From NCBI RefSeq assembly GCF_019972135.1, contig NZ_BPFI01000001.1, positions 1,471,106-1,535,105 of the forward strand: a DNA stretch of 64,000 nucleotides, written 5' to 3'. Source of the DNA: Sulfurovum sp. TSL1 (lineage in GTDB: Bacteria > Campylobacterota > Campylobacteria > Campylobacterales > Sulfurovaceae). How positions within the stretch are numbered: the first letter of the stretch is position 1; each line of letters opens with the position of its first letter. Shown here piece after piece: positions 1-64,000 of this stretch. The notes under the pieces were generated by a model. That model had not been told where the DNA came from. It saw only the letters and a program-made list of their open reading frames with translations, and searched no databases. The position numbers were made by a program, and so were the translations under genes.

Positions 1-172
1 TCATCTTTCTGGAATTAAAATACTTGATCAACTTTTTTGTCAGGTTATACGTTCCCATAGTAAGCAACATTGCCACCACGATCGAAAGTAAAAAAGGTTT
101 ATAGATACTATAGGCACCCATCAGTGAAAGTACAAAAAGCATAGTGATCGTGATACTTTTATTCGTTATCAA
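1..172 (-). CDS. AI-2E family transporter (PerM/YdiK-like), N-terminal fragment
   Basis: Only the first ~57 codons are present; the gene runs off the left edge. The visible part is a hydrophobic N-terminus ([20 protein letters not shown]) followed by a basic stretch. This is the usual first transmembrane hairpin of AI-2E/PerM exporters, where a KPFL motif sits after the first helix. I favour a TTG start at 172, which overlaps the ruvB stop; an ATG at 142 in the same frame is the alternative. The overlap suggests translational coupling to ruvB. Family assignment from such a short piece is tentative. Confidence 0.5.
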
Positions 173-1172
173 AAAGTCCGTCCTTCAACCCGCCAAGCTT
201 AAAGTGTTCATAACTCTTTTGTGTGGCGATACGCCCGCGTGCGGTTCTTTCGATATACCCGTTGGCTATCAGATAAGGTTCCAGGACATCTTCGATCGTA
301 CCTTCATCTTCACTCAGTGCTGCACCTATGGTACTCAGCCCCATAGGTTTGTTTTTCGCAGAAACAAGCAATTCCAAAAGTTGTATATCCTGCTCATCGA
401 ACCCTAAACTGTTGACACCCAGTTCATCTAAAGCGTATCGGGCTCTTTGCAACGTCACTTCTGCTTCATTTGCCACTTCAGAGAAATCTCTCACACGTTT
501 GAGTAAACGCAGTGCGATACGTGGTGTGCCTCTGCTTCTGCGTGCTATCTCCGTCGCTGCATGTTTTTGGGCCGGTTTTTCCAATTTCTGTGCAGCCTGT
601 GCAACGATCCGGGCTAACTCATCAGGCGTATAGAACTGCATACGGAAATGCATGCCAAAACGCTCTCTAAGAGGGTTGGAGAGCATCCCTGCTCTTGTCG
701 TTGCCCCGATCAGTGTAAAACGGGGCAGGTCTATCTTTACCGTCTGTGCAGCAGGCCCGGAACCTATAATGATATCCAAACGGAAATCTTCCATCGCCGG
801 GTAGAGTATCTCCTCTATGGCCGGGGACATACGATGGATCTCATCGATGAACAGAATGTCACCCTCTTCGATATTGGTCAACAGTGCCGCCAGGTCTCCT
901 GCTTTTTCGATCATCGGCGCTGCGGTTGTTTTAATGTTGGCCCCCATCTCTGTAGAGATGATATTTGCAATGGTCGTCTTCCCCAGGCCCGGAGGTCCGA
1001 AAAAAAGAATGTGGTCTAAGGCCTCTTCTCTTTTTTTACTTGCTTCTATAAAAACTTTCAGATTCTTTTTGATCTTCTCTTGACCGATATACTCATTCCA
1101 TGAACTAGGACGAAGGGTTGCTTCATATGAAACCTCTTCGTCAAAACGTTCTATTTCAACCATACGTTCCAT
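159..1172 (-). CDS. ruvB: Holliday junction branch migration helicase RuvB
   Basis: RuvB is the hexameric AAA+ motor that, with RuvA, drives branch migration of Holliday junctions during recombinational repair. The 337-residue protein has full family length. Visible motifs are Walker [10 protein letters not shown] (about residue 59), Walker [10 protein letters not shown] (about 107), the sensor/arginine-finger region [18 protein letters not shown] (about 155-172) and the C-terminal winged helix ([16 protein letters not shown]). The start MERMVEIE matches the conserved RuvB N-terminus seen in relatives, so the upstream ATG is kept. It is followed with a small overlap by an exporter gene and preceded by a BON lipoprotein. 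ruvA and ruvC are not in the window. Confidence 0.97.
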
Positions 1173-1175
1173 TTT

Positions 1176-1469
1176 TTACTCTACCACCAATCGATTGACT
1201 ACTATCCCTGAACTTTCAACGGAACGCGCGACTGAACCTGCCAAAAATTTCTGCTTTTGCGTATGTACCGCACCGGATAAAATGTTTTTACCGTTTTGCG
1301 TATACACTTTGATATCTATCGTACGTAATGCCTGCGCTGTTAGCAGTTTATCTTCTATATCAGAAGCGGAACCTGCTCTGGCTACCGGACTGTATACCGA
1401 TCTATTGTCACTGCAGCCATTCAGGCATAATCCTGTAACCATTCCCATAGCAAGTAAACCTTTAGTCAT
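1176..1469 (-). CDS. Small BON-domain lipoprotein
   Basis: This is a 97-residue exported protein. The N-terminus (MTKGLLAMGMVTGLCLNGCS) is a short signal peptide ending in a lipobox-like LNGC, so the mature protein is probably a lipoprotein anchored at Cys19. The rest, with IDIKVYTQNGKNILSGAVHT followed by an Ala/Val-rich helix and a final VVNRLVVE strand, fits a single BON domain, a fold found in envelope-stress and phospholipid-binding proteins such as OsmY and DolP. It lies 13 nt downstream of panB and 3 nt upstream of ruvB, so the three probably form one transcript. Its role is unknown beyond the domain. Confidence 0.7.
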   Translation of the reverse strand: MTKGLLAMGMVTGLCLNGCSDNRSVYSPVARAGSASDIEDKLLTAQALRTIDIKVYTQNGKNILSGAVHTQKQKFLAGSVARSVESSGIVVNRLVVE

Positions 1470-1481
1470 TTTTTTACTGTC

Positions 1482-2294
1482 TCAATAGGTATATTCATCA
1501 CTAGGGAATTCTCTGGCTTTCACTTCATTACGGTAGGCTTCAATCCCTTTGCGTACCTGTTTTGCTCCATCAAAATACTGTTTGACGAACTTCGGTTTGA
1601 AGGCTTCAAAGAATCCGAACATATCACTCCATACGAGAACCTGCCCATCTGTAACATTTCCTGCCCCTATACCAATGGTCGGTACAGAGACCGCTTCGGT
1701 GATCGCTTTAGCCGCCTCTTGTTTCACCCCTTCAACCACGATGGCAAATGCACCGGCCGCTTCGATCGCTTTGGCATCTTCTATCAGCCTATCGATGTCA
1801 GCCTGGTCCTTTCCCCGTATCTTATAGCCACCCTCACTGCGTATGAACTGCGGCATGAGCCCTATGTGCCCAAGTACGGCAATGGAGTTTTGTGTCAGGG
1901 CTTCAACAATAGGTGCCCTCTCTTTACCGCCTTCTATTTTGACCGCTTGTGCATTGGTCTCCTGGTAGGCTCTTGTTGCATTTTTGACTGCAATTTCAGG
2001 TGTCATATACGTCCCAAAAGGCATGTCCAGTACGATCACAGGCAATGTTGCGCCATTGCATACGGCTTGTGTATGGTAGATCATCTGATCCATGGTTGCA
2101 GAGAGTGTGTCTTCTTTCCCCAGAAAACTCATGTTGAGACTGTCACCGACAAGTATCATCTCTACTTCACCATCAAAGATCTGTGCAAACAGTGCATCAT
2201 AGGCTGTAACCATCGTAATAGGTTCCACTCCCTTCATCTTTGCAATGGTCGTTAAAGTTACTTTTTTTTCTATTTTTGGGGTATGAATACTCAT
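1482..2294 (-). CDS. panB: 3-methyl-2-oxobutanoate hydroxymethyltransferase PanB
   Basis: PanB transfers a hydroxymethyl group from 5,10-methylene-tetrahydrofolate to alpha-ketoisovalerate to give ketopantoate, the first committed step of pantothenate and coenzyme A synthesis. At 270 residues it is the normal length. Family signatures include MVTAYDALFAQIFD near residue 28, the metal-binding LVGDSLNM (about 48), VKIEGG (about 118), GHIGLMPQ (about 142) and the barrel end VPTIGIGAGNVTDGQVLV (about 205-222). It heads the minus-strand panB-BON-ruvB run. The other pan genes are not in the window. Confidence 0.96.
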   Translation of the reverse strand: MSIHTPKIEKKVTLTTIAKMKGVEPITMVTAYDALFAQIFDGEVEMILVGDSLNMSFLGKEDTLSATMDQMIYHTQAVCNGATLPVIVLDMPFGTYMTPEIAVKNATRAYQETNAQAVKIEGGKERAPIVEALTQNSIAVLGHIGLMPQFIRSEGGYKIRGKDQADIDRLIEDAKAIEAAGAFAIVVEGVKQEAAKAITEAVSVPTIGIGAGNVTDGQVLVWSDMFGFFEAFKPKFVKQYFDGAKQVRKGIEAYRNEVKAREFPSDEYTY

Positions 2295-2418
2295 AGTCTT
2301 CCTACATAATCAGGTATTTCCTATACGTCTTTGCTTTGCTTAGAGCGCTTCGGTTTGCACACTAAAGAGAAGAAATGCTCTTTCTTATCTTAATGTTTCT
2401 CATTTTATCTAAAAAATG

Positions 2419-2424
2419 TATAAT
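2419..2424 (+). promoter_or_regulatory. -10 element for trpA
   Basis: A perfect TATAAT lies about 40 nt upstream of the preferred trpA start, in an AT-rich intergenic stretch. No good -35 hexamer is seen, as is usual for sigma-70 promoters of this phylum. Confidence 0.5.
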
Positions 2425-2463
2425 AACAAAAATATATTACATATTGTCATAAAAGAGTTCATA

Positions 2464-3204
2464 TTGAAAAATTTAGTTGCCTATATCACCACCGGTTTTC
2501 CTTCATTGGAATTTACAGTTGATGCCGCCTTGGCTTTAGCAGAGGCAGGTGTCGATACACTTGAACTGGGTATGCCTTTTTCAGATCCTGTAGCAGATGG
2601 ACCCGTCATTGAAAAAGCCAACCTCAAAGCCCTGGAGAACGGTTTCAAAATTGACCATCTGTTTGAAGCATCTGCGAAGATAGCTCCCCATATCGATACC
2701 TTATGGATGGGATACTTCAACCCTTTTTACCATAAAGGCATAGATACATTCATTCGTGAAGCAAACAAAGCCGGTGTGCACGGTTTCATCATTCCGGATC
2801 TTCCTTTTGAAGAAGCAAAGCCCTATAAACCGGCCATAGAAGCTGCGGGGCTGACCCTGATAGATTTCATTGCGCCTACAGACTCCAAAGCACGTATCGA
2901 ACAGATCGTGACCGATGCAAAAAAATTCATCTATCTTGTGGCGTATGCGGGTATTACGGGTTCTGGACAAAGCGAAGATCTGCAGCCGATCATCACAGAT
3001 ATCAAAACATTTACAGATACACCGGTCTATGTGGGGTTCGGGGTCGATGAGCATACCGCCAAAGAGAAAGCCCAGGGTGTGGACGGGGTGATCGTAGGTT
3101 CTGCTTTTGTCAAGGTCCTTTTGGATGAACATTTGAGCCAGAGTCAAAAGATCACGAAGATCTCTGCTATTGCCAGAGAGATCAAAGAAAAAATTAATAG
3201 CTAA
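2464..3204 (+). CDS. trpA: Tryptophan synthase alpha subunit TrpA
   Basis: TrpA cleaves indole-3-glycerol phosphate to indole and glyceraldehyde 3-phosphate; indole is channelled to TrpB. The TIM barrel carries the catalytic acids in ELGMPFSDPVADGP, plus the loop YAGITGSG and the phosphate-binding VGFGVDEHTA and GVIVGSAFV segments. I choose the TTG at 2464 (MKNLVAYITTGFPS, 246 residues) because it gives the usual TrpA N-terminus and has AAAGAGTT about 8 nt before it. An in-frame ATG at 2416 would add 16 unconserved residues and would start on top of the -10 box. trpB is not adjacent, and trpF lies 37 kb away, so the trp genes are dispersed. Confidence 0.95.
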   Translation: MKNLVAYITTGFPSLEFTVDAALALAEAGVDTLELGMPFSDPVADGPVIEKANLKALENGFKIDHLFEASAKIAPHIDTLWMGYFNPFYHKGIDTFIREANKAGVHGFIIPDLPFEEAKPYKPAIEAAGLTLIDFIAPTDSKARIEQIVTDAKKFIYLVAYAGITGSGQSEDLQPIITDIKTFTDTPVYVGFGVDEHTAKEKAQGVDGVIVGSAFVKVLLDEHLSQSQKITKISAIAREIKEKINS

Positions 3205-3217
3205 AAGGGGGAATCCT

Positions 3218-3319
3218 ATGGATGAAGGTATAAAGATCGGTATCATTCTGTTAATCGTCTCTATTGCAGTCGTAGGTGGTGGATATTATTATATGACAAA
3301 AAAGCTCCCAAAAGAGTAA
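3218..3319 (+). CDS. Predicted 33-residue single-pass membrane peptide
   Basis: A short frame opens with ATG after a strong ribosome binding site (AGGGGG, about 7 nt upstream), 13 nt after the trpA stop. It reads MDEGIKIGIILLIVSIAVVG followed by GGYYYMTKKLPKE and a stop. The composition is a short acidic start, one hydrophobic helix (about residues 6-26) and a basic tail, so an inner-membrane micropeptide is likely. I do not recognise a family. Function is unknown; the strong ribosome binding site and placement between trpA and lgt are the evidence that it is translated. Confidence 0.6.
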   Translation: MDEGIKIGIILLIVSIAVVGGGYYYMTKKLPKE

Positions 3320-3356
3320 TGATTCTACCCATAAAAGTGTATTAAATAATTTCGAG

Positions 3357-3362
3357 TATAAT
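3357..3362 (+). promoter_or_regulatory. -10 element for lgt, inside a small palindrome
   Basis: TATAAT lies 30 nt upstream of the lgt ATG and sits in the centre of the 13-bp palindrome GAGTATAATACTC (3354-3366). Confidence 0.5.
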
Positions 3363-3391
3363 ACTCTGAATTACAGAAAGGGTTATACTCT

Positions 3392-4204
3392 ATGGAACAT
3401 TTTATCTGGAACGTCAATCCCAATATCTTGGAACTGGGTCCTTTACAGCTTCGTTGGTACGGTCTGCTCTTTGTAGGTTCGTTCTTTCTTGGACTGATGA
3501 TCCTCACCAAGATCTATAAACGTGAAGGCAAAGATCCGGCGGTTCTTGATGCTATGCTGATCTATGTCATGGTAGGTGCGGTACTGGGGTCACGCTTGGT
3601 ACACTGTTTCTTTTATGAGCCGGAGTTTTATCTTTCTCATCCCCTGGAGATACTCAAAATATGGAAAGGCGGTCTTGCGAGCCATGGCGGTCTTGCAGGT
3701 GTGCTGATCGCGCTTTATCTGTTTGCAAAACGGTACCATACCTCCTATATGTGGCTGCTTTCACGTGTATCCATCCCCGGTGCACTGACTGCGGCCTTTG
3801 TGCGTTTTGGCAATCTTTTCAATTCAGAGATACTGGGACTTCCGAGTGATAAACCCTGGGCGATCATCTTTGCACGTGTAGATATGGTCCCTAGACACCC
3901 CGTACAACTCTATGAAGCATTTTCCTACCTTATCATTTTAGGACTTTTAGTGGCTATCTACCGAAAAGTGACACCTGCTTTTGCCACCAAGATACTGCCT
4001 GCCGTCTTTTTAGTTACCGTCTTTACTGCACGTTTCTTTTTGGAATATACCAAAACCAGACAGGCAGCCTATACGACCGAACTTCCTTTGACTACAGGAC
4101 AGATGTTAAGCATCCCTTATATAATATTGGGTATCTTATGGATGGTATGGGCATTTAAAAGTGTATCGAAGGATAAAAAATATGACAAAGCCTCTCATAG
4201 CTAA
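3392..4204 (+). CDS. lgt: Phosphatidylglycerol-prolipoprotein diacylglyceryl transferase Lgt
   Basis: Lgt transfers diacylglycerol from phosphatidylglycerol to the lipobox cysteine of prelipoproteins, the first step of lipoprotein maturation in the inner membrane. The 270-residue protein has about seven hydrophobic helices. Signatures include the N-terminal LRWYGLLFVGSFFLG, the H-G-G loop GGLASHGGLAG (about residue 91), the Lgt signature RFGNLFNSEILGLPSD (about 138-153) and RHPVQLYEA (about 168). Its 3' end overlaps the next gene by 23 nt. The ATG at 3392 follows AGAAAGGG. Several predicted lipoproteins in this window would be its substrates. Confidence 0.96.
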   Translation: MEHFIWNVNPNILELGPLQLRWYGLLFVGSFFLGLMILTKIYKREGKDPAVLDAMLIYVMVGAVLGSRLVHCFFYEPEFYLSHPLEILKIWKGGLASHGGLAGVLIALYLFAKRYHTSYMWLLSRVSIPGALTAAFVRFGNLFNSEILGLPSDKPWAIIFARVDMVPRHPVQLYEAFSYLIILGLLVAIYRKVTPAFATKILPAVFLVTVFTARFFLEYTKTRQAAYTTELPLTTGQMLSIPYIILGILWMVWAFKSVSKDKKYDKASHS

Positions 4205-7200
4205 ATATGCACTCGGTATTGACATCGGTTCAACTACCGTAAAGTACGTCGTGTGTGATACACACTTTCACATACTCCAAAAAGCCTATACTCCCCACGA
4301 TACCAAACAGGCCCCGACACTTTTAAGACTCCTTCAAGAACTCTCCCATACACATCCGGATATCTATAACCACATAGACAGAGTCTACATCACCGGTTCA
4401 GGTGCTACACGTATCGCACCAACCATCAATGCGCGTTTTGTACAAGAGGTGAATGCAGTGGTACTGGCAGTAGAACACCTCCATCCTGATGTAAGAGCTG
4501 TAGTGGAACTGGGCGGACAGGATGCGAAGATCATGCACTTTAAGGTTAGTGAGGATGGTAAAAAGTCCGTACTTAGTTCTATGAATGACAAATGTGCCTC
4601 GGGTACGGGTGCAACAATCGAGAAATGTACGATGAAAGTGGGTATGGAGAACGATGAAGTTCAGAAACTCTCCTTTGAAACGGACAAACTGCACCATGTG
4701 GCAGCCAAGTGCGGGGTCTTTGCCGAAACAGACATCGTGAACCTCGTCAAAACTTCTGTACCTTCCCATGAGATCATGAATTCTCTTGCCGATGCCATCG
4801 TAATGCAAAACCTCACGGTACTGACACGCGGAAATACCCTGATGCCCAAAGTCCTGCTTCTTGGAGGTCCCAACACCTACTTGCCATTTTTGCAAGAGTG
4901 TTGGCGTATGCGTATTTCCGAACTTTGGGATGAACGTGGTGTGAAATATGACAAAGAGAAGATCCATGAGCTCATCATCGTACCAGACAACGCGCAGTAC
5001 TATGCGGCATTGGGGGCTGTGATCTTTGGTGAAGGCGAAGCGAACCATGACAAGCCTTTTACAGGTCTCATACAGCTTAAAACCCTGGTCGATACAGGGG
5101 GTGTGACACAGAACGAGAATGATGACACGCCTCTGGTTTCCAGTCCTGAAGAGTTGCAAGCATTTAAAGAGCAGTACACGATCAAAGCGTTCACACCTCC
5201 TGTACTGAAAGAAAAAACCACCTGTTTCTTGGGTATAGACGGAGGTTCTACCTCTTCCAAAGCGGTTTTATGTGATGAAGAAGGAACACTTCTTTTAAAG
5301 GTCTATCAGCTCTCCAAAGGGAACCCCATAGTAGATACTTTGGAGCTGCTGCAGAAGATACAGGCACAGGACCCGGATCATTTCTATGACATCCAGGGTC
5401 TAGGTGTGACAGGTTACGCTGCGGATGTGCTGGGCGGGGCGCTCAATGCAGATGCGAACATCATCGAAACCATCGCGCATATGAAAAGTGCGCAAAAAGC
5501 CTTTGGAGAAGATATCAATGTCATCTGTGATATCGGGGGACAGGATATCAAAGTCCTTTTTATGGAAAACGGCATGATGAAGAACTTCCGTCTCTCCAAC
5601 CAGTGTTCTGCTGGGAATGGGACCCTGCTTCAAAGTATGGCAAAACAGTTCGGTGTACCTGTAGAAAACTATGCAGAAACAGCCTTTACAGCCAAGAAAG
5701 CGCCACTCTTTAACTATGGTTGTGCGGTGTTCCTGGACACGGACAGGGTCAATTTCCAAAAAGAGGGCTACAGCAAAGAAGAGCTTTTTGCAGGCATTGC
5801 CAAAGTTCTGCCCAAAAATATCTGGCAATATGTCGTGCAGGCACCCAACCTGGCTGCTTTTGGAGACCATTTTGTGCTGCAAGGCGGTACCCAGTACAAT
5901 CAGGCAGCACTCAAGGCCCAGGTAGACTATATCAAAGACAAAGTACCGCATGCCAGAGTAGATGTACACCCCCACCCGGGTGAAGCCGGTGCCTATGGGG
6001 CAGCCCTGGAAGCCAAAGCTATGGTCGAAGAACGAGGCTATGCAACCTTTGTCGGTATGGAGGAGGCTTTACAAATGACCTACACCTCCAGAACCGATGA
6101 GAGCACACGTTGCCACTTCTGCAGTATCAACTGTTCACGTACCTTTATAGACACACAGACACCTTCATCCAAAAGTGTCCGTTACATTGCAGGATTCTCC
6201 TGCGAAGAGGGTACCGTGGAGTCACATGAAGCATTGAAACTGCTTAAAGAAGGCAGAAAAGAGTTACAGCAAAATACCCCTAATCTTGTCAAAAAAGAGT
6301 CTATGGCACTCTTTGCACCTACCTATGACCTTGAAACCAAACCTACTGCTTCCACACAGATCAAAGAGCAGCAGGTTAAGGTGACATTGGGCGGCTGGGG
6401 ACCTACTTTAAGAAAAGAGATAAGCAGAAACTTCCTAGAGAGCAGCCAAGAGAGTAAAAATTACAGAAAGAATCTGCAGATAGCCATACCCAAAGTACTG
6501 AACATTTACTCTCTGGCTCCTTTTTTACGTACCTATCTGGAAGCACTTGACCTTAGCCCTATGCACGTACAGTTTTCAGGTTTTTCAAATGAGGACATGT
6601 TCTTGGAAGGGGCGAAATACGGTTCCGTGGACTCATGTTACCCGGCCAAAGTGGCCCAGTCTCATGTCTATTCACTGATGTATTCTAAAAAGTTTGCCAA
6701 AAAACAGTTTGACCATCTTTGGTTTCCTGCTGTCACCCATCTTCCCGGTTATCTCAAACATACGATGGGTCAAACTTCCTGTCCTATCATCTCGGGTACG
6801 CCAAAAGTGGTCTATTCTGCATTCACCAAAGAGAAAAACCTCTTTGAAGAAAAAGGGATCGATTACGTAGAAGATGCGCTCAATTTTGACAATCCTGACC
6901 TACTGAAAAAACAGCTTTTTCACACCTGGAAAGATAAGCTCCGTATCACAGAGGATGAAAATAACTGGGCTGTGGAGCAGGCATGGAAAGCGTTGGATCA
7001 AAATGATGCTCAGATCATGCAGGAGGGACGCAGTATCCTGGATGAAGCCGTAGCCAATGATGAGATCGTCATCTTACTGCTGGGACGTCCTTACCATTCA
7101 GATCCGGGACTCAACCATGAAGTCTTGGATGAGTTCCAATCCTTAGGGTTTAAAACACTCTCTATGCGCGCCATTCCCAAAGATGAAGCCTATCTGATGC

Positions 7201-7580
7201 AGTACTTTAAGGATGATGTCGACTTTGGTTATGTTGAATCCCCTTATGACATACGCGATGTATGGGCAGAAAATTTTTCAACCAATTCTGCACAAAAGGT
7301 CTGGGCGGCCAAGTTTGCAGCACGCCATCCCAATGTTGCCGTGCTTGACCTTTCGAGTTTCAAATGCGGACATGATGCACCTACCTACGCGATCATTGAC
7401 AAAATATTAGGGGCTAGCCGTACACCGCACTTGACCCTGCATGACATCGATGCCAACAAACCCGGCGGATCCATAAAAATACGTGTGAAAACCTTTGCCT
7501 ATACACTGGAACAGTATCAAAAAAGACTTTCACAACAACCAACAATTTACAATCTAAAACAAGAGGAGATGAGAGTATGA
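4182..7580 (+). CDS. Giant two-domain BadF/HgdC-type ASKHA activase with C-terminal DUF2229 region
   Basis: The 1132-residue protein is related to ATP-dependent activators of 2-hydroxyacyl-CoA dehydratases and benzoyl-CoA reductases, iron-sulfur ATPases that fire a low-potential electron into a partner. Two ASKHA units are visible. The first starts at ALGIDIGSTTVKYVV, with ELGGQDAKIM and the cysteine loop NDKCASGTGATIE. The second starts at FLGIDGGSTSSKAVL, with CDIGGQDIKVLF and NQCSAGNGT. A cysteine cluster CHFCSINCS follows near residue 645, then a long DUF2229-like region to the end. The ATG at 4182 has AAGGAT upstream and overlaps lgt by 23 nt. It is translationally coupled to the next gene. 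The substrate is unknown. Confidence 0.85.
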   Translation: MTKPLIAKYALGIDIGSTTVKYVVCDTHFHILQKAYTPHDTKQAPTLLRLLQELSHTHPDIYNHIDRVYITGSGATRIAPTINARFVQEVNAVVLAVEHLHPDVRAVVELGGQDAKIMHFKVSEDGKKSVLSSMNDKCASGTGATIEKCTMKVGMENDEVQKLSFETDKLHHVAAKCGVFAETDIVNLVKTSVPSHEIMNSLADAIVMQNLTVLTRGNTLMPKVLLLGGPNTYLPFLQECWRMRISELWDERGVKYDKEKIHELIIVPDNAQYYAALGAVIFGEGEANHDKPFTGLIQLKTLVDTGGVTQNENDDTPLVSSPEELQAFKEQYTIKAFTPPVLKEKTTCFLGIDGGSTSSKAVLCDEEGTLLLKVYQLSKGNPIVDTLELLQKIQAQDPDHFYDIQGLGVTGYAADVLGGALNADANIIETIAHMKSAQKAFGEDINVICDIGGQDIKVLFMENGMMKNFRLSNQCSAGNGTLLQSMAKQFGVPVENYAETAFTAKKAPLFNYGCAVFLDTDRVNFQKEGYSKEELFAGIAKVLPKNIWQYVVQAPNLAAFGDHFVLQGGTQYNQAALKAQVDYIKDKVPHARVDVHPHPGEAGAYGAALEAKAMVEERGYATFVGMEEALQMTYTSRTDESTRCHFCSINCSRTFIDTQTPSSKSVRYIAGFSCEEGTVESHEALKLLKEGRKELQQNTPNLVKKESMALFAPTYDLETKPTASTQIKEQQVKVTLGGWGPTLRKEISRNFLESSQESKNYRKNLQIAIPKVLNIYSLAPFLRTYLEALDLSPMHVQFSGFSNEDMFLEGAKYGSVDSCYPAKVAQSHVYSLMYSKKFAKKQFDHLWFPAVTHLPGYLKHTMGQTSCPIISGTPKVVYSAFTKEKNLFEEKGIDYVEDALNFDNPDLLKKQLFHTWKDKLRITEDENNWAVEQAWKALDQNDAQIMQEGRSILDEAVANDEIVILLLGRPYHSDPGLNHEVLDEFQSLGFKTLSMRAIPKDEAYLMQYFKDDVDFGYVESPYDIRDVWAENFSTNSAQKVWAAKFAARHPNVAVLDLSSFKCGHDAPTYAIIDKILGASRTPHLTLHDIDANKPGGSIKIRVKTFAYTLEQYQKRLSQQPTIYNLKQEEMRV

Positions 7581-9097
7581 GTGAAGTATGCAGCAACATG
7601 AGACCTCCCCAAAGCAATGGCGATCTATCGTTCATCAATACAACCCAAACACAATGGAGGGATGTACCACAGGAAACTATCAAGTATGCGCCCAAGCGTG
7701 AGACGATTCTGCTTTCGGGTGGATTGACCATCTTGCAGGATAAACTCATACAGTCTGCCCTGCAGTCACTGGGTGAGAATTATATCTCTATCCCCAACCC
7801 CGATTTTGAATCCTTTCAGAAAGGGAAAGCCTATGGAAACCGGGGCCAGTGCAACCCTACCTATTTTACTGTCGGAAACCTCGTCAAATACTTACAGAAG
7901 CTCCGTGATGAAAAAGGTCTCAGCAGTGAAGAGATCGTACGAAAATATGTCTATATCACTGCAGGCGGCTGTGGACCCTGCCGTTTTGGTATGTATATCA
8001 CCGAATACAAAAAAGCGTTAAGGGATGCAGGTTTTGACGGCTTGAGGATCACCTCTTTTGACCATGACAAAGGGATCTTCCAGGGGGATGAGATCGATGA
8101 CGGGATCTTGAACTTCACTCCTAGATTTTTCATCACACTCACCAAGGCCGTGATCATCGGTGACATCATGAACCTGCTTGGCTATAAAATGCGTCCCTAT
8201 GAAAGAGAAGTTGGCAGTGTCGATGCAGCTATGAAGCAGTGTGAGGATCTTGTCTCTGAAGCATTTCTTGAAAAAAAGAGTTTGTTAAAAACATTGTGGC
8301 AATGCCGAAAGGTCTTAGAAGAGGTCAAACTCGACCGTTTGCAGCCTAAAGCCAAGGTCATGGTCATGGGTGAATTTTGGGCGGCTATGACAGAGGGTGA
8401 CGGGAACTACAATCTCCATAGATTTTTGGAATCCGAGGGTGCAGAGTGCATACCCCAGCCTATTATCAACCGTCTGCTTTTAAACCTGTGGGAAGCAGAA
8501 CGTGCTTTACATAAAAGAGAACATTTGCAGGTACAAGATGCCCAAAAAGTAGACTTCTCCTCTGTGAAAACACGGCTGCTTATCAAGCTGGGCAAGGCAG
8601 CGGTTAAAACCCATTTTGCCCTGTACGCAAAGGCCATAGGTCTCCATGACTATGAGATACCGGACATGGATAAACTTGCCCGTTTGGGACAAGAGTATTA
8701 TACGCTTGACTGTGACGGGGGTGAAGGGCATTTGGAGGTAGCACACCTCATCGAAAGTGTCAAAGAGAACCTCTCCCATCTTGTTATCTCCGTCAAACCT
8801 TTTGGATGTATGCCCTCTTCTTCCGTTTCTGATGGGGTACAGTCACTGGTCACAAGCCGTTTCCCTGAAGCCAATTTCCTTGCGATCGAAACATCCGGAG
8901 AAGGCGCGGCGAACTTTTACTCACGTGTACAGATGGCACTGTTCAAAGCAAAACAGTCGGCAAAAGAAGAGTTTGAAAATTTAACACTGCCAGATGAGAT
9001 ACCGGAGAAGATACATAACTATCTCTATCAGCCTAAAAGTGAAAAAGCAGGTACGGCTTCACAGTTGATCGCAAGTCTGGAAGAGCAAAGGCTTTAG
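7577..9097 (+). CDS. Cysteine-rich partner of the ASKHA activase (2-hydroxyacyl-CoA dehydratase-like)
   Basis: This 506-residue protein starts in the ATGA overlap with the giant activase, so the two are almost certainly made together. It resembles the dehydratase component family that the activases serve. Conserved cysteines occur in GNRGQCNPTYFTVGNL (about residue 84), ITAGGCGPCRFGMY (about 130-140) and VKPFGCMPSSSVSDG (about 412), plausible ligands for a [4Fe-4S] cluster. The reaction is not known. Homologous pairs are conserved but poorly characterised in anaerobes and microaerophiles. It is convergent with the symporter gene, their stop codons overlapping by 4 nt with no room for a terminator. 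Confidence 0.75.
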   Translation: MSEVCSNMRPPQSNGDLSFINTTQTQWRDVPQETIKYAPKRETILLSGGLTILQDKLIQSALQSLGENYISIPNPDFESFQKGKAYGNRGQCNPTYFTVGNLVKYLQKLRDEKGLSSEEIVRKYVYITAGGCGPCRFGMYITEYKKALRDAGFDGLRITSFDHDKGIFQGDEIDDGILNFTPRFFITLTKAVIIGDIMNLLGYKMRPYEREVGSVDAAMKQCEDLVSEAFLEKKSLLKTLWQCRKVLEEVKLDRLQPKAKVMVMGEFWAAMTEGDGNYNLHRFLESEGAECIPQPIINRLLLNLWEAERALHKREHLQVQDAQKVDFSSVKTRLLIKLGKAAVKTHFALYAKAIGLHDYEIPDMDKLARLGQEYYTLDCDGGEGHLEVAHLIESVKENLSHLVISVKPFGCMPSSSVSDGVQSLVTSRFPEANFLAIETSGEGAANFYSRVQMALFKAKQSAKEEFENLTLPDEIPEKIHNYLYQPKSEKAGTASQLIASLEEQRL

Positions 9098-10425
9098 CCC
9101 TCTTCTGTCTTATGGATAATTTCAGCCAGCCTCTCTTCTTCGGCTTCATCAATATCCAGTGCTTCTACTTCACCTGCCTTGGCATCTGTAAACAGTGACA
9201 TATCCAGCTCTTTTTCACTTTGAGCCACGATACAGGTCACCACAGCATCTCCTGTGACATTGACAGAAGTACGCATCATGTCAAGCAGTCTGTCAACACC
9301 CAGGATAAGCCCTATGCCTTCTACAGGAAGTCCTACCTGCACAAAGACCATAGAAAGCATAATGAGCCCTACACCTGGTACGCCTGCTGTGCCTATGGAA
9401 GCCAGCACGGACATGAGTATCACCGTAAGATAACCGCTTAACCCCAGTTCAACGCCGTAGACATTGGCTATAAAGACCGTAGCCACTCCCTGCATGATCG
9501 CTGTACCGTCCATATTGATCGTCGCACCGAACGGTACCGTAAATGAAGCCACTGAGTTATCCACACCCATGCGTTTTGTCACTGATCTTAGTGTCACTGG
9601 GATCGTCGCATTGGAGCTAGAAGTAGAAAAAGCAAAAACCTGTGCATCACGTATCTTTTGAAGAAAAATAAAAGGATTCAATCTTGTAAAGAGGTGAAAG
9701 ATCAGCATCAGTGTTCCAAAAAGATGCAAAAATAATGCAGCGATGACCACAGTCACATACACTGCCAGCTGTGCTAAAAGATCCAATCCAAGTTCACCGA
9801 TCGCTTTGGCCAAAAGTGCAAATACCGCCACCGGTGCGGTCGCCATGATGATCGTCACCATCTTCATCATCGCTTCATTGAGCACTTCAACACCTTCAGC
9901 GATACTCTCTGCTTTCTTTCCTACCATCAAAAATGAGATACCAAGCAGGATAGAAAAAAAGATGATCTGCAGCATATTTCCAGTGGCAAATGCTTCAATA
10001 ATATTACCTGGTATGATATTTATAAGCACCTCACCAAGAGGTGGTGCTTCTTTAGCGGTAAAGGCTGTTGCTGCTGCAGAGGATGGAGAGGAGAACATCG
10101 GTATCACCACTGAAGCAATCCCGATAGCTACGGCGATCGCGATCGCAGTCGTAAGCATATAAAGCCCAAAGGACTTGATCCCTACTTGACCCAGTTTTTT
10201 GATATCTCCTATTCCAAACACACCTGAGATCAGTGAAAAGAAGACCAAGGGTACGACAAGCATCTTGAGTGCAGTGATAAACATCTTACCGATCACATAA
10301 AAAAGCCCGCCGGTGATATATTCATTGATAAAACTGCCTTCGAGATTGAGTCCTCCCAAATTGATGATCAAGCCTGTAATGATCCCTAGTCCCATGGCCC
10401 ATAATACTTTTTGTGTCAAACGCAT
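9094..10425 (-). CDS. Dicarboxylate/amino acid:cation symporter (DAACS family)
   Basis: This 443-residue inner-membrane carrier matches the GltP/DctA family, which imports glutamate, aspartate or C4-dicarboxylates with Na+ or H+. Visible signatures are the serine-rich re-entrant loop FSTSSSNATIPVTLR (about residue 268), the NMDGTAIMQG motif (about 306) and the second hairpin IGTAGVPGVGLIML. About eight hydrophobic segments are present, followed by an acidic cytoplasmic tail (EVEALDIDEAEEERLAEI). The ATG has GGAGGGTAGGT before it. Substrate cannot be decided from sequence alone. It is monocistronic between the activase pair and the mod operon. Confidence 0.9.
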   Translation of the reverse strand: MRLTQKVLWAMGLGIITGLIINLGGLNLEGSFINEYITGGLFYVIGKMFITALKMLVVPLVFFSLISGVFGIGDIKKLGQVGIKSFGLYMLTTAIAIAVAIGIASVVIPMFSSPSSAAATAFTAKEAPPLGEVLINIIPGNIIEAFATGNMLQIIFFSILLGISFLMVGKKAESIAEGVEVLNEAMMKMVTIIMATAPVAVFALLAKAIGELGLDLLAQLAVYVTVVIAALFLHLFGTLMLIFHLFTRLNPFIFLQKIRDAQVFAFSTSSSNATIPVTLRSVTKRMGVDNSVASFTVPFGATINMDGTAIMQGVATVFIANVYGVELGLSGYLTVILMSVLASIGTAGVPGVGLIMLSMVFVQVGLPVEGIGLILGVDRLLDMMRTSVNVTGDAVVTCIVAQSEKELDMSLFTDAKAGEVEALDIDEAEEERLAEIIHKTEEG

Positions 10426-10557
10426 ACCTACCCTCCATTGATAAAACGATCTCTATACTCCAGCCATAACTTTACCCTAAGTTTCTAAAAGAGTGTGATG
10501 GAGCGATGCATTGATCCAGTGCCCCTGCTTACAACAATTTACGGGAAATATGCAGTT

Positions 10558-11412
10558 TTATACTTGTCTGAGAAGTGGAGCAAATGCTTTTGTACCCAGT
10601 GTTACTTTGTCACCTATCTTCAAAGAAGATGCCTCTTGGGGGCTTATAACCACTTCAACCAATTGTTGCCCGATAGAGACGATGGCGACCCTAATGATAT
10701 CCATCTGTATGATATCAAGCAGCTCCCCTTCAAATGAAAATTTTTGACTTCCGCTTGTTTTAAGCAAAGCCCTTTTAGGCGTATCATCCTGGATGATCTT
10801 CCCATGATCAAGTACAACCACCCTGTTTGCCAGACGATAGATCTCGCTTGGATCATGGCTCACCATGATCGTAGTCGTACCAAAATCTTTGTGCAGGGTC
10901 AGTATCTCCTGCTGTAACTTCGTACGCATTTCCGGATCCAGTGCGGAAAGAGGCTCATCCATAAGCAAGAGCTTCGGACGATTCATCATCGCACGGCAAA
11001 GGCTTACACGTTGTTTTTGACCCCCGCTAAGTGTAGAGGGAAGACGCGCTTTGAGTTCAGTAAGCCCTGTCATCTCCAACAAGTGTTCTGCCAGTGCATG
11101 ATCTTTCTGTACAAAAAGAAGATTTTGAAGCACCGTCATATTAGGGAACAGTGCATAGTCCTGGAAAACAAATCCTATCTTTCGTTTCTGTGGTGGCAAG
11201 GTATGTTTTTCATCCATCCATAGTTCATCGCCTACTTTCAAGGATCCGTGGGCCCTTTCAAGCCCTGCGATGATCCTCAAAAGTGTCGTTTTACCGCTTC
11301 CGCTCTGGCCTGCCAGTGCTATGAACTCTCCCTCTTTGATCTTAAGATCGACCGTAAGCTCCATCTCCCCTATACTGCCAAAAAGGGTTTTGTTGATATC
11401 GATCTCTATCAT
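10558..11412 (-). CDS. modC: Molybdate ABC transporter ATP-binding protein ModC
   Basis: ModC is the ATPase that powers molybdate (or tungstate) uptake through ModB. The 284-residue protein has Walker A AGQSGSGKTTLL, the Q-loop FVFQDYALFPNM, the ABC signature LSGGQKQR, Walker B LLLMDEPLSALDP and the switch histidine in VSHDPSE. Residues beyond ~220 form a C-terminal TOBE/Mop-like domain. The ATG at 11412 shares its A with the modB stop (TGATG); a TTG one codon earlier is possible. It is the last gene of the porin-modA-TOBE-modB-modC operon. Confidence 0.93.
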   Translation of the reverse strand: MIEIDINKTLFGSIGEMELTVDLKIKEGEFIALAGQSGSGKTTLLRIIAGLERAHGSLKVGDELWMDEKHTLPPQKRKIGFVFQDYALFPNMTVLQNLLFVQKDHALAEHLLEMTGLTELKARLPSTLSGGQKQRVSLCRAMMNRPKLLLMDEPLSALDPEMRTKLQQEILTLHKDFGTTTIMVSHDPSEIYRLANRVVVLDHGKIIQDDTPKRALLKTSGSQKFSFEGELLDIIQMDIIRVAIVSIGQQLVEVVISPQEASSLKIGDKVTLGTKAFAPLLRQV

Positions 11413-12107
11413 CAAAAGCCACCCAGTTTTTTATTTTGTTTGCGATTGAAAACATAGACACCCAAAAGGACCAAAAAGCTTAGGATCACCATGATCGCAC
11501 TGTAGATGTGTGCTGCTTTGTAATCCATGATCTCCACCATCTCATAGATCGCCACCGATGCCACTTTGGTTTCTCCGGGGATACTTCCTCCCACCATCAA
11601 TACAACACCAAACTCACCTACCGTGTGTGCAAAGGTCACAATGATCGCTGTCATCAGTGCCGGTTTTATATTGGGAAGTGCCACTTTGAGTATCGTCATC
11701 CATGTTCCCTGACCGCAGATATACGAGGCATCCAGCATATTTTTATTCAAACTTTCAAAACCGCTCTGCATCGGCTGTACCATAAAAGGAAGGCTGTAAA
11801 AACAACTGGCGATCACTAGTCCCGTGAAATTGAAAACCAACTTGACGCCGAATGTCTCTTCAAAAAATGCACCGACAGGAGAGTTATGAGAAAGTGCCCA
11901 GAGGATATAAAATCCCAGGACCGACGGGGGCAATACGATCGGTAATGCCGTGACCGCTTCAAGAAACGGTTTGATCTTTGATCTTGTTTGGGATAAATAC
12001 CATGCCAAAGGTAAAGCGATCACAAACAGGATCAAAGTGGTCAACCCGGCGAGTTTAAAAGAGATCAGAAACGGTTCCAGTTCAATACCCATAAATACTT
12101 CGCTCAT
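11412..12107 (-). CDS. modB: Molybdate ABC transporter permease ModB
   Basis: ModB is the inner-membrane permease of the molybdate transporter. The 231-residue protein has about five to six membrane helices. The ABC-permease EAA loop, where ModC docks, is visible as AHTVGEFGVVLMVGGSIPGET (about residue 157 onward). PSVLGFYILWAL (about 60-71) is typical of ModB. The start overlaps the preceding TOBE gene as ATGA and the stop overlaps modC, so the operon is tightly coupled. Confidence 0.93.
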   Translation of the reverse strand: MSEVFMGIELEPFLISFKLAGLTTLILFVIALPLAWYLSQTRSKIKPFLEAVTALPIVLPPSVLGFYILWALSHNSPVGAFFEETFGVKLVFNFTGLVIASCFYSLPFMVQPMQSGFESLNKNMLDASYICGQGTWMTILKVALPNIKPALMTAIIVTFAHTVGEFGVVLMVGGSIPGETKVASVAIYEMVEIMDYKAAHIYSAIMVILSFLVLLGVYVFNRKQNKKLGGF

Positions 12108-12502
12108 GCAAGTACCTTTGAAACTGATAGTACGGTAGATTTTATCAGTGCAGTGACCTGATCGCCTACTTCCAGTCCGAGTCTTTCAGTTGAAGCTACA
12201 GTAATCATCGACTCTACACGGTTTTCTGAAATATCCAAAAGAATACGTGCCAACAATTTACCTTTTTCTATCGCAACGACTTTAGCTGAGAGCTGATTGG
12301 AATAACTGAGCATACCACGCAGGTTTTTACCTATGGCAACACTGGATGCATTCACACTGAGTAGACAGTCTGAACCTATACTCACTACTTCATCCAACTC
12401 CAAACTTACCATCGTGAGGGTTTGCTCCCCCAAAGCGAATGTCACGATGTTTACCCCATCGTGACATTGAATCGATTGTACTGTGGCTACAAGATCACTC
12501 AT
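12104..12502 (-). CDS. Stand-alone TOBE/Mop di-domain molybdate-binding protein
   Basis: The 132-residue protein looks like two TOBE (Mop) units in tandem. The second is clearest: NQLSAKVVAIEKGKLLARIL followed by ITVASTERLGLEVGDQVTALIKSTVLSV, ending at Ala132. Such di-domains bind molybdate or tungstate oxyanions. They occur in ModE, where they are fused to a helix-turn-helix, and in free molbindins. No DNA-binding domain is present here, so this is a storage or sensing module rather than a complete ModE. It is inserted between modA and modB with ATGA overlaps on both sides. Confidence 0.8.
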   Translation of the reverse strand: MSDLVATVQSIQCHDGVNIVTFALGEQTLTMVSLELDEVVSIGSDCLLSVNASSVAIGKNLRGMLSYSNQLSAKVVAIEKGKLLARILLDISENRVESMITVASTERLGLEVGDQVTALIKSTVLSVSKVLA

Positions 12503-13245
12503 GGTACCAAATATCCATAGTTTTGTAAAATCTCTTTTGCCTTGGCACTCAACATAAATATATAGAATGCTGCCACTTCACTGTTCTTTTCTCCGTTACT
12601 TAGCACAACCATCCCCTGATTGATAGGTGTATAGAGTTCCGGGTCCACATCTGCCCAATTCACTCCCTCTTTAAAATGTGCCATCTTGGGACTGTAGAGT
12701 GACGATTTTGCGATGAAGCCGATATCTGCTGCAGTTACTGCATAGGAAACCGTCTGTGAGATTGATTCCGCATAGACAAACTTCTTTTCCACTGCCTCAA
12801 ACACACCACCGTTTTTCATCGCTTCTACCGCTGCTTTCCCGTAAGGTGCTGTTTTAGGATTGGCCACAGCAATTTTTTGAATTGTAGCATCTTTTATAAG
12901 TGCTATACCTTTTTTGAAGTCCTGCTTTCTGTTACTTAAATAAGCCAATGACCCCTGTGCATACACAAGTGGTCTGGTGACAGCGATACCTTCTTTATAA
13001 AGAGCCTCAGGATATTTCATATTTGCCGCCATAAATAGCTGGTAGGGGGCGCCATTCTTGATCTGTGCAGTGAGCTTCCCGCTGCTTCCAAGTGTTACTT
13101 GAACCTTTGTCTCCGGATAAAGTACATTGAATGCTTTTTTCAGATCGTCAATCGCATAACTGACATTAGCCGCTACAGCGACTTTGATCTCACCTGCATG
13201 CAGGCTCATCATTCCAAAAAGTAAAGATAAAAGTATCTTTTTCAT
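12499..13245 (-). CDS. modA: Molybdate ABC transporter substrate-binding protein ModA
   Basis: ModA is the periplasmic receptor that delivers molybdate or tungstate to ModBC. The 248-residue precursor has a signal peptide (MKKILLSLLFGMMSLHAG, cleavage after about residue 17). The mature start EIKVAVAANVSYAIDDLKKAF is typical of the family, followed by VQVTLGSSGKLTAQIKNGAP, which carries the anion-contacting serines, and a C-terminal FYIFMLSAKAKEILQNYGY. Upstream AAAGGAAAACA is a good ribosome binding site. The gene lies 30 nt after the porin stop. Confidence 0.94.
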   Translation of the reverse strand: MKKILLSLLFGMMSLHAGEIKVAVAANVSYAIDDLKKAFNVLYPETKVQVTLGSSGKLTAQIKNGAPYQLFMAANMKYPEALYKEGIAVTRPLVYAQGSLAYLSNRKQDFKKGIALIKDATIQKIAVANPKTAPYGKAAVEAMKNGGVFEAVEKKFVYAESISQTVSYAVTAADIGFIAKSSLYSPKMAHFKEGVNWADVDPELYTPINQGMVVLSNGEKNSEVAAFYIFMLSAKAKEILQNYGYLVP

Positions 13246-13275
13246 TGTTTTCCTTTTTTATTGTATACACATCTA

Positions 13276-14715
13276 TTAAAACAGATAATTGATCTCAAAT
13301 CTGAATTCATTGTAAGATGAGTCTGCTTTCAATGACCCATCGCCTGCAACCGTATCATCATCACCCTCCACATAGGCTAGACGTGTTTTCATATAGAATC
13401 CAGGTAAACTGTCGAACTCTTTGAGTACATCAAGTGTCAAAACATTATTGTCTGATTGTACCCCTGGCTTATAGTCATCAAAGTCCTGTACCGCATAACG
13501 CATAAACGCTTTTAATCTCGATACCACCCCAGCCTTGTCAAAGTCATAGTCTGCCCTTGCCATATATGTTTGGGTATTGGCATACCAGTTGTACTGTGCC
13601 ATTGCCCTGGTAAACCCGCCTGTTGGGAATCCCCTCCAGGGCGCGATCAAATCTCCCTCATCAGCGATCTTCGTATATCCAAAACGAAGTTTCCATGCAT
13701 TTTGGGCCAGATCGACCTTCGCACCAAAAAGCGCACTCTCAAGACTCTCAGGATCGTCATAGCCAAAGGTCTTTGTGTTTAGATTCGCACCTCCTATTAT
13801 TCCTGCTCCATTATCAAACTGTTTCATATAACGAAGTGCCGGCGTAATTTTTAGATCATCCATAGTAAATGTATAATCTGCCTGCACCATTGCCGAAGAG
13901 ACCAGGTCAGGAACGGCTGTATAGTTAAAGGTCAGTAACAAGTTCTCCATACTGCTGTTCTTGGCTTCGACTGTCACAAGCCTGTCATCGATACCAGCTG
14001 CATTTAGCTTGGACAGTGTAAGTCCTTTATGCATCGCCGAATCATCATTTTCAGTATATTTTGCATAGGGATCGCTTGGATCATCTCCATATGCCAAAAG
14101 ATGATGGAACGTGGTGTGGTCCCTTAGTTTTTGTTTGGTAAGATAAGCAGCTTGCAGCTTGGTATCAGACAGTGCAAGACTGTAGAGTGCAACACCTTCA
14201 AAAGTATTCGGTATCATCTTTGTATCATTGCTTTTGGTCAAAAAGCTTTCATAGATAAGCCTTCCGAACTGTACATCAAGATGTGCATGTTTATACTCCA
14301 GGTACGCCTGAGCCAGTGAGGTCATGCCATATTTTCCCTGTGTCAGCACATCATATCTGTTTAAAACGTCTTTACCTGCCTTATAGATCGCTGCATCTTC
14401 ATCATCCATATGCCAAGGGTTCTGTGTGGTATAAAGCCCGGCCGTAAAGCCAAAGCCATTGAGGTAAGCACTCTTATAGACCAGGCTCCCTCCTGTTCCC
14501 ATAACATAATGTGTTTCTCCTTTGTCACCCCAAAAATAGTTGAAACGCAGCCTGCCGTAAAACTCCCCTTTGGTTAACATATCCCCTATGTTGTCTACTT
14601 GAGACGGTGTCTTTTGATAAACGACCTGCATATTGGATTTTAGTGTATGTTTTATATCTGCTGAAGCTGCACTCAATGCTAATGTAGCAAGTGATGCTGC
14701 AAAAATCGGTTTCAT
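13276..14715 (-). CDS. OprD-like outer-membrane porin heading the mod operon
   Basis: A 479-residue precursor with a signal peptide (MKPIFAASLATLALSAASA) and a mature sequence of alternating amphipathic strands ending in the outer-membrane signature FEINYLF (terminal Phe). The pattern, with GEFYGRLRFNYFWGD near residue 50 and conserved VQFGRLIYESFL (about 149), fits the OprD/Campylobacterota porin family. It is the first gene downstream of a promoter flanked by two ModE-type palindromes, with modA only 30 nt after its stop. By context it may be an outer-membrane entry route for molybdate or tungstate. That role is inference; general porin activity is the safe call. Confidence 0.75.
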   Translation of the reverse strand: MKPIFAASLATLALSAASADIKHTLKSNMQVVYQKTPSQVDNIGDMLTKGEFYGRLRFNYFWGDKGETHYVMGTGGSLVYKSAYLNGFGFTAGLYTTQNPWHMDDEDAAIYKAGKDVLNRYDVLTQGKYGMTSLAQAYLEYKHAHLDVQFGRLIYESFLTKSNDTKMIPNTFEGVALYSLALSDTKLQAAYLTKQKLRDHTTFHHLLAYGDDPSDPYAKYTENDDSAMHKGLTLSKLNAAGIDDRLVTVEAKNSSMENLLLTFNYTAVPDLVSSAMVQADYTFTMDDLKITPALRYMKQFDNGAGIIGGANLNTKTFGYDDPESLESALFGAKVDLAQNAWKLRFGYTKIADEGDLIAPWRGFPTGGFTRAMAQYNWYANTQTYMARADYDFDKAGVVSRLKAFMRYAVQDFDDYKPGVQSDNNVLTLDVLKEFDSLPGFYMKTRLAYVEGDDDTVAGDGSLKADSSYNEFRFEINYLF

Positions 14716-14724
14716 ATATCTCCC

Positions 14725-14744
14725 TTATATAGTTTTGTATATAA
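14725..14744 (-). promoter_or_regulatory. ModE-type operator 1 (TTATATA-N6-TATATAA)
   Basis: A perfect 7-bp inverted repeat, TTATATA and TATATAA with a 6-bp spacer, lies just upstream of the porin ribosome binding site and downstream of the predicted -10. Read towards the porin it is CGTTATATA-N6-TATATAA, close to ModE operators of proteobacteria. A repressor bound here would block the start of transcription. Confidence 0.6.
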
Positions 14745-14749
14745 CGAAC

Positions 14750-14779
14750 ATCATAGCTATAAGTAATTTCGTAGTGCAA
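14750..14779 (-). promoter_or_regulatory. Promoter of the porin-mod operon
   Basis: On the minus strand TTGCAC (14774-14779) and TATGAT (14750-14755) are separated by 18 nt, a good sigma-70 arrangement. The promoter sits exactly between two ModE-type palindromes. Confidence 0.55.
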
Positions 14780-14785
14780 AGTCTA

Positions 14786-14811
14786 ACGTTATATACCTTA
14801 AGATATAACGT
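14786..14811 (-). promoter_or_regulatory. ModE-type operator 2 (ACGTTATAT-N8-ATATAACGT)
   Basis: A 9-bp perfect inverted repeat with an 8-bp spacer. The half-site TAACGTTATAT resembles the half-site of the Escherichia coli ModE operator as I recall it. It lies just upstream of the -35 of the porin-mod promoter. No modE gene is in this window. The rest of the 324-nt gap between the porin and ssrA is AT-rich with only the ssrA promoter recognised. Confidence 0.65.
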
Positions 14812-15000
14812 ATAGCGACAAAAATTCTCAATAACTTAGAAATATCGTACACACTTGGTTGGAATCCATAGACTTCACAATGGTATGTGCAATATCTGTT
14901 CTGTAGGTACATAATGATAAGCCATATCGTAACTCTTTTTTATCTTCTATCGTATATAGAGATCGCTTTACAGAACATTGTTCGATTTACTTCTAAGCTC

Positions 15001-15029
15001 TTGACAAAGTAACCGAAAAGTGATATTAT
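15001..15029 (+). promoter_or_regulatory. Consensus promoter of ssrA
   Basis: TTGACA (15001-15006), a 17-nt spacer and TATTAT (15024-15029) end 10 nt before the tmRNA 5' end. This is one of the few near-consensus -35/-10 pairs in the window, fitting a highly expressed stable RNA. Confidence 0.8.
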
Positions 15030-15039
15030 CCGGCCATAT

Positions 15040-15414
15040 GGGGATGACTTGGTTTCGACTGGAGTAGTCGGGGCTATGTGCATGTCGGACTGGGCAATTC
15101 CGTTACGCGGCCCACACGCGAATAAACGCAAACAATACAGATTATCGTCCAGCTTACGCAGTAGCGTAAGTCATTAACCCCGCAAACGCGGAGGACTGCT
15201 TCGCCGGTGAGTGTCATCTTAACCGGATCTTGAAGTATCACATCTGATGACTATGCTCCCTGGAAGCTATGCCAGGGTGTGAGAATTCTAGCTCGTCCTG
15301 TAAAGTTTTGAGTGTAGTACAAAACAGGATTAAAATTAACAACACTGTCTAAGCATGTAGAGTCATGGTTCTATCTATTTTAGGACAGGGGTTCAATTCC
15401 CCTCATCTCCACCA
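15040..15414 (+). ncRNA. ssrA: Transfer-messenger RNA (tmRNA)
   Basis: tmRNA rescues stalled ribosomes and tags the unfinished protein for proteolysis. The 5' end GGGGATGACTTGGTTTCGAC and the 3' end with TTCAATTCCCCTCATCTCC and ACCA are the conserved tRNA-like halves; GGGGATGA pairs with TCATCTCC. The tag frame reads ANNTDYRPAYAVA then TAA (around 15126-15170), clearly related to Helicobacter and Campylobacter tags (NN..YAPAYA type). Length of 375 nt is normal. The encoded CCA is present. Confidence 0.97.
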
Positions 15415-15586
15415 AACTACAATTTAACACAACTTCTCATAATACAATATCAAATAATACATACAACTTGTGTGCAGTAAGCATATTTCATAATCATAAC
15501 CTTTGCTATTTCTTAATCTTTGTTTTATTTAGTTTTTCATAATATATTATTATATAAATCTATAAATCAAAGGAAGGGGTAATAAG

Positions 15587-16198
15587 ATGACAAAGAGTCT
15601 TTTATCATTGGTATCGATCATGGTACTAAGTGGGCCAGCCTATGCTGGTGGGGACATGACAACGGTTATAGAACCCGTTGTCGAGATACCTGAAGTGAAG
15701 GTTAATCCTTTTTATATAGGCGTAGGTATGGGTGAAGCATATGTCAATGATGATACGACAGATGAAGAGATCTCTGCAACAACATTGATGCTGCAAGCAG
15801 GATACAAATACAATGATTATCTCGCATTTGAAGGTCGTTATACCTTTGGTCTGGGTGGATCTGATTATGATGCAGGTAACCTAACAGGTATCACTAATCC
15901 ATATGACGGTGATCTTTCTACCTGGGGAGTGTATCTAAAACCAATCTATCCTATAGGAGGTATTTCACTCTATGCTCTTTTGGGGTATGGTGAGATTATG
16001 CTTGATGATCTTGCAGGTGGTGATGCCGTTGAAGATGGATTCCAGTGGGGACTTGGCGCAAGTTATTCGTTCACGGAAGAGATTTCTGTATTTGCAGACT
16101 ATGTTTCTTTGTATGATGATACAGGGTTTGACTACAGGGCAAAAAGTGATGACGTAACTGCAGACACATGGACAGTCGGCTTCTCTTATAACTTCTAG
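15587..16198 (+). CDS. Small outer-membrane beta-barrel protein (porin/OmpA-like barrel)
   Basis: The 203-residue precursor has a signal peptide (MTKSLLSLVSIMVLSGPAYA, cleaved about residue 20). A Pro/Val linker is followed by eight or so amphipathic strands: FYIGVGMGEAYV, LQAGYKYNDYLAFEGRYTF, WGVYLKPIYPI, FQWGLGASYSF and the terminal WTVGFSYNF. The final Phe is the BAM recognition signal. This is the small eight-stranded OmpW/opacity-type barrel class. It follows AGGAAGGGG at good distance and is 12 nt upstream of a lipoprotein gene, so the two are probably co-transcribed. Ligand or function is unknown. Confidence 0.8.
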   Translation: MTKSLLSLVSIMVLSGPAYAGGDMTTVIEPVVEIPEVKVNPFYIGVGMGEAYVNDDTTDEEISATTLMLQAGYKYNDYLAFEGRYTFGLGGSDYDAGNLTGITNPYDGDLSTWGVYLKPIYPIGGISLYALLGYGEIMLDDLAGGDAVEDGFQWGLGASYSFTEEISVFADYVSLYDDTGFDYRAKSDDVTADTWTVGFSYNF

Positions 16199-16210
16199 AA
16201 AGGATAGATC

Positions 16211-17002
16211 ATGAAAATAACAAACTTTAAAATGTACCCTCTTATGATTGCAGTTTCTGCATTTTTAGCTTTAAGTGGATGTGACGGTACCACAGGCATA
16301 TCCTCTGACAGTGGTATGCTTACCCAATCACCGCAAGTCCCACCAACAGAAGCGGAATGCCTTCTGGCTTCTGGGGGATATGAAACTATAGTGATCCAAG
16401 ATATTCATGATAACAATAGAACCTGGCTAGACAGAAACCTGGGTGCAAGTGAAGTAGCAGCTGGTCCTTATGATGAAGCTGCATTCGGTCATTACTATCA
16501 GTGGGGTCGTGCTGCTGACGGACATCAAGAGAACACCTCAGAGACAAATGATACATTAGCCACAACACTGGAAGGCAACGATCCCAATACGGATTGGTAT
16601 GGAAAGTTTATCTTATCAAATAGAACAAATCTAGACTGGGCAGCTTCGAACATTGATAATGATGGTAGTCTAAGAGAACAATCCTGGAGTACTCCATATG
16701 ATCCTAATCAAATTTGTCCATGCGGATATATTGTACCTACTGCTCAAGACTTTGTTGATCTAAATTTGTCTGATCCCAATACTGCAGATATATTTAAAAT
16801 AGCATATACTGATCGTAGGGCAGCTGAGGATGGTTCTATCCCTCTTCCTACTGATCGTCGACTAGCCATTTATTGGACAACGACTCACGACAATAACGAT
16901 AGTCACTACTATGCAATGTATTTTGGAGAGCCGGGAAAAATTTGGGACAATGGAAAACGAGGTGCAGGTGTTCCAGTACGCTGTATTAAACCTGTACCGT
17001 AG
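16211..17002 (+). CDS. FISUMP/DUF1566-like secreted lipoprotein
   Basis: A 263-residue lipoprotein precursor with lipobox LSGC (Cys about residue 24). The mature part carries motifs typical of the FISUMP (TIGR02145-like) family: IQDIHDNNRTWLDRNLGAS (about 62), GHYYQWGRAADG (about 92), CPCGYIVPTAQDF (about 173) and the closing YWTTTHDNNDSHYYAMYF with VPVRCIK. Such domains are common on surface proteins of Bacteroidota and some Campylobacterota; function is unknown, possibly C-type-lectin-like. It follows a small beta-barrel gene. Two CPCG cysteines and a terminal RCIK cysteine could form disulfides. Confidence 0.65.
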   Translation: MKITNFKMYPLMIAVSAFLALSGCDGTTGISSDSGMLTQSPQVPPTEAECLLASGGYETIVIQDIHDNNRTWLDRNLGASEVAAGPYDEAAFGHYYQWGRAADGHQENTSETNDTLATTLEGNDPNTDWYGKFILSNRTNLDWAASNIDNDGSLREQSWSTPYDPNQICPCGYIVPTAQDFVDLNLSDPNTADIFKIAYTDRRAAEDGSIPLPTDRRLAIYWTTTHDNNDSHYYAMYFGEPGKIWDNGKRGAGVPVRCIKPVP

Positions 17003-17055
17003 GAAATGTTTAACCAATAACCTAAAAGAAAAATTTATTGCAAATTATTTCCCCG

Positions 17056-17077
17056 TTCCATCTCATTTGAGATGGAA
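17056..17077. terminator. Bidirectional hairpin between convergent genes
   Basis: TTCCATCTCA and TGAGATGGAA form a 10-bp inverted repeat with only two bases between them, located between the convergent FISUMP lipoprotein and alr. There is no T-tract on either strand. Its core resembles the hairpins downstream of the two duplicated prepilin genes. Confidence 0.5.
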
Positions 17078-17089
17078 TACTACATTCAT

Positions 17090-18094
17090 TTAAACCACTT
17101 CTTTTGGCAGTTCAGCAGATAATGCCGTAGTCACTTCATAAGAGATAGTTCCGAACTGTTTTGCAGCTGTTTGTGCATCATTCATCACACATACTTCTTC
17201 TTTTTCAGATTCAAGAGAGATAGAATCCATGGATACACGTCCGAGTATAGGTAAACCTTCACTTGTTATATAGGGTTGAGTACTGTCTCCCCTGGACCAT
17301 CCATCACCGTATCCTAGGTCATAAGTAGATATCATCATATCCTGTACAGCGATGAAATCTCCTCCGTACCCCAGGCGTTCACCTGCTCTTAATTCTCTTG
17401 TAGAGATCTTGTTGGCATACAAGGACATGACTGGACGTAATGCCGCCTCATCAAAACTGTCCGGTAACTCATTATATCCATACACGCCTATACCTGCACG
17501 AACCAGATCTTCATCAAAACTTTTCGTACGAAGAATTGCAGCTGTATTATGCGAATGTACTCTTACATTCCTAAAGCCCATTTCTTTTACTCTTTGTTTC
17601 ACACGTTCAAACTGTTTTTTCTGCCAAAAGAATTCAGAACTCAGTTCATCTCCACTGCGGTAGTGTGTCATCACGCCTACAAGATTTAGCCCTTGTGCTT
17701 TGATCAAAGCAAATGCTTCATCCATCTCATCCAAAGCTATCCCGTTACGGTGCATTCCCGTATCTACTTTGAGTTCAACCTTGGCACCTTTCCGGGCTTT
17801 TTTGATATCTTCTAAACTATTGATCGTAAAAGAATATTTCTCATCTTTGATAATACTGTCACCAAGTATCAGTATCGTTTCAAAGAGAGATCTGATCTGA
17901 TCTGCTTCTGCCATCTTCCGTACGACCGCATGTCTGATACCAAACTCTGATGCCAGTCTTCCCATCAGTTCGAGTCCGTGACCATATGCATTGTCTTTAA
18001 GGACGATCGCGATCTTCTCAACTGAGCCAGTTTTTAGTGCAATTTGGTTAAGATTATGATAGAAATTTTGTTTATTTATTTTAATAAATGCCAT
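17090..18094 (-). CDS. alr: Alanine racemase
   Basis: This PLP enzyme interconverts L- and D-alanine for peptidoglycan. The PLP lysine lies in [15 protein letters not shown] (about residue 33), the catalytic tyrosine in RLGYGGDF and the C-terminal fold in [24 protein letters not shown] at 18094 is the natural start, giving 334 residues; a TTG at 18133 would add 13 residues ([13 protein letters not shown]) that are not family-like. A TATAAT sits 6 nt before this ATG, so the transcript may be leaderless. The gene diverges from the agmatine deiminase with about 40 nt between them. Confidence 0.93.
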
Positions 18095-18101
18095 GACGAG
18101 A

Positions 18102-18107
18102 TTATAC
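18102..18107 (-). promoter_or_regulatory. -10 element of alr placed for a leaderless transcript
   Basis: On the minus strand TATAAT is followed by CTCGTC and then the alr ATG. With normal -10 to start spacing, transcription would begin at the A of the start codon. No ribosome binding site is visible before that ATG. Confidence 0.45.
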
Positions 18108-18134
18108 CAAAATAGATAATAAATAAGGGACAAG

Positions 18135-19163
18135 ATGCAAAAAGATCTAAAAGTGGTGATGCCGGCAGAATGGGAAAGGCAGCGTGCTGTATTGTTGTCC
18201 TTTCCTCATGAAGAGACAGACTGGCATGATCGAGACAATCCGGCAGACTTGGAAGCCAGTCTATCACCGTTTATACGCATCGCTCAGGCTATCGCTTACG
18301 GAGAAGCAGTTTACATTATCTGTAAAGAGAAAGAAAAAATTGCAAATATGTTCTGTTCCACACGGAACATGACTTTCATAGAGATACCAACGAACGATAC
18401 CTGGATACGTGACTACGGATACATCAGTATTAAAGAAAATGATGAAGTAAAGCTTCTGGATTTCACTTTTGATGGTTGGGGCGGTAAATTTGAAGCCTCT
18501 CTTGACAATGCTGTCAACACTGCTTTACATCAAAAAGGATACCTTGGGACCACCCCTCTCGAACAGATCGATTTTGTCCTTGAAGGAGGCTCGATAGAGA
18601 GTGATGGAGAGGGAACCATCCTCACCACTTCAGAATGCCTTTGCAACCCGAACAGAAACGGCGGCCTGAATAAAAAAGAGATAGAAGAGAAGCTGCATAC
18701 CTATCTGGGTGCGCAGAGGGTTTTATGGCTGGACCATGGATATCTTGCAGGCGATGATACAGACAGTCATATAGACACCTTGGCCAGATTTGTCAATACA
18801 ACGACCATCATGTATGTCAAGTGTGAAGACAAAGAAGATGAACATTACGAAGCCCTGCAGCAGATGGAAGCACAACTACAGGGATTTACCACAGTTGAAG
18901 GGAAACCCTACACTTTGATCCCGCTTCCGATGTGTGAAGCGAAATATAATGATGATGGAGAAAGACTCCCGGCAACCTATGCCAACTTTCTCATTACCAA
19001 TGATGCACTGATCTACCCTACTTACGATGATAAAAATGACACTAAGGTCGGAGAGATATTTAAAGGAGTATTTCCCGACAGGGAGATCATCCCGGTCAAT
19101 TGTTTAAAACTCATAGAACAAGGCGGGAGTCTACACTGTTCTACGATGCAGATAGTATATTAA
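18135..19163 (+). CDS. aguA: Agmatine deiminase family protein
   Basis: Agmatine deiminase converts agmatine to N-carbamoylputrescine, part of the arginine decarboxylase route to putrescine and spermidine. The 342-residue protein has the guanidino-group modifying signatures: [12 protein letters not shown] (about residue 89), [17 protein letters not shown] (about 145), [15 protein letters not shown] (about 212) and the nucleophilic cysteine in [10 protein letters not shown] at the C-terminus. It is immediately followed by the matching amidohydrolase, which supports the call. Ribosome binding site AAGGGAC precedes the ATG. Confidence 0.93.
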
Positions 19164-19174
19164 AAAGGATTCTT

Positions 19175-20047
19175 ATGAAAACAGCACTGATCCAACAGGC
19201 TTACCATGGCAACAAAGCACAAACCGCTCAAGTCACAGTAGAGAAGATACAGGAGGCCGCACAAAACGGTGCAGAGCTTGTTGTCTTGCAGGAGCTTCAT
19301 CAAACAGAATACTTCTGTCAAAGTGAAGATACAAAATTTTTTGATTATGCCGCCCATTTTGAAGCTGATGTAGCATTTTGGAGCACTATTGCAAAAGAGA
19401 ACAGTGTGGTATTGGTCACTTCACTTTTTGAAAAACGTGCAGCAGGCCTCTACCATAATACTGCTGTGGTCTTCGAAAAAGATGGCTCTGTTGCAGGTAA
19501 ATACCGAAAAATGCATATCCCTGATGATCCTGGATTCTATGAGAAGTTTTACTTTACCCCGGGGGACCTCGGTTTTGAACCTATACAAACTTCTGTTGGG
19601 AAACTGGGTGTACTGGTCTGCTGGGACCAATGGTACCCGGAAGCAGCACGTGCCATGGCACTCAAAGGAGCGGAAATGCTTATCTATCCTACTGCTATTG
19701 GCTGGTTTGAAGCGGACAGCGAAGAAGAAAAGGCCAGACAACTTGACAGCTGGATCACTATACAGCGTTCTCATGCCATTGCCAACGGGTTACCGGTACT
19801 GAGCTGTAACCGTGTAGGCTTTGAAGCAGATTGTGCCGGGGTGATGGCCGGTACACGTTTTTGGGGGAACTCTTTTGTCTGTGGTGCACAGGGAGAGATG
19901 ATCGTTCATGCGGATGACAAGAGCGAAACGATCCTCTATGCAGAGATCGAACATGCGCGTACCAAAGAGGTACGTGATATCTGGCCATTTTTACGTGACA
20001 GACGTATAGAGGAGTATCAGTGTCTTCTCAAAAGGTATTGTGACTAG
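19175..20047 (+). CDS. aguB: N-carbamoylputrescine amidohydrolase
   Basis: This nitrilase-superfamily enzyme hydrolyses N-carbamoylputrescine to putrescine, CO2 and ammonia. The Glu-Lys-Cys triad is visible in LQELHQTEYF (Glu, about residue 41), KYRKMHIPDD (Lys, about 114) and GVLVCWDQWYPEAAR (Cys, about 151). At 290 residues it is the usual length. The ATG at 19175, with AAAAGGAT before it, is preferred to an in-frame ATG at 19100 that would overlap the deiminase by about 60 nt. It is 11 nt downstream of aguA, and together they complete agmatine-to-putrescine conversion. Confidence 0.94.
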   Translation: MKTALIQQAYHGNKAQTAQVTVEKIQEAAQNGAELVVLQELHQTEYFCQSEDTKFFDYAAHFEADVAFWSTIAKENSVVLVTSLFEKRAAGLYHNTAVVFEKDGSVAGKYRKMHIPDDPGFYEKFYFTPGDLGFEPIQTSVGKLGVLVCWDQWYPEAARAMALKGAEMLIYPTAIGWFEADSEEEKARQLDSWITIQRSHAIANGLPVLSCNRVGFEADCAGVMAGTRFWGNSFVCGAQGEMIVHADDKSETILYAEIEHARTKEVRDIWPFLRDRRIEEYQCLLKRYCD

Positions 20048-20086
20048 CGCTTTTTCTGCAGGTGCGGCATATGGGTCAAGAGAGAT

Positions 20087-20650
20087 CTAATTCCTCTCGA
20101 ACCACCACATGAATGCAAACATGAGACCCGGCGTTTTTGCGATGCTTTCATCATAGAGAAATTTCTTTGCTTCCTCTGTCGGCAGGTAGACAACCTCTAT
20201 CTGTTCATGATCCACACCTCCGCCTTCACTGACTTTCATACGCTCCTCGACTTCGGCAAAATAGAGTGTCTGTTTACTTCCTGCAAAGCCCACCGAGGTA
20301 TGAAAAGAAGTGATCTTTTGAATGTTTGAAAGGGGGATATCATAGCCGCACTCCTCTTCTACCTCTTCTTTAGCAATTTCTGCCAGAGAAAGTGCCTTAT
20401 CTACGATACCTGCACACAGTTCTATGGTCATCCCATTTTCATTGTTCAAGTACACTGCAGGACGGAACTGTTTTACCAGAACAAATGATCTCTTCTCTTT
20501 ATGGTAAAGAAGAATGGCAACACTGTCATGTGCTTCAACGATCTCCCATGATTTTTCAATACCTTCTTGTTCGTAGGTGGCAAATGATGTGGATATGAAC
20601 TTGGCATTGACCAAAGGCTGAAGTTTAAAGTGCTTGATCTTTTTTCCCAT
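20087..20650 (-). CDS. Nudix hydrolase, nucleoside-diphosphate-sugar pyrophosphatase type
   Basis: The 187-residue protein resembles ADP-ribose/UDP-glucose pyrophosphatases (NUDT14-like), which cleave NDP-sugars to NMP and sugar phosphate. The Nudix box reads ELCAGIVDKALSLAEIAKEE followed by VEEECGYD (about residues 77-104). The metal-binding EExEE core is intact, while the first Glu of the classical consensus is replaced by Leu, as in the variant box of this subfamily. Its ATG lies inside the end of the M23 peptidase gene (26-nt overlap), so the two are coupled. Confidence 0.85.
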   Translation of the reverse strand: MGKKIKHFKLQPLVNAKFISTSFATYEQEGIEKSWEIVEAHDSVAILLYHKEKRSFVLVKQFRPAVYLNNENGMTIELCAGIVDKALSLAEIAKEEVEEECGYDIPLSNIQKITSFHTSVGFAGSKQTLYFAEVEERMKVSEGGGVDHEQIEVVYLPTEEAKKFLYDESIAKTPGLMFAFMWWFERN

Positions 20651-21920
20651 CTTCTACCCTCATGCTTGTTTGTTCATATCCATCCCATATAAAAAGTGGG
20701 CTTCCCTCTTTGAGATATGCCAAAAGTTTTTCTTCATTCTCTTTGGCATTCTTGATCACGACTTTTTTATATTTCGTTTTGGTCACATCCTTATATTCGG
20801 TAATCTTCTTCAAGACGGTATCTTTGATCGACGTCTTGTGCAGGACTCGCATCGGGTCAATCCATCTTCCGTTTTTCTTCATTCCAAAATGCAAATGGGG
20901 GCCTGTACTTCGTCCTGTACTTCCAACATACCCGATGATCTGACCTTTCTTTACCCGCTCTCCTCTTTTTGCACGTATACGGCTCTGATGGGCATAGAGT
21001 GATTCATACCCGCCAGGATGTTTGATCTTCACCACTTTGCCATACCCTCTCATACTACCGGAAAAACTGACTTTCCCTGCATTGACTGCAAGAAGCGGTG
21101 TTCCCCTTCTTGCACCAAAGTCTGTACCATGATGCGGGCGATACCGTTTCAATATAGGATGATATCTTCTATGAGTGAATGAGGAAGTGATACGGACATG
21201 ACGTAAAGGCATACCAAAACGTGAAGAAGTACTTTTTACAGGGACCCTGCGGGTGTAGATTACTTTTTCCTTACCTGTGACCGTATACGCTTGAGACTTT
21301 TTAGTGCTCTTATAGCCATAACCATCTTCATCTGCATAGATAAACTGTTGTTTCTTCCTAGATTCAATCATCGCGATTTTAATAGATGGCATAGTGTGTG
21401 GTTGGCCCATTCTCGTTTTTTGTGCATAGAGGAAAGAGACTTTGTCTCCCTTTCGAAACTTTTTCGCATTCACAGTGCCCTTAAAAAGCTGCCCGATCTT
21501 ATCTGCGAGTGCAGGATGATGTAATGCATTGTTTACATCCGTATAGAGATTTTGTTCTATGGTGACCGTAGCACTGTATTCTTTTTCTTTATACTCTATA
21601 GGAATAATATCGAAATTATACACATCGCTGTTATGCTCTTTGGCCAGCCTTATCTGCATCTCTTCCCCTATCGGGATCAATGCCTGTTCAAGTGTACCGT
21701 TGGTGTCTTTTAACTCGTAATAAAGTTGGTCTCCCTCAATTTCGGAGAGAAACTGGATATCTGCTTTTGAAATATCATTGAGTATCTCTTTAGAGATCTT
21801 TTTGGAATCTAGATAATCTGAAAATGTTTTCCCTTTTTCCCAATGTCCAAGCGTTACTTTCGCGCCAAATAAGGAACTTGAGACCAAGATCCATACCACT
21901 ATATTTTTTAGACTTCCCAT
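20625..21920 (-). CDS. M23 family peptidoglycan endopeptidase (Csd3-like)
   Basis: The 431-residue exported protein (signal peptide MGSLKNIVVWILVSSSLFGA) ends in a LytM/M23 zinc peptidase domain. Metal ligands are in PHHGTDFGA (His and Asp, about residue 265), SLYAHQSRI and the HxH in TGPHLHFGM (about 343). The N-terminal part, with the SEIEGDQLYYEL and FDIIPIEYKEKEY segments, matches the inhibitory architecture of Csd3/Pgp3-type endopeptidases that set cell shape in Helicobacter and Campylobacter. It acts in the periplasm, trimming cross-links. The Csd3 link is by architecture and phylum, so the symbol is left empty. Confidence 0.87.
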   Translation of the reverse strand: MGSLKNIVVWILVSSSLFGAKVTLGHWEKGKTFSDYLDSKKISKEILNDISKADIQFLSEIEGDQLYYELKDTNGTLEQALIPIGEEMQIRLAKEHNSDVYNFDIIPIEYKEKEYSATVTIEQNLYTDVNNALHHPALADKIGQLFKGTVNAKKFRKGDKVSFLYAQKTRMGQPHTMPSIKIAMIESRKKQQFIYADEDGYGYKSTKKSQAYTVTGKEKVIYTRRVPVKSTSSRFGMPLRHVRITSSFTHRRYHPILKRYRPHHGTDFGARRGTPLLAVNAGKVSFSGSMRGYGKVVKIKHPGGYESLYAHQSRIRAKRGERVKKGQIIGYVGSTGRSTGPHLHFGMKKNGRWIDPMRVLHKTSIKDTVLKKITEYKDVTKTKYKKVVIKNAKENEEKLLAYLKEGSPLFIWDGYEQTSMRVEDGKKDQAL

Positions 21921-22024
21921 TCTCTACTATTATCCCTACTGCTTAGTTGGACATTATTATAACTTAAGTAGGTTAATCTACCTACTATACTAAAAACATC
22001 AATAAACTTTTACTATATTGCTTG

Positions 22025-22030
22025 TATAAT
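22025..22030 (+). promoter_or_regulatory. -10 element for the PgbA-N-like gene
   Basis: TATAAT lies 33 nt upstream of the ATG at 22063; the ribosome binding site AAAGGA follows. Confidence 0.5.
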
Positions 22031-22062
22031 CAATACCATTATTTAACACTTAAAGGACCGCT

Positions 22063-22746
22063 ATGCACAAAATAGCTCTTATTGCGCTACTCTCTCTACC
22101 GCTCTTTGCAGGTTTTTTCCCGCAAACAGTGCACACTTCTGTCAAATCTGTAAATGGAGAGACCATTACACTCAACAAACAATTTCCTGTTGATGGTATG
22201 AGTGGTGTTGTAATACATAATTACGGCAATGACCTGACAGCTATTACAAGTCGCATTGCCCAAACTTCAGCGAATAGATCCGTGGCATTGGTCAGTAAAG
22301 ATATCCTCCATCATGATGAACTTCCTACCATCAAAACACCTATTTCAGTGAAGGACAAGGTCATTGGCGGATACCTTTATAATAATGTGCTTCTTTTAGC
22401 CCCGGATGCAGATACCTATGCAAAGATCACCTCTGAATATAGTAAAAAATGGATACATCCTGATCTCTTTGCCCTCTATCTTTCTACTGAAGGAGAAGAG
22501 AAACCAACAAGAGAAAACCTTGCGCGTTTTGCAAAAAAATATCAAGTAGGTCTTGTCTGTATCGTACGTAAAAACTCTGCTGTACTTTTAGACCCTATTT
22601 CTGCAAAAATTGTCTCTGAACAGTCAATGACCGATCTTCCCTCCAAAGGGTCATTCCCTTTTTACATGCGTTTGAAATCACTTGATTCAGAATGGTTCGG
22701 CAGTGATGTGAAGGGTAACTATTACGATACAATGAAATCTTTATAA
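22063..22746 (+). CDS. PgbA N-terminal domain-like exported protein
   Basis: The 227-residue protein has a signal peptide (MHKIALIALLSLPLFAG) followed immediately by FFPQTVHTSVKSVNGETITL. That pattern and GMSGVVIHNYG (about 46) recall the N-terminal domain of Helicobacter plasminogen-binding PgbA/PgbB. The lysine-rich C-terminal repeats that bind plasminogen in Helicobacter are absent. A periplasmic or surface role is likely and the name should not be taken as host interaction here. It is 12 nt upstream of a GlcD-type oxidase gene. Confidence 0.55.
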   Translation: MHKIALIALLSLPLFAGFFPQTVHTSVKSVNGETITLNKQFPVDGMSGVVIHNYGNDLTAITSRIAQTSANRSVALVSKDILHHDELPTIKTPISVKDKVIGGYLYNNVLLLAPDADTYAKITSEYSKKWIHPDLFALYLSTEGEEKPTRENLARFAKKYQVGLVCIVRKNSAVLLDPISAKIVSEQSMTDLPSKGSFPFYMRLKSLDSEWFGSDVKGNYYDTMKSL

Positions 22747-22758
22747 TGGAAGTCAGTC

Positions 22759-24147
22759 ATGTTAGATAAAAAACATATAAAATATTTTGAAACACTTGTC
22801 GGGAAAGAGAATGTCTACAGCGATAAAGCACACCTCATCGCATACTCTTATGATGCTACACGCACACGCTATGAACCTGAAGCTGTGATCTTTCCAAGAG
22901 ATGAAGCGGATGTCAGTGCGATTCTCAAATACTGCAATGAACATCAGATCGTCATTACACCAAGAGGGGCCGGTTCAGGGTTTACAGGTGGGGCACTTCC
23001 ATCTCAAGGCGGTATCACGTTGGGGATGGAAAAACATATGAACAAGATCCTTGAGATCGATATGGAGAACATGGTAGCCGTAGTGCAGCCGGGTGTGATC
23101 AATATGGACCTGCAAAAAGCGGTTGAAGAGGTAGGACTTTTTTATCCGCCTGATCCTGCCAGTGAGCAGTATTCTACTCTCGGCGGGAACGTCAGTGAAA
23201 ATGCCGGGGGTATGCGTGCAGCAAAATACGGTCTTACGAAAGACTATGTGATGGCGCTTCGTGCAGTACGTCCGAACGGTGACATCATCCGTGCAGGGAA
23301 ACGTACCATCAAAGATGTGGCAGGCTATAACATAGCGGGGATTCTCATTGCAAGTGAAGGGACATTGGCTGTGATCACAGAGATCACACTGAAGCTCATT
23401 CCTAAACCTAAATTTACCAAAGCCTATATGGGTATCTTCCCTTCTGTGGATGATGCGATGAATGCGGTGTTCAAATCACTTGCCGCGGGTGCGAATCCTG
23501 TGGCCATGGAGTTTATGGATGACCTGGTGGTCCAGGCACTCAAAGAGAAACTGGGCATCAAACTACCGGAAGATGCAGGTGCGCTGCTCATCGGTGATGT
23601 GGATGGGAATGTGATCGAAGAGGTAGAATTTCAACTGGAAACCTTGGAAAGATCATTTAAAGAGAATGGTGCCCAGGATTTCATCATCGCACATGATGCC
23701 CAAAAAAGGGATGAACTTTGGTATGCAAGACGTAATGCTTCCCCATCTATCACGATCTTCGGGAGTAAAAAACTCAATGAAGATATCTCTGTGCCAAGAA
23801 GTATGCTGCCCGAAGCACTGGAGCGTATCTACGCAGTGGGAAAAAAATACGGCTTCAAAGTGCCATGTTTCGGACATGCAGGTGATGGGAATATCCATGT
23901 CAATGTCATGGTAGACGGTTCAGATGAAAAACAACTTCATGATGGACATCAGGCAATAGAAGAGATCTTCGAGCTTGTGGTAGAGATGGGAGGAACCCTG
24001 AGTGGCGAACATGGTATCGGTACGAGCAAGGCACCGTTCATGAACATCGCATTCAATGAGGTAGAACTTGATCTCTTCAAAAGTATTAAACAGGCTTTTG
24101 ACCCTAACAACATACTCAATCCGGGAAAAATGGGATTACCTGGCTGA
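22759..24147 (+). CDS. FAD-linked oxidase, GlcD/D-lactate dehydrogenase type
   Basis: The 462-residue flavoprotein belongs to the VAO/PCMH family that oxidises 2-hydroxy acids such as glycolate or D-lactate. The FAD-binding half contains ITPRGAGSGFTGGALPSQGG (about 70-89), the PPDPAS and GGNVSENAGG motifs (about 132-152) and VAGYNIAGILI. The C-terminal FAD-oxidase domain contains CFGHAGDGNIHVNVMV and ends LSGEHGIGTSKAPF and PNNILNPGKMGLPG, both strongly conserved. Glycolate versus D-lactate cannot be told from sequence. No GlcE/GlcF genes are adjacent, which favours a stand-alone dehydrogenase. Confidence 0.9.
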   Translation: MLDKKHIKYFETLVGKENVYSDKAHLIAYSYDATRTRYEPEAVIFPRDEADVSAILKYCNEHQIVITPRGAGSGFTGGALPSQGGITLGMEKHMNKILEIDMENMVAVVQPGVINMDLQKAVEEVGLFYPPDPASEQYSTLGGNVSENAGGMRAAKYGLTKDYVMALRAVRPNGDIIRAGKRTIKDVAGYNIAGILIASEGTLAVITEITLKLIPKPKFTKAYMGIFPSVDDAMNAVFKSLAAGANPVAMEFMDDLVVQALKEKLGIKLPEDAGALLIGDVDGNVIEEVEFQLETLERSFKENGAQDFIIAHDAQKRDELWYARRNASPSITIFGSKKLNEDISVPRSMLPEALERIYAVGKKYGFKVPCFGHAGDGNIHVNVMVDGSDEKQLHDGHQAIEEIFELVVEMGGTLSGEHGIGTSKAPFMNIAFNEVELDLFKSIKQAFDPNNILNPGKMGLPG

Positions 24148-24204
24148 TCGTATACACCTCTTCAGGATACACCTGCCCGAGTACAACAATTTTAATGTAG
24201 AGAT

Positions 24205-24222
24205 TCCCGTGTTTTCACGGGA
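24205..24222 (+). terminator. Hairpin between glcD-like gene and yihY-like gene
   Basis: TCCCGTG-TTTT-CACGGGA, a 7-bp GC-rich stem with a tetraloop. It lies 57 nt after the upstream stop and 16 nt before the next start. There is no T-tract, so it could be an attenuating hairpin or a weak terminator. Confidence 0.4.
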
Positions 24223-24237
24223 GTTACGTAGGAATCA

Positions 24238-25077
24238 ATGACCATGCAAATCAATCCTCAATTCAAAAAAATCCTCAAAACCTATTACATCTTTTTACGT
24301 GATTTCCTCAGCGATCTTTTTGATAGCAGATTGGGACACTATGCATCCAGTTTGAGCTGGAGTACCCTTTTCTCTATCATTCCTTTCCTGGTGATCATGC
24401 TGGCTATTTTTACTACCATGCCTCTGTTTCATACGATGTATGCAAAAGTGGAAAAACTTATTTTTGCCAACCTTCTGCCTACGGATTCCAAAGTCATTAT
24501 GGAATACCTTAATACCTTTATAGCAAACTCAGACAAATTGGGATATATAGGGGCATTCTATGTGATATTTGCCGCAGTCATGTTTTTCAAAGACTATGAT
24601 TATATCGTGAATGACATCTTTTCAACACCCAAACGAACGATCTGGCAAGCCATGAAAACCTATCTTTTACTGATCATCACCATACCAACGATGATGGCTG
24701 CCTCTTTTTATCTCTCTGCATTCATACAAGGGTATCTCGATAAAAGCAGTCTCACCAGTATTATACATCTCTATGAAATTATTCCTTATTTCATCGTGTG
24801 GATGATGTTCTACATCGCCTACCAACTCTCTCCCCAGATGCATATAGAGGTCTCTGCTGCCCTGGCAAGTTCCTTCATCGCCTCTCTTGTATGGTACCTT
24901 TCCAAAAGTGCTTTTGTCTTCTATGTCGTCCACAATAAGACCTATGCAAGTATCTATGGAAGTATCAGTATCGCACTTTTTTTCTTTTTATGGATCTATA
25001 TCTCATGGGCCATCTTCATTCATGGGCTTAAATTTTGTGCGCTACTGAACAAAAATGAAGAGATAGAGCATATATGA
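24238..25077 (+). CDS. YihY/BrkB family inner-membrane protein
   Basis: The 279-residue polytopic protein has about six membrane helices. The early GHYASSLSWSTLFSIIPFLV (about residue 35) is the YihY hallmark, where relatives read A..LAYYTLLALFP. ASIYGSISIALFFFLWIYIS near residue 240 is the conserved last-helix motif of the family. The function of this family (once called RNase BN) is unresolved; membrane transport has been suggested. AGGAAT precedes the ATG. Confidence 0.85.
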   Translation: MTMQINPQFKKILKTYYIFLRDFLSDLFDSRLGHYASSLSWSTLFSIIPFLVIMLAIFTTMPLFHTMYAKVEKLIFANLLPTDSKVIMEYLNTFIANSDKLGYIGAFYVIFAAVMFFKDYDYIVNDIFSTPKRTIWQAMKTYLLLIITIPTMMAASFYLSAFIQGYLDKSSLTSIIHLYEIIPYFIVWMMFYIAYQLSPQMHIEVSAALASSFIASLVWYLSKSAFVFYVVHNKTYASIYGSISIALFFFLWIYISWAIFIHGLKFCALLNKNEEIEHI

Positions 25078-25086
25078 GACCCCTCA

Positions 25087-25112
25087 ATCAATCACAGTCG
25101 TTTGTGATTGAT
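25087..25112. terminator. Bidirectional terminator hairpin
   Basis: ATCAATCACA and TGTGATTGAT form a 10-bp perfect stem with a 6-nt loop between the convergent yihY-like and comEC genes. Confidence 0.55.
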
Positions 25113-25166
25113 AGGTTTGGCACCGATATGGTGGAGCAGCATGGCCCGTGCAGGAAACCGTAAGAT

Positions 25167-26432
25167 TCATACTAAAAAAATATAATTCGCATACAATACT
25201 GCCAAACCTGTCACTGACCAAAAAAGTTTTTTACTCCATATAGCCCCTATAGATATGCCTATATACCCCACGATTGCCCAAAGAGGTAAAAGTGACTCTG
25301 TACTGCTTTTTGGCAGTGTAAACAATGCTGACAGACCTGTATCAAAAAGCGTACCCAAACCCAATAGATGCAGAACCATCACAAGAGGATAAAAAGGAAT
25401 GAAGAGCAATGAAAGCAGAGGGGATAAAAGTTGATACCCGCTTGTCATAGGGAACACAGTATGTACGACAGGAAGCATCAGCACAAAAATACCCAGAGGT
25501 ATGAAAAGCAAGGTGACCACCCATGCATTGAACCCTTTACTGTGCTGTAACACTAAAAAGATATAAAATACCCCTGCCACAGAAAGCCAAAAACTAAGAG
25601 AAACCAGCATCGAAGGGAAAAGTGCTACAAGGATCAGAACGATCGTAGTTAAAAAAGTAAAACTCAACAGTTCCAACCCCAACAAAAGTACCATCCATCC
25701 GACCAGTACCATCGCATAAGAACGCAGAAGAGAAGGCGGGAAATCGACAAACCATAAGTAGACACCTAAAAGTATCATAGCCATGGCTCCCACATCAAAC
25801 AGTGCATGGCGGTAAGGGAAAAAGTGTTGCTGAAAGGGTCTATAAAGCAATAAAAGAAAACCATAGACCAGGCCCCACAGTATGCCCAGATGAAATCCGC
25901 TCAAGGCCACAAGATGGCTGACACCGAGCATACTGATCTTTTCTCTTAACTCTTTCTCTAACAAGGTAGCAAAAAATATCGCATTGTAAAATGAGCCTAA
26001 AGAGGTGTTTTCATGTTGTGAAGCCACTTTTTCCAATAACCTGTCTTTGAAGGTGACAGGAAGCACTTCTTGGCCTTTCATACGACTTTTCACATAAAAG
26101 GTGCCTAGATAGCCAACAAAAGAGATGTTCTTGTTTGGAAAGATCTGCAGACGCAGACGTTTGTGATCGAAATGATCTTGACTATAGTTCGTTGTATAAA
26201 AGGTCAACCCTTCTGTACTTCGAAGTTTGAGTACTTGATAGTGTTGATCTCCCTTAGACTTTTTATACGTATTCAATACATTTGCATGCGTGTAATAAAA
26301 GGGTTTTCCAATGAAATTTTGATAGGCTTGATATTCAAAAAAGAGCCGAATGAGTATCACAATCAGGAAAAAGAGCATCACCCAGATAAATGTTTTCTTC
26401 TCCGGGAATAGTTTTGGTTTTTCTAATTGCAC
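25167..26432 (-). CDS. comEC: ComEC/Rec2-family DNA uptake channel protein (short form)
   Basis: ComEC forms the inner-membrane channel for single-stranded DNA during natural transformation. The 421-residue protein has an N-terminal helix pair, a soluble OB-like segment (about 60-140) and the Competence membrane domain starting at SMLGVSHLVALSGFHLGILW (about 162), the diagnostic motif. The C-terminal metallo-beta-lactamase domain found in Bacillus ComEC is missing, as is typical for Campylobacterota ComEC of about 430 residues. Start is GTG with GGAATTG upstream. Confidence 0.87.
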   Translation of the reverse strand: MQLEKPKLFPEKKTFIWVMLFFLIVILIRLFFEYQAYQNFIGKPFYYTHANVLNTYKKSKGDQHYQVLKLRSTEGLTFYTTNYSQDHFDHKRLRLQIFPNKNISFVGYLGTFYVKSRMKGQEVLPVTFKDRLLEKVASQHENTSLGSFYNAIFFATLLEKELREKISMLGVSHLVALSGFHLGILWGLVYGFLLLLYRPFQQHFFPYRHALFDVGAMAMILLGVYLWFVDFPPSLLRSYAMVLVGWMVLLLGLELLSFTFLTTIVLILVALFPSMLVSLSFWLSVAGVFYIFLVLQHSKGFNAWVVTLLFIPLGIFVLMLPVVHTVFPMTSGYQLLSPLLSLLFIPFYPLVMVLHLLGLGTLFDTGLSALFTLPKSSTESLLPLWAIVGYIGISIGAIWSKKLFWSVTGLAVLYANYIFLV

Positions 26433-26545
26433 AACAATTCCTTCAAAATCAACTCTGGTGAGTGGAGATACATTCTAGTGCATGTGAGACGCTTATACCA
26501 AGTTGTACAAGCCTTCAACGGCAGCGTAGAAGAAGCTATTACGCC

Positions 26546-27976
26546 CTATAAAACAGGCAACTCTATATTTCCTGTATTCATAGGGATATCAGCGTCTTCA
26601 TACACTATTTCAACAGCCGACCCTGTTGGGGCATCCACGAAACGTGTAAAGTTCTTTTGGAAAATAAGTTTGACGGTACCGGTCGGTCCATTTCTCTGTT
26701 TCCCGATGATGATCTCCGCATCTTCTTCAGGTTTTTTTCTAAACTCGGAGGTATATTCTTTACCTTCGGCTTTGGCTTTCATCTCTTTCTCTTTCTCCTG
26801 CGCCTCACGGTACACATCATCACGATACACAAAAAGAATGATATCGGCATCCTGTTCTATAGCTCCGGACTCACGGAGGTCAGAGAGCATAGGACGTTTA
26901 TTATCCCTGCTTTCCACTCCACGGTTAAGTTGAGAGAGTGCAATGATTGGTATCTGAAGTTCCCTGGCCAACTGTTTGAGCCCTCTTGATATTTCAGAGA
27001 CCTCCTGTTGTCTTCCTTCTCTACCTTCACCACTCATCAGCTGTAGGTAATCTATGATCGCTACAGAGATTTCAGGGTGTTGTGCTTTCAGTTTACGAAG
27101 TTTACTGCGCACATGATGGATGGTCGCATATCCGCCGTCATCTACAAAAAGTTTTTTTGAAGCGAGGTCCTGAGTCGCAGCAGCAAGATCACTCCACTGC
27201 TCATCTTTAAGATCGCCTACTCTCAGTGCCTGAAGCGGTATGGAGGTTTTGGCAGAAAGCATTCTAAGCATCAGCTGTTCTGCCGGCATCTCCAGCGAGA
27301 AAAAGGCAACACCTTCATTCCGCTCTATCGCTTTGAGTGCCATGTTAAGCACAAATGCCGTTTTCCCCATCGCAGGACGTGCAGCGATGATCACCAGGTC
27401 CCCCTTACCAAATCCTGACGTTTTATCATTAAGGTTTCTAAACCCTGTATCGGTACCGATCAGTTTGGAGTTCCCAAGTGCTTTGAGACGTTCTATCTCC
27501 GCCATCATAGACAACGTGATCTCTTTGGATTCTCTAAAATCATCAGAAGTGGAATTCTGCGTGATCTCATAGAGCTTTTTCTCTACCAGATTCATCACCT
27601 CTTCAGCAGGCAGATCATCTTCTATCGTGACCTTTTTGATCTCTGTGGCAAGTGTCGCCAAGGCTCTTTTACTTGATTTTGCCTTGATCTCTTTGAGATA
27701 GGCCGCGGTATTGGTAATAGGATTTGCTGAAAGCAGGTCCAGCATCGCAACTTCGTCAAATTTACCCATCGAATTGAGTTTTGAACGTAAAAACTCGTCA
27801 TCCAATGGTTTCTCTTCTACACTAAGCTCTTCCATCGCAGCAAAAACATGCTGATGAAAAGGCAGGTAGAAATCATGTGGTTTCAGCTTCGCCGCGATCT
27901 CTTCATAGGTTTCAGGATCAAAAATAATTGCAGAGAGTACCGCTCTTTCGATATTCAGGTTGTACATGTTTTCCAT
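26546..27976 (-). CDS. dnaB: Replicative DNA helicase DnaB
   Basis: DnaB is the hexameric 5'-3' helicase at the replication fork. The 476-residue protein has the N-terminal scaffold domain (NIERAVLSAIIFDPETYEEI), a linker and the RecA-like domain with Walker A AARPAMGKTAFVLNMA (about residue 200), VAIIDYLQLMSGEG (Walker B), IPIIALSQLNRGVE and SDLRESGAIEQDADIILFVY. FVDAPTGSAVEIVYEDADIP near the end is an extra acidic tail. Its start overlaps the ispG stop by one base. Confidence 0.96.
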   Translation of the reverse strand: MENMYNLNIERAVLSAIIFDPETYEEIAAKLKPHDFYLPFHQHVFAAMEELSVEEKPLDDEFLRSKLNSMGKFDEVAMLDLLSANPITNTAAYLKEIKAKSSKRALATLATEIKKVTIEDDLPAEEVMNLVEKKLYEITQNSTSDDFRESKEITLSMMAEIERLKALGNSKLIGTDTGFRNLNDKTSGFGKGDLVIIAARPAMGKTAFVLNMALKAIERNEGVAFFSLEMPAEQLMLRMLSAKTSIPLQALRVGDLKDEQWSDLAAATQDLASKKLFVDDGGYATIHHVRSKLRKLKAQHPEISVAIIDYLQLMSGEGREGRQQEVSEISRGLKQLARELQIPIIALSQLNRGVESRDNKRPMLSDLRESGAIEQDADIILFVYRDDVYREAQEKEKEMKAKAEGKEYTSEFRKKPEEDAEIIIGKQRNGPTGTVKLIFQKNFTRFVDAPTGSAVEIVYEDADIPMNTGNIELPVL

Positions 27977-29037
27977 TATTTGTTATCCTCTGCAAACTTC
28001 TCTACTTCCTGCACAAAGCGCTCAACCAACTCTGCTTCAGGGAGTCTGGCAACCACTTCCCCTTTGAGCATGACCAAACCTGAACCTTTTCCATAGGCTA
28101 TAGCAACATCCGCATGTTTGGCTTCCCCTATAGCATTGACCACACACCCCATCACAGAAACATCCATAGGTGTTTTAATGTGTGCTGTGCGTCTTTCCAC
28201 CTCGGCTACCGCACTCACAAGATCCGCCTCTATACGCCCGCAGGTGGGACAAGAGATGATGTTCAGCCCCTCTTTCATTCTACCGCTGTCTTTGAGTATG
28301 GCTTTCCCGACTTTGATCTCTTCTTCGAGCTCACCGGTAATGGAAACACGCATCGTATCCCCTATCCCGTCAAGCAACAAAGCCCCCAGACCTATAGCAG
28401 ACTTGATAGTCGCATGAAAAACCGTTCCCGCCTCTGTCACACCCAAGTGAAAAGGGTATTCATTTCTGGGGCGTAACATTCTGTAGGCATCTACGGTTCT
28501 ATCTACATCCGAAGCTTTCAGTGACACTTTGATGTCTGTAAATCCCAGATCTTCCAAAAATTTGATGTTGTACTCTGCAGATGCGACCATACCCTCTGCT
28601 GTTGCACCATACTTCAGATCAAACTCTTTTTCCAATGAACCTGCATTCACCCCTATACGTATAGGCAGGTTTCGATCCTGGCACGCTTTGACAATCTCTT
28701 TGATACGTGATTTTTCACCGATATTCCCAGGGTTCAGACGTATACAATCCACCCATTTTGCGGCTTCCAGTGCCAATTTATAGTTAAAGTGTATATCTGC
28801 AATGAGGGGTAAAGAGATCTGTTCTTTAATGGCTTTAAGTGCAAGCGCATCCTGCATCTCAGGTACTGCCACACGCACCATGTCAGCCCCGGAAAAATGT
28901 AGACGGTTGATCTGCTCTACTGTCGCAGCCACATTATGCGTATCACTGTATGTCATAGACTGCACAGAGATCGGTGCATCACCGCCTACAGCGACATTAC
29001 CGACATAAATTTTTTTTGTTTTAACTCTTTCTTTCAC
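27976..29037 (-). CDS. ispG: (E)-4-hydroxy-3-methylbut-2-enyl-diphosphate synthase IspG
   Basis: IspG (GcpE) is the [4Fe-4S] enzyme of the MEP isoprenoid pathway that converts MEcPP to HMBPP. The TIM barrel has [16 protein letters not shown] at the start and [12 protein letters not shown]. The cluster ligands are in [13 protein letters not shown] (two Cys) and [12 protein letters not shown] (one Cys). I choose a GTG at 29037 (353 residues) with AAAAGG 9 nt upstream; an in-frame TTG at 29073 would add 12 residues that look unconserved. dnaB follows with a one-base overlap and priA precedes it. Confidence 0.94.
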
Positions 29038-29090
29038 GGTTTGCCTTTTGAATAATTCTCTAATTTTACCCAAACAACCTACAACGGATA

Positions 29091-30938
29091 TTAAGAAAAT
29101 TCAACAGGGTCGAAATCTATCTCTATCTCTCTACGATCTACACTGTGTAAAGCCTTGAGCAAGGGGACTCTGTGCTTGGATCTCAAGAGTATATGGAACC
29201 TGAATTTATTGGCTATTTTTTCTACCGGTGCTTTACCATGTCCCACTATCTCTACCTCTTCAAATGCTTTGAGTTTCGTTACGGTGTCCAGTGTGATCTT
29301 GCTTGCTTTGGTTTCATCTTTATGTGCGATGAGTATACGTGCAAGTGAGGCAAAAGGAGGGTACTCTGCCATCTCTAAGAATGCCAGTTCATCTTTGATG
29401 AAAAGTTCATAATCGGCCAAATAGGTTTGAAAAAATTCCGGATCACCGGTCTGCACAATGATCTGGGCTGCTTTTGCCCGTCCGCTTCGACCGGCGATCT
29501 GAAAGAGTAAGGAGGTCGCTCTCTCTCGTGCCCTGTAATCTGCCAGTCCCAGGATGTAATCAAGCCCCATGATGATACTCAATGTAATATTTGCATAGTC
29601 ATGCCCTTTACTCAGCATCTGTGTCCCCAAAAGCAGTTGGCTCTCGCCGCTTTCAAAACGCTTCAAAGCCTCTTTGAGTTTTTTAGCCGTGGTGATACTG
29701 TCTTTGTCGAACTGTTCTATCTGTATCCCTTCAACCGCTTCAGAAATGACTTCTATGGCTTCCACGGTACCCATACGTTCACTTTTAAGCGGTGTATGAC
29801 CACAGTGGGTACAGGTATCCCGTATAGGTTCAGTATAGTTACAGTAGTGGCATTTTAAATGTCTGTATTTTCTGTGCAGAGCCATGCCCACTGAACAGAA
29901 AGGGCAAAGATGTGTCTTGCCGCAACTCTCACAGTAGAGATACTTGAAATTTCCACGGGTAGGAAGAAACAGCAGTGACTGGTCTCCCGCTTTGTAGTGC
30001 ATATCTATGGCATCCAACATCGTATGGTTGATCCTGTCACCAGAAATGAACTTGTACCTTTTTTCTGTTTGTACATACGGTTTATCGAGTTTGACCACAT
30101 CATATTTATAGTACGAACTCATCGAAGGTGTCGCAGAAGCCAACACCACTTTCGCACCCAATCTACTTCCCATCAATACTGCTACATCCCGTGCATGGTA
30201 ACGCGGTCTGGTCATCGCCTTATAACTGTCATCATGTTCTTCATCTACAATGATAAGCCCAAGGTTGGACAACGGCACAAAAAGCGCAGAACGCGCTCCC
30301 GCGACAATGCGTATCTCTCCTCTTTCTATGCCTTCGAGGATAGACTCTTTTTTCTTCTTGGTCAACTTGGAATGCCACATAGCCACACGCTCGCCAAAAT
30401 AGACCTTAAGACGCTTTTCCATTTGCGGTGTCAGTGAGATCTCGGGCATAAGAAAAATAGCGCTTTTCCCCTCTTCCAACATCTTTGCCATTAGCGAAAT
30501 GAAGATCTCTGTTTTCCCCGACCCGGTGACACCAAACAGCAGTGCTTTCTCTTTTTTGAGGAGTTGATCATAAGCATTTTTCTGTATGTCACTTAACCTT
30601 GGAAGCATATTTTTTTCTATGGACTTCGAAGATGATTCTGTAGCAGAAGAAAGTTTAAATGGGATAAAAAGAGAAAGTGCTTCACCCAAAGAAGAAAAAT
30701 AATACTCACAGATAAACTTCGCTATCTCCATCTGTTCCTGACTATAAGCATGATCTGAAACAGAGGTGATCTCTGCAGTTTCAAATTCAGGCTTTACCAC
30801 CTTTTCTATGACAACTGCATCTTTTAGCGTCGTTTTTAAAGGCACAGTAACCACTGTACCTTTTTTTAATATATTTGGAGATGAATAAGTCAAGCTGGGA
30901 GCACTTGACTTCATAAGAAGAATTTTATAAAAATACAA
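29091..30938 (-). CDS. priA: Primosomal replication restart helicase PriA
   Basis: PriA recognises stalled forks and reloads DnaB. The 615-residue protein starts from TTG with [20 protein letters not shown], similar to the family's N-terminal 3'BD. Helicase motifs are [22 protein letters not shown] and LASATPSM, and late motifs include [14 protein letters not shown] and [20 protein letters not shown]. The zinc-binding cysteines lie in [13 protein letters not shown] and CHYCNY..CTHCG. The priA-ispG-dnaB run is all minus strand, which places a restart helicase next to the replicative helicase it loads. Confidence 0.95.
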
Positions 30939-30955
30939 GATAGTAAATGATATGG

Positions 30956-31396
30956 CTAATTCATATCAGTACATCCGCCACTGGTTACATCATTAAAGCG
31001 GTTGTTCTCTAACTTAAATGTACAATCTCCAGATGGTGACTTAAAGGTATACGTTTCACCATCATTCGTACTCCAACATCCAACCCTATCTGTACATGAC
31101 TTTACATCATACTCCAAAACCAAACTACCATTCACATCATTAAACTTAGTAAAAACACCAGAACCTGTTCCTCGTAAATTTGTAATGCCATCAAAATCAC
31201 CTTTAAGTATCTGTTTTTGTCTCTCTGTAGCAAGTGCACTCCTTACAGAGGCCAATGTTGCTAACCCTTTTGTAACCTGAGCATCATCACGTGTAGCTGC
31301 AAACTTAGGTACCGCTATTGCCGAAAGGATCCCAATCACTACAATTACAAATATTAACTCTATCATGGTAAATGCTTTTTTTGAAGATTTTTGCAT
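30956..31396 (-). CDS. Type IV pilin-like prepilin, paralogue 1
   Basis: A 146-residue class III signal prepilin: a short basic leader MQKSSKKA, cleavage before Phe, then FTMIELIFVIVVIGILSAIA with Glu at +5, as needed for pilus assembly. PKFAATRDDAQVTKGLATL continues the helix. A C-terminal cysteine-containing globular domain (CTDRVGCW, GDCTF, GGCTD) could form disulfides. Ala rather than Gly at -1 is common in this phylum. AAAGGAATAAAT before the ATG at 31396 decides the start. It is more diverged than the next two paralogues. It could be a pseudopilin of competence or a type II-like system. Confidence 0.85.
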   Translation of the reverse strand: MQKSSKKAFTMIELIFVIVVIGILSAIAVPKFAATRDDAQVTKGLATLASVRSALATERQKQILKGDFDGITNLRGTGSGVFTKFNDVNGSLVLEYDVKSCTDRVGCWSTNDGETYTFKSPSGDCTFKLENNRFNDVTSGGCTDMN

Positions 31397-31579
31397 ATTT
31401 ATTCCTTTTTCTTTAGAATGCACCCTATAATTTTTTATATTATATCATAAATGTATCTGAAAGATAATCCGTAACCAATGATATAAAATAAAAATTATAT
31501 GGATAAGTAGAATGCTATAAGAGTGTAAAATAAAAAGCTACATATTTTTAGACCATACTATCATATAGCTTCTATCGCT

Positions 31580-31599
31580 TCCACCTCTTATGAGGTGGA
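31580..31599 (-). terminator. Hairpin downstream of prepilin paralogue 2
   Basis: TCCACCTC-TTAT-GAGGTGGA, an 8-bp GC-rich stem 12 nt past the stop of paralogue 2. The same hairpin, with a different loop, follows paralogue 3. No U-tract is present on the transcribed strand. Confidence 0.5.
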
Positions 31600-31610
31600 G
31601 TGATATAAAG

Positions 31611-32015
31611 TTATCTTACAATTTTAATTCCGCCAAAGCTATGTACTTGACCAGAAGAAGTACTTAAATTTTGGTCTGCCGCAACACCCTGAGCATCTAC
31701 ACACCAAGTATCAGTTAACCCACTATGTGTGAATGTGACGTTTCCATCTAGTGTGTCCACACCAGAAAGTGTGAAACAGCCATCATCAGCAACAGCAACA
31801 CATGCAGCCGTTGTATTGTCCTCTTCTTGTCTTGCTGTATATCCAGCAGAGATGTCAACAATACAGGTTTTAAGGTTATGTACAGCTTTTGAAACTTTTG
31901 CATCATCTCTGGTTGCTGCCAATTTAGGAATAGCAACTGCCGCCAAAATACCAATAATTACAATCACAAAGATCAATTCGATCATAGTAAATGCTTTTTT
32001 CGAAGTTGTTTGCAT
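31611..32015 (-). CDS. Type IV pilin-like prepilin, paralogue 2 (tandem duplicate)
   Basis: A 134-residue prepilin with leader MQTTSKKA, then FTMIELIFVIVIIGILAAVA. The globular part carries four cysteines in pairs: LKTCIVDI, AACVAVADDGCF and DTWCVD. Most positions are identical to paralogue 3 just upstream. The clearest difference is a shorter middle loop (SGVDTLDGNVTF here against SDVQAAGGATSPDGNITF). The ATG at 32015 follows AGGAG; a GTG two codons earlier is possible. The likely role is a major or minor pilin. Confidence 0.87.
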   Translation of the reverse strand: MQTTSKKAFTMIELIFVIVIIGILAAVAIPKLAATRDDAKVSKAVHNLKTCIVDISAGYTARQEEDNTTAACVAVADDGCFTLSGVDTLDGNVTFTHSGLTDTWCVDAQGVAADQNLSTSSGQVHSFGGIKIVR

Positions 32016-32188
32016 ATCCACTCCTAATTCTTTAAGAAGTATACGTCCTAAATTTCATCTATGATATCACAAATCTATCATCTGCAAAATACTCCATATT
32101 GTAAAGAGTGCTTAAGATGAAAAATATACAGATGGTTAGAATGATATAAGAAGATAAAATAAAAAGCTAAAAATCGTGTTTACATAGC

Positions 32189-32210
32189 TTCCACCTCTAG
32201 CGAGGTGGAA
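32189..32210 (-). terminator. Hairpin downstream of prepilin paralogue 3
   Basis: TTCCACCTC-TAGC-GAGGTGGAA, a 9-bp stem 17 nt past the stop of paralogue 3. It is the duplicated counterpart of the hairpin at 31580-31599 and carries compensatory or loop changes. Confidence 0.5.
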
Positions 32211-32226
32211 ATGTGATCTGAAGTTA

Positions 32227-32646
32227 TTATCTTACGACTTTAGATCCGCCAAAGCTATGTACTTGACCATCAGAAGTACTTAAGTTTTGATCTGCCGCAA
32301 CAATTTTCGCATCTGCACACCAAGTATCAGTTAACCCACTATGTTTGAATGTGATGTTTCCATCAGGTGAAGTTGCACCACCTGCTGCTTGTACATCACT
32401 AATAACAAAACAGCCATCATCAGCAACTGCTACACATGCAGCTGAAGTGTTGTCTTCTGCCTGTCTTGCTGTATATGCAGCTCCGATATCAGTAATACAC
32501 GTTTTAAGGTTAGCAATACCTTTTGATACTTTTGCATCATCTCTAGTTGCTGCCAATTTAGGAATAGCAACTGCTGCCAAAATTCCGATAATTACGATGA
32601 CAAAGATCAATTCGATCATTGTGAATCCGCGTCTCATGTTAGTCAT
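32227..32646 (-). CDS. Type IV pilin-like prepilin, paralogue 3 (tandem duplicate)
   Basis: A 139-residue prepilin with leader MTNMRRG, Gly at -1, then FTMIELIFVIVIIGILAAVA. Cysteines match paralogue 2 (LKTCITDI, AACVAVADDGCF, DTWCAD). The C-terminus SGQVHSFGG-type ending is shared. AGGAGTTAATC before the ATG supports the start. It is first in the minus-strand run of three, so it is nearest to the divergent promoter region. Confidence 0.87.
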   Translation of the reverse strand: MTNMRRGFTMIELIFVIVIIGILAAVAIPKLAATRDDAKVSKGIANLKTCITDIGAAYTARQAEDNTSAACVAVADDGCFVISDVQAAGGATSPDGNITFKHSGLTDTWCADAKIVAADQNLSTSDGQVHSFGGSKVVR

Positions 32647-32751
32647 GATTAACTCCTGTTTAAATATTTTCGTACCAATTCAATAATTGGCCTAATCGAT
32701 GGTACTCTGAAAAACCTTTAAAAAAGTTTAATACTTTATAAGAATTTATTA

Positions 32752-32771
32752 TTAACTTTAATTAAAGTTAA
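32752..32771. promoter_or_regulatory. 20-bp perfect palindrome between divergent prepilin genes
   Basis: TTAACTTTAATTAAAGTTAA is a perfect 20-bp palindrome, 106 nt upstream of paralogue 3 and 95 nt upstream of the plus-strand prepilin. It could be an operator for a dimeric regulator of both transcription units. AT-richness makes chance occurrence more likely than its length suggests. Confidence 0.35.
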
Positions 32772-32865
32772 ATAATACTCAGTGTATAGTATTAAAACGA
32801 AAGTATGTTGTTTCTATTTACATACACCTTGTATCATTTATTATTATGTGAGAAGGAGGGGAAAG

Positions 32866-33258
32866 GTGCATACTTATTATAAAAATGACGTAGGATCCAC
32901 TATGAGAGCTGGATGGACTATGATAGAACTTATCTTCATGTTAATTGTTGTAGGAATACTCGCAGCAATTGCAGTCTCAAAACTGACCGCAACCAGAGAT
33001 GATGCAAAGCTCTCTGCTGATGTTTCAAATATGAGTATCTGTATAAGAAGTGTTGCCGCTCACTATACTGCTACAGGGATTATGGATATTAATATAGCAT
33101 CTTGTAATAAGGTAAATTGTTACACAGTAGATATTAACGGATCCATCATGCAGGTTGACATTAACATAAGTGCTGCCGATTATTGTGATGATATAGAAAA
33201 TGTAGGTGGACACCTCATACATAATTACCAGTTTGCTGGACAAAGTATTGAAAGATAA
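32866..33258 (+). CDS. Divergent prepilin-like protein, paralogue 4
   Basis: A 130-residue protein with a class III signal, MRAG then WTMIELIFMLIVVGILAAIA. Trp replaces the usual Phe at +1. SKLTATRDDAKLSADVSNM follows, like the other three, then a cysteine-bearing domain (MSICIRS, IASCNKVNCY, AADYCDD). I use the GTG at 32866, which has AGGAGGGG just upstream. The internal ATG at 32902 with AGGAT is the alternative and gives a 4-residue leader. It is on the opposite strand from the other paralogues and lies 13 nt upstream of a GGDEF-like gene, suggesting a minor pilin with a separate control. Confidence 0.78.
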   Translation: MHTYYKNDVGSTMRAGWTMIELIFMLIVVGILAAIAVSKLTATRDDAKLSADVSNMSICIRSVAAHYTATGIMDINIASCNKVNCYTVDINGSIMQVDINISAADYCDDIENVGGHLIHNYQFAGQSIER

Positions 33259-33271
33259 AAAAGGAAATACA

Positions 33272-34255
33272 ATGCAAAAAGAATGGTCATCATTTAGAAT
33301 CACTTTAATACTCTATCTTGTTGTTCTCATACTCCCTCTTGGCTTTTATTTTGTTTACACATCATTTCAAACGATGCAAAACGATACAAAGATCGTACAT
33401 CAAAGTTCTTGGACAGCAGGTGCAATGGCCCATCTTGCACTTATTCAAAATGATTACGAGAGAGTTGTACACATAGATAAAGCCCTTCAAGAGATATCTC
33501 CCTGGGTTGCACAGAACAATGATTCAAACCTCTATATAGGAGGTCAGACACTCTCTAAAGATTTTGAACAAATAGATGCTTGCTGGACCGCTTACAAAGA
33601 GAGTTATATGAAACATGACACAATTGCTATAGGTAAGCAGAGCCTCCAATGTTATGAACTTACTGATACTTTCGCAACGGTCATTGAGAAAATGGTCTAT
33701 CTGAAGCAAAACAAGATCATTAATATATTTTACATGAGTCTTGCTCTTGCCATGATCTTTGCACTGTTGATCATCTATCTAGTAAGAGCTTATATCGGTC
33801 AGCAGATGAAAAAACATGCCATCCATGACCATGATACTAAGCTCTTCAACAAACAATATTTCTGTGCAGAGCTGAAAACATCTTGTGCCAGAGCTGTACG
33901 GAACAATGCTCCACTTTCTCTGCTTTCTATTTCGATCGATGATTTTGGGAAAGAGAGTAAGCACTATAGTCAAAAAATGCAAGCATTTCTACTTAAAACC
34001 TTTGGAGGGCTCATCACATCTTTGACGAGAGAAAGTGATATAGCATGTCGATATGATGAAAATCGCGTGTTTATACTTTTGCCTGATACCTCGGAAGAAC
34101 ATGCATTGATCTTGGAAAAACGTATACGTGAAGCACTTGAAAAACATGATTTTGGTGTCATACCGGAACTCAACTTCAAGTTCGCAACGACCCATCTCAA
34201 CTACAAAGAGACACCTGAAACATTTCTATCACGTACAGAAGGGCTATTAAAATAA
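33272..34255 (+). CDS. Membrane protein with degenerate GGDEF domain
   Basis: The 327-residue protein has two membrane helices (about 10-30 and 150-172) enclosing a periplasmic sensor of about 120 residues, then a cytoplasmic GGDEF-type domain. The fold signature HDHDTKLFNKQYF is clear, but the active-site GG[DE]EF is replaced by RYDEN in DIACRYDENRVFILLP. Diguanylate cyclase activity is therefore unlikely. It may be a c-di-GMP receptor, a partner-binding module or a signalling relic. The ATG at 33272 follows AAGGAAA. It lies 13 nt after a prepilin gene, so a role in pilus control is plausible. Confidence 0.78.
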   Translation: MQKEWSSFRITLILYLVVLILPLGFYFVYTSFQTMQNDTKIVHQSSWTAGAMAHLALIQNDYERVVHIDKALQEISPWVAQNNDSNLYIGGQTLSKDFEQIDACWTAYKESYMKHDTIAIGKQSLQCYELTDTFATVIEKMVYLKQNKIINIFYMSLALAMIFALLIIYLVRAYIGQQMKKHAIHDHDTKLFNKQYFCAELKTSCARAVRNNAPLSLLSISIDDFGKESKHYSQKMQAFLLKTFGGLITSLTRESDIACRYDENRVFILLPDTSEEHALILEKRIREALEKHDFGVIPELNFKFATTHLNYKETPETFLSRTEGLLK

Positions 34256-34271
34256 ACGCCGGGAGGGTTTT

Positions 34272-34493
34272 TTATAGACCATCCAGGGTTTCAATAAGCA
34301 GTTCGATCTCATCTTCATAAGAGGTCGCCTGTTTAGCTAAACGCAGATAGGCCTTAAGCAATTTATCCGGCTTGTTGTCTTGATGTAAATTAACGCCTGC
34401 CGCTTCCAAGTCTTTGTTGACAAAGTCTGCAAAGTCATCTTCCAGTTTGATCTCATAACGATTCCCGGAAACAGTAAGTCCAACATTTTTCAT
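34272..34493 (-). CDS. Small conserved-looking acidic protein of unknown function
   Basis: The 73-residue protein begins with a beta-hairpin pattern (VGLTVSGNRYEIKLEDDF) followed by two helices, acidic overall (YEDEIELLIETL at the end). I do not recognise it. The N-terminal G-x-Y-x-I-K pattern and its coupling with a coiled-coil gene recall ZapA-type cell-division accessory proteins, but it is shorter, so that is only a suggestion. It lies 17 nt downstream of the coiled-coil gene and is convergent with the GGDEF gene. Confidence 0.6.
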   Translation of the reverse strand: MKNVGLTVSGNRYEIKLEDDFADFVNKDLEAAGVNLHQDNKPDKLLKAYLRLAKQATSYEDEIELLIETLDGL

Positions 34494-34510
34494 GGTATCC
34501 CTTTATATGC

Positions 34511-34729
34511 TTATGCTAAAAGTGCTTCGACCTGTGCAATGATCTTTTCGATCTCCGCGTCTTTCTCTTCTAGTTCACGCTTGAGTGATGTGATTTGTGC
34601 CTCTTGTGCATTTTGGGATCCAGAGACATTTGCGAGTTCTACTTTAAGTTGAGCATTTTCACTTTTCAGTGCTTCATGGTCTGCTCTCCACTGTTCTATC
34701 TTCTCTTGTAGTTTTTGTAATGCTGCCAT
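34511..34729 (-). CDS. Small coiled-coil protein (ZapB-like in form)
   Basis: The 72-residue protein is almost entirely heptad-repeat coiled coil: MAALQKLQEKIEQWRADHEA and, after a short break at VSGSQ, AQITSLKRELEEKDAEIEKI. ZapB and similar FtsZ-ring accessory proteins have this size and form, but no specific motif proves the family. The ATG at 34729 is preferred because GGAGAAT lies just ahead of it. It is divergent from uvrB and forms an operon with the 73-residue gene downstream. Confidence 0.62.
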   Translation of the reverse strand: MAALQKLQEKIEQWRADHEALKSENAQLKVELANVSGSQNAQEAQITSLKRELEEKDAEIEKIIAQVEALLA

Positions 34730-34754
34730 TTTATTCTCCATAATTTCTTTGTGT

Positions 34755-34760
34755 TATAAT
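34755..34760 (+). promoter_or_regulatory. -10 element for uvrB
   Basis: TATAAT lies 44 nt upstream of the TTG start, in the gap to the divergent small coiled-coil gene. Confidence 0.5.
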
Positions 34761-34804
34761 AGCGAAAATTTAAAAAGAAACAACATAAAAACAAAAGGTT
34801 TATT

Positions 34805-36778
34805 TTGCCAAATTTCACGGTATCAAGTCCATACCAACCCGCCGGTGACCAACCCCAGGCCATAGATACACTTTCTCGCTCCATTGAAGCAGGAAACCAA
34901 TACCAAACCCTGCTTGGTGTTACGGGGTCAGGTAAAACCTATACGATGGCAAAGATCATAGAGAAAACAAAAAAACCTACCCTCATCATGACCCATAACA
35001 AAACACTTGCAGCACAACTCTACTCAGAGTTTAAAAGCTTCTTTCCAAACAACCATGTCGAGTACTTCATCTCATACTATGATTATTATCAGCCTGAAGC
35101 CTATCTGCCACGCCAAGACCTGTTTATAGAAAAAGATTCTTCCATCAACCAGGAGTTGGAACGTTTGCGTCTCAGTACGACTGCAAACCTGCTTTCACAT
35201 GATGATGTCATTGTCATCGCTTCTGTCTCTGCCAATTATGGATTGGGTTCACCTGATGATTACCGTTCCATCGTACAGAAACTGTGTGTGGGCGATGAGT
35301 ACAACCAAAAAGCCCTGCTGCTTAGACTGGTAGACATGGGCTACAAACGTAATGATGAATTTTTTGACAGGGGTGATTTTCGGGTGACGGGTGAAGTCAT
35401 AGACATTTACCCTGCCTACTCTGAAGAGTTTGCCGTACGTATAGAGTTTTTTGGTGATGAGATAGAAGCCATTTATGAGTTCAATTCGCTCACGGGAGAG
35501 AAAGAAGAAGGAGTCAAAGAGGTCACCATCTACTCAGCCAATCAGTTCATCGTCTCAAAAGAGAAACTTGCCCGTGCTGTCAAAAGCATAGAAGAAGAAC
35601 TTGCAGAACGGCTTGCCTATTACCAGAAAGAAGACCGTATGATCGAGTATAACCGTCTCAAACAGCGTACAGAGTTTGATCTGGAAATGATAGAAGGCAC
35701 AGGAATGTGTAAAGGTATCGAAAACTATTCTCGTCATCTTACAGGCAAAAAAGAAGGAGAGACACCTTACACCATGATGGACTACTTTGAAGCGATGCAT
35801 GATGATTACCTCGTCATAGTCGATGAGTCCCATGTCTCTTTGCCACAGTTCAGAGGAATGTATGCAGGAGACAGAAGCCGTAAAGAAGTACTGGTTGACC
35901 ATGGGTTCAGACTTCCTTCCGCACTGGACAACCGTCCGTTGATGTTTGACGAGTATATCCATAAAGCGCCTCATTTTCTCTTTGTTTCTGCTACCCCTGC
36001 CCCGCTTGAACTTGAACTTTCCTCTGCAGTCGCAGAACAGGTCGTAAGGCCTACAGGACTGCTTGATCCGGAGATAGAAGTGATCGACAGTACCTACCAG
36101 GTAGAAAACCTGTATGACAGGATGAAACCGGTCATCGCACGTGGGGAACGCGTGCTTATCACAGTGTTGACAAAAAAGATGGCAGAAGAGTTGACTACGT
36201 ACTACAATGATCTTGGACTTAAAGCCCGCCATATGCACTCTGATATGGATGCGATAGAACGAAACCAGACCATACGTTCCTTACGTTTGGGTGAATTTGA
36301 CATCTTAGTAGGGATCAACCTGCTTAGAGAAGGACTTGACCTTCCTGAAGTGAGTCTGGTGGCTATTCTTGATGCGGATAAAGAAGGTTTTCTGCGTTCA
36401 CGAACCTCTCTCATACAAACCGCAGGAAGGGCTGCAAGAAATGCCAATGGTCATGTGCTTATGTATGCGAAAAAGATCACTGATTCCATGCAGTTCACCA
36501 TCGATACCACACAAGACAGACGTGAAAAACAGATCGCTTATAATAAAGAACACGGTATTACACCTCAAACCACACTCAGGGTCCTTGACACAGACCTCAA
36601 AGTGGAAGATGCAGGAGAACTTTACAATAAACAGAGCAAGCTGGATAAAATGCCAAAAGCAGAACGTCAACAAATGGTCAAAGAGCTCAAAGCAAAGATG
36701 CTTGCCGCTGCAAAAAATTTGGACTTTGAAGAGGCTGCAAGACTGCGTGATCAGATAGCAAAAATCAAAAAATTGTAG
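34805..36778 (+). CDS. uvrB: Excinuclease ABC subunit UvrB
   Basis: UvrB is the damage-verifying helicase-like subunit of nucleotide excision repair. The 657-residue protein starts with TTG ([20 protein letters not shown]). Visible motifs are Walker [15 protein letters not shown] (about 38), the beta-hairpin region [13 protein letters not shown] (about 94), [15 protein letters not shown] and the late helicase motifs [14 protein letters not shown] and QTAGRAARN. The C-terminal UVR domain that binds UvrC is in [19 protein letters not shown]. No LexA-type box was noticed upstream. Confidence 0.97.
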
Positions 36779-36786
36779 GTTTTTGC

Positions 36787-36792
36787 TATAAT
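36787..36792 (+). promoter_or_regulatory. -10 element for ppk1
   Basis: TATAAT (in GCTATAATACGCG) is 34 nt upstream of the ppk1 ATG, so ppk1 has its own promoter after uvrB. Confidence 0.5.
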
Positions 36793-36825
36793 ACGCGTAA
36801 ATCATATATTATATAGGCAAAATTC

Positions 36826-38913
36826 ATGGCTTTAGATCTCTCTTCTTCACAACTCTATTTTAACCGTGAACTCTCATGGCTGCAGTTTAATTCACGTGTC
36901 CTGGCACAAGCACTGGATGAACAACTACCGCCTCTTGAACGCCTTAAATTTCTTGCGATCTACGGAACGAACCTTGATGAATTTTATATGATACGTGTTG
37001 CAGGGCTTAAAGCACTCTATAAAGCAGGGGTACAAGAGACGGGACCAGACAAACTGACGCCAAGTCAGCAACTTGAGCAGATACATGGGTACCTTCATAA
37101 AGAACATAAAGTGTTGGAATCATGTTACACCTCTATCATCTCGGAACTTCATACCCATGGAGTGAATGTAAAGAACTATGATGCGCTCAACCAAGAGGAA
37201 AAACTGGAAATAAAAGAAAAATTCTTTCATGAGATATACCCTGTGATCATCCCTATAGCCGTAGATGCAACACACCCTTTCCCTCACCTCAACAACCTTA
37301 GTTTTGGTTTGGCATTGACACTGGAAGATGACTCTAAACATATCAAACATGGACTTGTGCGTATCCCCAGGATACTCCCTAGATTTGTACAGTTAGGACA
37401 AACATTTATTCCCATAGAGTCTGTGGTTGAATATTTTGCCTCTGAACTTTTTCCCGGGTTCAGTCCACTGGCTTCAACACCTTTCAGGGTCACAAGGAAT
37501 GCAGATATCGAGATAGAAGAGGAAGAAGCGGATGACTTTTTGGAGATCCTTCAAGAAGGTTTACGTTCCAGAAACAAAGGATCGCTTATCCGTCTTGAAC
37601 TCAACGATGGGGCAGATGAAAATCTTATAAACTTTTTACTTTCACATCTTAACCTTGATGATAAAGATATCTACTCCTACAAAAGTCTTTCACTGAACCT
37701 GGGAAGCCTCTGGCAGATCGTAGGGGATAAAGCACTTTCACACCTTGTACTGCCTACTTTTGCACCCAAAATACTTCCTCCATTGAACAGTGAAGATATT
37801 TTTAAGGCTATCGAGAAACAGGATGTACTCCTTTACCATCCTTTTGACAGTTTTGAACCTGTAGTACAATTCATCAAACAGGCTGCAGCAGACCCTGAAA
37901 CGATCACTATACGGATGACCCTCTACCGTGCGGGTCCGAACTCTCCTATCGTAAAAGCATTGATAGATGCTGTACGTGACGGGAAACAGGTGATGGTGCT
38001 TGTTGAGCTCAAAGCAAGATTTGATGAGGAGAATAACTTACGTTGGGCAAGATTACTTGAAGATGTCGGAGCACACGTGGTCTATGGTATACCAGGGCTC
38101 AAAGTACATGCCAAGATCGCACAGGTGATCAAAAGACAAAATGGAAAACTGAAAAGTTATGTACATCTTGCCACAGGGAACTATAATCCAAGTACATCGA
38201 AGATCTATACCGATATATCGTATTTTACAACCAAAGAGATCTTCAGTACGGATGCGACGCATTTCTTTCACTTTTTGACAGGTTTCTCTACCCATACAAA
38301 ACTTGATACGCTTTTCATGTCCCCTACACAGATCAAACCAAAGCTTCTCAAACTCATAGAGAAAGAGTATAAACATGGTTCCAAGGGGCACATTATACTA
38401 AAAGCGAACTCTTTAGTAGATGCAGATATCATCAAAGCACTCTATATCGCTTCTCAAAAAGGGTGTAGGGTCGATCTTATCATCCGTGGGATCTGTTGTT
38501 TGAGACCGGGGATCAAAGGTATCAGTGAAAACATTACGGTCTCGTCTGTGATAGGAAAATACCTGGAACATGCACGTATCTACTTTTTTAAACATGACAA
38601 AGTGAAATGCTACATCGCCTCTGCGGACCTCATGCCACGTAACCTTGTAAGACGTGTAGAGCTTATGACACCTATCATGGAAGAGACCCTGAAACAAAAG
38701 ATAGAACAGATCTTGATGTTACAGCTTGCAGATAACGCCTTACGCTGGGAACTTCAAGAAGATGGAAACTACACAAAAGTCCCCCCTCTGGGTAAAACGG
38801 TCAACAGCCATACTGTCTTGGAAGAGTATGTCAACAAGATCCATGACAAAACAAAAAAAGAGACACCTGACTATGTAAGCCGTTTGGCAAATCGTATATT
38901 AAAGGAGAGTTAA
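36826..38913 (+). CDS. ppk: Polyphosphate kinase 1
   Basis: PPK1 reversibly makes long-chain polyphosphate from ATP at the membrane. The 695-residue protein has the N-terminal FNRELSWLQFNSRVL, the central AVDATHPFPHL and the phospholipase-D-like catalytic halves. The phosphorylated histidine lies in GLKVHAKIAQVI (about residue 428) and the second in YLEHARIYFF (about 585). CYIASADLMPRNLVRRVEL is a strong C-terminal signature. Its stop overlaps the next ATG by one base. Confidence 0.96.
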   Translation: MALDLSSSQLYFNRELSWLQFNSRVLAQALDEQLPPLERLKFLAIYGTNLDEFYMIRVAGLKALYKAGVQETGPDKLTPSQQLEQIHGYLHKEHKVLESCYTSIISELHTHGVNVKNYDALNQEEKLEIKEKFFHEIYPVIIPIAVDATHPFPHLNNLSFGLALTLEDDSKHIKHGLVRIPRILPRFVQLGQTFIPIESVVEYFASELFPGFSPLASTPFRVTRNADIEIEEEEADDFLEILQEGLRSRNKGSLIRLELNDGADENLINFLLSHLNLDDKDIYSYKSLSLNLGSLWQIVGDKALSHLVLPTFAPKILPPLNSEDIFKAIEKQDVLLYHPFDSFEPVVQFIKQAAADPETITIRMTLYRAGPNSPIVKALIDAVRDGKQVMVLVELKARFDEENNLRWARLLEDVGAHVVYGIPGLKVHAKIAQVIKRQNGKLKSYVHLATGNYNPSTSKIYTDISYFTTKEIFSTDATHFFHFLTGFSTHTKLDTLFMSPTQIKPKLLKLIEKEYKHGSKGHIILKANSLVDADIIKALYIASQKGCRVDLIIRGICCLRPGIKGISENITVSSVIGKYLEHARIYFFKHDKVKCYIASADLMPRNLVRRVELMTPIMEETLKQKIEQILMLQLADNALRWELQEDGNYTKVPPLGKTVNSHTVLEEYVNKIHDKTKKETPDYVSRLANRILKES

Positions 38914-39437
38914 TGATACTAAAATTTAAAGAGTGGACACCCAAGCTCGGACCTAATGCCTGGATAGCCGAAGGTTCTTCTGTGATCGGACGTGTAACCA
39001 TGGGAGAAGATTCTGCTGTATGGTTCGGCTGTGTGGTACGCGGGGACGTACATCACATTACCATAGGAGACAGAAGCAATATCCAAGACCTCAGTATGAT
39101 ACATGTCACACACCATAAAAAAGCAGATATGTCAGATGGACATCCTACTGTGATAGGGAACGATGTTACCGTAGGTCACCGTGTCATGCTCCATGGATGT
39201 ACGATAGAAGATGCCTGTCTCATAGGTATGTCCGCCACCATACTTGATGGTGCTGTCATAGGGAAAGAGTCCATAGTCGGAGCAGACAGCCTGGTCACAA
39301 AGAACAAGGTCTTCCCTCCTCGAAGTCTCATCATGGGGAGTCCTGCAAAAGTCGTACGTGAGCTAACAGACGAAGAAGTAGCAGAACTCTATGCCTCTGC
39401 TCAACGTTATGTCAGTTTTAAAAATGAGTATCAATAA
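38913..39437 (+). CDS. Gamma-class carbonic anhydrase-like hexapeptide protein
   Basis: The 174-residue left-handed beta-helix protein (YrdA/PaaY/gamma-CA family) binds a metal at the trimer interface. His ligands are in MIHVTHHKK (about 67) and VGHRVMLHGCTI (about 91-100). The hexapeptide repeats (VIGNDVTV, LIGMSATI, VIGKESIVGADSLV) and the C-terminal LIMGSPAKVVRELTDEE are characteristic. Activity varies in this family, so carbonic anhydrase is a possibility and not certain. It is fused in transcription to ppk through an ATG/TAA overlap. Confidence 0.85.
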   Translation: MILKFKEWTPKLGPNAWIAEGSSVIGRVTMGEDSAVWFGCVVRGDVHHITIGDRSNIQDLSMIHVTHHKKADMSDGHPTVIGNDVTVGHRVMLHGCTIEDACLIGMSATILDGAVIGKESIVGADSLVTKNKVFPPRSLIMGSPAKVVRELTDEEVAELYASAQRYVSFKNEYQ

Positions 39438-39452
39438 CGTAAACAGTAACAA

Positions 39453-40112
39453 ATGAAACAGATCATCACAAAAAGCCTGCAGGATATGTTCTCTAAAGAT
39501 GTCATCCTCTTTGTTATCAAAATAGGATCCATCTCATTGGCTCTTACCCTGCTGTTCGCATGGAATTTGTGGGGTCTGTTAACAGACATCATTGCTTCCT
39601 ATCTCTCATGGATCCCATGGGAATGGCTGCAGACATCGGGAGCATCTGTAGGAACCTTTATGTTTACCTATATGATTTTTATCATCATCGTCTCCCTGCT
39701 TACTTCACTTTACAGTGAGAAGTTACTTATAGCCTTGGCCAAGAAACGTTACCCTGATATTCCTGTGGTCGGCAGTGCAAATCTTACGACTTCCATTCTC
39801 TTGACACTGAAAGCCAGTATCGTTTTTCTAGTGCTTTTCATCCTCACGCTTCCCTTGCTTTTTATACCCATATTCGGTCAGGTATGGATACTCTACCTGT
39901 GGTCTGTCTTACTGAAGGAACCTACGATGTATGATGTAGGGGCACTCTTTATCAAAGAGAAAAAAATACGCAGAGAAAAAAAGAAAAAAACAACAGTGTT
40001 GGCTATGATGGCAGCACTTTTCAACTATATACCCTTGGTCAATATCTTTGCCCCTGTATGTGCACAGATACTCTTTTTGCATCACACCCTGGGGAAAGAA
40101 ACTAAAGTTTAA
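39453..40112 (+). CDS. EI24/CysZ-like membrane protein
   Basis: The 219-residue protein has about five hydrophobic segments and matches the EI24 domain (CysZ superfamily). Visible are ITKSLQDMFSKDVILFVIKI near the start, TSLYSEKLLIALAKKRYP (about 87) and the end pattern FNYIPLVNIFAPVCAQILFL (about 187). CysZ members carry sulfate, but this short form has no assigned substrate. It lies 15 nt after the gamma-CA gene, with a convergent exonuclease overlapping its last four bases. Confidence 0.7.
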   Translation: MKQIITKSLQDMFSKDVILFVIKIGSISLALTLLFAWNLWGLLTDIIASYLSWIPWEWLQTSGASVGTFMFTYMIFIIIVSLLTSLYSEKLLIALAKKRYPDIPVVGSANLTTSILLTLKASIVFLVLFILTLPLLFIPIFGQVWILYLWSVLLKEPTMYDVGALFIKEKKIRREKKKKTTVLAMMAALFNYIPLVNIFAPVCAQILFLHHTLGKETKV

Positions 40113-40903
40113 CGCTCTTTTTCTTTTTTGACCCTTCGTTCCTTCTTGCTGGAGACGGAAAAACATAACAGTTCATCCGCGCTCTTTACATACCTCGGCA
40201 CTGTTTCCAGACTTTTTTCCATTACCTTTGCAGCACACAAAGCATCGCTAAAAGCACGATGATGCGTAGCTGTTTCTATCTCTAAAAAATCTATAAGATA
40301 GGCAAGCCCATACCGTTCACTCTCAAAGGTACGTCTTGCAAGATCGATCGTACAGAGTTTAGGGTTACCTATATGCCCCAGTCCAAATCTGTCAAAAGAG
40401 GCATTCAAAAAACTATAATCGAAATTTGCATTATGTGCGACAAACACCGCATCCCCCATGAAATGGCGCAATGCCGTCAATGCTTCTTTTCTTGTAGGTG
40501 CACCTATGAGGTCCGTTGGTTCTATACCTGTGATCTTCGTAATGTATTCCGGTAAGAACGCACACTCGACAAAAGTTTCAAAACGGTCTATGATTTCCCC
40601 GTTCTGCACCATCACTGCACCGATCTCGATGACCTGTGACGTACCCGGCTTACTTCCGTTGGTTTCTATATCTATGACACAATAACGCTGTTCTTTATGT
40701 GAAGTAAAACATGTCTCAAGTCTATAGTGTGCATCGTTCAATTGGGTGATAGGATAGCCTGAGGCCTGAAGAAGGATGAAGATCGTTTCAGCATCTTCCA
40801 GTAGGGTTGTATACTTTGTAACGATATGTCTGTATTGTTCTTCATGCAATATCCCTCCATGTTTACGAAAGGCTGTAGTAAGTTCTTCAAAGACTTTTTG
40901 CAT
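40109..40903 (-). CDS. DEDDh 3'-5' exonuclease (DNA polymerase III epsilon-like)
   Basis: The 264-residue protein has a roughly 75-residue N-terminal extension, then a DnaQ-type exonuclease: motif I YCVIDIETNGSKPG (DxE), motif II AVFVAHNANFDYSFL (D) and motif III HRAFSDALCAA (HxAxxD). Metal-dependent 3'-5' exonuclease on single-stranded DNA or RNA is the family reaction. It may be the proofreading subunit or a stand-alone enzyme; without a polymerase partner in view I leave the symbol empty. It starts inside trpF (17-nt overlap), coupling both to rpe. Confidence 0.88.
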   Translation of the reverse strand: MQKVFEELTTAFRKHGGILHEEQYRHIVTKYTTLLEDAETIFILLQASGYPITQLNDAHYRLETCFTSHKEQRYCVIDIETNGSKPGTSQVIEIGAVMVQNGEIIDRFETFVECAFLPEYITKITGIEPTDLIGAPTRKEALTALRHFMGDAVFVAHNANFDYSFLNASFDRFGLGHIGNPKLCTIDLARRTFESERYGLAYLIDFLEIETATHHRAFSDALCAAKVMEKSLETVPRYVKSADELLCFSVSSKKERRVKKEKER

Positions 40904-41477
40904 TGGCTATAAATTGTTGCACTTTTTTAGGGTCTTTTTTCCCCTTGATGGATTCTACACCGGAACTTACATCCACGCCATAAAAACCAAACGGTTTGAC
41001 TTGTTCAAGATTCTCGGGGGTTAGGCCTCCTGCCAAAATGATCTTAGAACAGTCTATGCCTTTGAACCATTCAAGATTCAAACGTTCTCCCGCACCGCCA
41101 TAGACTTCACTGTATGCATCTACTAAACGATACCTGTCTTGAAATTTTGTTAGATCTTCCGGACCTTTTGCCCGTACCACAGGCAAAGTCTGTAAGCCGA
41201 TGGCAGCCAAAGACTCTTCATCCACATCAAAATGGATCTGTGCCCGTGAAATATCAGAGTATCTGCACACCGTATCTATCGTCTCTACCCCTTCATTGAC
41301 AAAGAGCCCTACTCTTTCTACAAAAGGGGGAAGTTGATCGATGATCCTTTTCGCTGCTGCCGGTGTGATATAGCGTGGTGATTTATTATAAAAAACAAAT
41401 CCCAATGCATCTGCCCCACACTCTACGGCATGTAAAGCATCTTTCAAGTTGGTAATGCCACAAATTTTTACACGCAT
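40887..41477 (-). CDS. trpF: Phosphoribosylanthranilate isomerase TrpF
   Basis: TrpF isomerises N-(5'-phosphoribosyl)-anthranilate to CdRP in tryptophan synthesis. The 196-residue barrel begins MRVKICGITNLKDALHAVE with the catalytic cysteine in KICGI. The general acid Asp is in LVDAYS (about 119), and the phosphate loop is LAGGLTPENL (about 144) with GVDVSSGVESIKGKKDPKKV at the C-terminus, highly conserved. It is 12 nt downstream of rpe and separated from trpA by 37 kb. Confidence 0.95.
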   Translation of the reverse strand: MRVKICGITNLKDALHAVECGADALGFVFYNKSPRYITPAAAKRIIDQLPPFVERVGLFVNEGVETIDTVCRYSDISRAQIHFDVDEESLAAIGLQTLPVVRAKGPEDLTKFQDRYRLVDAYSEVYGGAGERLNLEWFKGIDCSKIILAGGLTPENLEQVKPFGFYGVDVSSGVESIKGKKDPKKVQQFIANAKSL

Positions 41478-41489
41478 AATATCTTCCCT

Positions 41490-42131
41490 TTATTTTAATG
41501 CAGCAATGGCTTTTTCTATACCCTCTGGGTGTTTATAGACAAACGAGCCGGCCACAACAATATCGACACCAGCTGCCTCCAACTCTTTGACATTCTGATC
41601 ATTCACCCCACCATCTACTTCTATCAGACATTTTGGATTTTTCTTCTCTATCAATGCTTTTAAGCGCTGTGCTTTTTCTATAACCGAAGGAATAAATTTC
41701 TGTCCGCCATAACCCGGATTCACACTCATGAGAAGCACCATATCGACATCTTCAATCAAAAACTCTATCGCTTCAATCGGTGTATGCGGGTTCAGTGTGA
41801 TTGCAGGACGTATGCCCAATGCACGGATTTTTTGTATGAGTCTGTGAGGATGTTTCTCCTCCTCGATATGAAACGATATGAACTCCGGTTTCAAAGGGGC
41901 AAAAAGGTCAACAAAAAATGTGTTGTTCTCTACCATCAGGTGTATATCCAAAGGTTTGGTTGCTGCTTGGGCTACCGCTTCCACAACCACAGGTCCTATG
42001 GTAAGGTTTGGTACAAAATGGCCATCCATCACGTCGACATGCACAAGGTCACAACCACCCTCACAAATGGCTGCCACATCACGCGCCAAATGTCCAAAAT
42101 CAGCAGAAAGTATACTTGGGGCTACTAACAT
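41490..42131 (-). CDS. rpe: Ribulose-phosphate 3-epimerase
   Basis: Rpe interconverts ribulose 5-phosphate and xylulose 5-phosphate in the pentose phosphate and Calvin-type pathways. The 213-residue barrel contains APSILSADFGHLARDV, HVDVMDGHFVPNLTIGP with metal-binding His and Asp, LDIHLMVENN, LLMSVNPGYGGQKF and LIEVDGGVND; AGVDIVVAGSFVYKH ends the phosphate site. It leads the minus-strand rpe-trpF-exonuclease unit. Confidence 0.95.
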   Translation of the reverse strand: MLVAPSILSADFGHLARDVAAICEGGCDLVHVDVMDGHFVPNLTIGPVVVEAVAQAATKPLDIHLMVENNTFFVDLFAPLKPEFISFHIEEEKHPHRLIQKIRALGIRPAITLNPHTPIEAIEFLIEDVDMVLLMSVNPGYGGQKFIPSVIEKAQRLKALIEKKNPKCLIEVDGGVNDQNVKELEAAGVDIVVAGSFVYKHPEGIEKAIAALK

Positions 42132-42249
42132 AAATATCCTCTTGTGTTATTTTGATTTATTATAGCAAAATCAAACTTTTGACCTTGTGCCATAGGAAGG
42201 GGAGAGCATACGATTTACAAAAGAATCTCACGATAGTGTCCTATCACAC

Positions 42250-42263
42250 ACTCTCATGAGAGT
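42250..42263. other. 14-bp palindrome upstream of rpmB
   Basis: ACTCTCATGAGAGT is a perfect palindrome in the roughly 300-nt gap between rpe and rpmB. The rest of the gap holds a short hairpin (GATAG-TGTC-CTATC) just before it and a TATAAT at 42349-42354, probably the rpmB -10. No further gene is evident. Confidence 0.3.
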
Positions 42264-42348
42264 ACTTCCGTGGGATCTGTTTTCTCTTTTCATCCAAAAC
42301 TTAAGAAAGGGTGCAAACACCTTAAGCAAATTTTATGTTCAAATTGTC

Positions 42349-42354
42349 TATAAT
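42349..42354 (+). promoter_or_regulatory. -10 element for rpmB
   Basis: TATAAT about 75 nt upstream of the rpmB start, preceded by T-rich sequence; implies a roughly 70-nt 5' leader. Confidence 0.45.
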
Positions 42355-42429
42355 CCCACAAAATATTCTTCGTTTTACACTGAACCTTTCAAAAAGTGTA
42401 ACTGGGACGATCAAATTAAAGGACATACT

Positions 42430-42639
42430 ATGGCAAGAAGATGTGACATTACGGGCAAAGGCCCATTAACAGGAAACAATGTTTCTCACGCAAACAACAA
42501 AACAAAAAGAAGACAACTTCCAAACTTGAGATCTGTAAAGATCACACTTGAAGATGGAACAACTAAAAGAGTTAAAGTAGCTGCTTCTACACTTAGAACT
42601 ATGAAGAAACATGCTGCTCAAGCTGCCACAGCTGAGTAA
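42430..42639 (+). CDS. rpmB: 50S ribosomal protein L28
   Basis: L28 is a small ribosomal protein of the large subunit. The 69-residue protein reads [20 protein letters not shown], then [14 protein letters not shown] and [15 protein letters not shown]. This matches the family, including the CDITGKGP motif. The ATG at 42430 follows AAAGGACATACT; an upstream in-frame ATG (42256) would add 58 unrelated residues and is rejected. rpmG does not follow; a K+ channel gene does. Confidence 0.95.
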
Positions 42640-42657
42640 GTCCCTACCTTTGGGACT
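42639..42657 (+). terminator. Hairpin between rpmB and K+ channel gene
   Basis: AGTCCC-N7-GGGACT, a 6-bp stem that begins at the last base of the rpmB stop and ends 6 nt before the TTG start of the channel gene. It may limit read-through or downstream translation. Confidence 0.4.
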
Positions 42658-42663
42658 CCGGCT

Positions 42664-43794
42664 TTGAAAGCCACACAAAGATTTAAAAAGTTTCTCGGTT
42701 GGAGAAGCGCACCCAAACCTCATATTACACTAAATGATGAGTATTATGGTCATTTAGCCCCTTTTAGACTACCCCTTATACTTACCGTAATTGTTATGCT
42801 TATCGGTACAATGGGTTATATGCTTATTGACGGTTTTCCACTTATGGATGCCATTTATCAAACAGGTATCACATTTACTACCGTAGGTTTCGGAGAAATC
42901 AAACCCATATCAGATATGGGACGTATTTTCACCATCACCCTTATTATCTTTGGCTTTATTGTCTTTTCTATCGCTATAGGTATTATTGCAGAAGTCGTCA
43001 AAAAAGGTGAATTTCAAAAAACAGCTAAGGAGCGTAAAATGCTTTACGAAATTGCTAGACTTAAACACCATTTTGTTGTCTGTTATCATAATGAATTTAC
43101 GATACAGGTGACCAAACAACTTCGTGAAAACCATATTCCTTTTGTGGTGGTTGATCCTAGAGAAGACATGGAAGAGATAGCAAAAAGATACCATTATCCT
43201 TACTTTGTAACAGCGGAACCCCATACGGAAGAGGGTATCTTAAAGTCACACCTCTCTTCGGCCAAAGGGGTGATCACGCTTGCAGACAACATTGCAGACA
43301 ATATTGCGACCATTGCTTCTGCAAGACTCTATGAATCAGAGATACACCGCGGAAAAAAATTCCTGATCATTGCCAATGCCAAAAGCAGTGAAGATGATCA
43401 AAAACTGCTTAAACTTGGTGCGGACAAGGTCGTCACGGCAACAAAGCTCATGGCACAGCGTATCAACGCCATGGCGGCGCGTCCGGACATGGAAAACCTT
43501 CTCCAGGAGTTTCTTTACAAAACAGATACCCCGCTTGATATGGAAGAGGGAAAAGTCTTTAAAACATCATGGCTTGCACTGAAAAAAATAAAAACTGCCC
43601 GTTTTAGGGATGTGGCCAATGTAACGGTTATCGGTATACGTCAGAAAGACGGCAGATTTATCCCTATGCCTAAAGGTGATACGATCATTATGCCAGAATC
43701 CAAACTTTTACTGATCGGTACAAGTGAAGGTATCGCTAAAGCGAAAAAGATCATTCGTAAAAAAGAAAAACCTCAGGAACTTAAATATGTATAA
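42664..43794 (+). CDS. Two-TM potassium channel with RCK-type C-terminus
   Basis: The 376-residue protein has two membrane helices (about 34-54 and 80-103) around a pore loop with the K+ selectivity filter TTVGFGE, then a cytoplasmic regulatory part. The first TrkA-N-like Rossmann strand reads HFVVCYHNEF; the usual GxGxxG nucleotide loop is absent. An RCK-C-like segment is near the end (RFIPMPKGDTIIMPESKLLL). The TTG at 42664 is the only start that keeps the first helix. It overlaps argJ by 8 nt. It probably conducts K+ under ligand or redox control, but the ligand loop is altered. Confidence 0.85.
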   Translation: MKATQRFKKFLGWRSAPKPHITLNDEYYGHLAPFRLPLILTVIVMLIGTMGYMLIDGFPLMDAIYQTGITFTTVGFGEIKPISDMGRIFTITLIIFGFIVFSIAIGIIAEVVKKGEFQKTAKERKMLYEIARLKHHFVVCYHNEFTIQVTKQLRENHIPFVVVDPREDMEEIAKRYHYPYFVTAEPHTEEGILKSHLSSAKGVITLADNIADNIATIASARLYESEIHRGKKFLIIANAKSSEDDQKLLKLGADKVVTATKLMAQRINAMAARPDMENLLQEFLYKTDTPLDMEEGKVFKTSWLALKKIKTARFRDVANVTVIGIRQKDGRFIPMPKGDTIIMPESKLLLIGTSEGIAKAKKIIRKKEKPQELKYV

Positions 43795-44998
43795 GCTTAT
43801 TCCACTTGAAAACGGTCTAGAGAATGTAGAAGGGTTCTTCTGTGGTGCGACCAATGTCGGTATGAGAAAAAAACCTGCCAACTCTGAGGCTTCTGAACTG
43901 GATGGGGATGTTGCTTTTATACGAAGCGAACAACCTTGTGACATATCCGCTGTCTTTACAAGTAATACATTTCAAGCGGCACCGATCAAGCATTTTCAAA
44001 AATATCCTAAAGGGTTTCAAACTGACTTTGTCCTCATCAATGCCAAAAATGCCAATGCGATGACAGGAGATAAAGGGATAGAGGATATAGAATCCATTAT
44101 GTCCACACTTTCCACCAAACAAAAAGTACTGAATCCTGTAATGAGTTCTACGGGTGTTATAGGGTACCGGCTGCCTATAGACAAGATCACTTCTGCATTT
44201 GATACACTGGATTTCAATGCTTCAAATTCGCATCAGACAGCCCGTGCCATCATGACGACGGACAGCTTCAAAAAAGAGTTGGCCTATAGAGTAGAACTGG
44301 AAGATGGCAACGCGTTTAACATTGCAGCCATCTGTAAAGGTGCAGGTATGATAAACCCTGCTATGGCCACGATGCTCTGCTTTATCATTACCGATGCCAA
44401 CATCCCCAAGTCTGACATGGATACACTGCTTACAGAGGCAACAGAGGGATCATTTAACCGTATCTCTGTAGATGGTGATACCTCTACCAACGATACGGTC
44501 ATGTTACTTTCAAACAAACAAAGTGCCCATTACGACAAAGCAGCCTTTGCGGAAGCCCTCAACAAGATCATGTTTGAACTGGCTATGCTGATACTCAAAG
44601 ATGGGGAAGGCGCAAACAAACTGGTGGCCTTTGAAGTCAAGGGTGCCAAGAGTGAAGAAGAAGCCAAGAGGGCCAGTATGGCATTGAGCAACTCTCTTCT
44701 GGTAAAGACCGCACTCTTTGGAGAAGACCCGAACTGGGGACGTATCGCTTCTACCATAGGTGCCTCCGGTATAGCCTGTGATGATGAAACACTTATCATA
44801 CACTATGATGACCTTCTTATCTACTCCGGTGAATTCAGAGAGCTGGACAAAGTGCGTGAAGAGAAGGCATACAAGATCATGAAACAAGAGCGTTTTAAAG
44901 TCACCTGTGACATTGGATTAGGTGATGCCAGTTATACCTCCTATGGCTGTGATCTGAGTTACGAATATGTAAAAATAAATGCAGAATACCGAACGTAA
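43787..44998 (+). CDS. argJ: Bifunctional glutamate N-acetyltransferase/ornithine acetyltransferase ArgJ
   Basis: ArgJ recycles the acetyl group between acetylornithine and glutamate in arginine synthesis. The 403-residue precursor self-cleaves before Thr in KGAGMINPAMATMLCF (about residue 190). Other signatures are FTSNTFQAAPIKH, STGVIGYRLPID, ISVDGDTSTNDTV and the C-terminal DPNWGRIASTIGAS and ASYTSYGCDLSYEYV. The ATG at 43787 (MYKLIPLENG) overlaps the channel stop by 8 nt; an earlier ATG at 43724 lies deep in the channel gene and is rejected. Confidence 0.94.
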   Translation: MYKLIPLENGLENVEGFFCGATNVGMRKKPANSEASELDGDVAFIRSEQPCDISAVFTSNTFQAAPIKHFQKYPKGFQTDFVLINAKNANAMTGDKGIEDIESIMSTLSTKQKVLNPVMSSTGVIGYRLPIDKITSAFDTLDFNASNSHQTARAIMTTDSFKKELAYRVELEDGNAFNIAAICKGAGMINPAMATMLCFIITDANIPKSDMDTLLTEATEGSFNRISVDGDTSTNDTVMLLSNKQSAHYDKAAFAEALNKIMFELAMLILKDGEGANKLVAFEVKGAKSEEEAKRASMALSNSLLVKTALFGEDPNWGRIASTIGASGIACDDETLIIHYDDLLIYSGEFRELDKVREEKAYKIMKQERFKVTCDIGLGDASYTSYGCDLSYEYVKINAEYRT

Positions 44999-45036
44999 AA
45001 AGTTTGAATTTTAACTTTTTGCCAACACAAAAAAGT

Positions 45037-45042
45037 TATAAT
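45037..45042 (+). promoter_or_regulatory. -10 element for the YdcH-like gene
   Basis: TATAAT 28 nt before the preferred start at 45070, just after argJ. Confidence 0.45.
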
Positions 45043-45069
45043 ATAAAAATCTTAATACTAGGAATGAAA

Positions 45070-45294
45070 ATGTTACATGAATACAGAGACGAAATACACG
45101 AACTTAAACAAAGCAATGCACACTTTGCAAATATCTTTGATAAACACAATGAACTTGATAAACAAGTAGAAGATGCAGAGGCAGGTCGTACGATTTTAAC
45201 GGATGCAGAGCTTGAAACACTTAAAAAAGAAAAACTTCTTTTAAAAGACGAAGCCTATAAAATGATCTTAGACCATAAAAAAGCGCAAGCATAA
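45070..45294 (+). CDS. YdcH/DUF465 family small helical protein
   Basis: The 74-residue protein MLHEYRDEIHELKQSNAHFA... is mostly helical, with LKKEKLLLKDEAYKMI near the end. The conserved LKxExLxLKDxxYxxI pattern is the YdcH (DUF465) hallmark. Function is unknown. Two ATGs lie close together (45064 and 45070); AGGAATGAAA ahead favours the second. It is short, soluble and likely a dimeric coiled coil. Confidence 0.8.
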   Translation: MLHEYRDEIHELKQSNAHFANIFDKHNELDKQVEDAEAGRTILTDAELETLKKEKLLLKDEAYKMILDHKKAQA

Positions 45295-45312
45295 TCTTAG
45301 TCTTAAACATCC

Positions 45313-45328
45313 ATGGGCTCTTGCCCAT
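45313..45328 (+). terminator. Hairpin after the YdcH-like gene
   Basis: ATGGGC-TCTT-GCCCAT, a 6-bp GC-rich stem 18 nt past the stop, followed by pyrimidine-rich sequence. It is a plausible weak terminator. Confidence 0.5.
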
Positions 45329-45378
45329 ATATTAACCTTCTTACCCTATACTATCTTTAATCAATTCTAGGAAGTCTC

Positions 45379-46101
45379 ATGAAATTCTTACCATTTATAC
45401 TTATTTCCCTGTTTATAACCATGATCAACGCTGTAGAATCCCAAGCCATTTATTATGGAAAAGTGTTAGAGATACAAGGTGTCATGGGATACAAATATCT
45501 TAAAGTAGATGAAAACGGTACCCAACATTGGGTCGCCATCGCAAATGCACCCGTTGCTGTGGGTGACAGGATCGGATACGATAAAAGAACCATTATGCAT
45601 GACTTTGAAAGTAAATCTCTAGGTAAAACCTTTAAAGAGATCATCTTTGCGTCAGATGTCTATCTGCCTCAAAAAGTACAAAGACCCACAAGTATGAAAG
45701 ATATGCTGGGGCTGGGTAATCAAGATCCTCACCAAGGTATAGGAATAGGCATGTCACCGGAAGAAGAGGAAAAACCTGCAAAACCTTTTGTGAAAAAAGA
45801 TGTGTATACGGTTGAAGAGATACATATGTGGAGAAAAAGTCTGGAAGGTGAGATCATCTCTTTGGAAGGTAATGTCTATAAAGTCTCTCATCAGATCATG
45901 AAACGTGACTGGGTTCACTTGGGTGATGGTACAGGTAATGAGAAAAAACTGACCGATGATTTGGTCTTTACCGCTGATTCAACCACTGTCAAGGCAGGAG
46001 ACAGGGTCATTGCTACAGGCAGAGTCGTTGTCAACAAAGATTTTGGATATGGTTACTTCTATAAAGTACTGATCCAGGATGCTACATTTGAAGTGAAATA
46101 A
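45379..46101 (+). CDS. Exported NrfJ-like/OB-fold two-domain protein
   Basis: The 240-residue precursor has a signal peptide (MKFLPFILISLFITMINAV). The first domain, YYGKVLEIQGVMGYKYLKVD to EIIFASDVY (about 26-97), fits the small NrfJ-type periplasmic module, with GxVLExxxxxGYxYxKV and KSLGKTF. A Pro/Glu linker (about 120-140) leads to a second OB-like domain: LEGNVYKVSHQIMKRDWVHL, GDGTG, VKAGDRVIATGRVVVNKDFG. Such two-domain proteins are common in this phylum and lack an assigned function; nucleotide- or metal-binding has been proposed. The downstream dbpA starts one base after its stop. Confidence 0.7.
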   Translation: MKFLPFILISLFITMINAVESQAIYYGKVLEIQGVMGYKYLKVDENGTQHWVAIANAPVAVGDRIGYDKRTIMHDFESKSLGKTFKEIIFASDVYLPQKVQRPTSMKDMLGLGNQDPHQGIGIGMSPEEEEKPAKPFVKKDVYTVEEIHMWRKSLEGEIISLEGNVYKVSHQIMKRDWVHLGDGTGNEKKLTDDLVFTADSTTVKAGDRVIATGRVVVNKDFGYGYFYKVLIQDATFEVK

Positions 46102-46102
46102 T

Positions 46103-47464
46103 ATGGCAACATTTACAAGTATAGAAGCATTCCCGAAAGCACTTTTAGAGACACTGAATCTACTGAATTTCACTACGATGACCGAAATACAGGAAAAGGC
46201 TATCAGCCCTATTCTGGCAGGTAAAGACATCCTGGCTCAATCCAAAACAGGTTCCGGGAAAACATTGGCCTTTGGATTGCCCTGTGTGATGCATACCGAT
46301 ACCCAAAACTACAAACCACAAACCATCATCATTACCCCGACACGTGAACTCTCCGATCAGATAGCCGTGGAACTGAGAAAAGTTGCGGCCTACAAAGCCA
46401 ACCTCAAAATACTGACACTTTATGGCGGTGTGCCGCTTCGTGCACAGGCTGAATCACTGGCCAAAGGGGCACATATACTCATCGGTACGCCCGGACGTAT
46501 ACAAGACCATTTGTCAAAAGGAACACTGCTGCTTGAGAGTATCAAGACACTGGTACTCGATGAAGCAGACCGTATGCTGGATATGGGCTTTTATGATGAG
46601 ATAGTCAAGATAAGTTCCAACATGCCACGTACCAAACAGACCCTGCTCTTCTCAGCGACATTTCCTGACAACATAGAAAAACTTGCCAAAGCACTCTTGA
46701 AACAGCCCGTTACTATTAAAGTAGATACGGTTCAAGAGAGCGATAAGATAGATGAAATCGTCTATGAGACATCTGATAAATTGAAGACCCTTACAGCCCT
46801 CATTCAGTCCTATAAACCAGAATCACTGCTTATCTTTTGTAACACCAAGGCTGAAGTCATCTCTTTGACTGATACGTTGCATCAACGAGGGCATTCGGTT
46901 ATAGATATACATGGTGACCTTGAACAAAAAGACCGTAACGAATCTGTGATCGCTTTTTCCAATGGTTCAAAACGTATCATGGTAGCTACTGATGTGGCTT
47001 CAAGAGGTTTAGATATCAAAGATATCGAACTGGTCATCAACTATGATCTTCCCTTTGATCAGGAGGTCTATACCCACCGTATCGGCCGTACAGGACGTGC
47101 AGAAGCAAAAGGTACCGCCATCTCACTCTATGGTCCAAAAGAGAGTGATAAATGTGCTTACATCACCTCTGCTGCACGTACAGCACAGATGAAAGACCTA
47201 CGTGTAGATGCAACGTTTAAAATGGTCTCCGAATATGATACGTTGTGTATTAACGGCGGTAAAAAAACCAAGATTCGGGCGGGAGATATACTCGGTACAT
47301 TATGTAAAGAGATAGGCATTGACCCGAAAATGATAGGAAAGATACATATCACAGATACGAAGTCCTATGTGGCGCTACATCATACTGTGATAGACAAAGT
47401 GTCGAAAGCATTAAAGAAAACAACGATCAAGAAGAAAAAATATGTCACCTGGATATTGGACTAA
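46103..47464 (+). CDS. dbpA: ATP-dependent RNA helicase DbpA
   Basis: DbpA remodels 23S rRNA (helix 92 region) during 50S assembly. The 453-residue protein has Q motif FTTMTEIQEKAI, Walker A AQSKTGSGKTLAF, ITPTRELSDQI, IGTPGRIQDHL, VLDEADRMLDMGF (DEAD), LLFSATFP and HRIGRTGRA. The C-terminal DbpA RNA-binding domain is visible: KTKIRAGDILGTLCKEIGID and IGKIHITDTKSYVALHH. It is convergent with the DedA gene, overlapping by 4 nt. Confidence 0.92.
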   Translation: MATFTSIEAFPKALLETLNLLNFTTMTEIQEKAISPILAGKDILAQSKTGSGKTLAFGLPCVMHTDTQNYKPQTIIITPTRELSDQIAVELRKVAAYKANLKILTLYGGVPLRAQAESLAKGAHILIGTPGRIQDHLSKGTLLLESIKTLVLDEADRMLDMGFYDEIVKISSNMPRTKQTLLFSATFPDNIEKLAKALLKQPVTIKVDTVQESDKIDEIVYETSDKLKTLTALIQSYKPESLLIFCNTKAEVISLTDTLHQRGHSVIDIHGDLEQKDRNESVIAFSNGSKRIMVATDVASRGLDIKDIELVINYDLPFDQEVYTHRIGRTGRAEAKGTAISLYGPKESDKCAYITSAARTAQMKDLRVDATFKMVSEYDTLCINGGKKTKIRAGDILGTLCKEIGIDPKMIGKIHITDTKSYVALHHTVIDKVSKALKKTTIKKKKYVTWILD

Positions 47465-48075
47465 TCTTCCAATATCTTTTGTCTTCTTTTGTGTCTTACT
47501 ATATAGAAAAGTGTGATCAATACCACACAGGAGAGTGCGATCAATGTGGCAGAATGAAGATACTCAGAGATAAGTGCTTCATTTGAACCCAGAAGATACC
47601 CCAAGGCCACCAAAACGATTACCCAGATACCTGCACCGAATCCGGAATAAAAAGCAAATTTAGCCATATGCATACGCGCAAGCCCTGCAGGCAGAGAGAT
47701 AAGTTGTCGTATACCCGGAATGAGTCTTCCGTTGAAAGTGGAGAGTTCTCCGTGTTTAGTGAAAAAAGCTTCGAGTCTGTCTAACGTCTCTTCTTTGATC
47801 AAAAAGTATCTGCCATAGCGTAAAATAAATTTTCTTCCAAAATGCATTGCCAGATAGTAATTGAAAAGTGCTCCTGCCACAGAGCCTATGATGCCTGTTG
47901 CAACAACCATATAAAGATTCAATTCACCTTTGAATGCCAAATATCCTGCAGGTATCATGACAATTTCACTGGGGAAAGGGAAAAAGGTGCTCTCAAGAAA
48001 CATGAGAAAAAAGATACCCCAATAACCCATATCACCAATGTAGCTTACAAGGGTTTGGGCTATCTCGTGTATCAT
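47461..48075 (-). CDS. DedA family membrane protein
   Basis: The 204-residue protein has the DedA/SNARE-associated fold: EIVMIPAGYLAFKGELN (about 37), the FGRKFILRYGRYFLIKEETL segment (about 89) and FNGRLIPGIRQLISLPAGL (about 114-132), the R-x-[IV]P-x-x-R motif. DedA proteins are undecaprenyl-phosphate or lipid flippases and support envelope homeostasis; the specific lipid cannot be told. It follows accA by 16 nt on the minus strand. Confidence 0.9.
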   Translation of the reverse strand: MIHEIAQTLVSYIGDMGYWGIFFLMFLESTFFPFPSEIVMIPAGYLAFKGELNLYMVVATGIIGSVAGALFNYYLAMHFGRKFILRYGRYFLIKEETLDRLEAFFTKHGELSTFNGRLIPGIRQLISLPAGLARMHMAKFAFYSGFGAGIWVIVLVALGYLLGSNEALISEYLHSATLIALSCVVLITLFYIVRHKRRQKILED

Positions 48076-48091
48076 AAAAAGGGGTTAATCG

Positions 48092-49027
48092 CTATTCGCT
48101 AAATGCACCGACGGATACGAGTCTTTTGTAGCGTTGATCAAGCATTTCATCTTCAGAAAGTTCTCTCAGTGCCTGTACATTCTCTAAGAAATACGTTTTC
48201 AGTACCTCCGCTGCTGTTTCTTTATCACGATGTGCACCAATCAGTGGCTCATCAAGTACATCATCTATCAAACCATGTTCAAGTAGATAATCGGGTGTGA
48301 TCTTCAATGCTTTTGTCGCAGCTTCTACTTTACTCGGGTCGTTCCATAAGATCGCAGAACACCCTTCAGGTGAAATAACGGCAAATACAGAATACCGCAT
48401 CATCGCAAGTTTATCTGCAACACCGATAGCAAGTGCTCCACCTGAACCACCTTCACCTATCACAACAGAGACCATAGGTACTTTCACAGAAGCAAATTCA
48501 AAGAGATTTTTAGCGATAGCCTCACTCTGGCCTCTCTCTTCTGCCCCAAGCCCAGGGTAGGCACCCGGAGTGTCTATGAGCATCAGGACAGGAATGTCAA
48601 ATTTTTCTGCCATTTTTACTGCACGCAGTGCTTTTCTGTACCCTTCAGGGTTTGGCATACCAAAGTTTCTTTTGATCTTGTTTTTAACACCACGCCCTTT
48701 TTGTTCACCGATAAGCATCGTCTTCTGTCCATTGATCCAACCGATGTAACATAAGATAGCCGGGTCATCTCTAAATGCACGATCACCATGAATTTCATAG
48801 GCATCATCCATCAAAAGTCTAATGTAATCCAAAGCATAAGGTCTGTCCGGATGGCGGGCAAGCTGCAGTTTTTGAAAGTCACTCAGTGAACCATAGGTCT
48901 TTTGTACTTCTTTGTCCAGCTCAGCTTGATACTTATTTACAGCCTCGATATTTGCTATGGCTTGTGCCGATACAAGCTCTTCTTGTATCGATTCAATTTT
49001 GCTCTCAAAGTCTAAATAAGTTGCCAT
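48092..49027 (-). CDS. accA: Acetyl-CoA carboxylase carboxyltransferase subunit alpha AccA
   Basis: AccA with AccD transfers CO2 from biotin to acetyl-CoA, giving malonyl-CoA for fatty acid synthesis. The 311-residue protein has [19 protein letters not shown] near residue 50, [57 protein letters not shown] and [19 protein letters not shown], all typical. It follows fabF by 10 nt in an acpP-fabF-accA lipid-synthesis run. Confidence 0.96.
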
Positions 49028-49037
49028 GCATATACCC

Positions 49038-50255
49038 TTATATCTTCTTAAAGATCACTACACCGTTTGTTCCACCAAAACCAAATGAATTACTCATGGC
49101 AATATTGATATCTGCTTTTCTGGCTTCATTAGGTACATAATCCAGATCACAGTTTTCATCTGGTGTTGTGTAATTGATCGTCGGAGGAAGTACACCATCT
49201 CTCATAGCCATAAGACATACGACTGCTTCTATGGCACCTGCTGCACCAAGACAGTGACCCACTTGGCCCTTGATGGAACTTACCGGAGGACAGTTCTCTT
49301 TACCTCCAAACAACTCTTTAAGCGCCGCTGTTTCATTTTTGTCATTGATCGGTGTAGATGTACCATGTGCATTGACATAATCTATTTTTGGCTCACCTGC
49401 CATCTTATAAGCACCCTTCATCGCTCGAAGAGGTCCATCCATCGTTGGTGTAGTAATATGGTTTGCATCACCGCTTTCACCAAATCCGATAAGTTCACCA
49501 TAGATCGTTGCACCTCTTGCAACCGCATCTTCATATGTCTCTAATACCAGTGCCGCTGCACCTTCACCCATTACAAAACCATCACGACCACTGTCGAATG
49601 GTCTAGAGGCAGTTTGTGGATCGTCATTTCTTGTAGAGAGTGCTTTCATTGCAGCAAATCCACCGATACCTACTTCACAAATAGCCGATTCTGCACCGAC
49701 GACCAACATTTTATCTGCCGTCCCTACCATGATAGACTTTGCCGCTTCACCGATCGCATGTGTACCCGCAGCACACGCAGTGACCGATGAAAGGTTTGGA
49801 CCTTTCAGCCCCTGATAGATAGAGATAAATCCACCCAGCATATTGACAAGGGAAGAAGGGATGAAGAACGGAGAAATTCTTCTTGGTCCTTTTGTTGCAC
49901 ATACGACCGAGTTCTTTTCGATATTTGGTAATCCACCGATCCCCGAGGCAGAAGCCACACCGAATCTTTCCATATCTACACCTTCTGGAAGTTTGGCATC
50001 TTCCATAGCTTCCAAAGCAGCTTTAAGACCAAGTTGTATAAATCTATCTGCCTTCTTTGCCTCTTTTGCATCAAGTACAGTCAGTGGATCAAAGTCTGTT
50101 ATTTCACCAGCGATGCTCACAGTATGCTTTTCTGTATCAAACGACTCAATATTTTTGATACCGCATTTCCCTTCTACGATCGCAGAAAATGCACTTTCTT
50201 TATCTAGTCCTAGAGAATTTATCATCCCTAAACCTGTAACTACAACTCTTTTCAC
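49038..50255 (-). CDS. fabF: Beta-ketoacyl-ACP synthase II FabF
   Basis: FabF condenses malonyl-ACP with acyl-ACP in chain elongation. The 405-residue thiolase-fold protein has the catalytic Cys-His-His triad in [15 protein letters not shown] (Cys about 163), [12 protein letters not shown] (His about 297) and [15 protein letters not shown] (His about 333). The N-terminal [12 protein letters not shown] and C-terminal [14 protein letters not shown] are conserved. It is separated from acpP by 90 nt with a small CCC-CGAA-GGG hairpin. Confidence 0.96.
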
Positions 50256-50345
50256 TGGCTCTCCTATTCCATTTTATGTAAAATATATATAAATACTTTT
50301 TGAAATACTTATATATATTCTACAAGCCCCCGAAGGGAACTTAAC

Positions 50346-50573
50346 TTATACGTTTTCGATAAATTTGATAGCGTCAGCTACAGTTGCAATTGCTTCTGCT
50401 TGGTCATCAGGGATTTCGATATCGAATTTCTCTTCAAGTGCCATTACCAACTCAACAACATCAAGACTATCAGCCCCAAGATCTTCTACGAATTTAGACT
50501 CTTCTTTCACCTCATCTGGGCTTACATTTAGTTGTTCAACAACCACTTCTTTTACATCATCAAATAATGCCAT
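50346..50573 (-). CDS. acpP: Acyl carrier protein
   Basis: The 75-residue acidic protein carries the phosphopantetheine serine in [17 protein letters not shown] (Ser about 36). It starts [20 protein letters not shown] and ends AIKFIENV, normal ACP length. ACP shuttles acyl chains for FabF and the other fatty acid enzymes. fabF and accA lie downstream. AAGGAGTAAGTCA before the ATG is a strong ribosome binding site, fitting high expression. Confidence 0.97.
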
Positions 50574-50732
50574 TGACTTACTCCTTAAGTTTGTTAAAAA
50601 TACGGGTAATTATAACAAAAAAAGTATAAAAAGCTTATACGTTTCATAAAATAGGCATTTGCACTGTCGTAAAGTTGAGTTTTAATTAGATAGGGGGGAG
50701 GAGAAAGTTGCATCTCTTCCCGGTAGTATATG

Positions 50733-52775
50733 TTAAAATTTATATTTGATGTTCGTATAGAAATAACGTCCAGGTTCATTCATAAGTACGATATTAGAGT
50801 CTGCTGCTGATATACCTGCTGCAAGTAAACTTATATCTTTATATGTGTTTGTTACCGCATATGTTGTATCAAATACATTGTCTACACCTAGTGTGAACTC
50901 AAAGTGATTACCGAATTTCTTTGTACCTTTTAAGTTGAGGACTGCATATGCATCTAATTCCTGTTCACCATTATCTGCATCAAAATCTGTCCATTCATCA
51001 GACGCGATCACTTCCGCTCTCAATGCCAGACTCTCATCATAATCATAATTAACTGCACCATTGAATTTAAATGGTGGGATTTCCGGCATATCTGTATCTG
51101 TTTGTCCATATAAAGGATCTTGCTTTTTCCCTCTTTGGTAAGACATTCCATAATCGAAATAGACTGAATCTGTTGCGATATATGTTCCGCTAAGCTCAAC
51201 TCCCCATATTGTTGCATCAACATTTTCAAGATTATGACCATCTACTGTACCCGTTGAATTATACGCTATAAAATCATCCAACATGCTATAAAATGCTTTT
51301 GCTTTGATCGTTGCATTTTCATATTTCTTTTCAGCACCTAGATCAAACTCATAATTGACTGTATTCTCTAAATTCGGATTTCCTACAAAAGAAGGAGACC
51401 CATTACCCATCATTATCAAATATAGTTCTCTTGCATCAGGAACTCTTGATGACTTTCCAAAACCAGCATAATATTGTGTAGTTTCATTCGCATGATAGGT
51501 TCCCAATATATAACCATTCAGTTCATTATAGTCATTATCTGGTTGCAATACAGTGTTAGGATGTTCTGAAGTGATCTCTGTATCATCATATCTCATACCA
51601 AGATCTAAGACAAATTTATCCATTTTTATCTTGTCTTTCAAGAAGAGCGCAACATTCTTCGTATCTACGTCATTGATGGTTTTCATACCTGGTACACCCT
51701 CTTGATACATTCTTCCATCCCAGTTTCTCTTGCTGTAATCCAAACCAGCAGTAATAGTATGGTTATCTATATCAAAACTGTTTGAAAGTTTTGCTCCTTG
51801 CATCTTCGTAGTCAATGCATGTGTCATTTCATGCATCATAGCAGCTGATTTTCTATATTTATTTGACATTGGATGATCCACTTCAGATTGATAGACCTGA
51901 AAATTCAACTCTTTTGAATATGTTCCTAAATCTTTCGCTATATATTCCATGTTATAAATATCTGAATCATCATACAAGGCATCCATTTTAGATGAAGGGT
52001 AAAGGACATCATCACTTCTATTGGCTGTGTAGCTGAGTCTTAACTCCTGGTTATCTGTCATATCCCAAAAAAGTTTTGCCATCATGGTCTTTTTAGTATA
52101 GGCATCCATATCTCTATATTTATCTTGATAGGCACTATTTGCCAATTTCATATCTCCTGGATTATCAGCAATATAATTGTCTATCTGCTCTGCAAAATCA
52201 TTGCCATCACCATCTTCATACTGTTCACTTGTCTCTGTAGACCCACTGAGTAAAACTCTGACACTATCTGTGATCCCTCCACTAAGTGAAAATGCACCTT
52301 TTTTGTATCCCCAAGACCCTAAACCAAGATTCACTTCACCTTCAAACTTTTCTTTTGGTTTAACTGTATGAATTTTTACATCTGCACTAAGTACACCGAA
52401 ATCTTCTACATTGAACGGTCCTTCATTGATCTCAATATAATCCACGTTATTGGTCAAGATATGAGAAACAGGCGGGTCCATTCTGTTTGGACAGGCACCA
52501 TACACTTTCGTACCATCTACCGTCACATTAATATTGTCTTTTCTCTGCCCTCTAACAACGATATCATTTGCAATACCTGATCTTCTACTTAATGCAACAC
52601 TTGGTGACTGCTTAAAAAGTGCTTCTGCCAGATCGGCTGACTTAATGTCTTCTCCCCTGACATCTTTTATCACTTCTGTATCTACTTTTGTAGCTACGTT
52701 TATCGTTTCCAGCTCTACTTCGGCAGCATTCAAACACACTGAACATACCAAAGAAAGATAAATCCCTTTTTTCAT
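50733..52775 (-). CDS. OprC/NosA-like copper TonB-dependent outer-membrane receptor
   Basis: The 680-residue precursor (signal peptide MKKGIYLSLVCSVCLNAAEV) has a TonB-dependent plug (IVVRGQRKDNINVTVDGTKV, about 49-70) and a 22-strand barrel ending NIKYKF. In the plug, VYGACPNRMDPPVSHI holds a Cys-x3-Met pair, matching the copper-binding CxxxM motif of Pseudomonas OprC, where the same ACPxRMDPP context occurs. A barrel loop has MMHEMTHAL with a His-x-Met pair, like the second half of the OprC copper site. I infer copper import. Three tandem 11-bp-period repeats sit just upstream of its -10, and tonB is the next gene up. Confidence 0.82.
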   Translation of the reverse strand: MKKGIYLSLVCSVCLNAAEVELETINVATKVDTEVIKDVRGEDIKSADLAEALFKQSPSVALSRRSGIANDIVVRGQRKDNINVTVDGTKVYGACPNRMDPPVSHILTNNVDYIEINEGPFNVEDFGVLSADVKIHTVKPKEKFEGEVNLGLGSWGYKKGAFSLSGGITDSVRVLLSGSTETSEQYEDGDGNDFAEQIDNYIADNPGDMKLANSAYQDKYRDMDAYTKKTMMAKLFWDMTDNQELRLSYTANRSDDVLYPSSKMDALYDDSDIYNMEYIAKDLGTYSKELNFQVYQSEVDHPMSNKYRKSAAMMHEMTHALTTKMQGAKLSNSFDIDNHTITAGLDYSKRNWDGRMYQEGVPGMKTINDVDTKNVALFLKDKIKMDKFVLDLGMRYDDTEITSEHPNTVLQPDNDYNELNGYILGTYHANETTQYYAGFGKSSRVPDARELYLIMMGNGSPSFVGNPNLENTVNYEFDLGAEKKYENATIKAKAFYSMLDDFIAYNSTGTVDGHNLENVDATIWGVELSGTYIATDSVYFDYGMSYQRGKKQDPLYGQTDTDMPEIPPFKFNGAVNYDYDESLALRAEVIASDEWTDFDADNGEQELDAYAVLNLKGTKKFGNHFEFTLGVDNVFDTTYAVTNTYKDISLLAAGISAADSNIVLMNEPGRYFYTNIKYKF

Positions 52776-52798
52776 ATAACTCTCCTCAAATAATTTGA

Positions 52799-52804
52799 AT
52801 TATA
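52799..52804 (-). promoter_or_regulatory. -10 element of the OprC-like receptor gene
   Basis: TATAAT on the minus strand, 23 nt upstream of the ATG, abutting the gene-proximal repeat at 52805-52811. No -35 is present because the repeats occupy it. Confidence 0.6.
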
Positions 52805-52833
52805 GTGTCATAGTTGTGTTAATTAAGTGTTAA
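52805..52833 (-). promoter_or_regulatory. Direct-repeat regulator box A (three 11-bp-period half-sites)
   Basis: On the plus strand GTGTCAT (52805), GTGTTAA (52816) and GTGTTAA (52827) start exactly 11 bp apart. In the gene direction they read TTAACAC-N4-TTAACAC-N4-ATGACAC. This helical-phase tandem layout in front of a -10 is typical of OmpR/PhoB-type activators. Confidence 0.65.
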
Positions 52834-52835
52834 AT

Positions 52836-53609
52836 TTATCTGATCTGATAACGAAGTGTGATCTTTATACTTTTTGGTAGCGAAATAGGCGCATTTCTAA
52901 TATCTATAGGAAATGCACTTTGTACAGCCTGACGTGCGGACTTATGAAATACCGTAGGCCCACTTACAGATATATTCCCTACATTTCCATTTTTCAAAAT
53001 AGTGAATGCAACCTTGACCGTGCCCTGCATACCTCTTCTTTGTGCAATACGCGGATAGGATTTGTGCTTGTTGATTTTATCCCTGATACTTGCAAGAAAT
53101 TGATTTTTCTGTGCAGGGCTGATATTTGCGCTTCGTGAAGAAGCTTTTTGTCTTTTCTGTTTTTTCTTGGCACTTTTCTTGCTCGTTTTTTTCTTCGCTT
53201 TGGGTTTTGGTTTTTTCTTGACCTCTTTCACGATCGGTTTAGGTATCACTTTTTGTACCACTGGTTCAGGGATAAGCTCTTCTTTGACTTTAGGCTCTTG
53301 TTCCGGGGTAGGCTCTTTACTGATCTCAGGTTCAACAACAGGGTCTTCTTCAACCACAGGTTCTTCTTCAACAACAGGTTTCTCTACCTCTTGGACCTCT
53401 TCTATCTCCTCTTGTTCTGCCTGTTCTACGGAAGAAACGACTTCAGGTTGAAAGGAGCACAGACAAAGCTGTGTCGTTTTCTCTTCTATTTTTTTTGTTG
53501 CCACAAGATAACGATCCTCGACATAGAAAAACAAACCTATCATGAAAAGGTATACAAGGGTGGTGCTAAAATAAGAGATAAAATGACGATGTTTTAACAT
53601 ATTTAGCAT
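52836..53609 (-). CDS. tonB: TonB energy-transducing protein
   Basis: The 257-residue protein has one N-terminal membrane helix (about 10-28, FISYFSTTLVYLFMIGLFFY), a long Glu/Pro/Val then Lys/Pro-rich periplasmic spacer (about 55-150) and a TonB C-terminal domain: HKSYPRIAQRRGMQGTVKVA with GNISVSGPTVF. TonB couples the proton-motive force from ExbBD to outer-membrane receptors. exbB and exbD are not adjacent. It is next to the OprC-like receptor and most likely energises it. Two copies of the direct-repeat box lie upstream. Confidence 0.9.
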   Translation of the reverse strand: MLNMLKHRHFISYFSTTLVYLFMIGLFFYVEDRYLVATKKIEEKTTQLCLCSFQPEVVSSVEQAEQEEIEEVQEVEKPVVEEEPVVEEDPVVEPEISKEPTPEQEPKVKEELIPEPVVQKVIPKPIVKEVKKKPKPKAKKKTSKKSAKKKQKRQKASSRSANISPAQKNQFLASIRDKINKHKSYPRIAQRRGMQGTVKVAFTILKNGNVGNISVSGPTVFHKSARQAVQSAFPIDIRNAPISLPKSIKITLRYQIR

Positions 53610-53645
53610 AGAAAAGTCTTTTTTGGGATGTATTATGACGGAAAA

Positions 53646-53663
53646 ACGTTAAGGAAGTGTTAA
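53646..53663 (-). promoter_or_regulatory. Direct-repeat regulator box B
   Basis: Plus strand ACGTTAA (53646) and GTGTTAA (53657) 11 bp apart, 37 nt upstream of the tonB ATG. A CATAAT -10-like hexamer (53632-53637) lies just downstream on the minus strand. Confidence 0.55.
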
Positions 53664-53707
53664 AAAGCACAGAAGGAGTTGGTATTTAATGAGGGGGTGT
53701 CATCCAT
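53660..53707 (-). CDS. Possible 15-codon upstream ORF before tonB
   Basis: A short frame MDDTPSLNTNSFCAF then TAA, with AGAAGGTG about 8 nt before its ATG. It sits between the two repeat boxes upstream of tonB, and its stop codon lies within box B. It would only be on a transcript from the distal promoter (box C). Translation is unproven and chance is quite possible. Confidence 0.25.
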   Translation of the reverse strand: MDDTPSLNTNSFCAF

Positions 53708-53766
53708 ATACAAAGCACCTTCTGCGTTCCACTTATTTCGACGTAAAAGAATTATGACGAAGAAGT

Positions 53767-53784
53767 GTTAATTTAGTGTTAAGC
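53767..53784 (-). promoter_or_regulatory. Direct-repeat regulator box C
   Basis: GTGTTAA (53767) and GTGTTAA (53778), exact 11-bp period on the plus strand, with CATAAT at 53751-53756 downstream on the minus strand. It lies about 160 nt upstream of tonB and 33 nt after the DUF2202 stop, apparently a second, distal promoter. The stretch between it and tonB holds box B and a possible short ORF. Confidence 0.6.
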
Positions 53785-53816
53785 GCAATGAACACTTCTG
53801 TTTAATTTGATCTTTT

Positions 53817-54533
53817 TTAGTTTCTTGGATACGTAGGACATGCAGTGTGACCAAGGTCTTTGGCCATCTGACAACACCCCTCTTCCACTCCCATACCTAC
53901 CAGTGCATCATTAAATGCCCAGTAATGCGTATAACTTCCATTTCGTAAAAAGTTAAAGACAGTTAGAATATCCGTAGCATTCGCTTCTTTTGCTAACGTT
54001 ATATAGTGATTTAAATCATCAATATCCACAACTTCGACCGTACATCCAACTTCTAAAGCATTTTGCCTTGAAGATATTCCCTTTTCATAGAGCGTCGTAT
54101 AAAGGTTCTGTACGGGTGCTACCGGATATGTACCATTCCCGATTCCCTCTATACTATAAGGATGGTCTGTATCTGGATACTGAGTCATATTGAGATCATA
54201 CTTCTGTGCAACCTGATTCACAGCTTCTGTATGTTTCACTTCGGATTTTGTTGCAATATTTTGAAGTTGTATCACCGCTTGTTCTTTATAAAGAGCCAGA
54301 TACAGATCGTGTGCCAGCCCCTCTTCACTGTACATATGCGTAATCGCATCCTTTAGTTCTTGAGCCTCTGTCAGGTCAGAGCTTTCTCCATCTATCGCAG
54401 CTTGCACATTGGCTGGCAGTTCAATAGCTGTTGCCAATTCTTCTGTCCCCGAAAGATTAGATTCTCCTCCGCAACCTACTATCATAAAAACTGCACTTAC
54501 AAGCCCTAGACTTTGAACCAATTTATTCTTCAT
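53817..54533 (-). CDS. DUF2202 ferritin-like lipoprotein
   Basis: The 238-residue precursor has a lipobox-like VGCGG (Cys about 21). The mature protein matches DUF2202, a four-helix ferritin-like domain: TEAQELKDAITHMYSEEGLA (about 56), DLYLALYKE, ATKSEVKHTEAVNQVAQKY with Glu and His metal-ligand candidates (about 110), and NFLRNGSYTHYWAFNDAL (about 200). Cysteines at the end (GCCQMAKDLGHTACP) could bind metal. Function is unknown; the fold suggests metal binding or oxidation, fitting its place beside a copper receptor. It has its own direct-repeat box. Confidence 0.75.
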   Translation of the reverse strand: MKNKLVQSLGLVSAVFMIVGCGGESNLSGTEELATAIELPANVQAAIDGESSDLTEAQELKDAITHMYSEEGLAHDLYLALYKEQAVIQLQNIATKSEVKHTEAVNQVAQKYDLNMTQYPDTDHPYSIEGIGNGTYPVAPVQNLYTTLYEKGISSRQNALEVGCTVEVVDIDDLNHYITLAKEANATDILTVFNFLRNGSYTHYWAFNDALVGMGVEEGCCQMAKDLGHTACPTYPRN

Positions 54534-54577
54534 GGATACATACCTTCTATATTTATTTTCAGTATCTTATCCTCAAA

Positions 54578-54595
54578 GTGTTAAGTAAGTGTGAA
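54578..54595 (-). promoter_or_regulatory. Direct-repeat regulator box D
   Basis: GTGTTAA (54578) and GTGTGAA (54589), 11 bp apart on the plus strand, 45 nt upstream of the DUF2202 start. A TAAGAT or GATACT -10-like element follows on the minus strand (54561-54569). Confidence 0.55.
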
Positions 54596-54605
54596 ATTGA
54601 TAATA

Positions 54606-55454
54606 TTAAACGGCGTGTACCTTTGACATATTTAAACTCACGGTTGTCCCAACACCTTTTTCCGACTTGAAATGGATCTCTATCCCCTCTTCATCACAAT
54701 ATGCTTTAACCAAAGCAAGCCCTATACCTTCTCCGTCTTTTCTATCATCTGCCTGATAATAGCGCTCATGCACACGTAAAAGCTCTGTGGTACCCATACC
54801 CACTCCCTGATCTTCCACACTTAAGATATGATTATCCAATGTGACCTTTATCGGTGCATCCCTGGAGGAGTACTTCATTGCATTGGAAACAATATTGTCA
54901 AACATCTGTTCAAACCCTATCTTGTCCACTTCTATCTCATACTGTTCCAGACTGAGTTCAAAAGGATTTCGTTTCTGATCTTTGAACACTTCGATCCGCT
55001 CTTCAATTAACGATTGAAGAGCAAAACGTTCTTTTTCTATCGTATGCATCTCTTTATGAATACTATAGACCAACTCATCATAGAGTTTTTTCAGTCTTAC
55101 ACTGGCATCTTCTATACGCTTGATACGCTTTAAGGATTTTTCATCATCCATGGTTTTTTTTAACATGGCGGTATTGGCTTTGATCGTAGAAAGAGGAATG
55201 TTGAGTTCATGAATAATGTCATTGGTCAGAGATGTCAATGTATCTTCCATCTGTTTTTTAGGCGCAAAGATAAGTGCAGAGAGCACATACCCCCATCCTA
55301 TGGCCACCAGTAGAACCAAGGCACCGGCTATAAAAAAATTAACTTCAATAATATTCCAATTGCCTAAAAAACGATACACAGCAGTAAGCAGCGTAAACAT
55401 GGTCACAAAGTAAATGACCGTACCGAAAATGATCTCTTTTTTACGACTCAGCAT
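54606..55454 (-). CDS. Two-component sensor histidine kinase
   Basis: The 282-residue kinase has two membrane helices (about 10-28 and 37-60) with almost no periplasmic loop, so it probably senses within the membrane or through a partner. The phospho-acceptor is in LTNDIIHELNIPLSTIKANT (HELN, about residue 78). The HATPase domain has FDNIVSNAMKYSS (N box), VEDQGVGMG (G1) and EGIGLALVKAYC (G2). I take the ATG at 55454 over one at 55469, because AAAGGATGTGAA precedes it. Its ribosome binding site is inside a hairpin. Response regulator lies upstream. Confidence 0.88.
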   Translation of the reverse strand: MLSRKKEIIFGTVIYFVTMFTLLTAVYRFLGNWNIIEVNFFIAGALVLLVAIGWGYVLSALIFAPKKQMEDTLTSLTNDIIHELNIPLSTIKANTAMLKKTMDDEKSLKRIKRIEDASVRLKKLYDELVYSIHKEMHTIEKERFALQSLIEERIEVFKDQKRNPFELSLEQYEIEVDKIGFEQMFDNIVSNAMKYSSRDAPIKVTLDNHILSVEDQGVGMGTTELLRVHERYYQADDRKDGEGIGLALVKAYCDEEGIEIHFKSEKGVGTTVSLNMSKVHAV

Positions 55455-55459
55455 TTCAC

Positions 55460-55482
55460 ATCCTTTCATTTAGTGAAAGGAT
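55460..55482 (-). promoter_or_regulatory. Hairpin sequestering the histidine kinase ribosome binding site
   Basis: On the transcript ATCCTTTCA, a 5-nt loop CTAAA, and TGAAAGGAT form a perfect 9-bp stem. The right arm contains the AAAGGA ribosome binding site of the kinase gene, 5 nt before its ATG. A second hairpin in the same gap (55531-55549, TAAATCA and TGATTTA) has an equivalent loop. Confidence 0.55.
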
Positions 55483-55487
55483 CGCAT

Positions 55488-55501
55488 CAGGCTTTAGCCT
55501 G
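55488..55501 (-). terminator. Hairpin in the regulator-kinase gap
   Basis: CAGGC-TTTA-GCCTG, a 5-bp GC-rich stem immediately upstream of the RBS hairpin. It could be a partial terminator lowering kinase expression relative to the regulator. Confidence 0.4.
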
Positions 55502-55580
55502 GAAGTGCTTCGCTTGTACTGAATTTTACATAAATCATTTAGTGATTTATTGCATTGTATTTTAATACTTATAATGCTTG

Positions 55581-56234
55581 TCATTTGATGCTTATCTGGT
55601 ACCCTACACCACGTACATTCTGTATCTGTGTAGGAAAATATTTTTTAAGTTGTGCGATATAGACTCTTAACGCTCCGTCACTGGATTCTTCCGAAGAGCT
55701 CCAAAGACGTTCTTTGATCTGGTCTAAAGGAACGACCCGCCCCTGACCTTCTAACAATGCAAGAAGCAGTTCACTCCCCTTAAGACTCAACTCCAATGCT
55801 TTATCGTTCTGATACAGGGTCTTCGTCAAGATATCGAACTGATATGTCCCTATCTCTACAAGTCGACTCCGTACCTGCCGGCGTAACACTGCCTGAATAC
55901 GCAAGAAAAGTTCATCCAGATCAACGGGTTTCTGGATATAATCATCCCCTCCTTTTTCAAATCCCTCTTTTAACGATGTTTTGTCTTCTCGGGATGTAAT
56001 AAAGATACAAGGTGTTTCATCACCGCTTTGACGTAATTTTTCTAAAAGTTCAAAACCGTTTTCATACGGTAGATTGACATCAAAAAGATAGAGGTCGAAC
56101 ACATGTTCATAGGTGAGATCAAGTGCACTGTAAGGATCTAAAGCACAATGTAAAACATGTCCCTCTTCTTCTAAAAAATCTTCCAGGGTTTCATTGAACA
56201 ATTTGTCATCTTCTAATACCAGTATCCGTGCCAA
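55581..56234 (-). CDS. OmpR-family response regulator
   Basis: The 217-residue protein has a receiver domain (MARILVLEDDKLFNETLEDF) with the acceptor Asp in LYLFDVNLPYENGFELL (about 51), Thr/Ser in CIFITSRE and Lys in IQKPVDLDELF. The C-terminal winged helix contains LSLKGSELLLALLEGQGRVV and SDGALRVYIAQLKKYFPT, then NVRGVGYQI. It starts with TTG after AAAGGAAAGTA. It precedes the kinase in the same direction. PhoB/OmpR-type wings bind direct repeats of 10-11 bp, the pattern found upstream of the nearby receptor, tonB and DUF2202 genes. Confidence 0.92.
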   Translation of the reverse strand: MARILVLEDDKLFNETLEDFLEEEGHVLHCALDPYSALDLTYEHVFDLYLFDVNLPYENGFELLEKLRQSGDETPCIFITSREDKTSLKEGFEKGGDDYIQKPVDLDELFLRIQAVLRRQVRSRLVEIGTYQFDILTKTLYQNDKALELSLKGSELLLALLEGQGRVVPLDQIKERLWSSSEESSDGALRVYIAQLKKYFPTQIQNVRGVGYQISIK

Positions 56235-56265
56235 TACTTTCCTTTGCTTTAATATTTCATTTATG

Positions 56266-56271
56266 ATTATA
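56266..56271 (-). promoter_or_regulatory. -10 element for the response regulator gene
   Basis: TATAAT on the minus strand, 31 nt upstream of the TTG start. No GTGTTAA repeat is seen here, so the regulator probably does not use the same box for autoregulation. Confidence 0.45.
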
Positions 56272-56303
56272 CCTCAAAGTTATTTACATGATAGGGCAAT
56301 TTC

Positions 56304-57002
56304 ATGCTATACTTTGATTCCATAGACCAGACGGAAGGTAAACTGTTGAAACTCGATCAATCATTTTTAAAACATAAAGAGGGGCAGATCTTACTTCTCG
56401 GACTTATCTTATTGGGCGGCTACTTCATTCTCCTTTTGCTTTGCGCTGTTTTTTATTCAGATTATTTTCAGGAGTTACTCAGTATCACGGTCACGAATGT
56501 CATATTTGGACGAATGGCAGGACTCTCTATAGGTGTAGCCTCACAGATGAACGCTACCTTTCTTATACTCTTCAATTTTTTCATTGAATCCATTATGGTA
56601 CTCATTTTATATCCGCTTTTCGTATTCAGCTGGAACAAGCTTGACTTCCTCTCATACCCTCCCCTTAGCCGATACCTGGAACAATCTACAATAAATGCCC
56701 ATAAATATGAACCTCTCATTAAACGTTATGGTGTTGTTGGACTCATTTTATTTGTATTGACACCTTTTGCGATGACTGGTCCTGTAGCAGGAAGTTTTGT
56801 AGGGTTTTTGATCGGATTTCGGCATCGGGTAACGCTGACGATTGTACTGGCAAGTACCTTTGTGGCTATTAACCTATGGATCTATCTGATCAAGAATTTT
56901 GAAGAAGAACTGGTTGCATACAGTGACATACTGATGATAGGTGTATTCATAGCTGTCGCTGTATTACTGTTGTGGTATTTTGTGAAGAAAAATTTTCGTT
57001 GA
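56304..57002 (+). CDS. Small multidrug-export-like membrane protein (Sm_multidrug_ex family)
   Basis: The 232-residue protein has about six hydrophobic helices. FIESIMVLILYPLFVFSWNK (about 91) and RYGVVGLILFVLTPFAMTGP with GSFVGFLIGFRHR (about 146-178) resemble the small multidrug export protein family (PF06695-like). Real substrates are unknown. The ATG at 56304 is taken; a TTG at 56346 after GGAAGG is an alternative that would remove 14 residues. It diverges from the response regulator gene. Confidence 0.65.
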   Translation: MLYFDSIDQTEGKLLKLDQSFLKHKEGQILLLGLILLGGYFILLLLCAVFYSDYFQELLSITVTNVIFGRMAGLSIGVASQMNATFLILFNFFIESIMVLILYPLFVFSWNKLDFLSYPPLSRYLEQSTINAHKYEPLIKRYGVVGLILFVLTPFAMTGPVAGSFVGFLIGFRHRVTLTIVLASTFVAINLWIYLIKNFEEELVAYSDILMIGVFIAVAVLLLWYFVKKNFR

Positions 57003-57017
57003 AAATTTTCGTGCACA

Positions 57018-57761
57018 TTACATAAACATCCCGCCATTCACTTTCAGTGTCTCTCCGGTAATATAAGAAGAGTGGTCAGAGAGTAAAAATGCTACAGCGT
57101 CAGCGACCTCTTTTGGTTCACCAAATCGGCCCATTGGTATCTTCGCTGTAAAAGCATCTTTTATCTCATCTTTAAGCACATCTGTCATCTCTGTCGCGAT
57201 GAAGCCCGGAGTGATCGTATTGTAACGGATGTTTCTAGGTGCAGCTTCTATCGCAAAACTTTTTGTCATCGCGATCGTTCCGCCTTTACTCGCCGAATAA
57301 TTCGTTTGGCCTGCATTCCCTGTTTCACCTACGATAGAAGAGATGTTCACTACAGAACCAAAACGCTTTTTCCCCATCACTTTGAGTGCTTCACGACATC
57401 CTATAAATGTTGATGTCAGGTTTGCATTGATCACATCCATGAACTCTTCGGTTTTCATACGCATCGCCAGTTTATCTTTGGTAATACCTGCATTGTTCAC
57501 AAGATACGAAAGCTCACCGTCTGTATCAACAATGCTTTTCATTGCTGCCACAAAAGCTTCATCATCGCTTACGTCAAAACCTATCACTTCAGCTTTACCG
57601 CCTTCAGCCTCTATCGCCGCTTTTACAGCCTTTGCTTCAGCCTCTCCGGAACGATAATTGACCCAGACTTTCAAACCAAAAGTTGCAAGACTTTTCGCTA
57701 TCTCTGCGCCTATCCCTCTGCTTGCTCCCGTGACTAAAACATTATGACCTGTAAATTTCAT
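57018..57761 (-). CDS. fabG: 3-oxoacyl-ACP reductase FabG
   Basis: FabG reduces beta-ketoacyl-ACP with NADPH in fatty acid elongation. The 247-residue SDR has the cofactor motif VTGASRGIGAEIA (about 10), NNAGIT (about 89), catalytic Ser in NISSIVGETGNAGQ and YSASKGG (Tyr about 151, Lys about 155). RYNTITPGFIATEM and the C-terminal ITGETLKVNGGMFM are typical. It is separate from the acpP-fabF-accA run, 7 kb away. A divergent palindromic promoter region lies upstream. Confidence 0.93.
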   Translation of the reverse strand: MKFTGHNVLVTGASRGIGAEIAKSLATFGLKVWVNYRSGEAEAKAVKAAIEAEGGKAEVIGFDVSDDEAFVAAMKSIVDTDGELSYLVNNAGITKDKLAMRMKTEEFMDVINANLTSTFIGCREALKVMGKKRFGSVVNISSIVGETGNAGQTNYSASKGGTIAMTKSFAIEAAPRNIRYNTITPGFIATEMTDVLKDEIKDAFTAKIPMGRFGEPKEVADAVAFLLSDHSSYITGETLKVNGGMFM

Positions 57762-57790
57762 TTTGACCCTTTTTTTTATACTTTTGATAA

Positions 57791-57818
57791 AATTGTACCA
57801 TGTTTTTATGGTACAATT
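57791..57818. promoter_or_regulatory. 28-bp palindrome with divergent -10 elements
   Basis: AATTGTACCAT, a 6-nt spacer GTTTTT, and ATGGTACAATT form a perfect 11-bp inverted repeat between fabG and the 112-residue gene. Each arm contains TACAAT, a -10-like hexamer pointing outward to one of the two genes. A single dimeric regulator could cover both promoters. Confidence 0.5.
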
Positions 57819-57835
57819 GCAGAAAGGACAGATAC

Positions 57836-58174
57836 ATGGAAAATAAAATTAAAAAATCAGTAGCTACCTTACTCGCACATATCATCAAAATTGATGATAG
57901 AGATATCGAAAAAGAAACACCGCTTTTCTGTAAGCTTATGGAAATGGATTTTGGTTGCAGTCCTGAGGAAGCAAAAACATTTTTAAAAGAAACATTACAA
58001 GAAGAATATGACCTTGATGAGCACATTGCTATTATCAATGATGCCTTATGTGATGACAAACTCAGCAAAATGCATATCCTCGAGCAGCTGAATCATATTA
58101 TCTACTCAGATACAATCACGCCTGATGATTATGAAGAGTTTGAAAAGATCAAAAAGGCGCTTTTTTCCTGCTGA
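57836..58174 (+). CDS. Small acidic helical protein of unknown function (TerB-like?)
   Basis: The 112-residue protein MENKIKKSVATLLAHIIKID is all-alpha and acidic, with helices such as PEEAKTFLKETLQEEYDLDE and KMHILEQLNHIIYSD. The layout loosely resembles TerB-type tellurite-resistance modules, but I see no diagnostic metal-binding residues. The ATG at 57836 has AAAGGACAG before it; an in-frame ATG at 57800 lies inside the palindrome and is rejected. It is divergent from fabG and convergent with gpmI, 14 nt away. Confidence 0.6.
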   Translation: MENKIKKSVATLLAHIIKIDDRDIEKETPLFCKLMEMDFGCSPEEAKTFLKETLQEEYDLDEHIAIINDALCDDKLSKMHILEQLNHIIYSDTITPDDYEEFEKIKKALFSC

Positions 58175-58188
58175 TCTAAAAATCCGTC

Positions 58189-59667
58189 TTAGATCAGTGG
58201 TGCATCCATCTCTTCAGGTATCTCCAAGCCCATCAGTTTGAGGACAGTAGGTGCAACATTATTCAACCCGCATCCCTCTTTGACTTCTGTGACGCCTTCA
58301 GCCACAACAAAACACCATACTTCACCCACCGTATGATTGGTCAGAACATGTCCTTCACTGTCTTTCATCTCTTCACAGTTTCCATGGTCAGACGTAAGTA
58401 CCACGGCATACCCATCCTCTTTTGCCTTGTTAAATATTAAGCCAAGTTCCCTATCAACCGCATTTACCGCTTGACGTGCTGCCTCATAGTTACCTGTATG
58501 CCCTACCATATCCCCATTGGCAAAATTCACTACGATGAAATCATACGATTCATCCATCGCCGTACGTACCGCTTCACCCACCTCCGGCGCTGACATCTCC
58601 GGTTTCATATCATAGGTTTTCACATCGGGACTGGGTATGAGCACCCTGCTCTCTCCTATCATAGGCTCTTCCACGCCGCCATTTAAAAAGAATGTCACAT
58701 GGGCATATTTTTCTGTTTCTGCTGTATGAAGCTGTCTCAGTCCTGCATCACTGATCACTTCTGCCAAAGTATGCTTCGGTGCCTCTTTAGGGAAAAGTAT
58801 CGGGTAGGGAAAGTTTGCATCATACTTTGTCATCGTTGCGATATTGAGCGGTGTGGCCTTACATGCAAACTCATCAAAATGTGCATCTCCCAAAGCAGCT
58901 GTGATCTCACGCACCCTGTCTGAACGGAAATTCGTTATAAGTACCACATCATCCTCTTGCATCCCTTCATATGCTCCAAAAGCGACAGGTTCAATGAACT
59001 CATCGGTTTCATTCTTTGCATAACTCGCATCAATGTAGTCTTCCGGACTCAATGGTGTGGACGGTGTAGCCTCAGCAATAGCACGATACCCTTTTTCCAC
59101 TCTTTCCCAACGGTTATCCCGGTCCATCGTAAAGAAACGGCCGCCTATCGTTGCAATAGAGATATCTTCATCGCAGATCGCTTCTATTTGATCCACATAG
59201 GTTTTAGCGGAAGTAGGACTTACATCTCTTCCATCAGTGATCAAATGTAAAAAGATCTTTTTCCCTCTATTTTTTGCAAGTTTTGCCAAGCCGATCGTAT
59301 GTTCTATATGGGAATGTACACCTCCATCACTCAGTAAGCCTATCAGATGCACACGGTCACTCTTCTCCAAAATAGCGTTGAGTGCCTGGTTTTTTTCTAT
59401 ACTTCCATCTTCAAGTGCCAAAGAGATCTTTACCAGGTCCTGATACAAAATACGCCCAGCCCCTATGGTCATATGCCCTACTTCAGAATTTCCCATCTGA
59501 CCTTCAGGCAGACCCACGCTCAAACCATGGGTAGAGATAAGTGCTCTTGGCGCTGTTTCAAAAAGTCTGTCATAGGTAGGTTTCGTAGCATCTTTAAATG
59601 CATTACACGTACTGTCAGGCTTACACCCTATGCCATCGGTGATGATCAAAACTGTTTTTTGTTTCAT
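58189..59667 (-). CDS. gpmI: 2,3-bisphosphoglycerate-independent phosphoglycerate mutase
   Basis: GpmI interconverts 3- and 2-phosphoglycerate with two Mn ions. The 492-residue protein has [12 protein letters not shown] (first Asp), the phosphoserine loop [20 protein letters not shown] (Ser about 58) and the C-terminal metal ligands in [16 protein letters not shown] and [20 protein letters not shown] marks the end. I take the ATG at 59667 ([12 protein letters not shown]); an in-frame start at 59901 would add 78 unrelated residues that run over the mraY start. Confidence 0.94.
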
Positions 59668-59755
59668 ATTTTTTCTTTTCGTAGTATTTAATTGAAATAA
59701 TAGTAAAATAAACTTTCTTAAATCTTTAATACAAAATTTTAAACGAAAGTTGACC

Positions 59756-60814
59756 ATGCTATACGAACTCTCCCAACTCTTAGATATTAATCTATTCGGA
59801 TACATCTCAGTACGTGCAGGTGTTGCATTTTTTCTCGCTTTTATACTGACTTTGTTTATCATGCCCAAATACCTTGCCTGGGCTATCTCAAAAAATGCCA
59901 ATCAACCCATCAGCAAATATGTCCCTGCACATGAAGGGAAACGAAAGACACCGACTATGGGAGGTGCCGTATTTCTAGTCTCTACGCTCATTGCTGCATT
60001 GCTTACGGTAGATCTATCCAACATCTATATACTGGGCGGATTTATCACGCTCCTTGGTTTTGGCCTCGTTGGATTTAAAGATGATCTGGGAAAAGTACTT
60101 GCAGGGGACAACCTGAAAGGCCTTACACCCAAAGGCAAAATGGGATTACAGATCATCATTGCAGCAGTTTCTACAGGGCTGCTCCTCTACGGAGGATTCC
60201 CGACAGAATTCTATGTACCCTTTCTCAAAACACCTCTCTTCGACCTAGGGTATGCAGCCATTCCTTTTTGGGTACTTGTCTTCTTAGCTACGACCAATGC
60301 GGTCAATCTTACCGATGGGCTTGATGGACTGGCGACCGTACCTTCCATCATTGCATTGGTTTCATTGGGGCTGATCATCTATGTCACAGGACATGCTATC
60401 TTCAGTGAGTATCTACTGGTCCCAAATATCAAAGGTGTGGGGGAAGTCATGATACTTTCTGCCGCACTTATCGGCGGTCTGTTCGGTTTCTTATGGTACA
60501 ACTGCTACCCTGCAGAGATCTTTATGGGAGATACAGGCAGTCTTGCTATCGGTGGTTTTTTGGCCTATCTTGCCATTTTAGGAAAAAGTGAGATCCTGCT
60601 TATCCTTATAGGTATCATCTTTGTCATCGAAACCGTCTCGGTCATACTCCAGGTAGGAAGTTTCAAACTGCGTGGAAAACGTGTCTTCCTTATGGCTCCC
60701 ATTCACCACCATTTTGAACTCAAAAAATGGGCGGAAAATAAGATCATCATCCGTTTCTGGATGATCTCTTTCATTGCAAATATACTTGCACTCATCTCGT
60801 TTAAGTTCAGATAA
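59756..60814 (+). CDS. mraY: Phospho-N-acetylmuramoyl-pentapeptide transferase MraY
   Basis: MraY links the UDP-MurNAc-pentapeptide precursor to undecaprenyl phosphate, making lipid I in the inner membrane. The 352-residue protein has about ten helices. Signatures are [16 protein letters not shown] (about 60), [10 protein letters not shown] (Asp pair, about 104), [13 protein letters not shown] (about 179) and [11 protein letters not shown] (about 258), plus [13 protein letters not shown]. The ATG at 59756 follows GAAAG. murD follows with the stop one base ahead of its ATG. Confidence 0.96.
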
Positions 60815-60815
60815 T

Positions 60816-62030
60816 ATGGAACAGATAAAACCCACACTCTTTGGTTACGGACTCACCACCAAAGCGATCGCAAAAAAACTAGGGGGCGGATGTACGTTTT
60901 TTGATGACAATGTCACAAAAGCCTATACTGACGAAGCAGGTAATCATATCCTGCCTTCTGCGCTTTTTGACCCTGAAAAAAGTCATTTGGAAGTCACCAC
61001 ACCCAGCCTCAGACCCGATCATCCACTGATCAGATCTGCCAAAAACCTGCTCAGCGAATATGATTACTTTGCCAAAGCAATGCCTTTTAGCATCTGGATC
61101 TCCGGGACCAACGGTAAAACTACGACCACACAGATGCTCACGCACCTTTTGGCCAAACGCGGTGCTCTGAGCGGGGGTAACATCGGTACGCCTTTGGCTG
61201 AGCTCGATACGAGTGCCCCTATCTGGGTACTGGAAAGCTCTTCTTTCGCCCTGCATCATACCAAAACAGCTACACCGGACATTTATCTTCTGCTTCCTAT
61301 CACCCCGGATCATCTAGACTGGCATGAAACATCTGAAGCGTACGAGGCCGACAAACTCAGACCTCTGCTGACCATGAAAGAGGGAGAACTGGCACTCATA
61401 CCCAAAGGGTTGAACATTCCAAAGACACATGCCTATGTTGTTGAGTATGACAGCAATGCATTTATTGAAGCCTATTTTGGGCTGGATAGCAGCCAGTTGC
61501 GTTTCAAAGGTGCTTTTTTGCAGGATGCACTGCTAGCGCTTGCAGTAGTAAAAGTACTGTTTGATGAAGCAGACTATACGTTGATGAATACCTTTACCCT
61601 CGATGCACACAGACAAGAAGAGCTCAATGATGCGCAAGGTAGACTCTGGGTCAATGACTCCAAGGCAACCAATCTTGATGCCACGATACAGGCTGTCAAA
61701 GGCTATGCCGACAGACATATCCATCTGATCCTGGGTGGAGATGACAAGGGAGTAGATTTGACCCCTCTTTTTGAAGTCATGGCACCGCTTAACCTTACAC
61801 TATATACTATAGGGGCAAATTCTGACAGACTTTTAACCCTTGCAAAAAGATACCATGTGAATGCTATAGCATCACAAACCATACAAAATGCTGTAAAACA
61901 GATAGATCAAGTGCATACACTAGAGAGTGTCGCCCTCTTATCTCCTGCTGCAGCCAGTTTTGATCAGTTCAATTCTTACAAGCACAGAGGTGAAACTTTT
62001 ATGGCATTGGTAAAAGAATTAAAAAAATAA
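60816..62030 (+). CDS. murD: UDP-N-acetylmuramoylalanine-D-glutamate ligase MurD
   Basis: MurD adds D-glutamate to UDP-MurNAc-L-Ala in the cytoplasm. The 404-residue ligase has the ATP loop WISGTNGKTTTTQM (about 98), WVLESSSFALHHT (about 135) and PDHLDWHETSEAYEADK (about 167), and the C-terminal VNDSKATNLDATIQAV with LGGDDKGVDLTPL. At 404 residues it is shorter than the ~440 of Escherichia coli, mainly in the N-terminal UDP-binding domain, a common reduction in this phylum. The ATG at 60816 is one base after the mraY stop. Confidence 0.95.
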   Translation: MEQIKPTLFGYGLTTKAIAKKLGGGCTFFDDNVTKAYTDEAGNHILPSALFDPEKSHLEVTTPSLRPDHPLIRSAKNLLSEYDYFAKAMPFSIWISGTNGKTTTTQMLTHLLAKRGALSGGNIGTPLAELDTSAPIWVLESSSFALHHTKTATPDIYLLLPITPDHLDWHETSEAYEADKLRPLLTMKEGELALIPKGLNIPKTHAYVVEYDSNAFIEAYFGLDSSQLRFKGAFLQDALLALAVVKVLFDEADYTLMNTFTLDAHRQEELNDAQGRLWVNDSKATNLDATIQAVKGYADRHIHLILGGDDKGVDLTPLFEVMAPLNLTLYTIGANSDRLLTLAKRYHVNAIASQTIQNAVKQIDQVHTLESVALLSPAAASFDQFNSYKHRGETFMALVKELKK

Positions 62031-62072
62031 TTTATTTTTTATTTTATGTGTCGATTTTTAAGTTTCAGCTGT

Positions 62073-62078
62073 TATAAT
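62073..62078 (+). promoter_or_regulatory. -10 element for tRNA-Phe
   Basis: TATAAT 36 nt upstream of the tRNA 5' end, after murD. Confidence 0.5.
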
Positions 62079-62113
62079 TCTATCCACTTAAACGGACATC
62101 CTGTCTTTAAGTT

Positions 62114-62189
62114 GGCTCCATAGCTCAGTTGGTAGAGCAAAGGATTGAAAATCCTTGTGTCGGCGGTTCGATTCCGTCTGGCGCCACCA
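62114..62189 (+). tRNA. tRNA-Phe (anticodon GAA)
   Basis: A 76-nt cloverleaf with D-arm AGCTCAGTTGGTAGAGC, anticodon arm AAGGA-TTGAAAA-TCCTT (anticodon GAA), T-arm GGCGG-TTCGATT-CCGTC and encoded CCA. The acceptor stem GGCTCCA/TGGCGCC pairs except for a T-C mismatch at the fourth pair (4-69). Confidence 0.95.
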
Positions 62190-62383
62190 TTTCTTCAAAC
62201 ATAATCCTAAAAATATTCACAATCATTAACCAAAATCTTTCAAAAAACGGTTTATTTGCTTAAAAACCATCTAAAAATCTCTTCATGAGGTAAATCTTTT
62301 TCTCTCTTTATTCCTCTAAACCCCACGTATATACGGGGCTTCTACATAATTATTAACTTTTTGTTAACTATTTATTAATTTTA

Positions 62384-62413
62384 TTGACATTATTCAAGAA
62401 TTTAGGTTATACT
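62384..62413 (+). promoter_or_regulatory. Promoter of the major porin gene
   Basis: TTGACA (62384-62389), 18 nt, TATACT (62408-62413), 35 nt before the ATG. The rest of the 259-nt gap after the tRNA is AT-rich with a small CCCC...GGGG hairpin at about 62322-62340; no gene is visible. Confidence 0.6.
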
Positions 62414-62448
62414 TAGGTTGTATTCAAAACAAATTCAAGGAGATTACA

Positions 62449-63681
62449 ATGAAAAAAACATTATTACTTTCAGTAGTAGCGTCAACAATGATCATGGCTG
62501 GTGGAGATATCGCTCCAGTTGAGCCAGTAGTAGAAACACCAGCACCAGTTGCATCTGGTTGGGAATTTAGTGGAAATGCAGTAGTTTACTACCAAACAGA
62601 CGATGCTACAGCAGGACTTTCTGGTGATGGTTCTGATGACAGCTTATTTTCTCAAGGTTCTTCAGCAGCAGACGCTGGTATCCAACTTAGAGCAACAAAT
62701 AACGATGTTGTAGCTGGAATCGGTGCAGGTTTTGCAGTAAACGGACTTGCAACACTTAACCTAGAAAACACTATCGTATCTAATACTCCACAAGGTGTTG
62801 CTAATGGTGGTAACGATGTAGATGATTTTACTGATGGTGGTTGGATCTCTGAAGCTTACTTGACTTACGGGTTTGGTAACACAGGTATCAAAGCGGGTCG
62901 TCAGACACTTCCAGCATCACTTTCACCATTTGCATACTCTGAAAACTGGAATGTATTTGCAAATACATTTGATGCAGTAACAGTGGTAAATACTGATATT
63001 TCAAACACAACGATCGTTGGTGGATGGATCGCCGGTGCTAACACTAATGGTTGGGGTCACACACAAAACTTAACAGACTTCAATTCATTGAATGATGAAG
63101 ACGGTGTTTGGATGATCACTGCACAAAACAAGTCAATCGCAAACTTGACATTGACAGGTTCTTACTACTTTGGTTCAGATATGGGTGCGAATGATGATTT
63201 AAATATCCTATGGGGTGATGCTGCATACGATGCAGGTAACTTCGGTGTTGCAATCCAGGGTGGTATGCTTGATGCAGGTTTACCAGATGATATGACTGCA
63301 TTCGGTGCGAAATTGACTGGTGCTGTTAGCGGTATCAACCTTATGGCTGCTTACTCTACTACAGAAGATGGTGCGATGAGTCAACTTGGTGGGACAACAT
63401 CAGTACTCTACACAAACACGATCATTGATCAACTTGTACCGAGACAAAACGATGAAGATAAGTTCGTTGTAGGTGCGAACATGGATGCACTTGGTGGAAA
63501 CATTGCTGCCGCATATGCAAACGTTTCAGCTACTGCTGACTCTGACGAGATCGATGTTGCTTATGCGACAAACCTAACAGATTCTCTAGGTTTAACTGCA
63601 GCTTACGTTTTTTATGATGTAGATGCTCCTAACACTGATTCTGTTAACTTGATCCGTGTGATCGCAAACTACAACTTCTAA
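62449..63681 (+). CDS. Major outer-membrane porin
   Basis: The 410-residue precursor has a signal peptide (MKKTLLLSVVASTMIMAGG) and a Pro/Val linker, then a porin barrel that begins with WEFSGNAVVYYQTDD and ends VNLIRVIANYNF. GWISEAYLTYGFGNTGIKAG followed by RQTLPASLSPFAYSE (about 127-162) is the well-conserved porin segment of Campylobacterota. Ion selectivity is unknown. A strong promoter, AAGGAGATTACA ribosome binding site and terminator suggest high expression. It is distinct from the OprD-like porin at 13.3-14.7 kb. Confidence 0.87.
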   Translation: MKKTLLLSVVASTMIMAGGDIAPVEPVVETPAPVASGWEFSGNAVVYYQTDDATAGLSGDGSDDSLFSQGSSAADAGIQLRATNNDVVAGIGAGFAVNGLATLNLENTIVSNTPQGVANGGNDVDDFTDGGWISEAYLTYGFGNTGIKAGRQTLPASLSPFAYSENWNVFANTFDAVTVVNTDISNTTIVGGWIAGANTNGWGHTQNLTDFNSLNDEDGVWMITAQNKSIANLTLTGSYYFGSDMGANDDLNILWGDAAYDAGNFGVAIQGGMLDAGLPDDMTAFGAKLTGAVSGINLMAAYSTTEDGAMSQLGGTTSVLYTNTIIDQLVPRQNDEDKFVVGANMDALGGNIAAAYANVSATADSDEIDVAYATNLTDSLGLTAAYVFYDVDAPNTDSVNLIRVIANYNF

Positions 63682-63710
63682 GAATCACTTCTTAAAGTTT
63701 TACTTGCTTT

Positions 63711-63735
63711 AGAGTTCAGGCTTTTGCCTGACTCT
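63711..63735 (+). terminator. Rho-independent terminator of the porin gene
   Basis: AGAGT-T-CAGGC, loop TTTT, GCCTG-ACTCT makes a 10-bp stem with one bulged T, followed by AACC and a T/C-rich tract. Confidence 0.75.
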
Positions 63736-63802
63736 AACCTTTCTTTCTTCTTTTTATATTCTTTACATTTTTTCAACCTTATACATTTTTTTATCTTTTG
63801 GC

Positions 63803-63808
63803 TATAAT
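63803..63808 (+). promoter_or_regulatory. -10 element for rimO
   Basis: TATAAT 33 nt upstream of the rimO ATG. Confidence 0.5.
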
Positions 63809-63841
63809 GCTGAAAAAGTTTAAAATACAAATGAGATATTT

Positions 63842-64000
63842 ATGAATAAAAAATTACACCTGGTCAGTCTCGGCTGTACCAAAAACCTTGTCGACAGTGA
63901 AGTGATGCTCGGCCGTCTCAAAGACTATGAGATCACCGATGACAACACCGAAGCCGATGTCATCATCGTCAACACCTGCGGGTTCATCGATGCGGCTAAA
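63842..64000 (+). CDS. rimO: Ribosomal protein S12 methylthiotransferase RimO (N-terminal part)
   Basis: Only the first 53 codons are present. [20 protein letters not shown] and [14 protein letters not shown] are the start of the UPF0004/MTTase domain, with the first two of the three cysteines that bind the auxiliary [4Fe-4S] cluster. RimO methylthiolates Asp88 of S12. The SLGCxKNxVDSE pattern with Leu, as opposed to the TxGC of MiaB, supports RimO. The gene is cut by the window edge. Confidence 0.88.

Follow-up and report, generated by a model that had tools for sequence, protein, structure and literature searches.

The 64-kb window, the whole stretch of Sulfurovum DNA that was analysed, carries on its minus strand a cluster consisting of a response regulator, a histidine kinase, a DUF2202 gene, tonB and a gene for a TonB-dependent receptor. 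The regulator (55581-56234, minus strand) matched PF00072 and PF00486 above cut-off, and its receiver phosphorylation residues together with a Trans_reg_C winged helix place it in the OmpR/PhoB family. Residues D9/D10, D52, T80/S81 and K102 were invariant in 15 orthologues, indicating an intact phosphorylation site in the receiver. Its named relatives came mostly from Sulfurovum and Sulfurovaceae genomes, one of them (G027) lying on a contig of Sulfurovum sp. AR, of the same genus as the window genome. The adjacent kinase (54606-55469, minus strand; PF00512 and PF02518) is small, with a short hydrophobic N-terminus and two membrane helices joined by a loop of approximately 10 residues, and has no sensor domain. 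No conserved Cys, Met or His metal ligands were found in its membrane region among 93 aligned orthologues. One cysteine, C258, located just past the G2 box of the ATPase domain, was invariant in the 93 orthologues and is a possible sensing residue.

The other members of the cluster, also on the minus strand, are a DUF2202 lipoprotein-like gene (53817-54533; PF09968), tonB (52836-53609; PF03544 and TIGR01352) and the receptor gene (50733-52775; PF00593 and PF07715). The best solved relative of the receptor was Pseudomonas aeruginosa OprC (6fok), whose copper ligands are C143, M147, H323 and M325 (PMC8610252). When the receptor was aligned to 6fok, C95, M99, H301 and M303 fell on these four residues, and the CxxxM-HxM pattern is kept. 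The score against the TIGR01778 equivalog was 196 bits, far below the cut-off of 472.45, and the receptor is therefore named OprC-type only.

Tandem boxes with a fixed -10 element

The sequence TTAACAC-N4-TTAACAC was found on the minus strand exactly at 52816-52833, upstream of the oprC-type gene, and at 53765-53782, with one mismatch at 54578-54595, upstream of the DUF2202 gene (conserved in the relatives G003, G027 and G001), and with two mismatches at 53646-53663, proximal to tonB and kept in relatives. The original prediction had described four repeat boxes of 11-bp period, all of which exist, the one given at 53767/53778 being two positions off and correctly placed at 53765/53776. It had also noticed no further paired copy, and at up to two mismatches the only other site in the 64 kb was indeed the overlapping register at 52805-52822. 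Three boxes with at most one mismatch were present in the window compared to 0.05 expected, a number reached in none of 100 shuffles, and a search for box plus -10 at up to three mismatches returned exactly the four boxes (0.05 expected).

A -10-like hexamer lies exactly 8 nt past each of the four boxes: CACTAT at 52802-52807 (oprC-type gene), CATAAT at 53632-53637 (tonB), CATAAT at 53751-53756 (the box at 53765) and TAAGAT at 54564-54569 (DUF2202). The presence of such hexamers had been predicted, with a spacing of 9-12 nt or adjacent that was not borne out. The fetched loci gave 118 non-redundant exact boxes, found without use of the -10, and these showed a strong -10 at one offset, the hexamer starting 8 nt past the end of the box and having A as its second base in 89% of cases and T as its sixth in 82%; [TC]AnnnT was present at this offset in 70% of the boxes compared to 1-20% at other offsets. 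The linker between the heptamers showed a preference for W-N-A-N. Because the -10 is at a fixed offset of 8 nt, the box would be located at about -38 to -21, replacing the -35. In class II activation by PhoB/OmpR-type regulators the box takes the place of the -35, and the pho box consists of 7+4+7 direct repeats. The 7+4+7 direct repeat, the 11-bp period and the fixed distance to the -10 agree with the proposal of this geometry without a -35. The box, the 8-nt gap and the -10 form a single promoter element, TTAACAC-N4-TTAACAC-N8-YATAAT.

A third heptamer upstream of the oprC-type gene, ATGACAC (52805-52811, minus strand), had been counted as a third repeat, but it overlaps the oprC -10. In two relatives (G003 and G027) the offset-8 hexamer retains its A and T while that at offset 11 is without its final T, so the heptamer is more likely promoter than operator. 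It was judged to be mostly the -10, and an operator role is unlikely.

Distribution of the boxes and the genes behind them

When 60 relatives were scanned by pattern search, 67 exact boxes were found compared to 4 matches to the reversed pattern. In 80 named Sulfurovum loci, covering 1.12 Mb around the regulator, there were 55 boxes with at most one mismatch and 1 control match, and only 1 box lay within coding sequence. The 55 boxes preceded OprC-type receptor genes (26), tonB (9), DUF2202 genes (2) and others (4); for the remaining 14, several of which were at locus ends, no gene was called within 300 nt. Neither random scatter nor loss of the boxes from relatives keeping the cluster, the two outcomes that the original prediction had set against itself, was observed, and boxes persisted upstream of oprC, tonB and DUF2202.

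The proposed link between the boxes and the regulator at 55581-56234 was borne out by linkage within the genus, by gene neighbourhoods in other families and by co-occurrence. Within the genus, 15 of 57 boxes were at most 5 kb from a regulator orthologue compared to 0.3 expected, with a p value that is only indicative because related genomes are not independent. In two genomes (G008 and G031) oprC-tonB and the regulator are on separate contigs, and the boxes remain with the target genes. Across 249 genomes, an exact box was present in 72 of the 145 with a regulator match (E <= 1e-48) compared to 5 of the 104 without one, while the reversed control gave 16 and 3, respectively. Among the five exceptions, at least two (G198 and G274) have a more divergent regulator-kinase pair adjoining exbB. 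In other families the pair adjoins exbBD, tonB or receptor genes. In family f8 its neighbours are exbB-exbD or a TonB-dependent receptor gene, and boxes precede exbB or the receptor gene (L268 and L269); at L270 the nearest box precedes a DsbD_2 gene. The regulator tree leaves deep branches, and orthology in other families, unsettled, and orthology there consequently rests on gene neighbourhood. A box 21 nt upstream of a regulator-OprC-ExbB-ExbD operon in G224 suggests autoregulation; in the window, no box was found upstream of the regulator. A 94%-complete MAG (G011) carries oprC with a one-mismatch box, yet no close match to the regulator was found in it. The box region of one locus (L255) from a genome placed in another family (G205) is nearly identical to that of Sulfurovum locus L145 (G008), probably reflecting MAG contamination.

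The original description of a local regulon was not upheld, since boxes occur genome-wide and order-wide. Beyond the window, the same genome carries boxes upstream of a second receptor gene, TBDR2 (C1:14282), a multihaem cytochrome lipoprotein gene (C1:689462), exbB-exbD (C1:1023059) and a DsbD_2 gene (C1:256483). Across the order, the boxed genes are largely copper genes, encoding OprC-type receptors with CPNRMD, TonB, ExbB/ExbD, NosL and DsbD_2 and, in relatives, a multicopper oxidase, an HMA protein and PCuAC, the last followed by SCO1; the boxed TBDR2 is followed by a Fer4_5 membrane protein. Boxes were also found upstream of genes without an evident copper role (NlpC/P60, DHH and uncharacterized lipoproteins). 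These findings show that the 18-base boxes are real promoter elements marking a copper-acquisition gene set throughout the order.

Several further features were observed at the boxed loci. Inverted boxes were present just 3' of the OprC-type gene at L118:18271, L121:19615, L124:8867, L155:3511 (minus strand) and L091:1501, with no clear -10 and no called gene behind, and similar ones near the kinase end at L189, L195, L198, L202, L211 and L213. Three loci (L282, L287 and L303) carry a box upstream of a weakly bd-like cytochrome (PF01654 subunit I, below cut-off) fused to a c-type domain, which could be a copper-independent substitute oxidase; the boxed gene at L267 resembles it and has no Pfam match. 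The NosL promoters at L259, L260 and L261 are followed, approximately 20-100 nt after the box, by a long structured leader in which an AAGATAC/GTATCTT stem encloses a common CCTACTAC stretch. At L119, L123, L129, L155 and L157 the boxed gene encodes a NosL-family protein whose N-terminus carries an MKC-x3-KCG motif, and the same motif, as MKCAPGKCG, ends the DsbD_2 protein of the window's genome (L005); the motif is possibly metal-binding. At C2:249200 (L393) of the same genome, a porin gene beside another regulator-kinase pair is preceded by a related box, TTTACAC-N4-TTTACAC, whose -10 is spaced identically; this may be a paralogous system that uses a box of its own.

A candidate RNA and its predicted pairing with coxA

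The boxes had been placed upstream of the oprC-type, tonB and DUF2202 genes, but a plain tonB promoter is too simple a reading for the one at 53765, which lies 156 nt upstream of that gene and is separated from tonB's own box at 53646 by a terminator-like hairpin. It appears to drive a terminated candidate RNA of about 81 nt (53662-53742, minus strand) with a 5' seed GUCGAAAUAAGU, a hairpin and a U tract. Twelve such units were collected by the core TCGAAA, and GTCGAAATAA, downstream of the -10, was identical in 11 of them. The conserved 5' end is GUCGAAAUAA, in which 10 nt are invariant while the stem of the hairpin varies between genomes and folds better than shuffled sequences (mean z -3.2). 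Most units then have a U tract, the end of which is at or close to tonB's own box; the entire unit of G031 measures 40 nt. The candidate thus has its own promoter, a terminator and a conserved seed complementary to the start region of a target, as small RNAs do, and no Rfam covariance model matched 53662-53742 up to E = 5.

The 2.35-Mb genome contains three copies of TTATTTCGAC, the reverse complement of the seed: one in the RNA gene itself, one at codons 4-7 of coxA and one at the start of ridA. The coxA gene encodes a heme-copper oxidase subunit I (COX1 match, E 3e-151) and has a SCO1-like gene upstream. The predicted duplex between the candidate RNA and coxA reached -18.7 kcal/mol compared to -12.9 kcal/mol for the best of 57 window genes. 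The site was intact, with 11-13 contiguous pairs, in seven of seven genomes that had the RNA and in which the start of coxA could be read, and in G022 and G031 codon 4 of coxA and the RNA had changed in matching ways. In contrast, the exact site was lost in four of the five genus genomes that have this coxA without a detected RNA, including the close relatives G012 and G019 (Fisher p 0.01, in a small sample and in a comparison made once the seed was known). L179 has a comparable unit without tonB, whose variant seed GTCGAAAAAGGC would predict GCCTTTTTCGAC in coxA, and the RNA of L174 would predict the coxA-start sequence AGTTATTTCGAC. The 10-nt match at the ridA start (L366:1501-1530, minus strand; L365; L382), the only other seed site, is in the same place in G003 and G027 and may be a second target or chance.

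There is an appreciable, if lesser, probability that the unit at 53662-53742 is the terminator of the upstream operon or a leader of tonB and that its match to coxA is a coincidence. It does sit between DUF2202 and tonB and end in a terminator-like hairpin, the RNA itself is predicted, and the YFD codons are conserved in coxA anyway. Against this, the unit has an exact box and a -10 of its own, its 5' end is held constant as the stem changes, one of just three genomic copies of the 10-mer complement falls in coxA, and TAT-TTC-GAC is a choice of about 5% under local codon usage; the matched changes in G022 and G031 and the loss of the site where no RNA was detected point the same way. A candidate copper-sparing RNA of this kind could turn down the copper-consuming oxidase when copper is scarce.

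Proposed control of the boxes and comparison with known systems

The adjacent two-component system very probably switches the boxes on. In the proposed mechanism, the small kinase would phosphorylate the regulator, a dimer of which would bind TTAACAC-N4-TTAACAC head to tail at about -38 to -21, substitute for the -35 and recruit RNA polymerase to the -10 exactly 8 nt downstream. The regulon would comprise copper acquisition and delivery, that is, the OprC-type receptor, TonB/ExbBD, the second TonB-dependent receptor and DsbD_2, with NosL, PCuAC-Sco1 and other copper proteins added in relatives. Copper limitation is suggested as the inducer because of the functions of the targets and the reported repression of OprC and NosA by copper. 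Under scarcity, the 5' end of the short terminated RNA may pair with the coxA coding start and probably lower synthesis of the copper-requiring oxidase. We consider it likely that the boxes are operators of the regulator acting with this kinase, that they define a copper-acquisition regulon most probably induced by copper scarcity, and that one of them drives an RNA pairing with coxA. The kinase without a visible copper site, the lack of a box before the window's regulator, the G011 genome, the boxed genes with no obvious link to copper, the targets that would suit copper excess equally, the regulator tree and the small number of genomes behind the RNA evidence weigh against this explanation.

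It is unlikely that the same boxes and regulator serve instead a response to excess copper, envelope stress or redox stress, in the manner of CopRS, CusRS and CrdRS. The boxed multicopper oxidase and HMA protein of relatives would also fit copper excess, and the same phylum includes a copper-responsive pair, Helicobacter pylori CrdRS; however, importers and delivery proteins make up the main targets (OprC, TonB, ExbBD, NosL and PCuAC-Sco1), copper represses OprC and NosA, and the kinase is without a periplasmic domain. It is more improbable still that the boxes are bound by a different regulator, either that of a second regulator-kinase pair found beside the first in many relatives or an orphan of the HsrA/CosR type. 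Although the genome holds 15 OmpR-type winged-helix matches and the site of HP1043 is likewise a tandem of 11-bp period, the second pair is missing from the window cluster and from the box-keeping loci of G003, G027, G022, G013 and G030, several families without a close regulator match have no exact boxes, and the box sequence differs from that of HP1043; HsrA/CosR as the box binder was judged unlikely on co-occurrence and motif. Chance repeats in AT-rich genomes, a reading favoured only by a search relaxed to three mismatches in which the window excess vanished (11 compared to 8 expected), can be dismissed on the reversed-pattern controls, the fixed -10 offset and the window statistics.

Bacterial sensing of copper scarcity and the control of outer-membrane copper import are poorly known, and the present analysis names a kinase-regulator pair and supplies an exact operator sequence, its promoter spacing and a list of genes, for a phylum of importance at hydrothermal vents. 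Should the small RNA prove real, it would spare copper and have, in a terminal oxidase gene, a target site that covaries with it. No earlier description of TTAACAC repeats, of copper-starvation two-component systems in this phylum or of copper-sparing RNAs was found in the open-licence literature, which is weak evidence of absence.

The boxes resemble those of PhoB/OmpR class II systems in being 18-bp tandem repeats of 11-bp period with a downstream -10, no -35 and an OmpR-family activator, and differ in their TTAACAC sequence, in serving copper rather than phosphate genes and in a kinase without an evident sensor domain. Membership in a Pho regulon was rejected, given the copper and TonB targets and a score of 103.8 bits against TIGR02154 (PhoB; cut-off 296.2). 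H. pylori HP1043 (HsrA) and Campylobacter jejuni CosR are OmpR-family proteins of the same phylum, and the HP1043 site, TTTAAG-N5-TTTAAG, has an 11-bp period and overlaps promoters (PMC8345958). HP1043 is, however, an orphan whose receiver is degenerate and whose motif and regulon are different, whereas the regulator of the window retains an intact receiver and comes with a kinase. Copper genes are likewise under OmpR-type two-component control in H. pylori CrdRS and in CopRS/CusRS (PMC9449129, PMC7558416), but these systems answer copper excess and drive resistance or efflux, whereas the targets here serve import and delivery. Membership in CopRS/CusRS was rejected on the scores (117.3 compared to a cut-off of 279.2 bits for TIGR01387, and 57.7 compared to 292.55 bits for TIGR01386) and on the kinase, whose short loop leaves it without a periplasmic metal-binding sensor domain.

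The receptor shares TonB-dependent copper import with OprC/NosA and CrtA, its ligand pattern being that of OprC (PMC8610252), and CrtA operons can include PCuAC and ScoI (PMC12914433). In P. aeruginosa, oprC has been reported to be under CueR (PMC7558416), while according to PMC8610252 the way in which copper stress lowers its expression has yet to be explained. Bordetella crtA is controlled post-transcriptionally by CruR, in contrast to the two-component box described here. RyhB-type RNAs belong to a metal-limitation regulon and pair near the start of the mRNA for a metal-consuming enzyme. The candidate RNA is predicted to act in the same way, and differs in that it would serve copper instead of iron, is preceded by a response-regulator box, has its seed at the extreme 5' end and matches no Rfam family. 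The fuller proposal, of a copper-scarcity two-component system working through TTAACAC boxes across Campylobacterales and, in Sulfurovum, also through a copper-sparing RNA repressing coxA by way of codons 4-7, with which it would pair, is put forward tentatively, with nearly even chances of being right, as a copper counterpart of the iron/RyhB logic.
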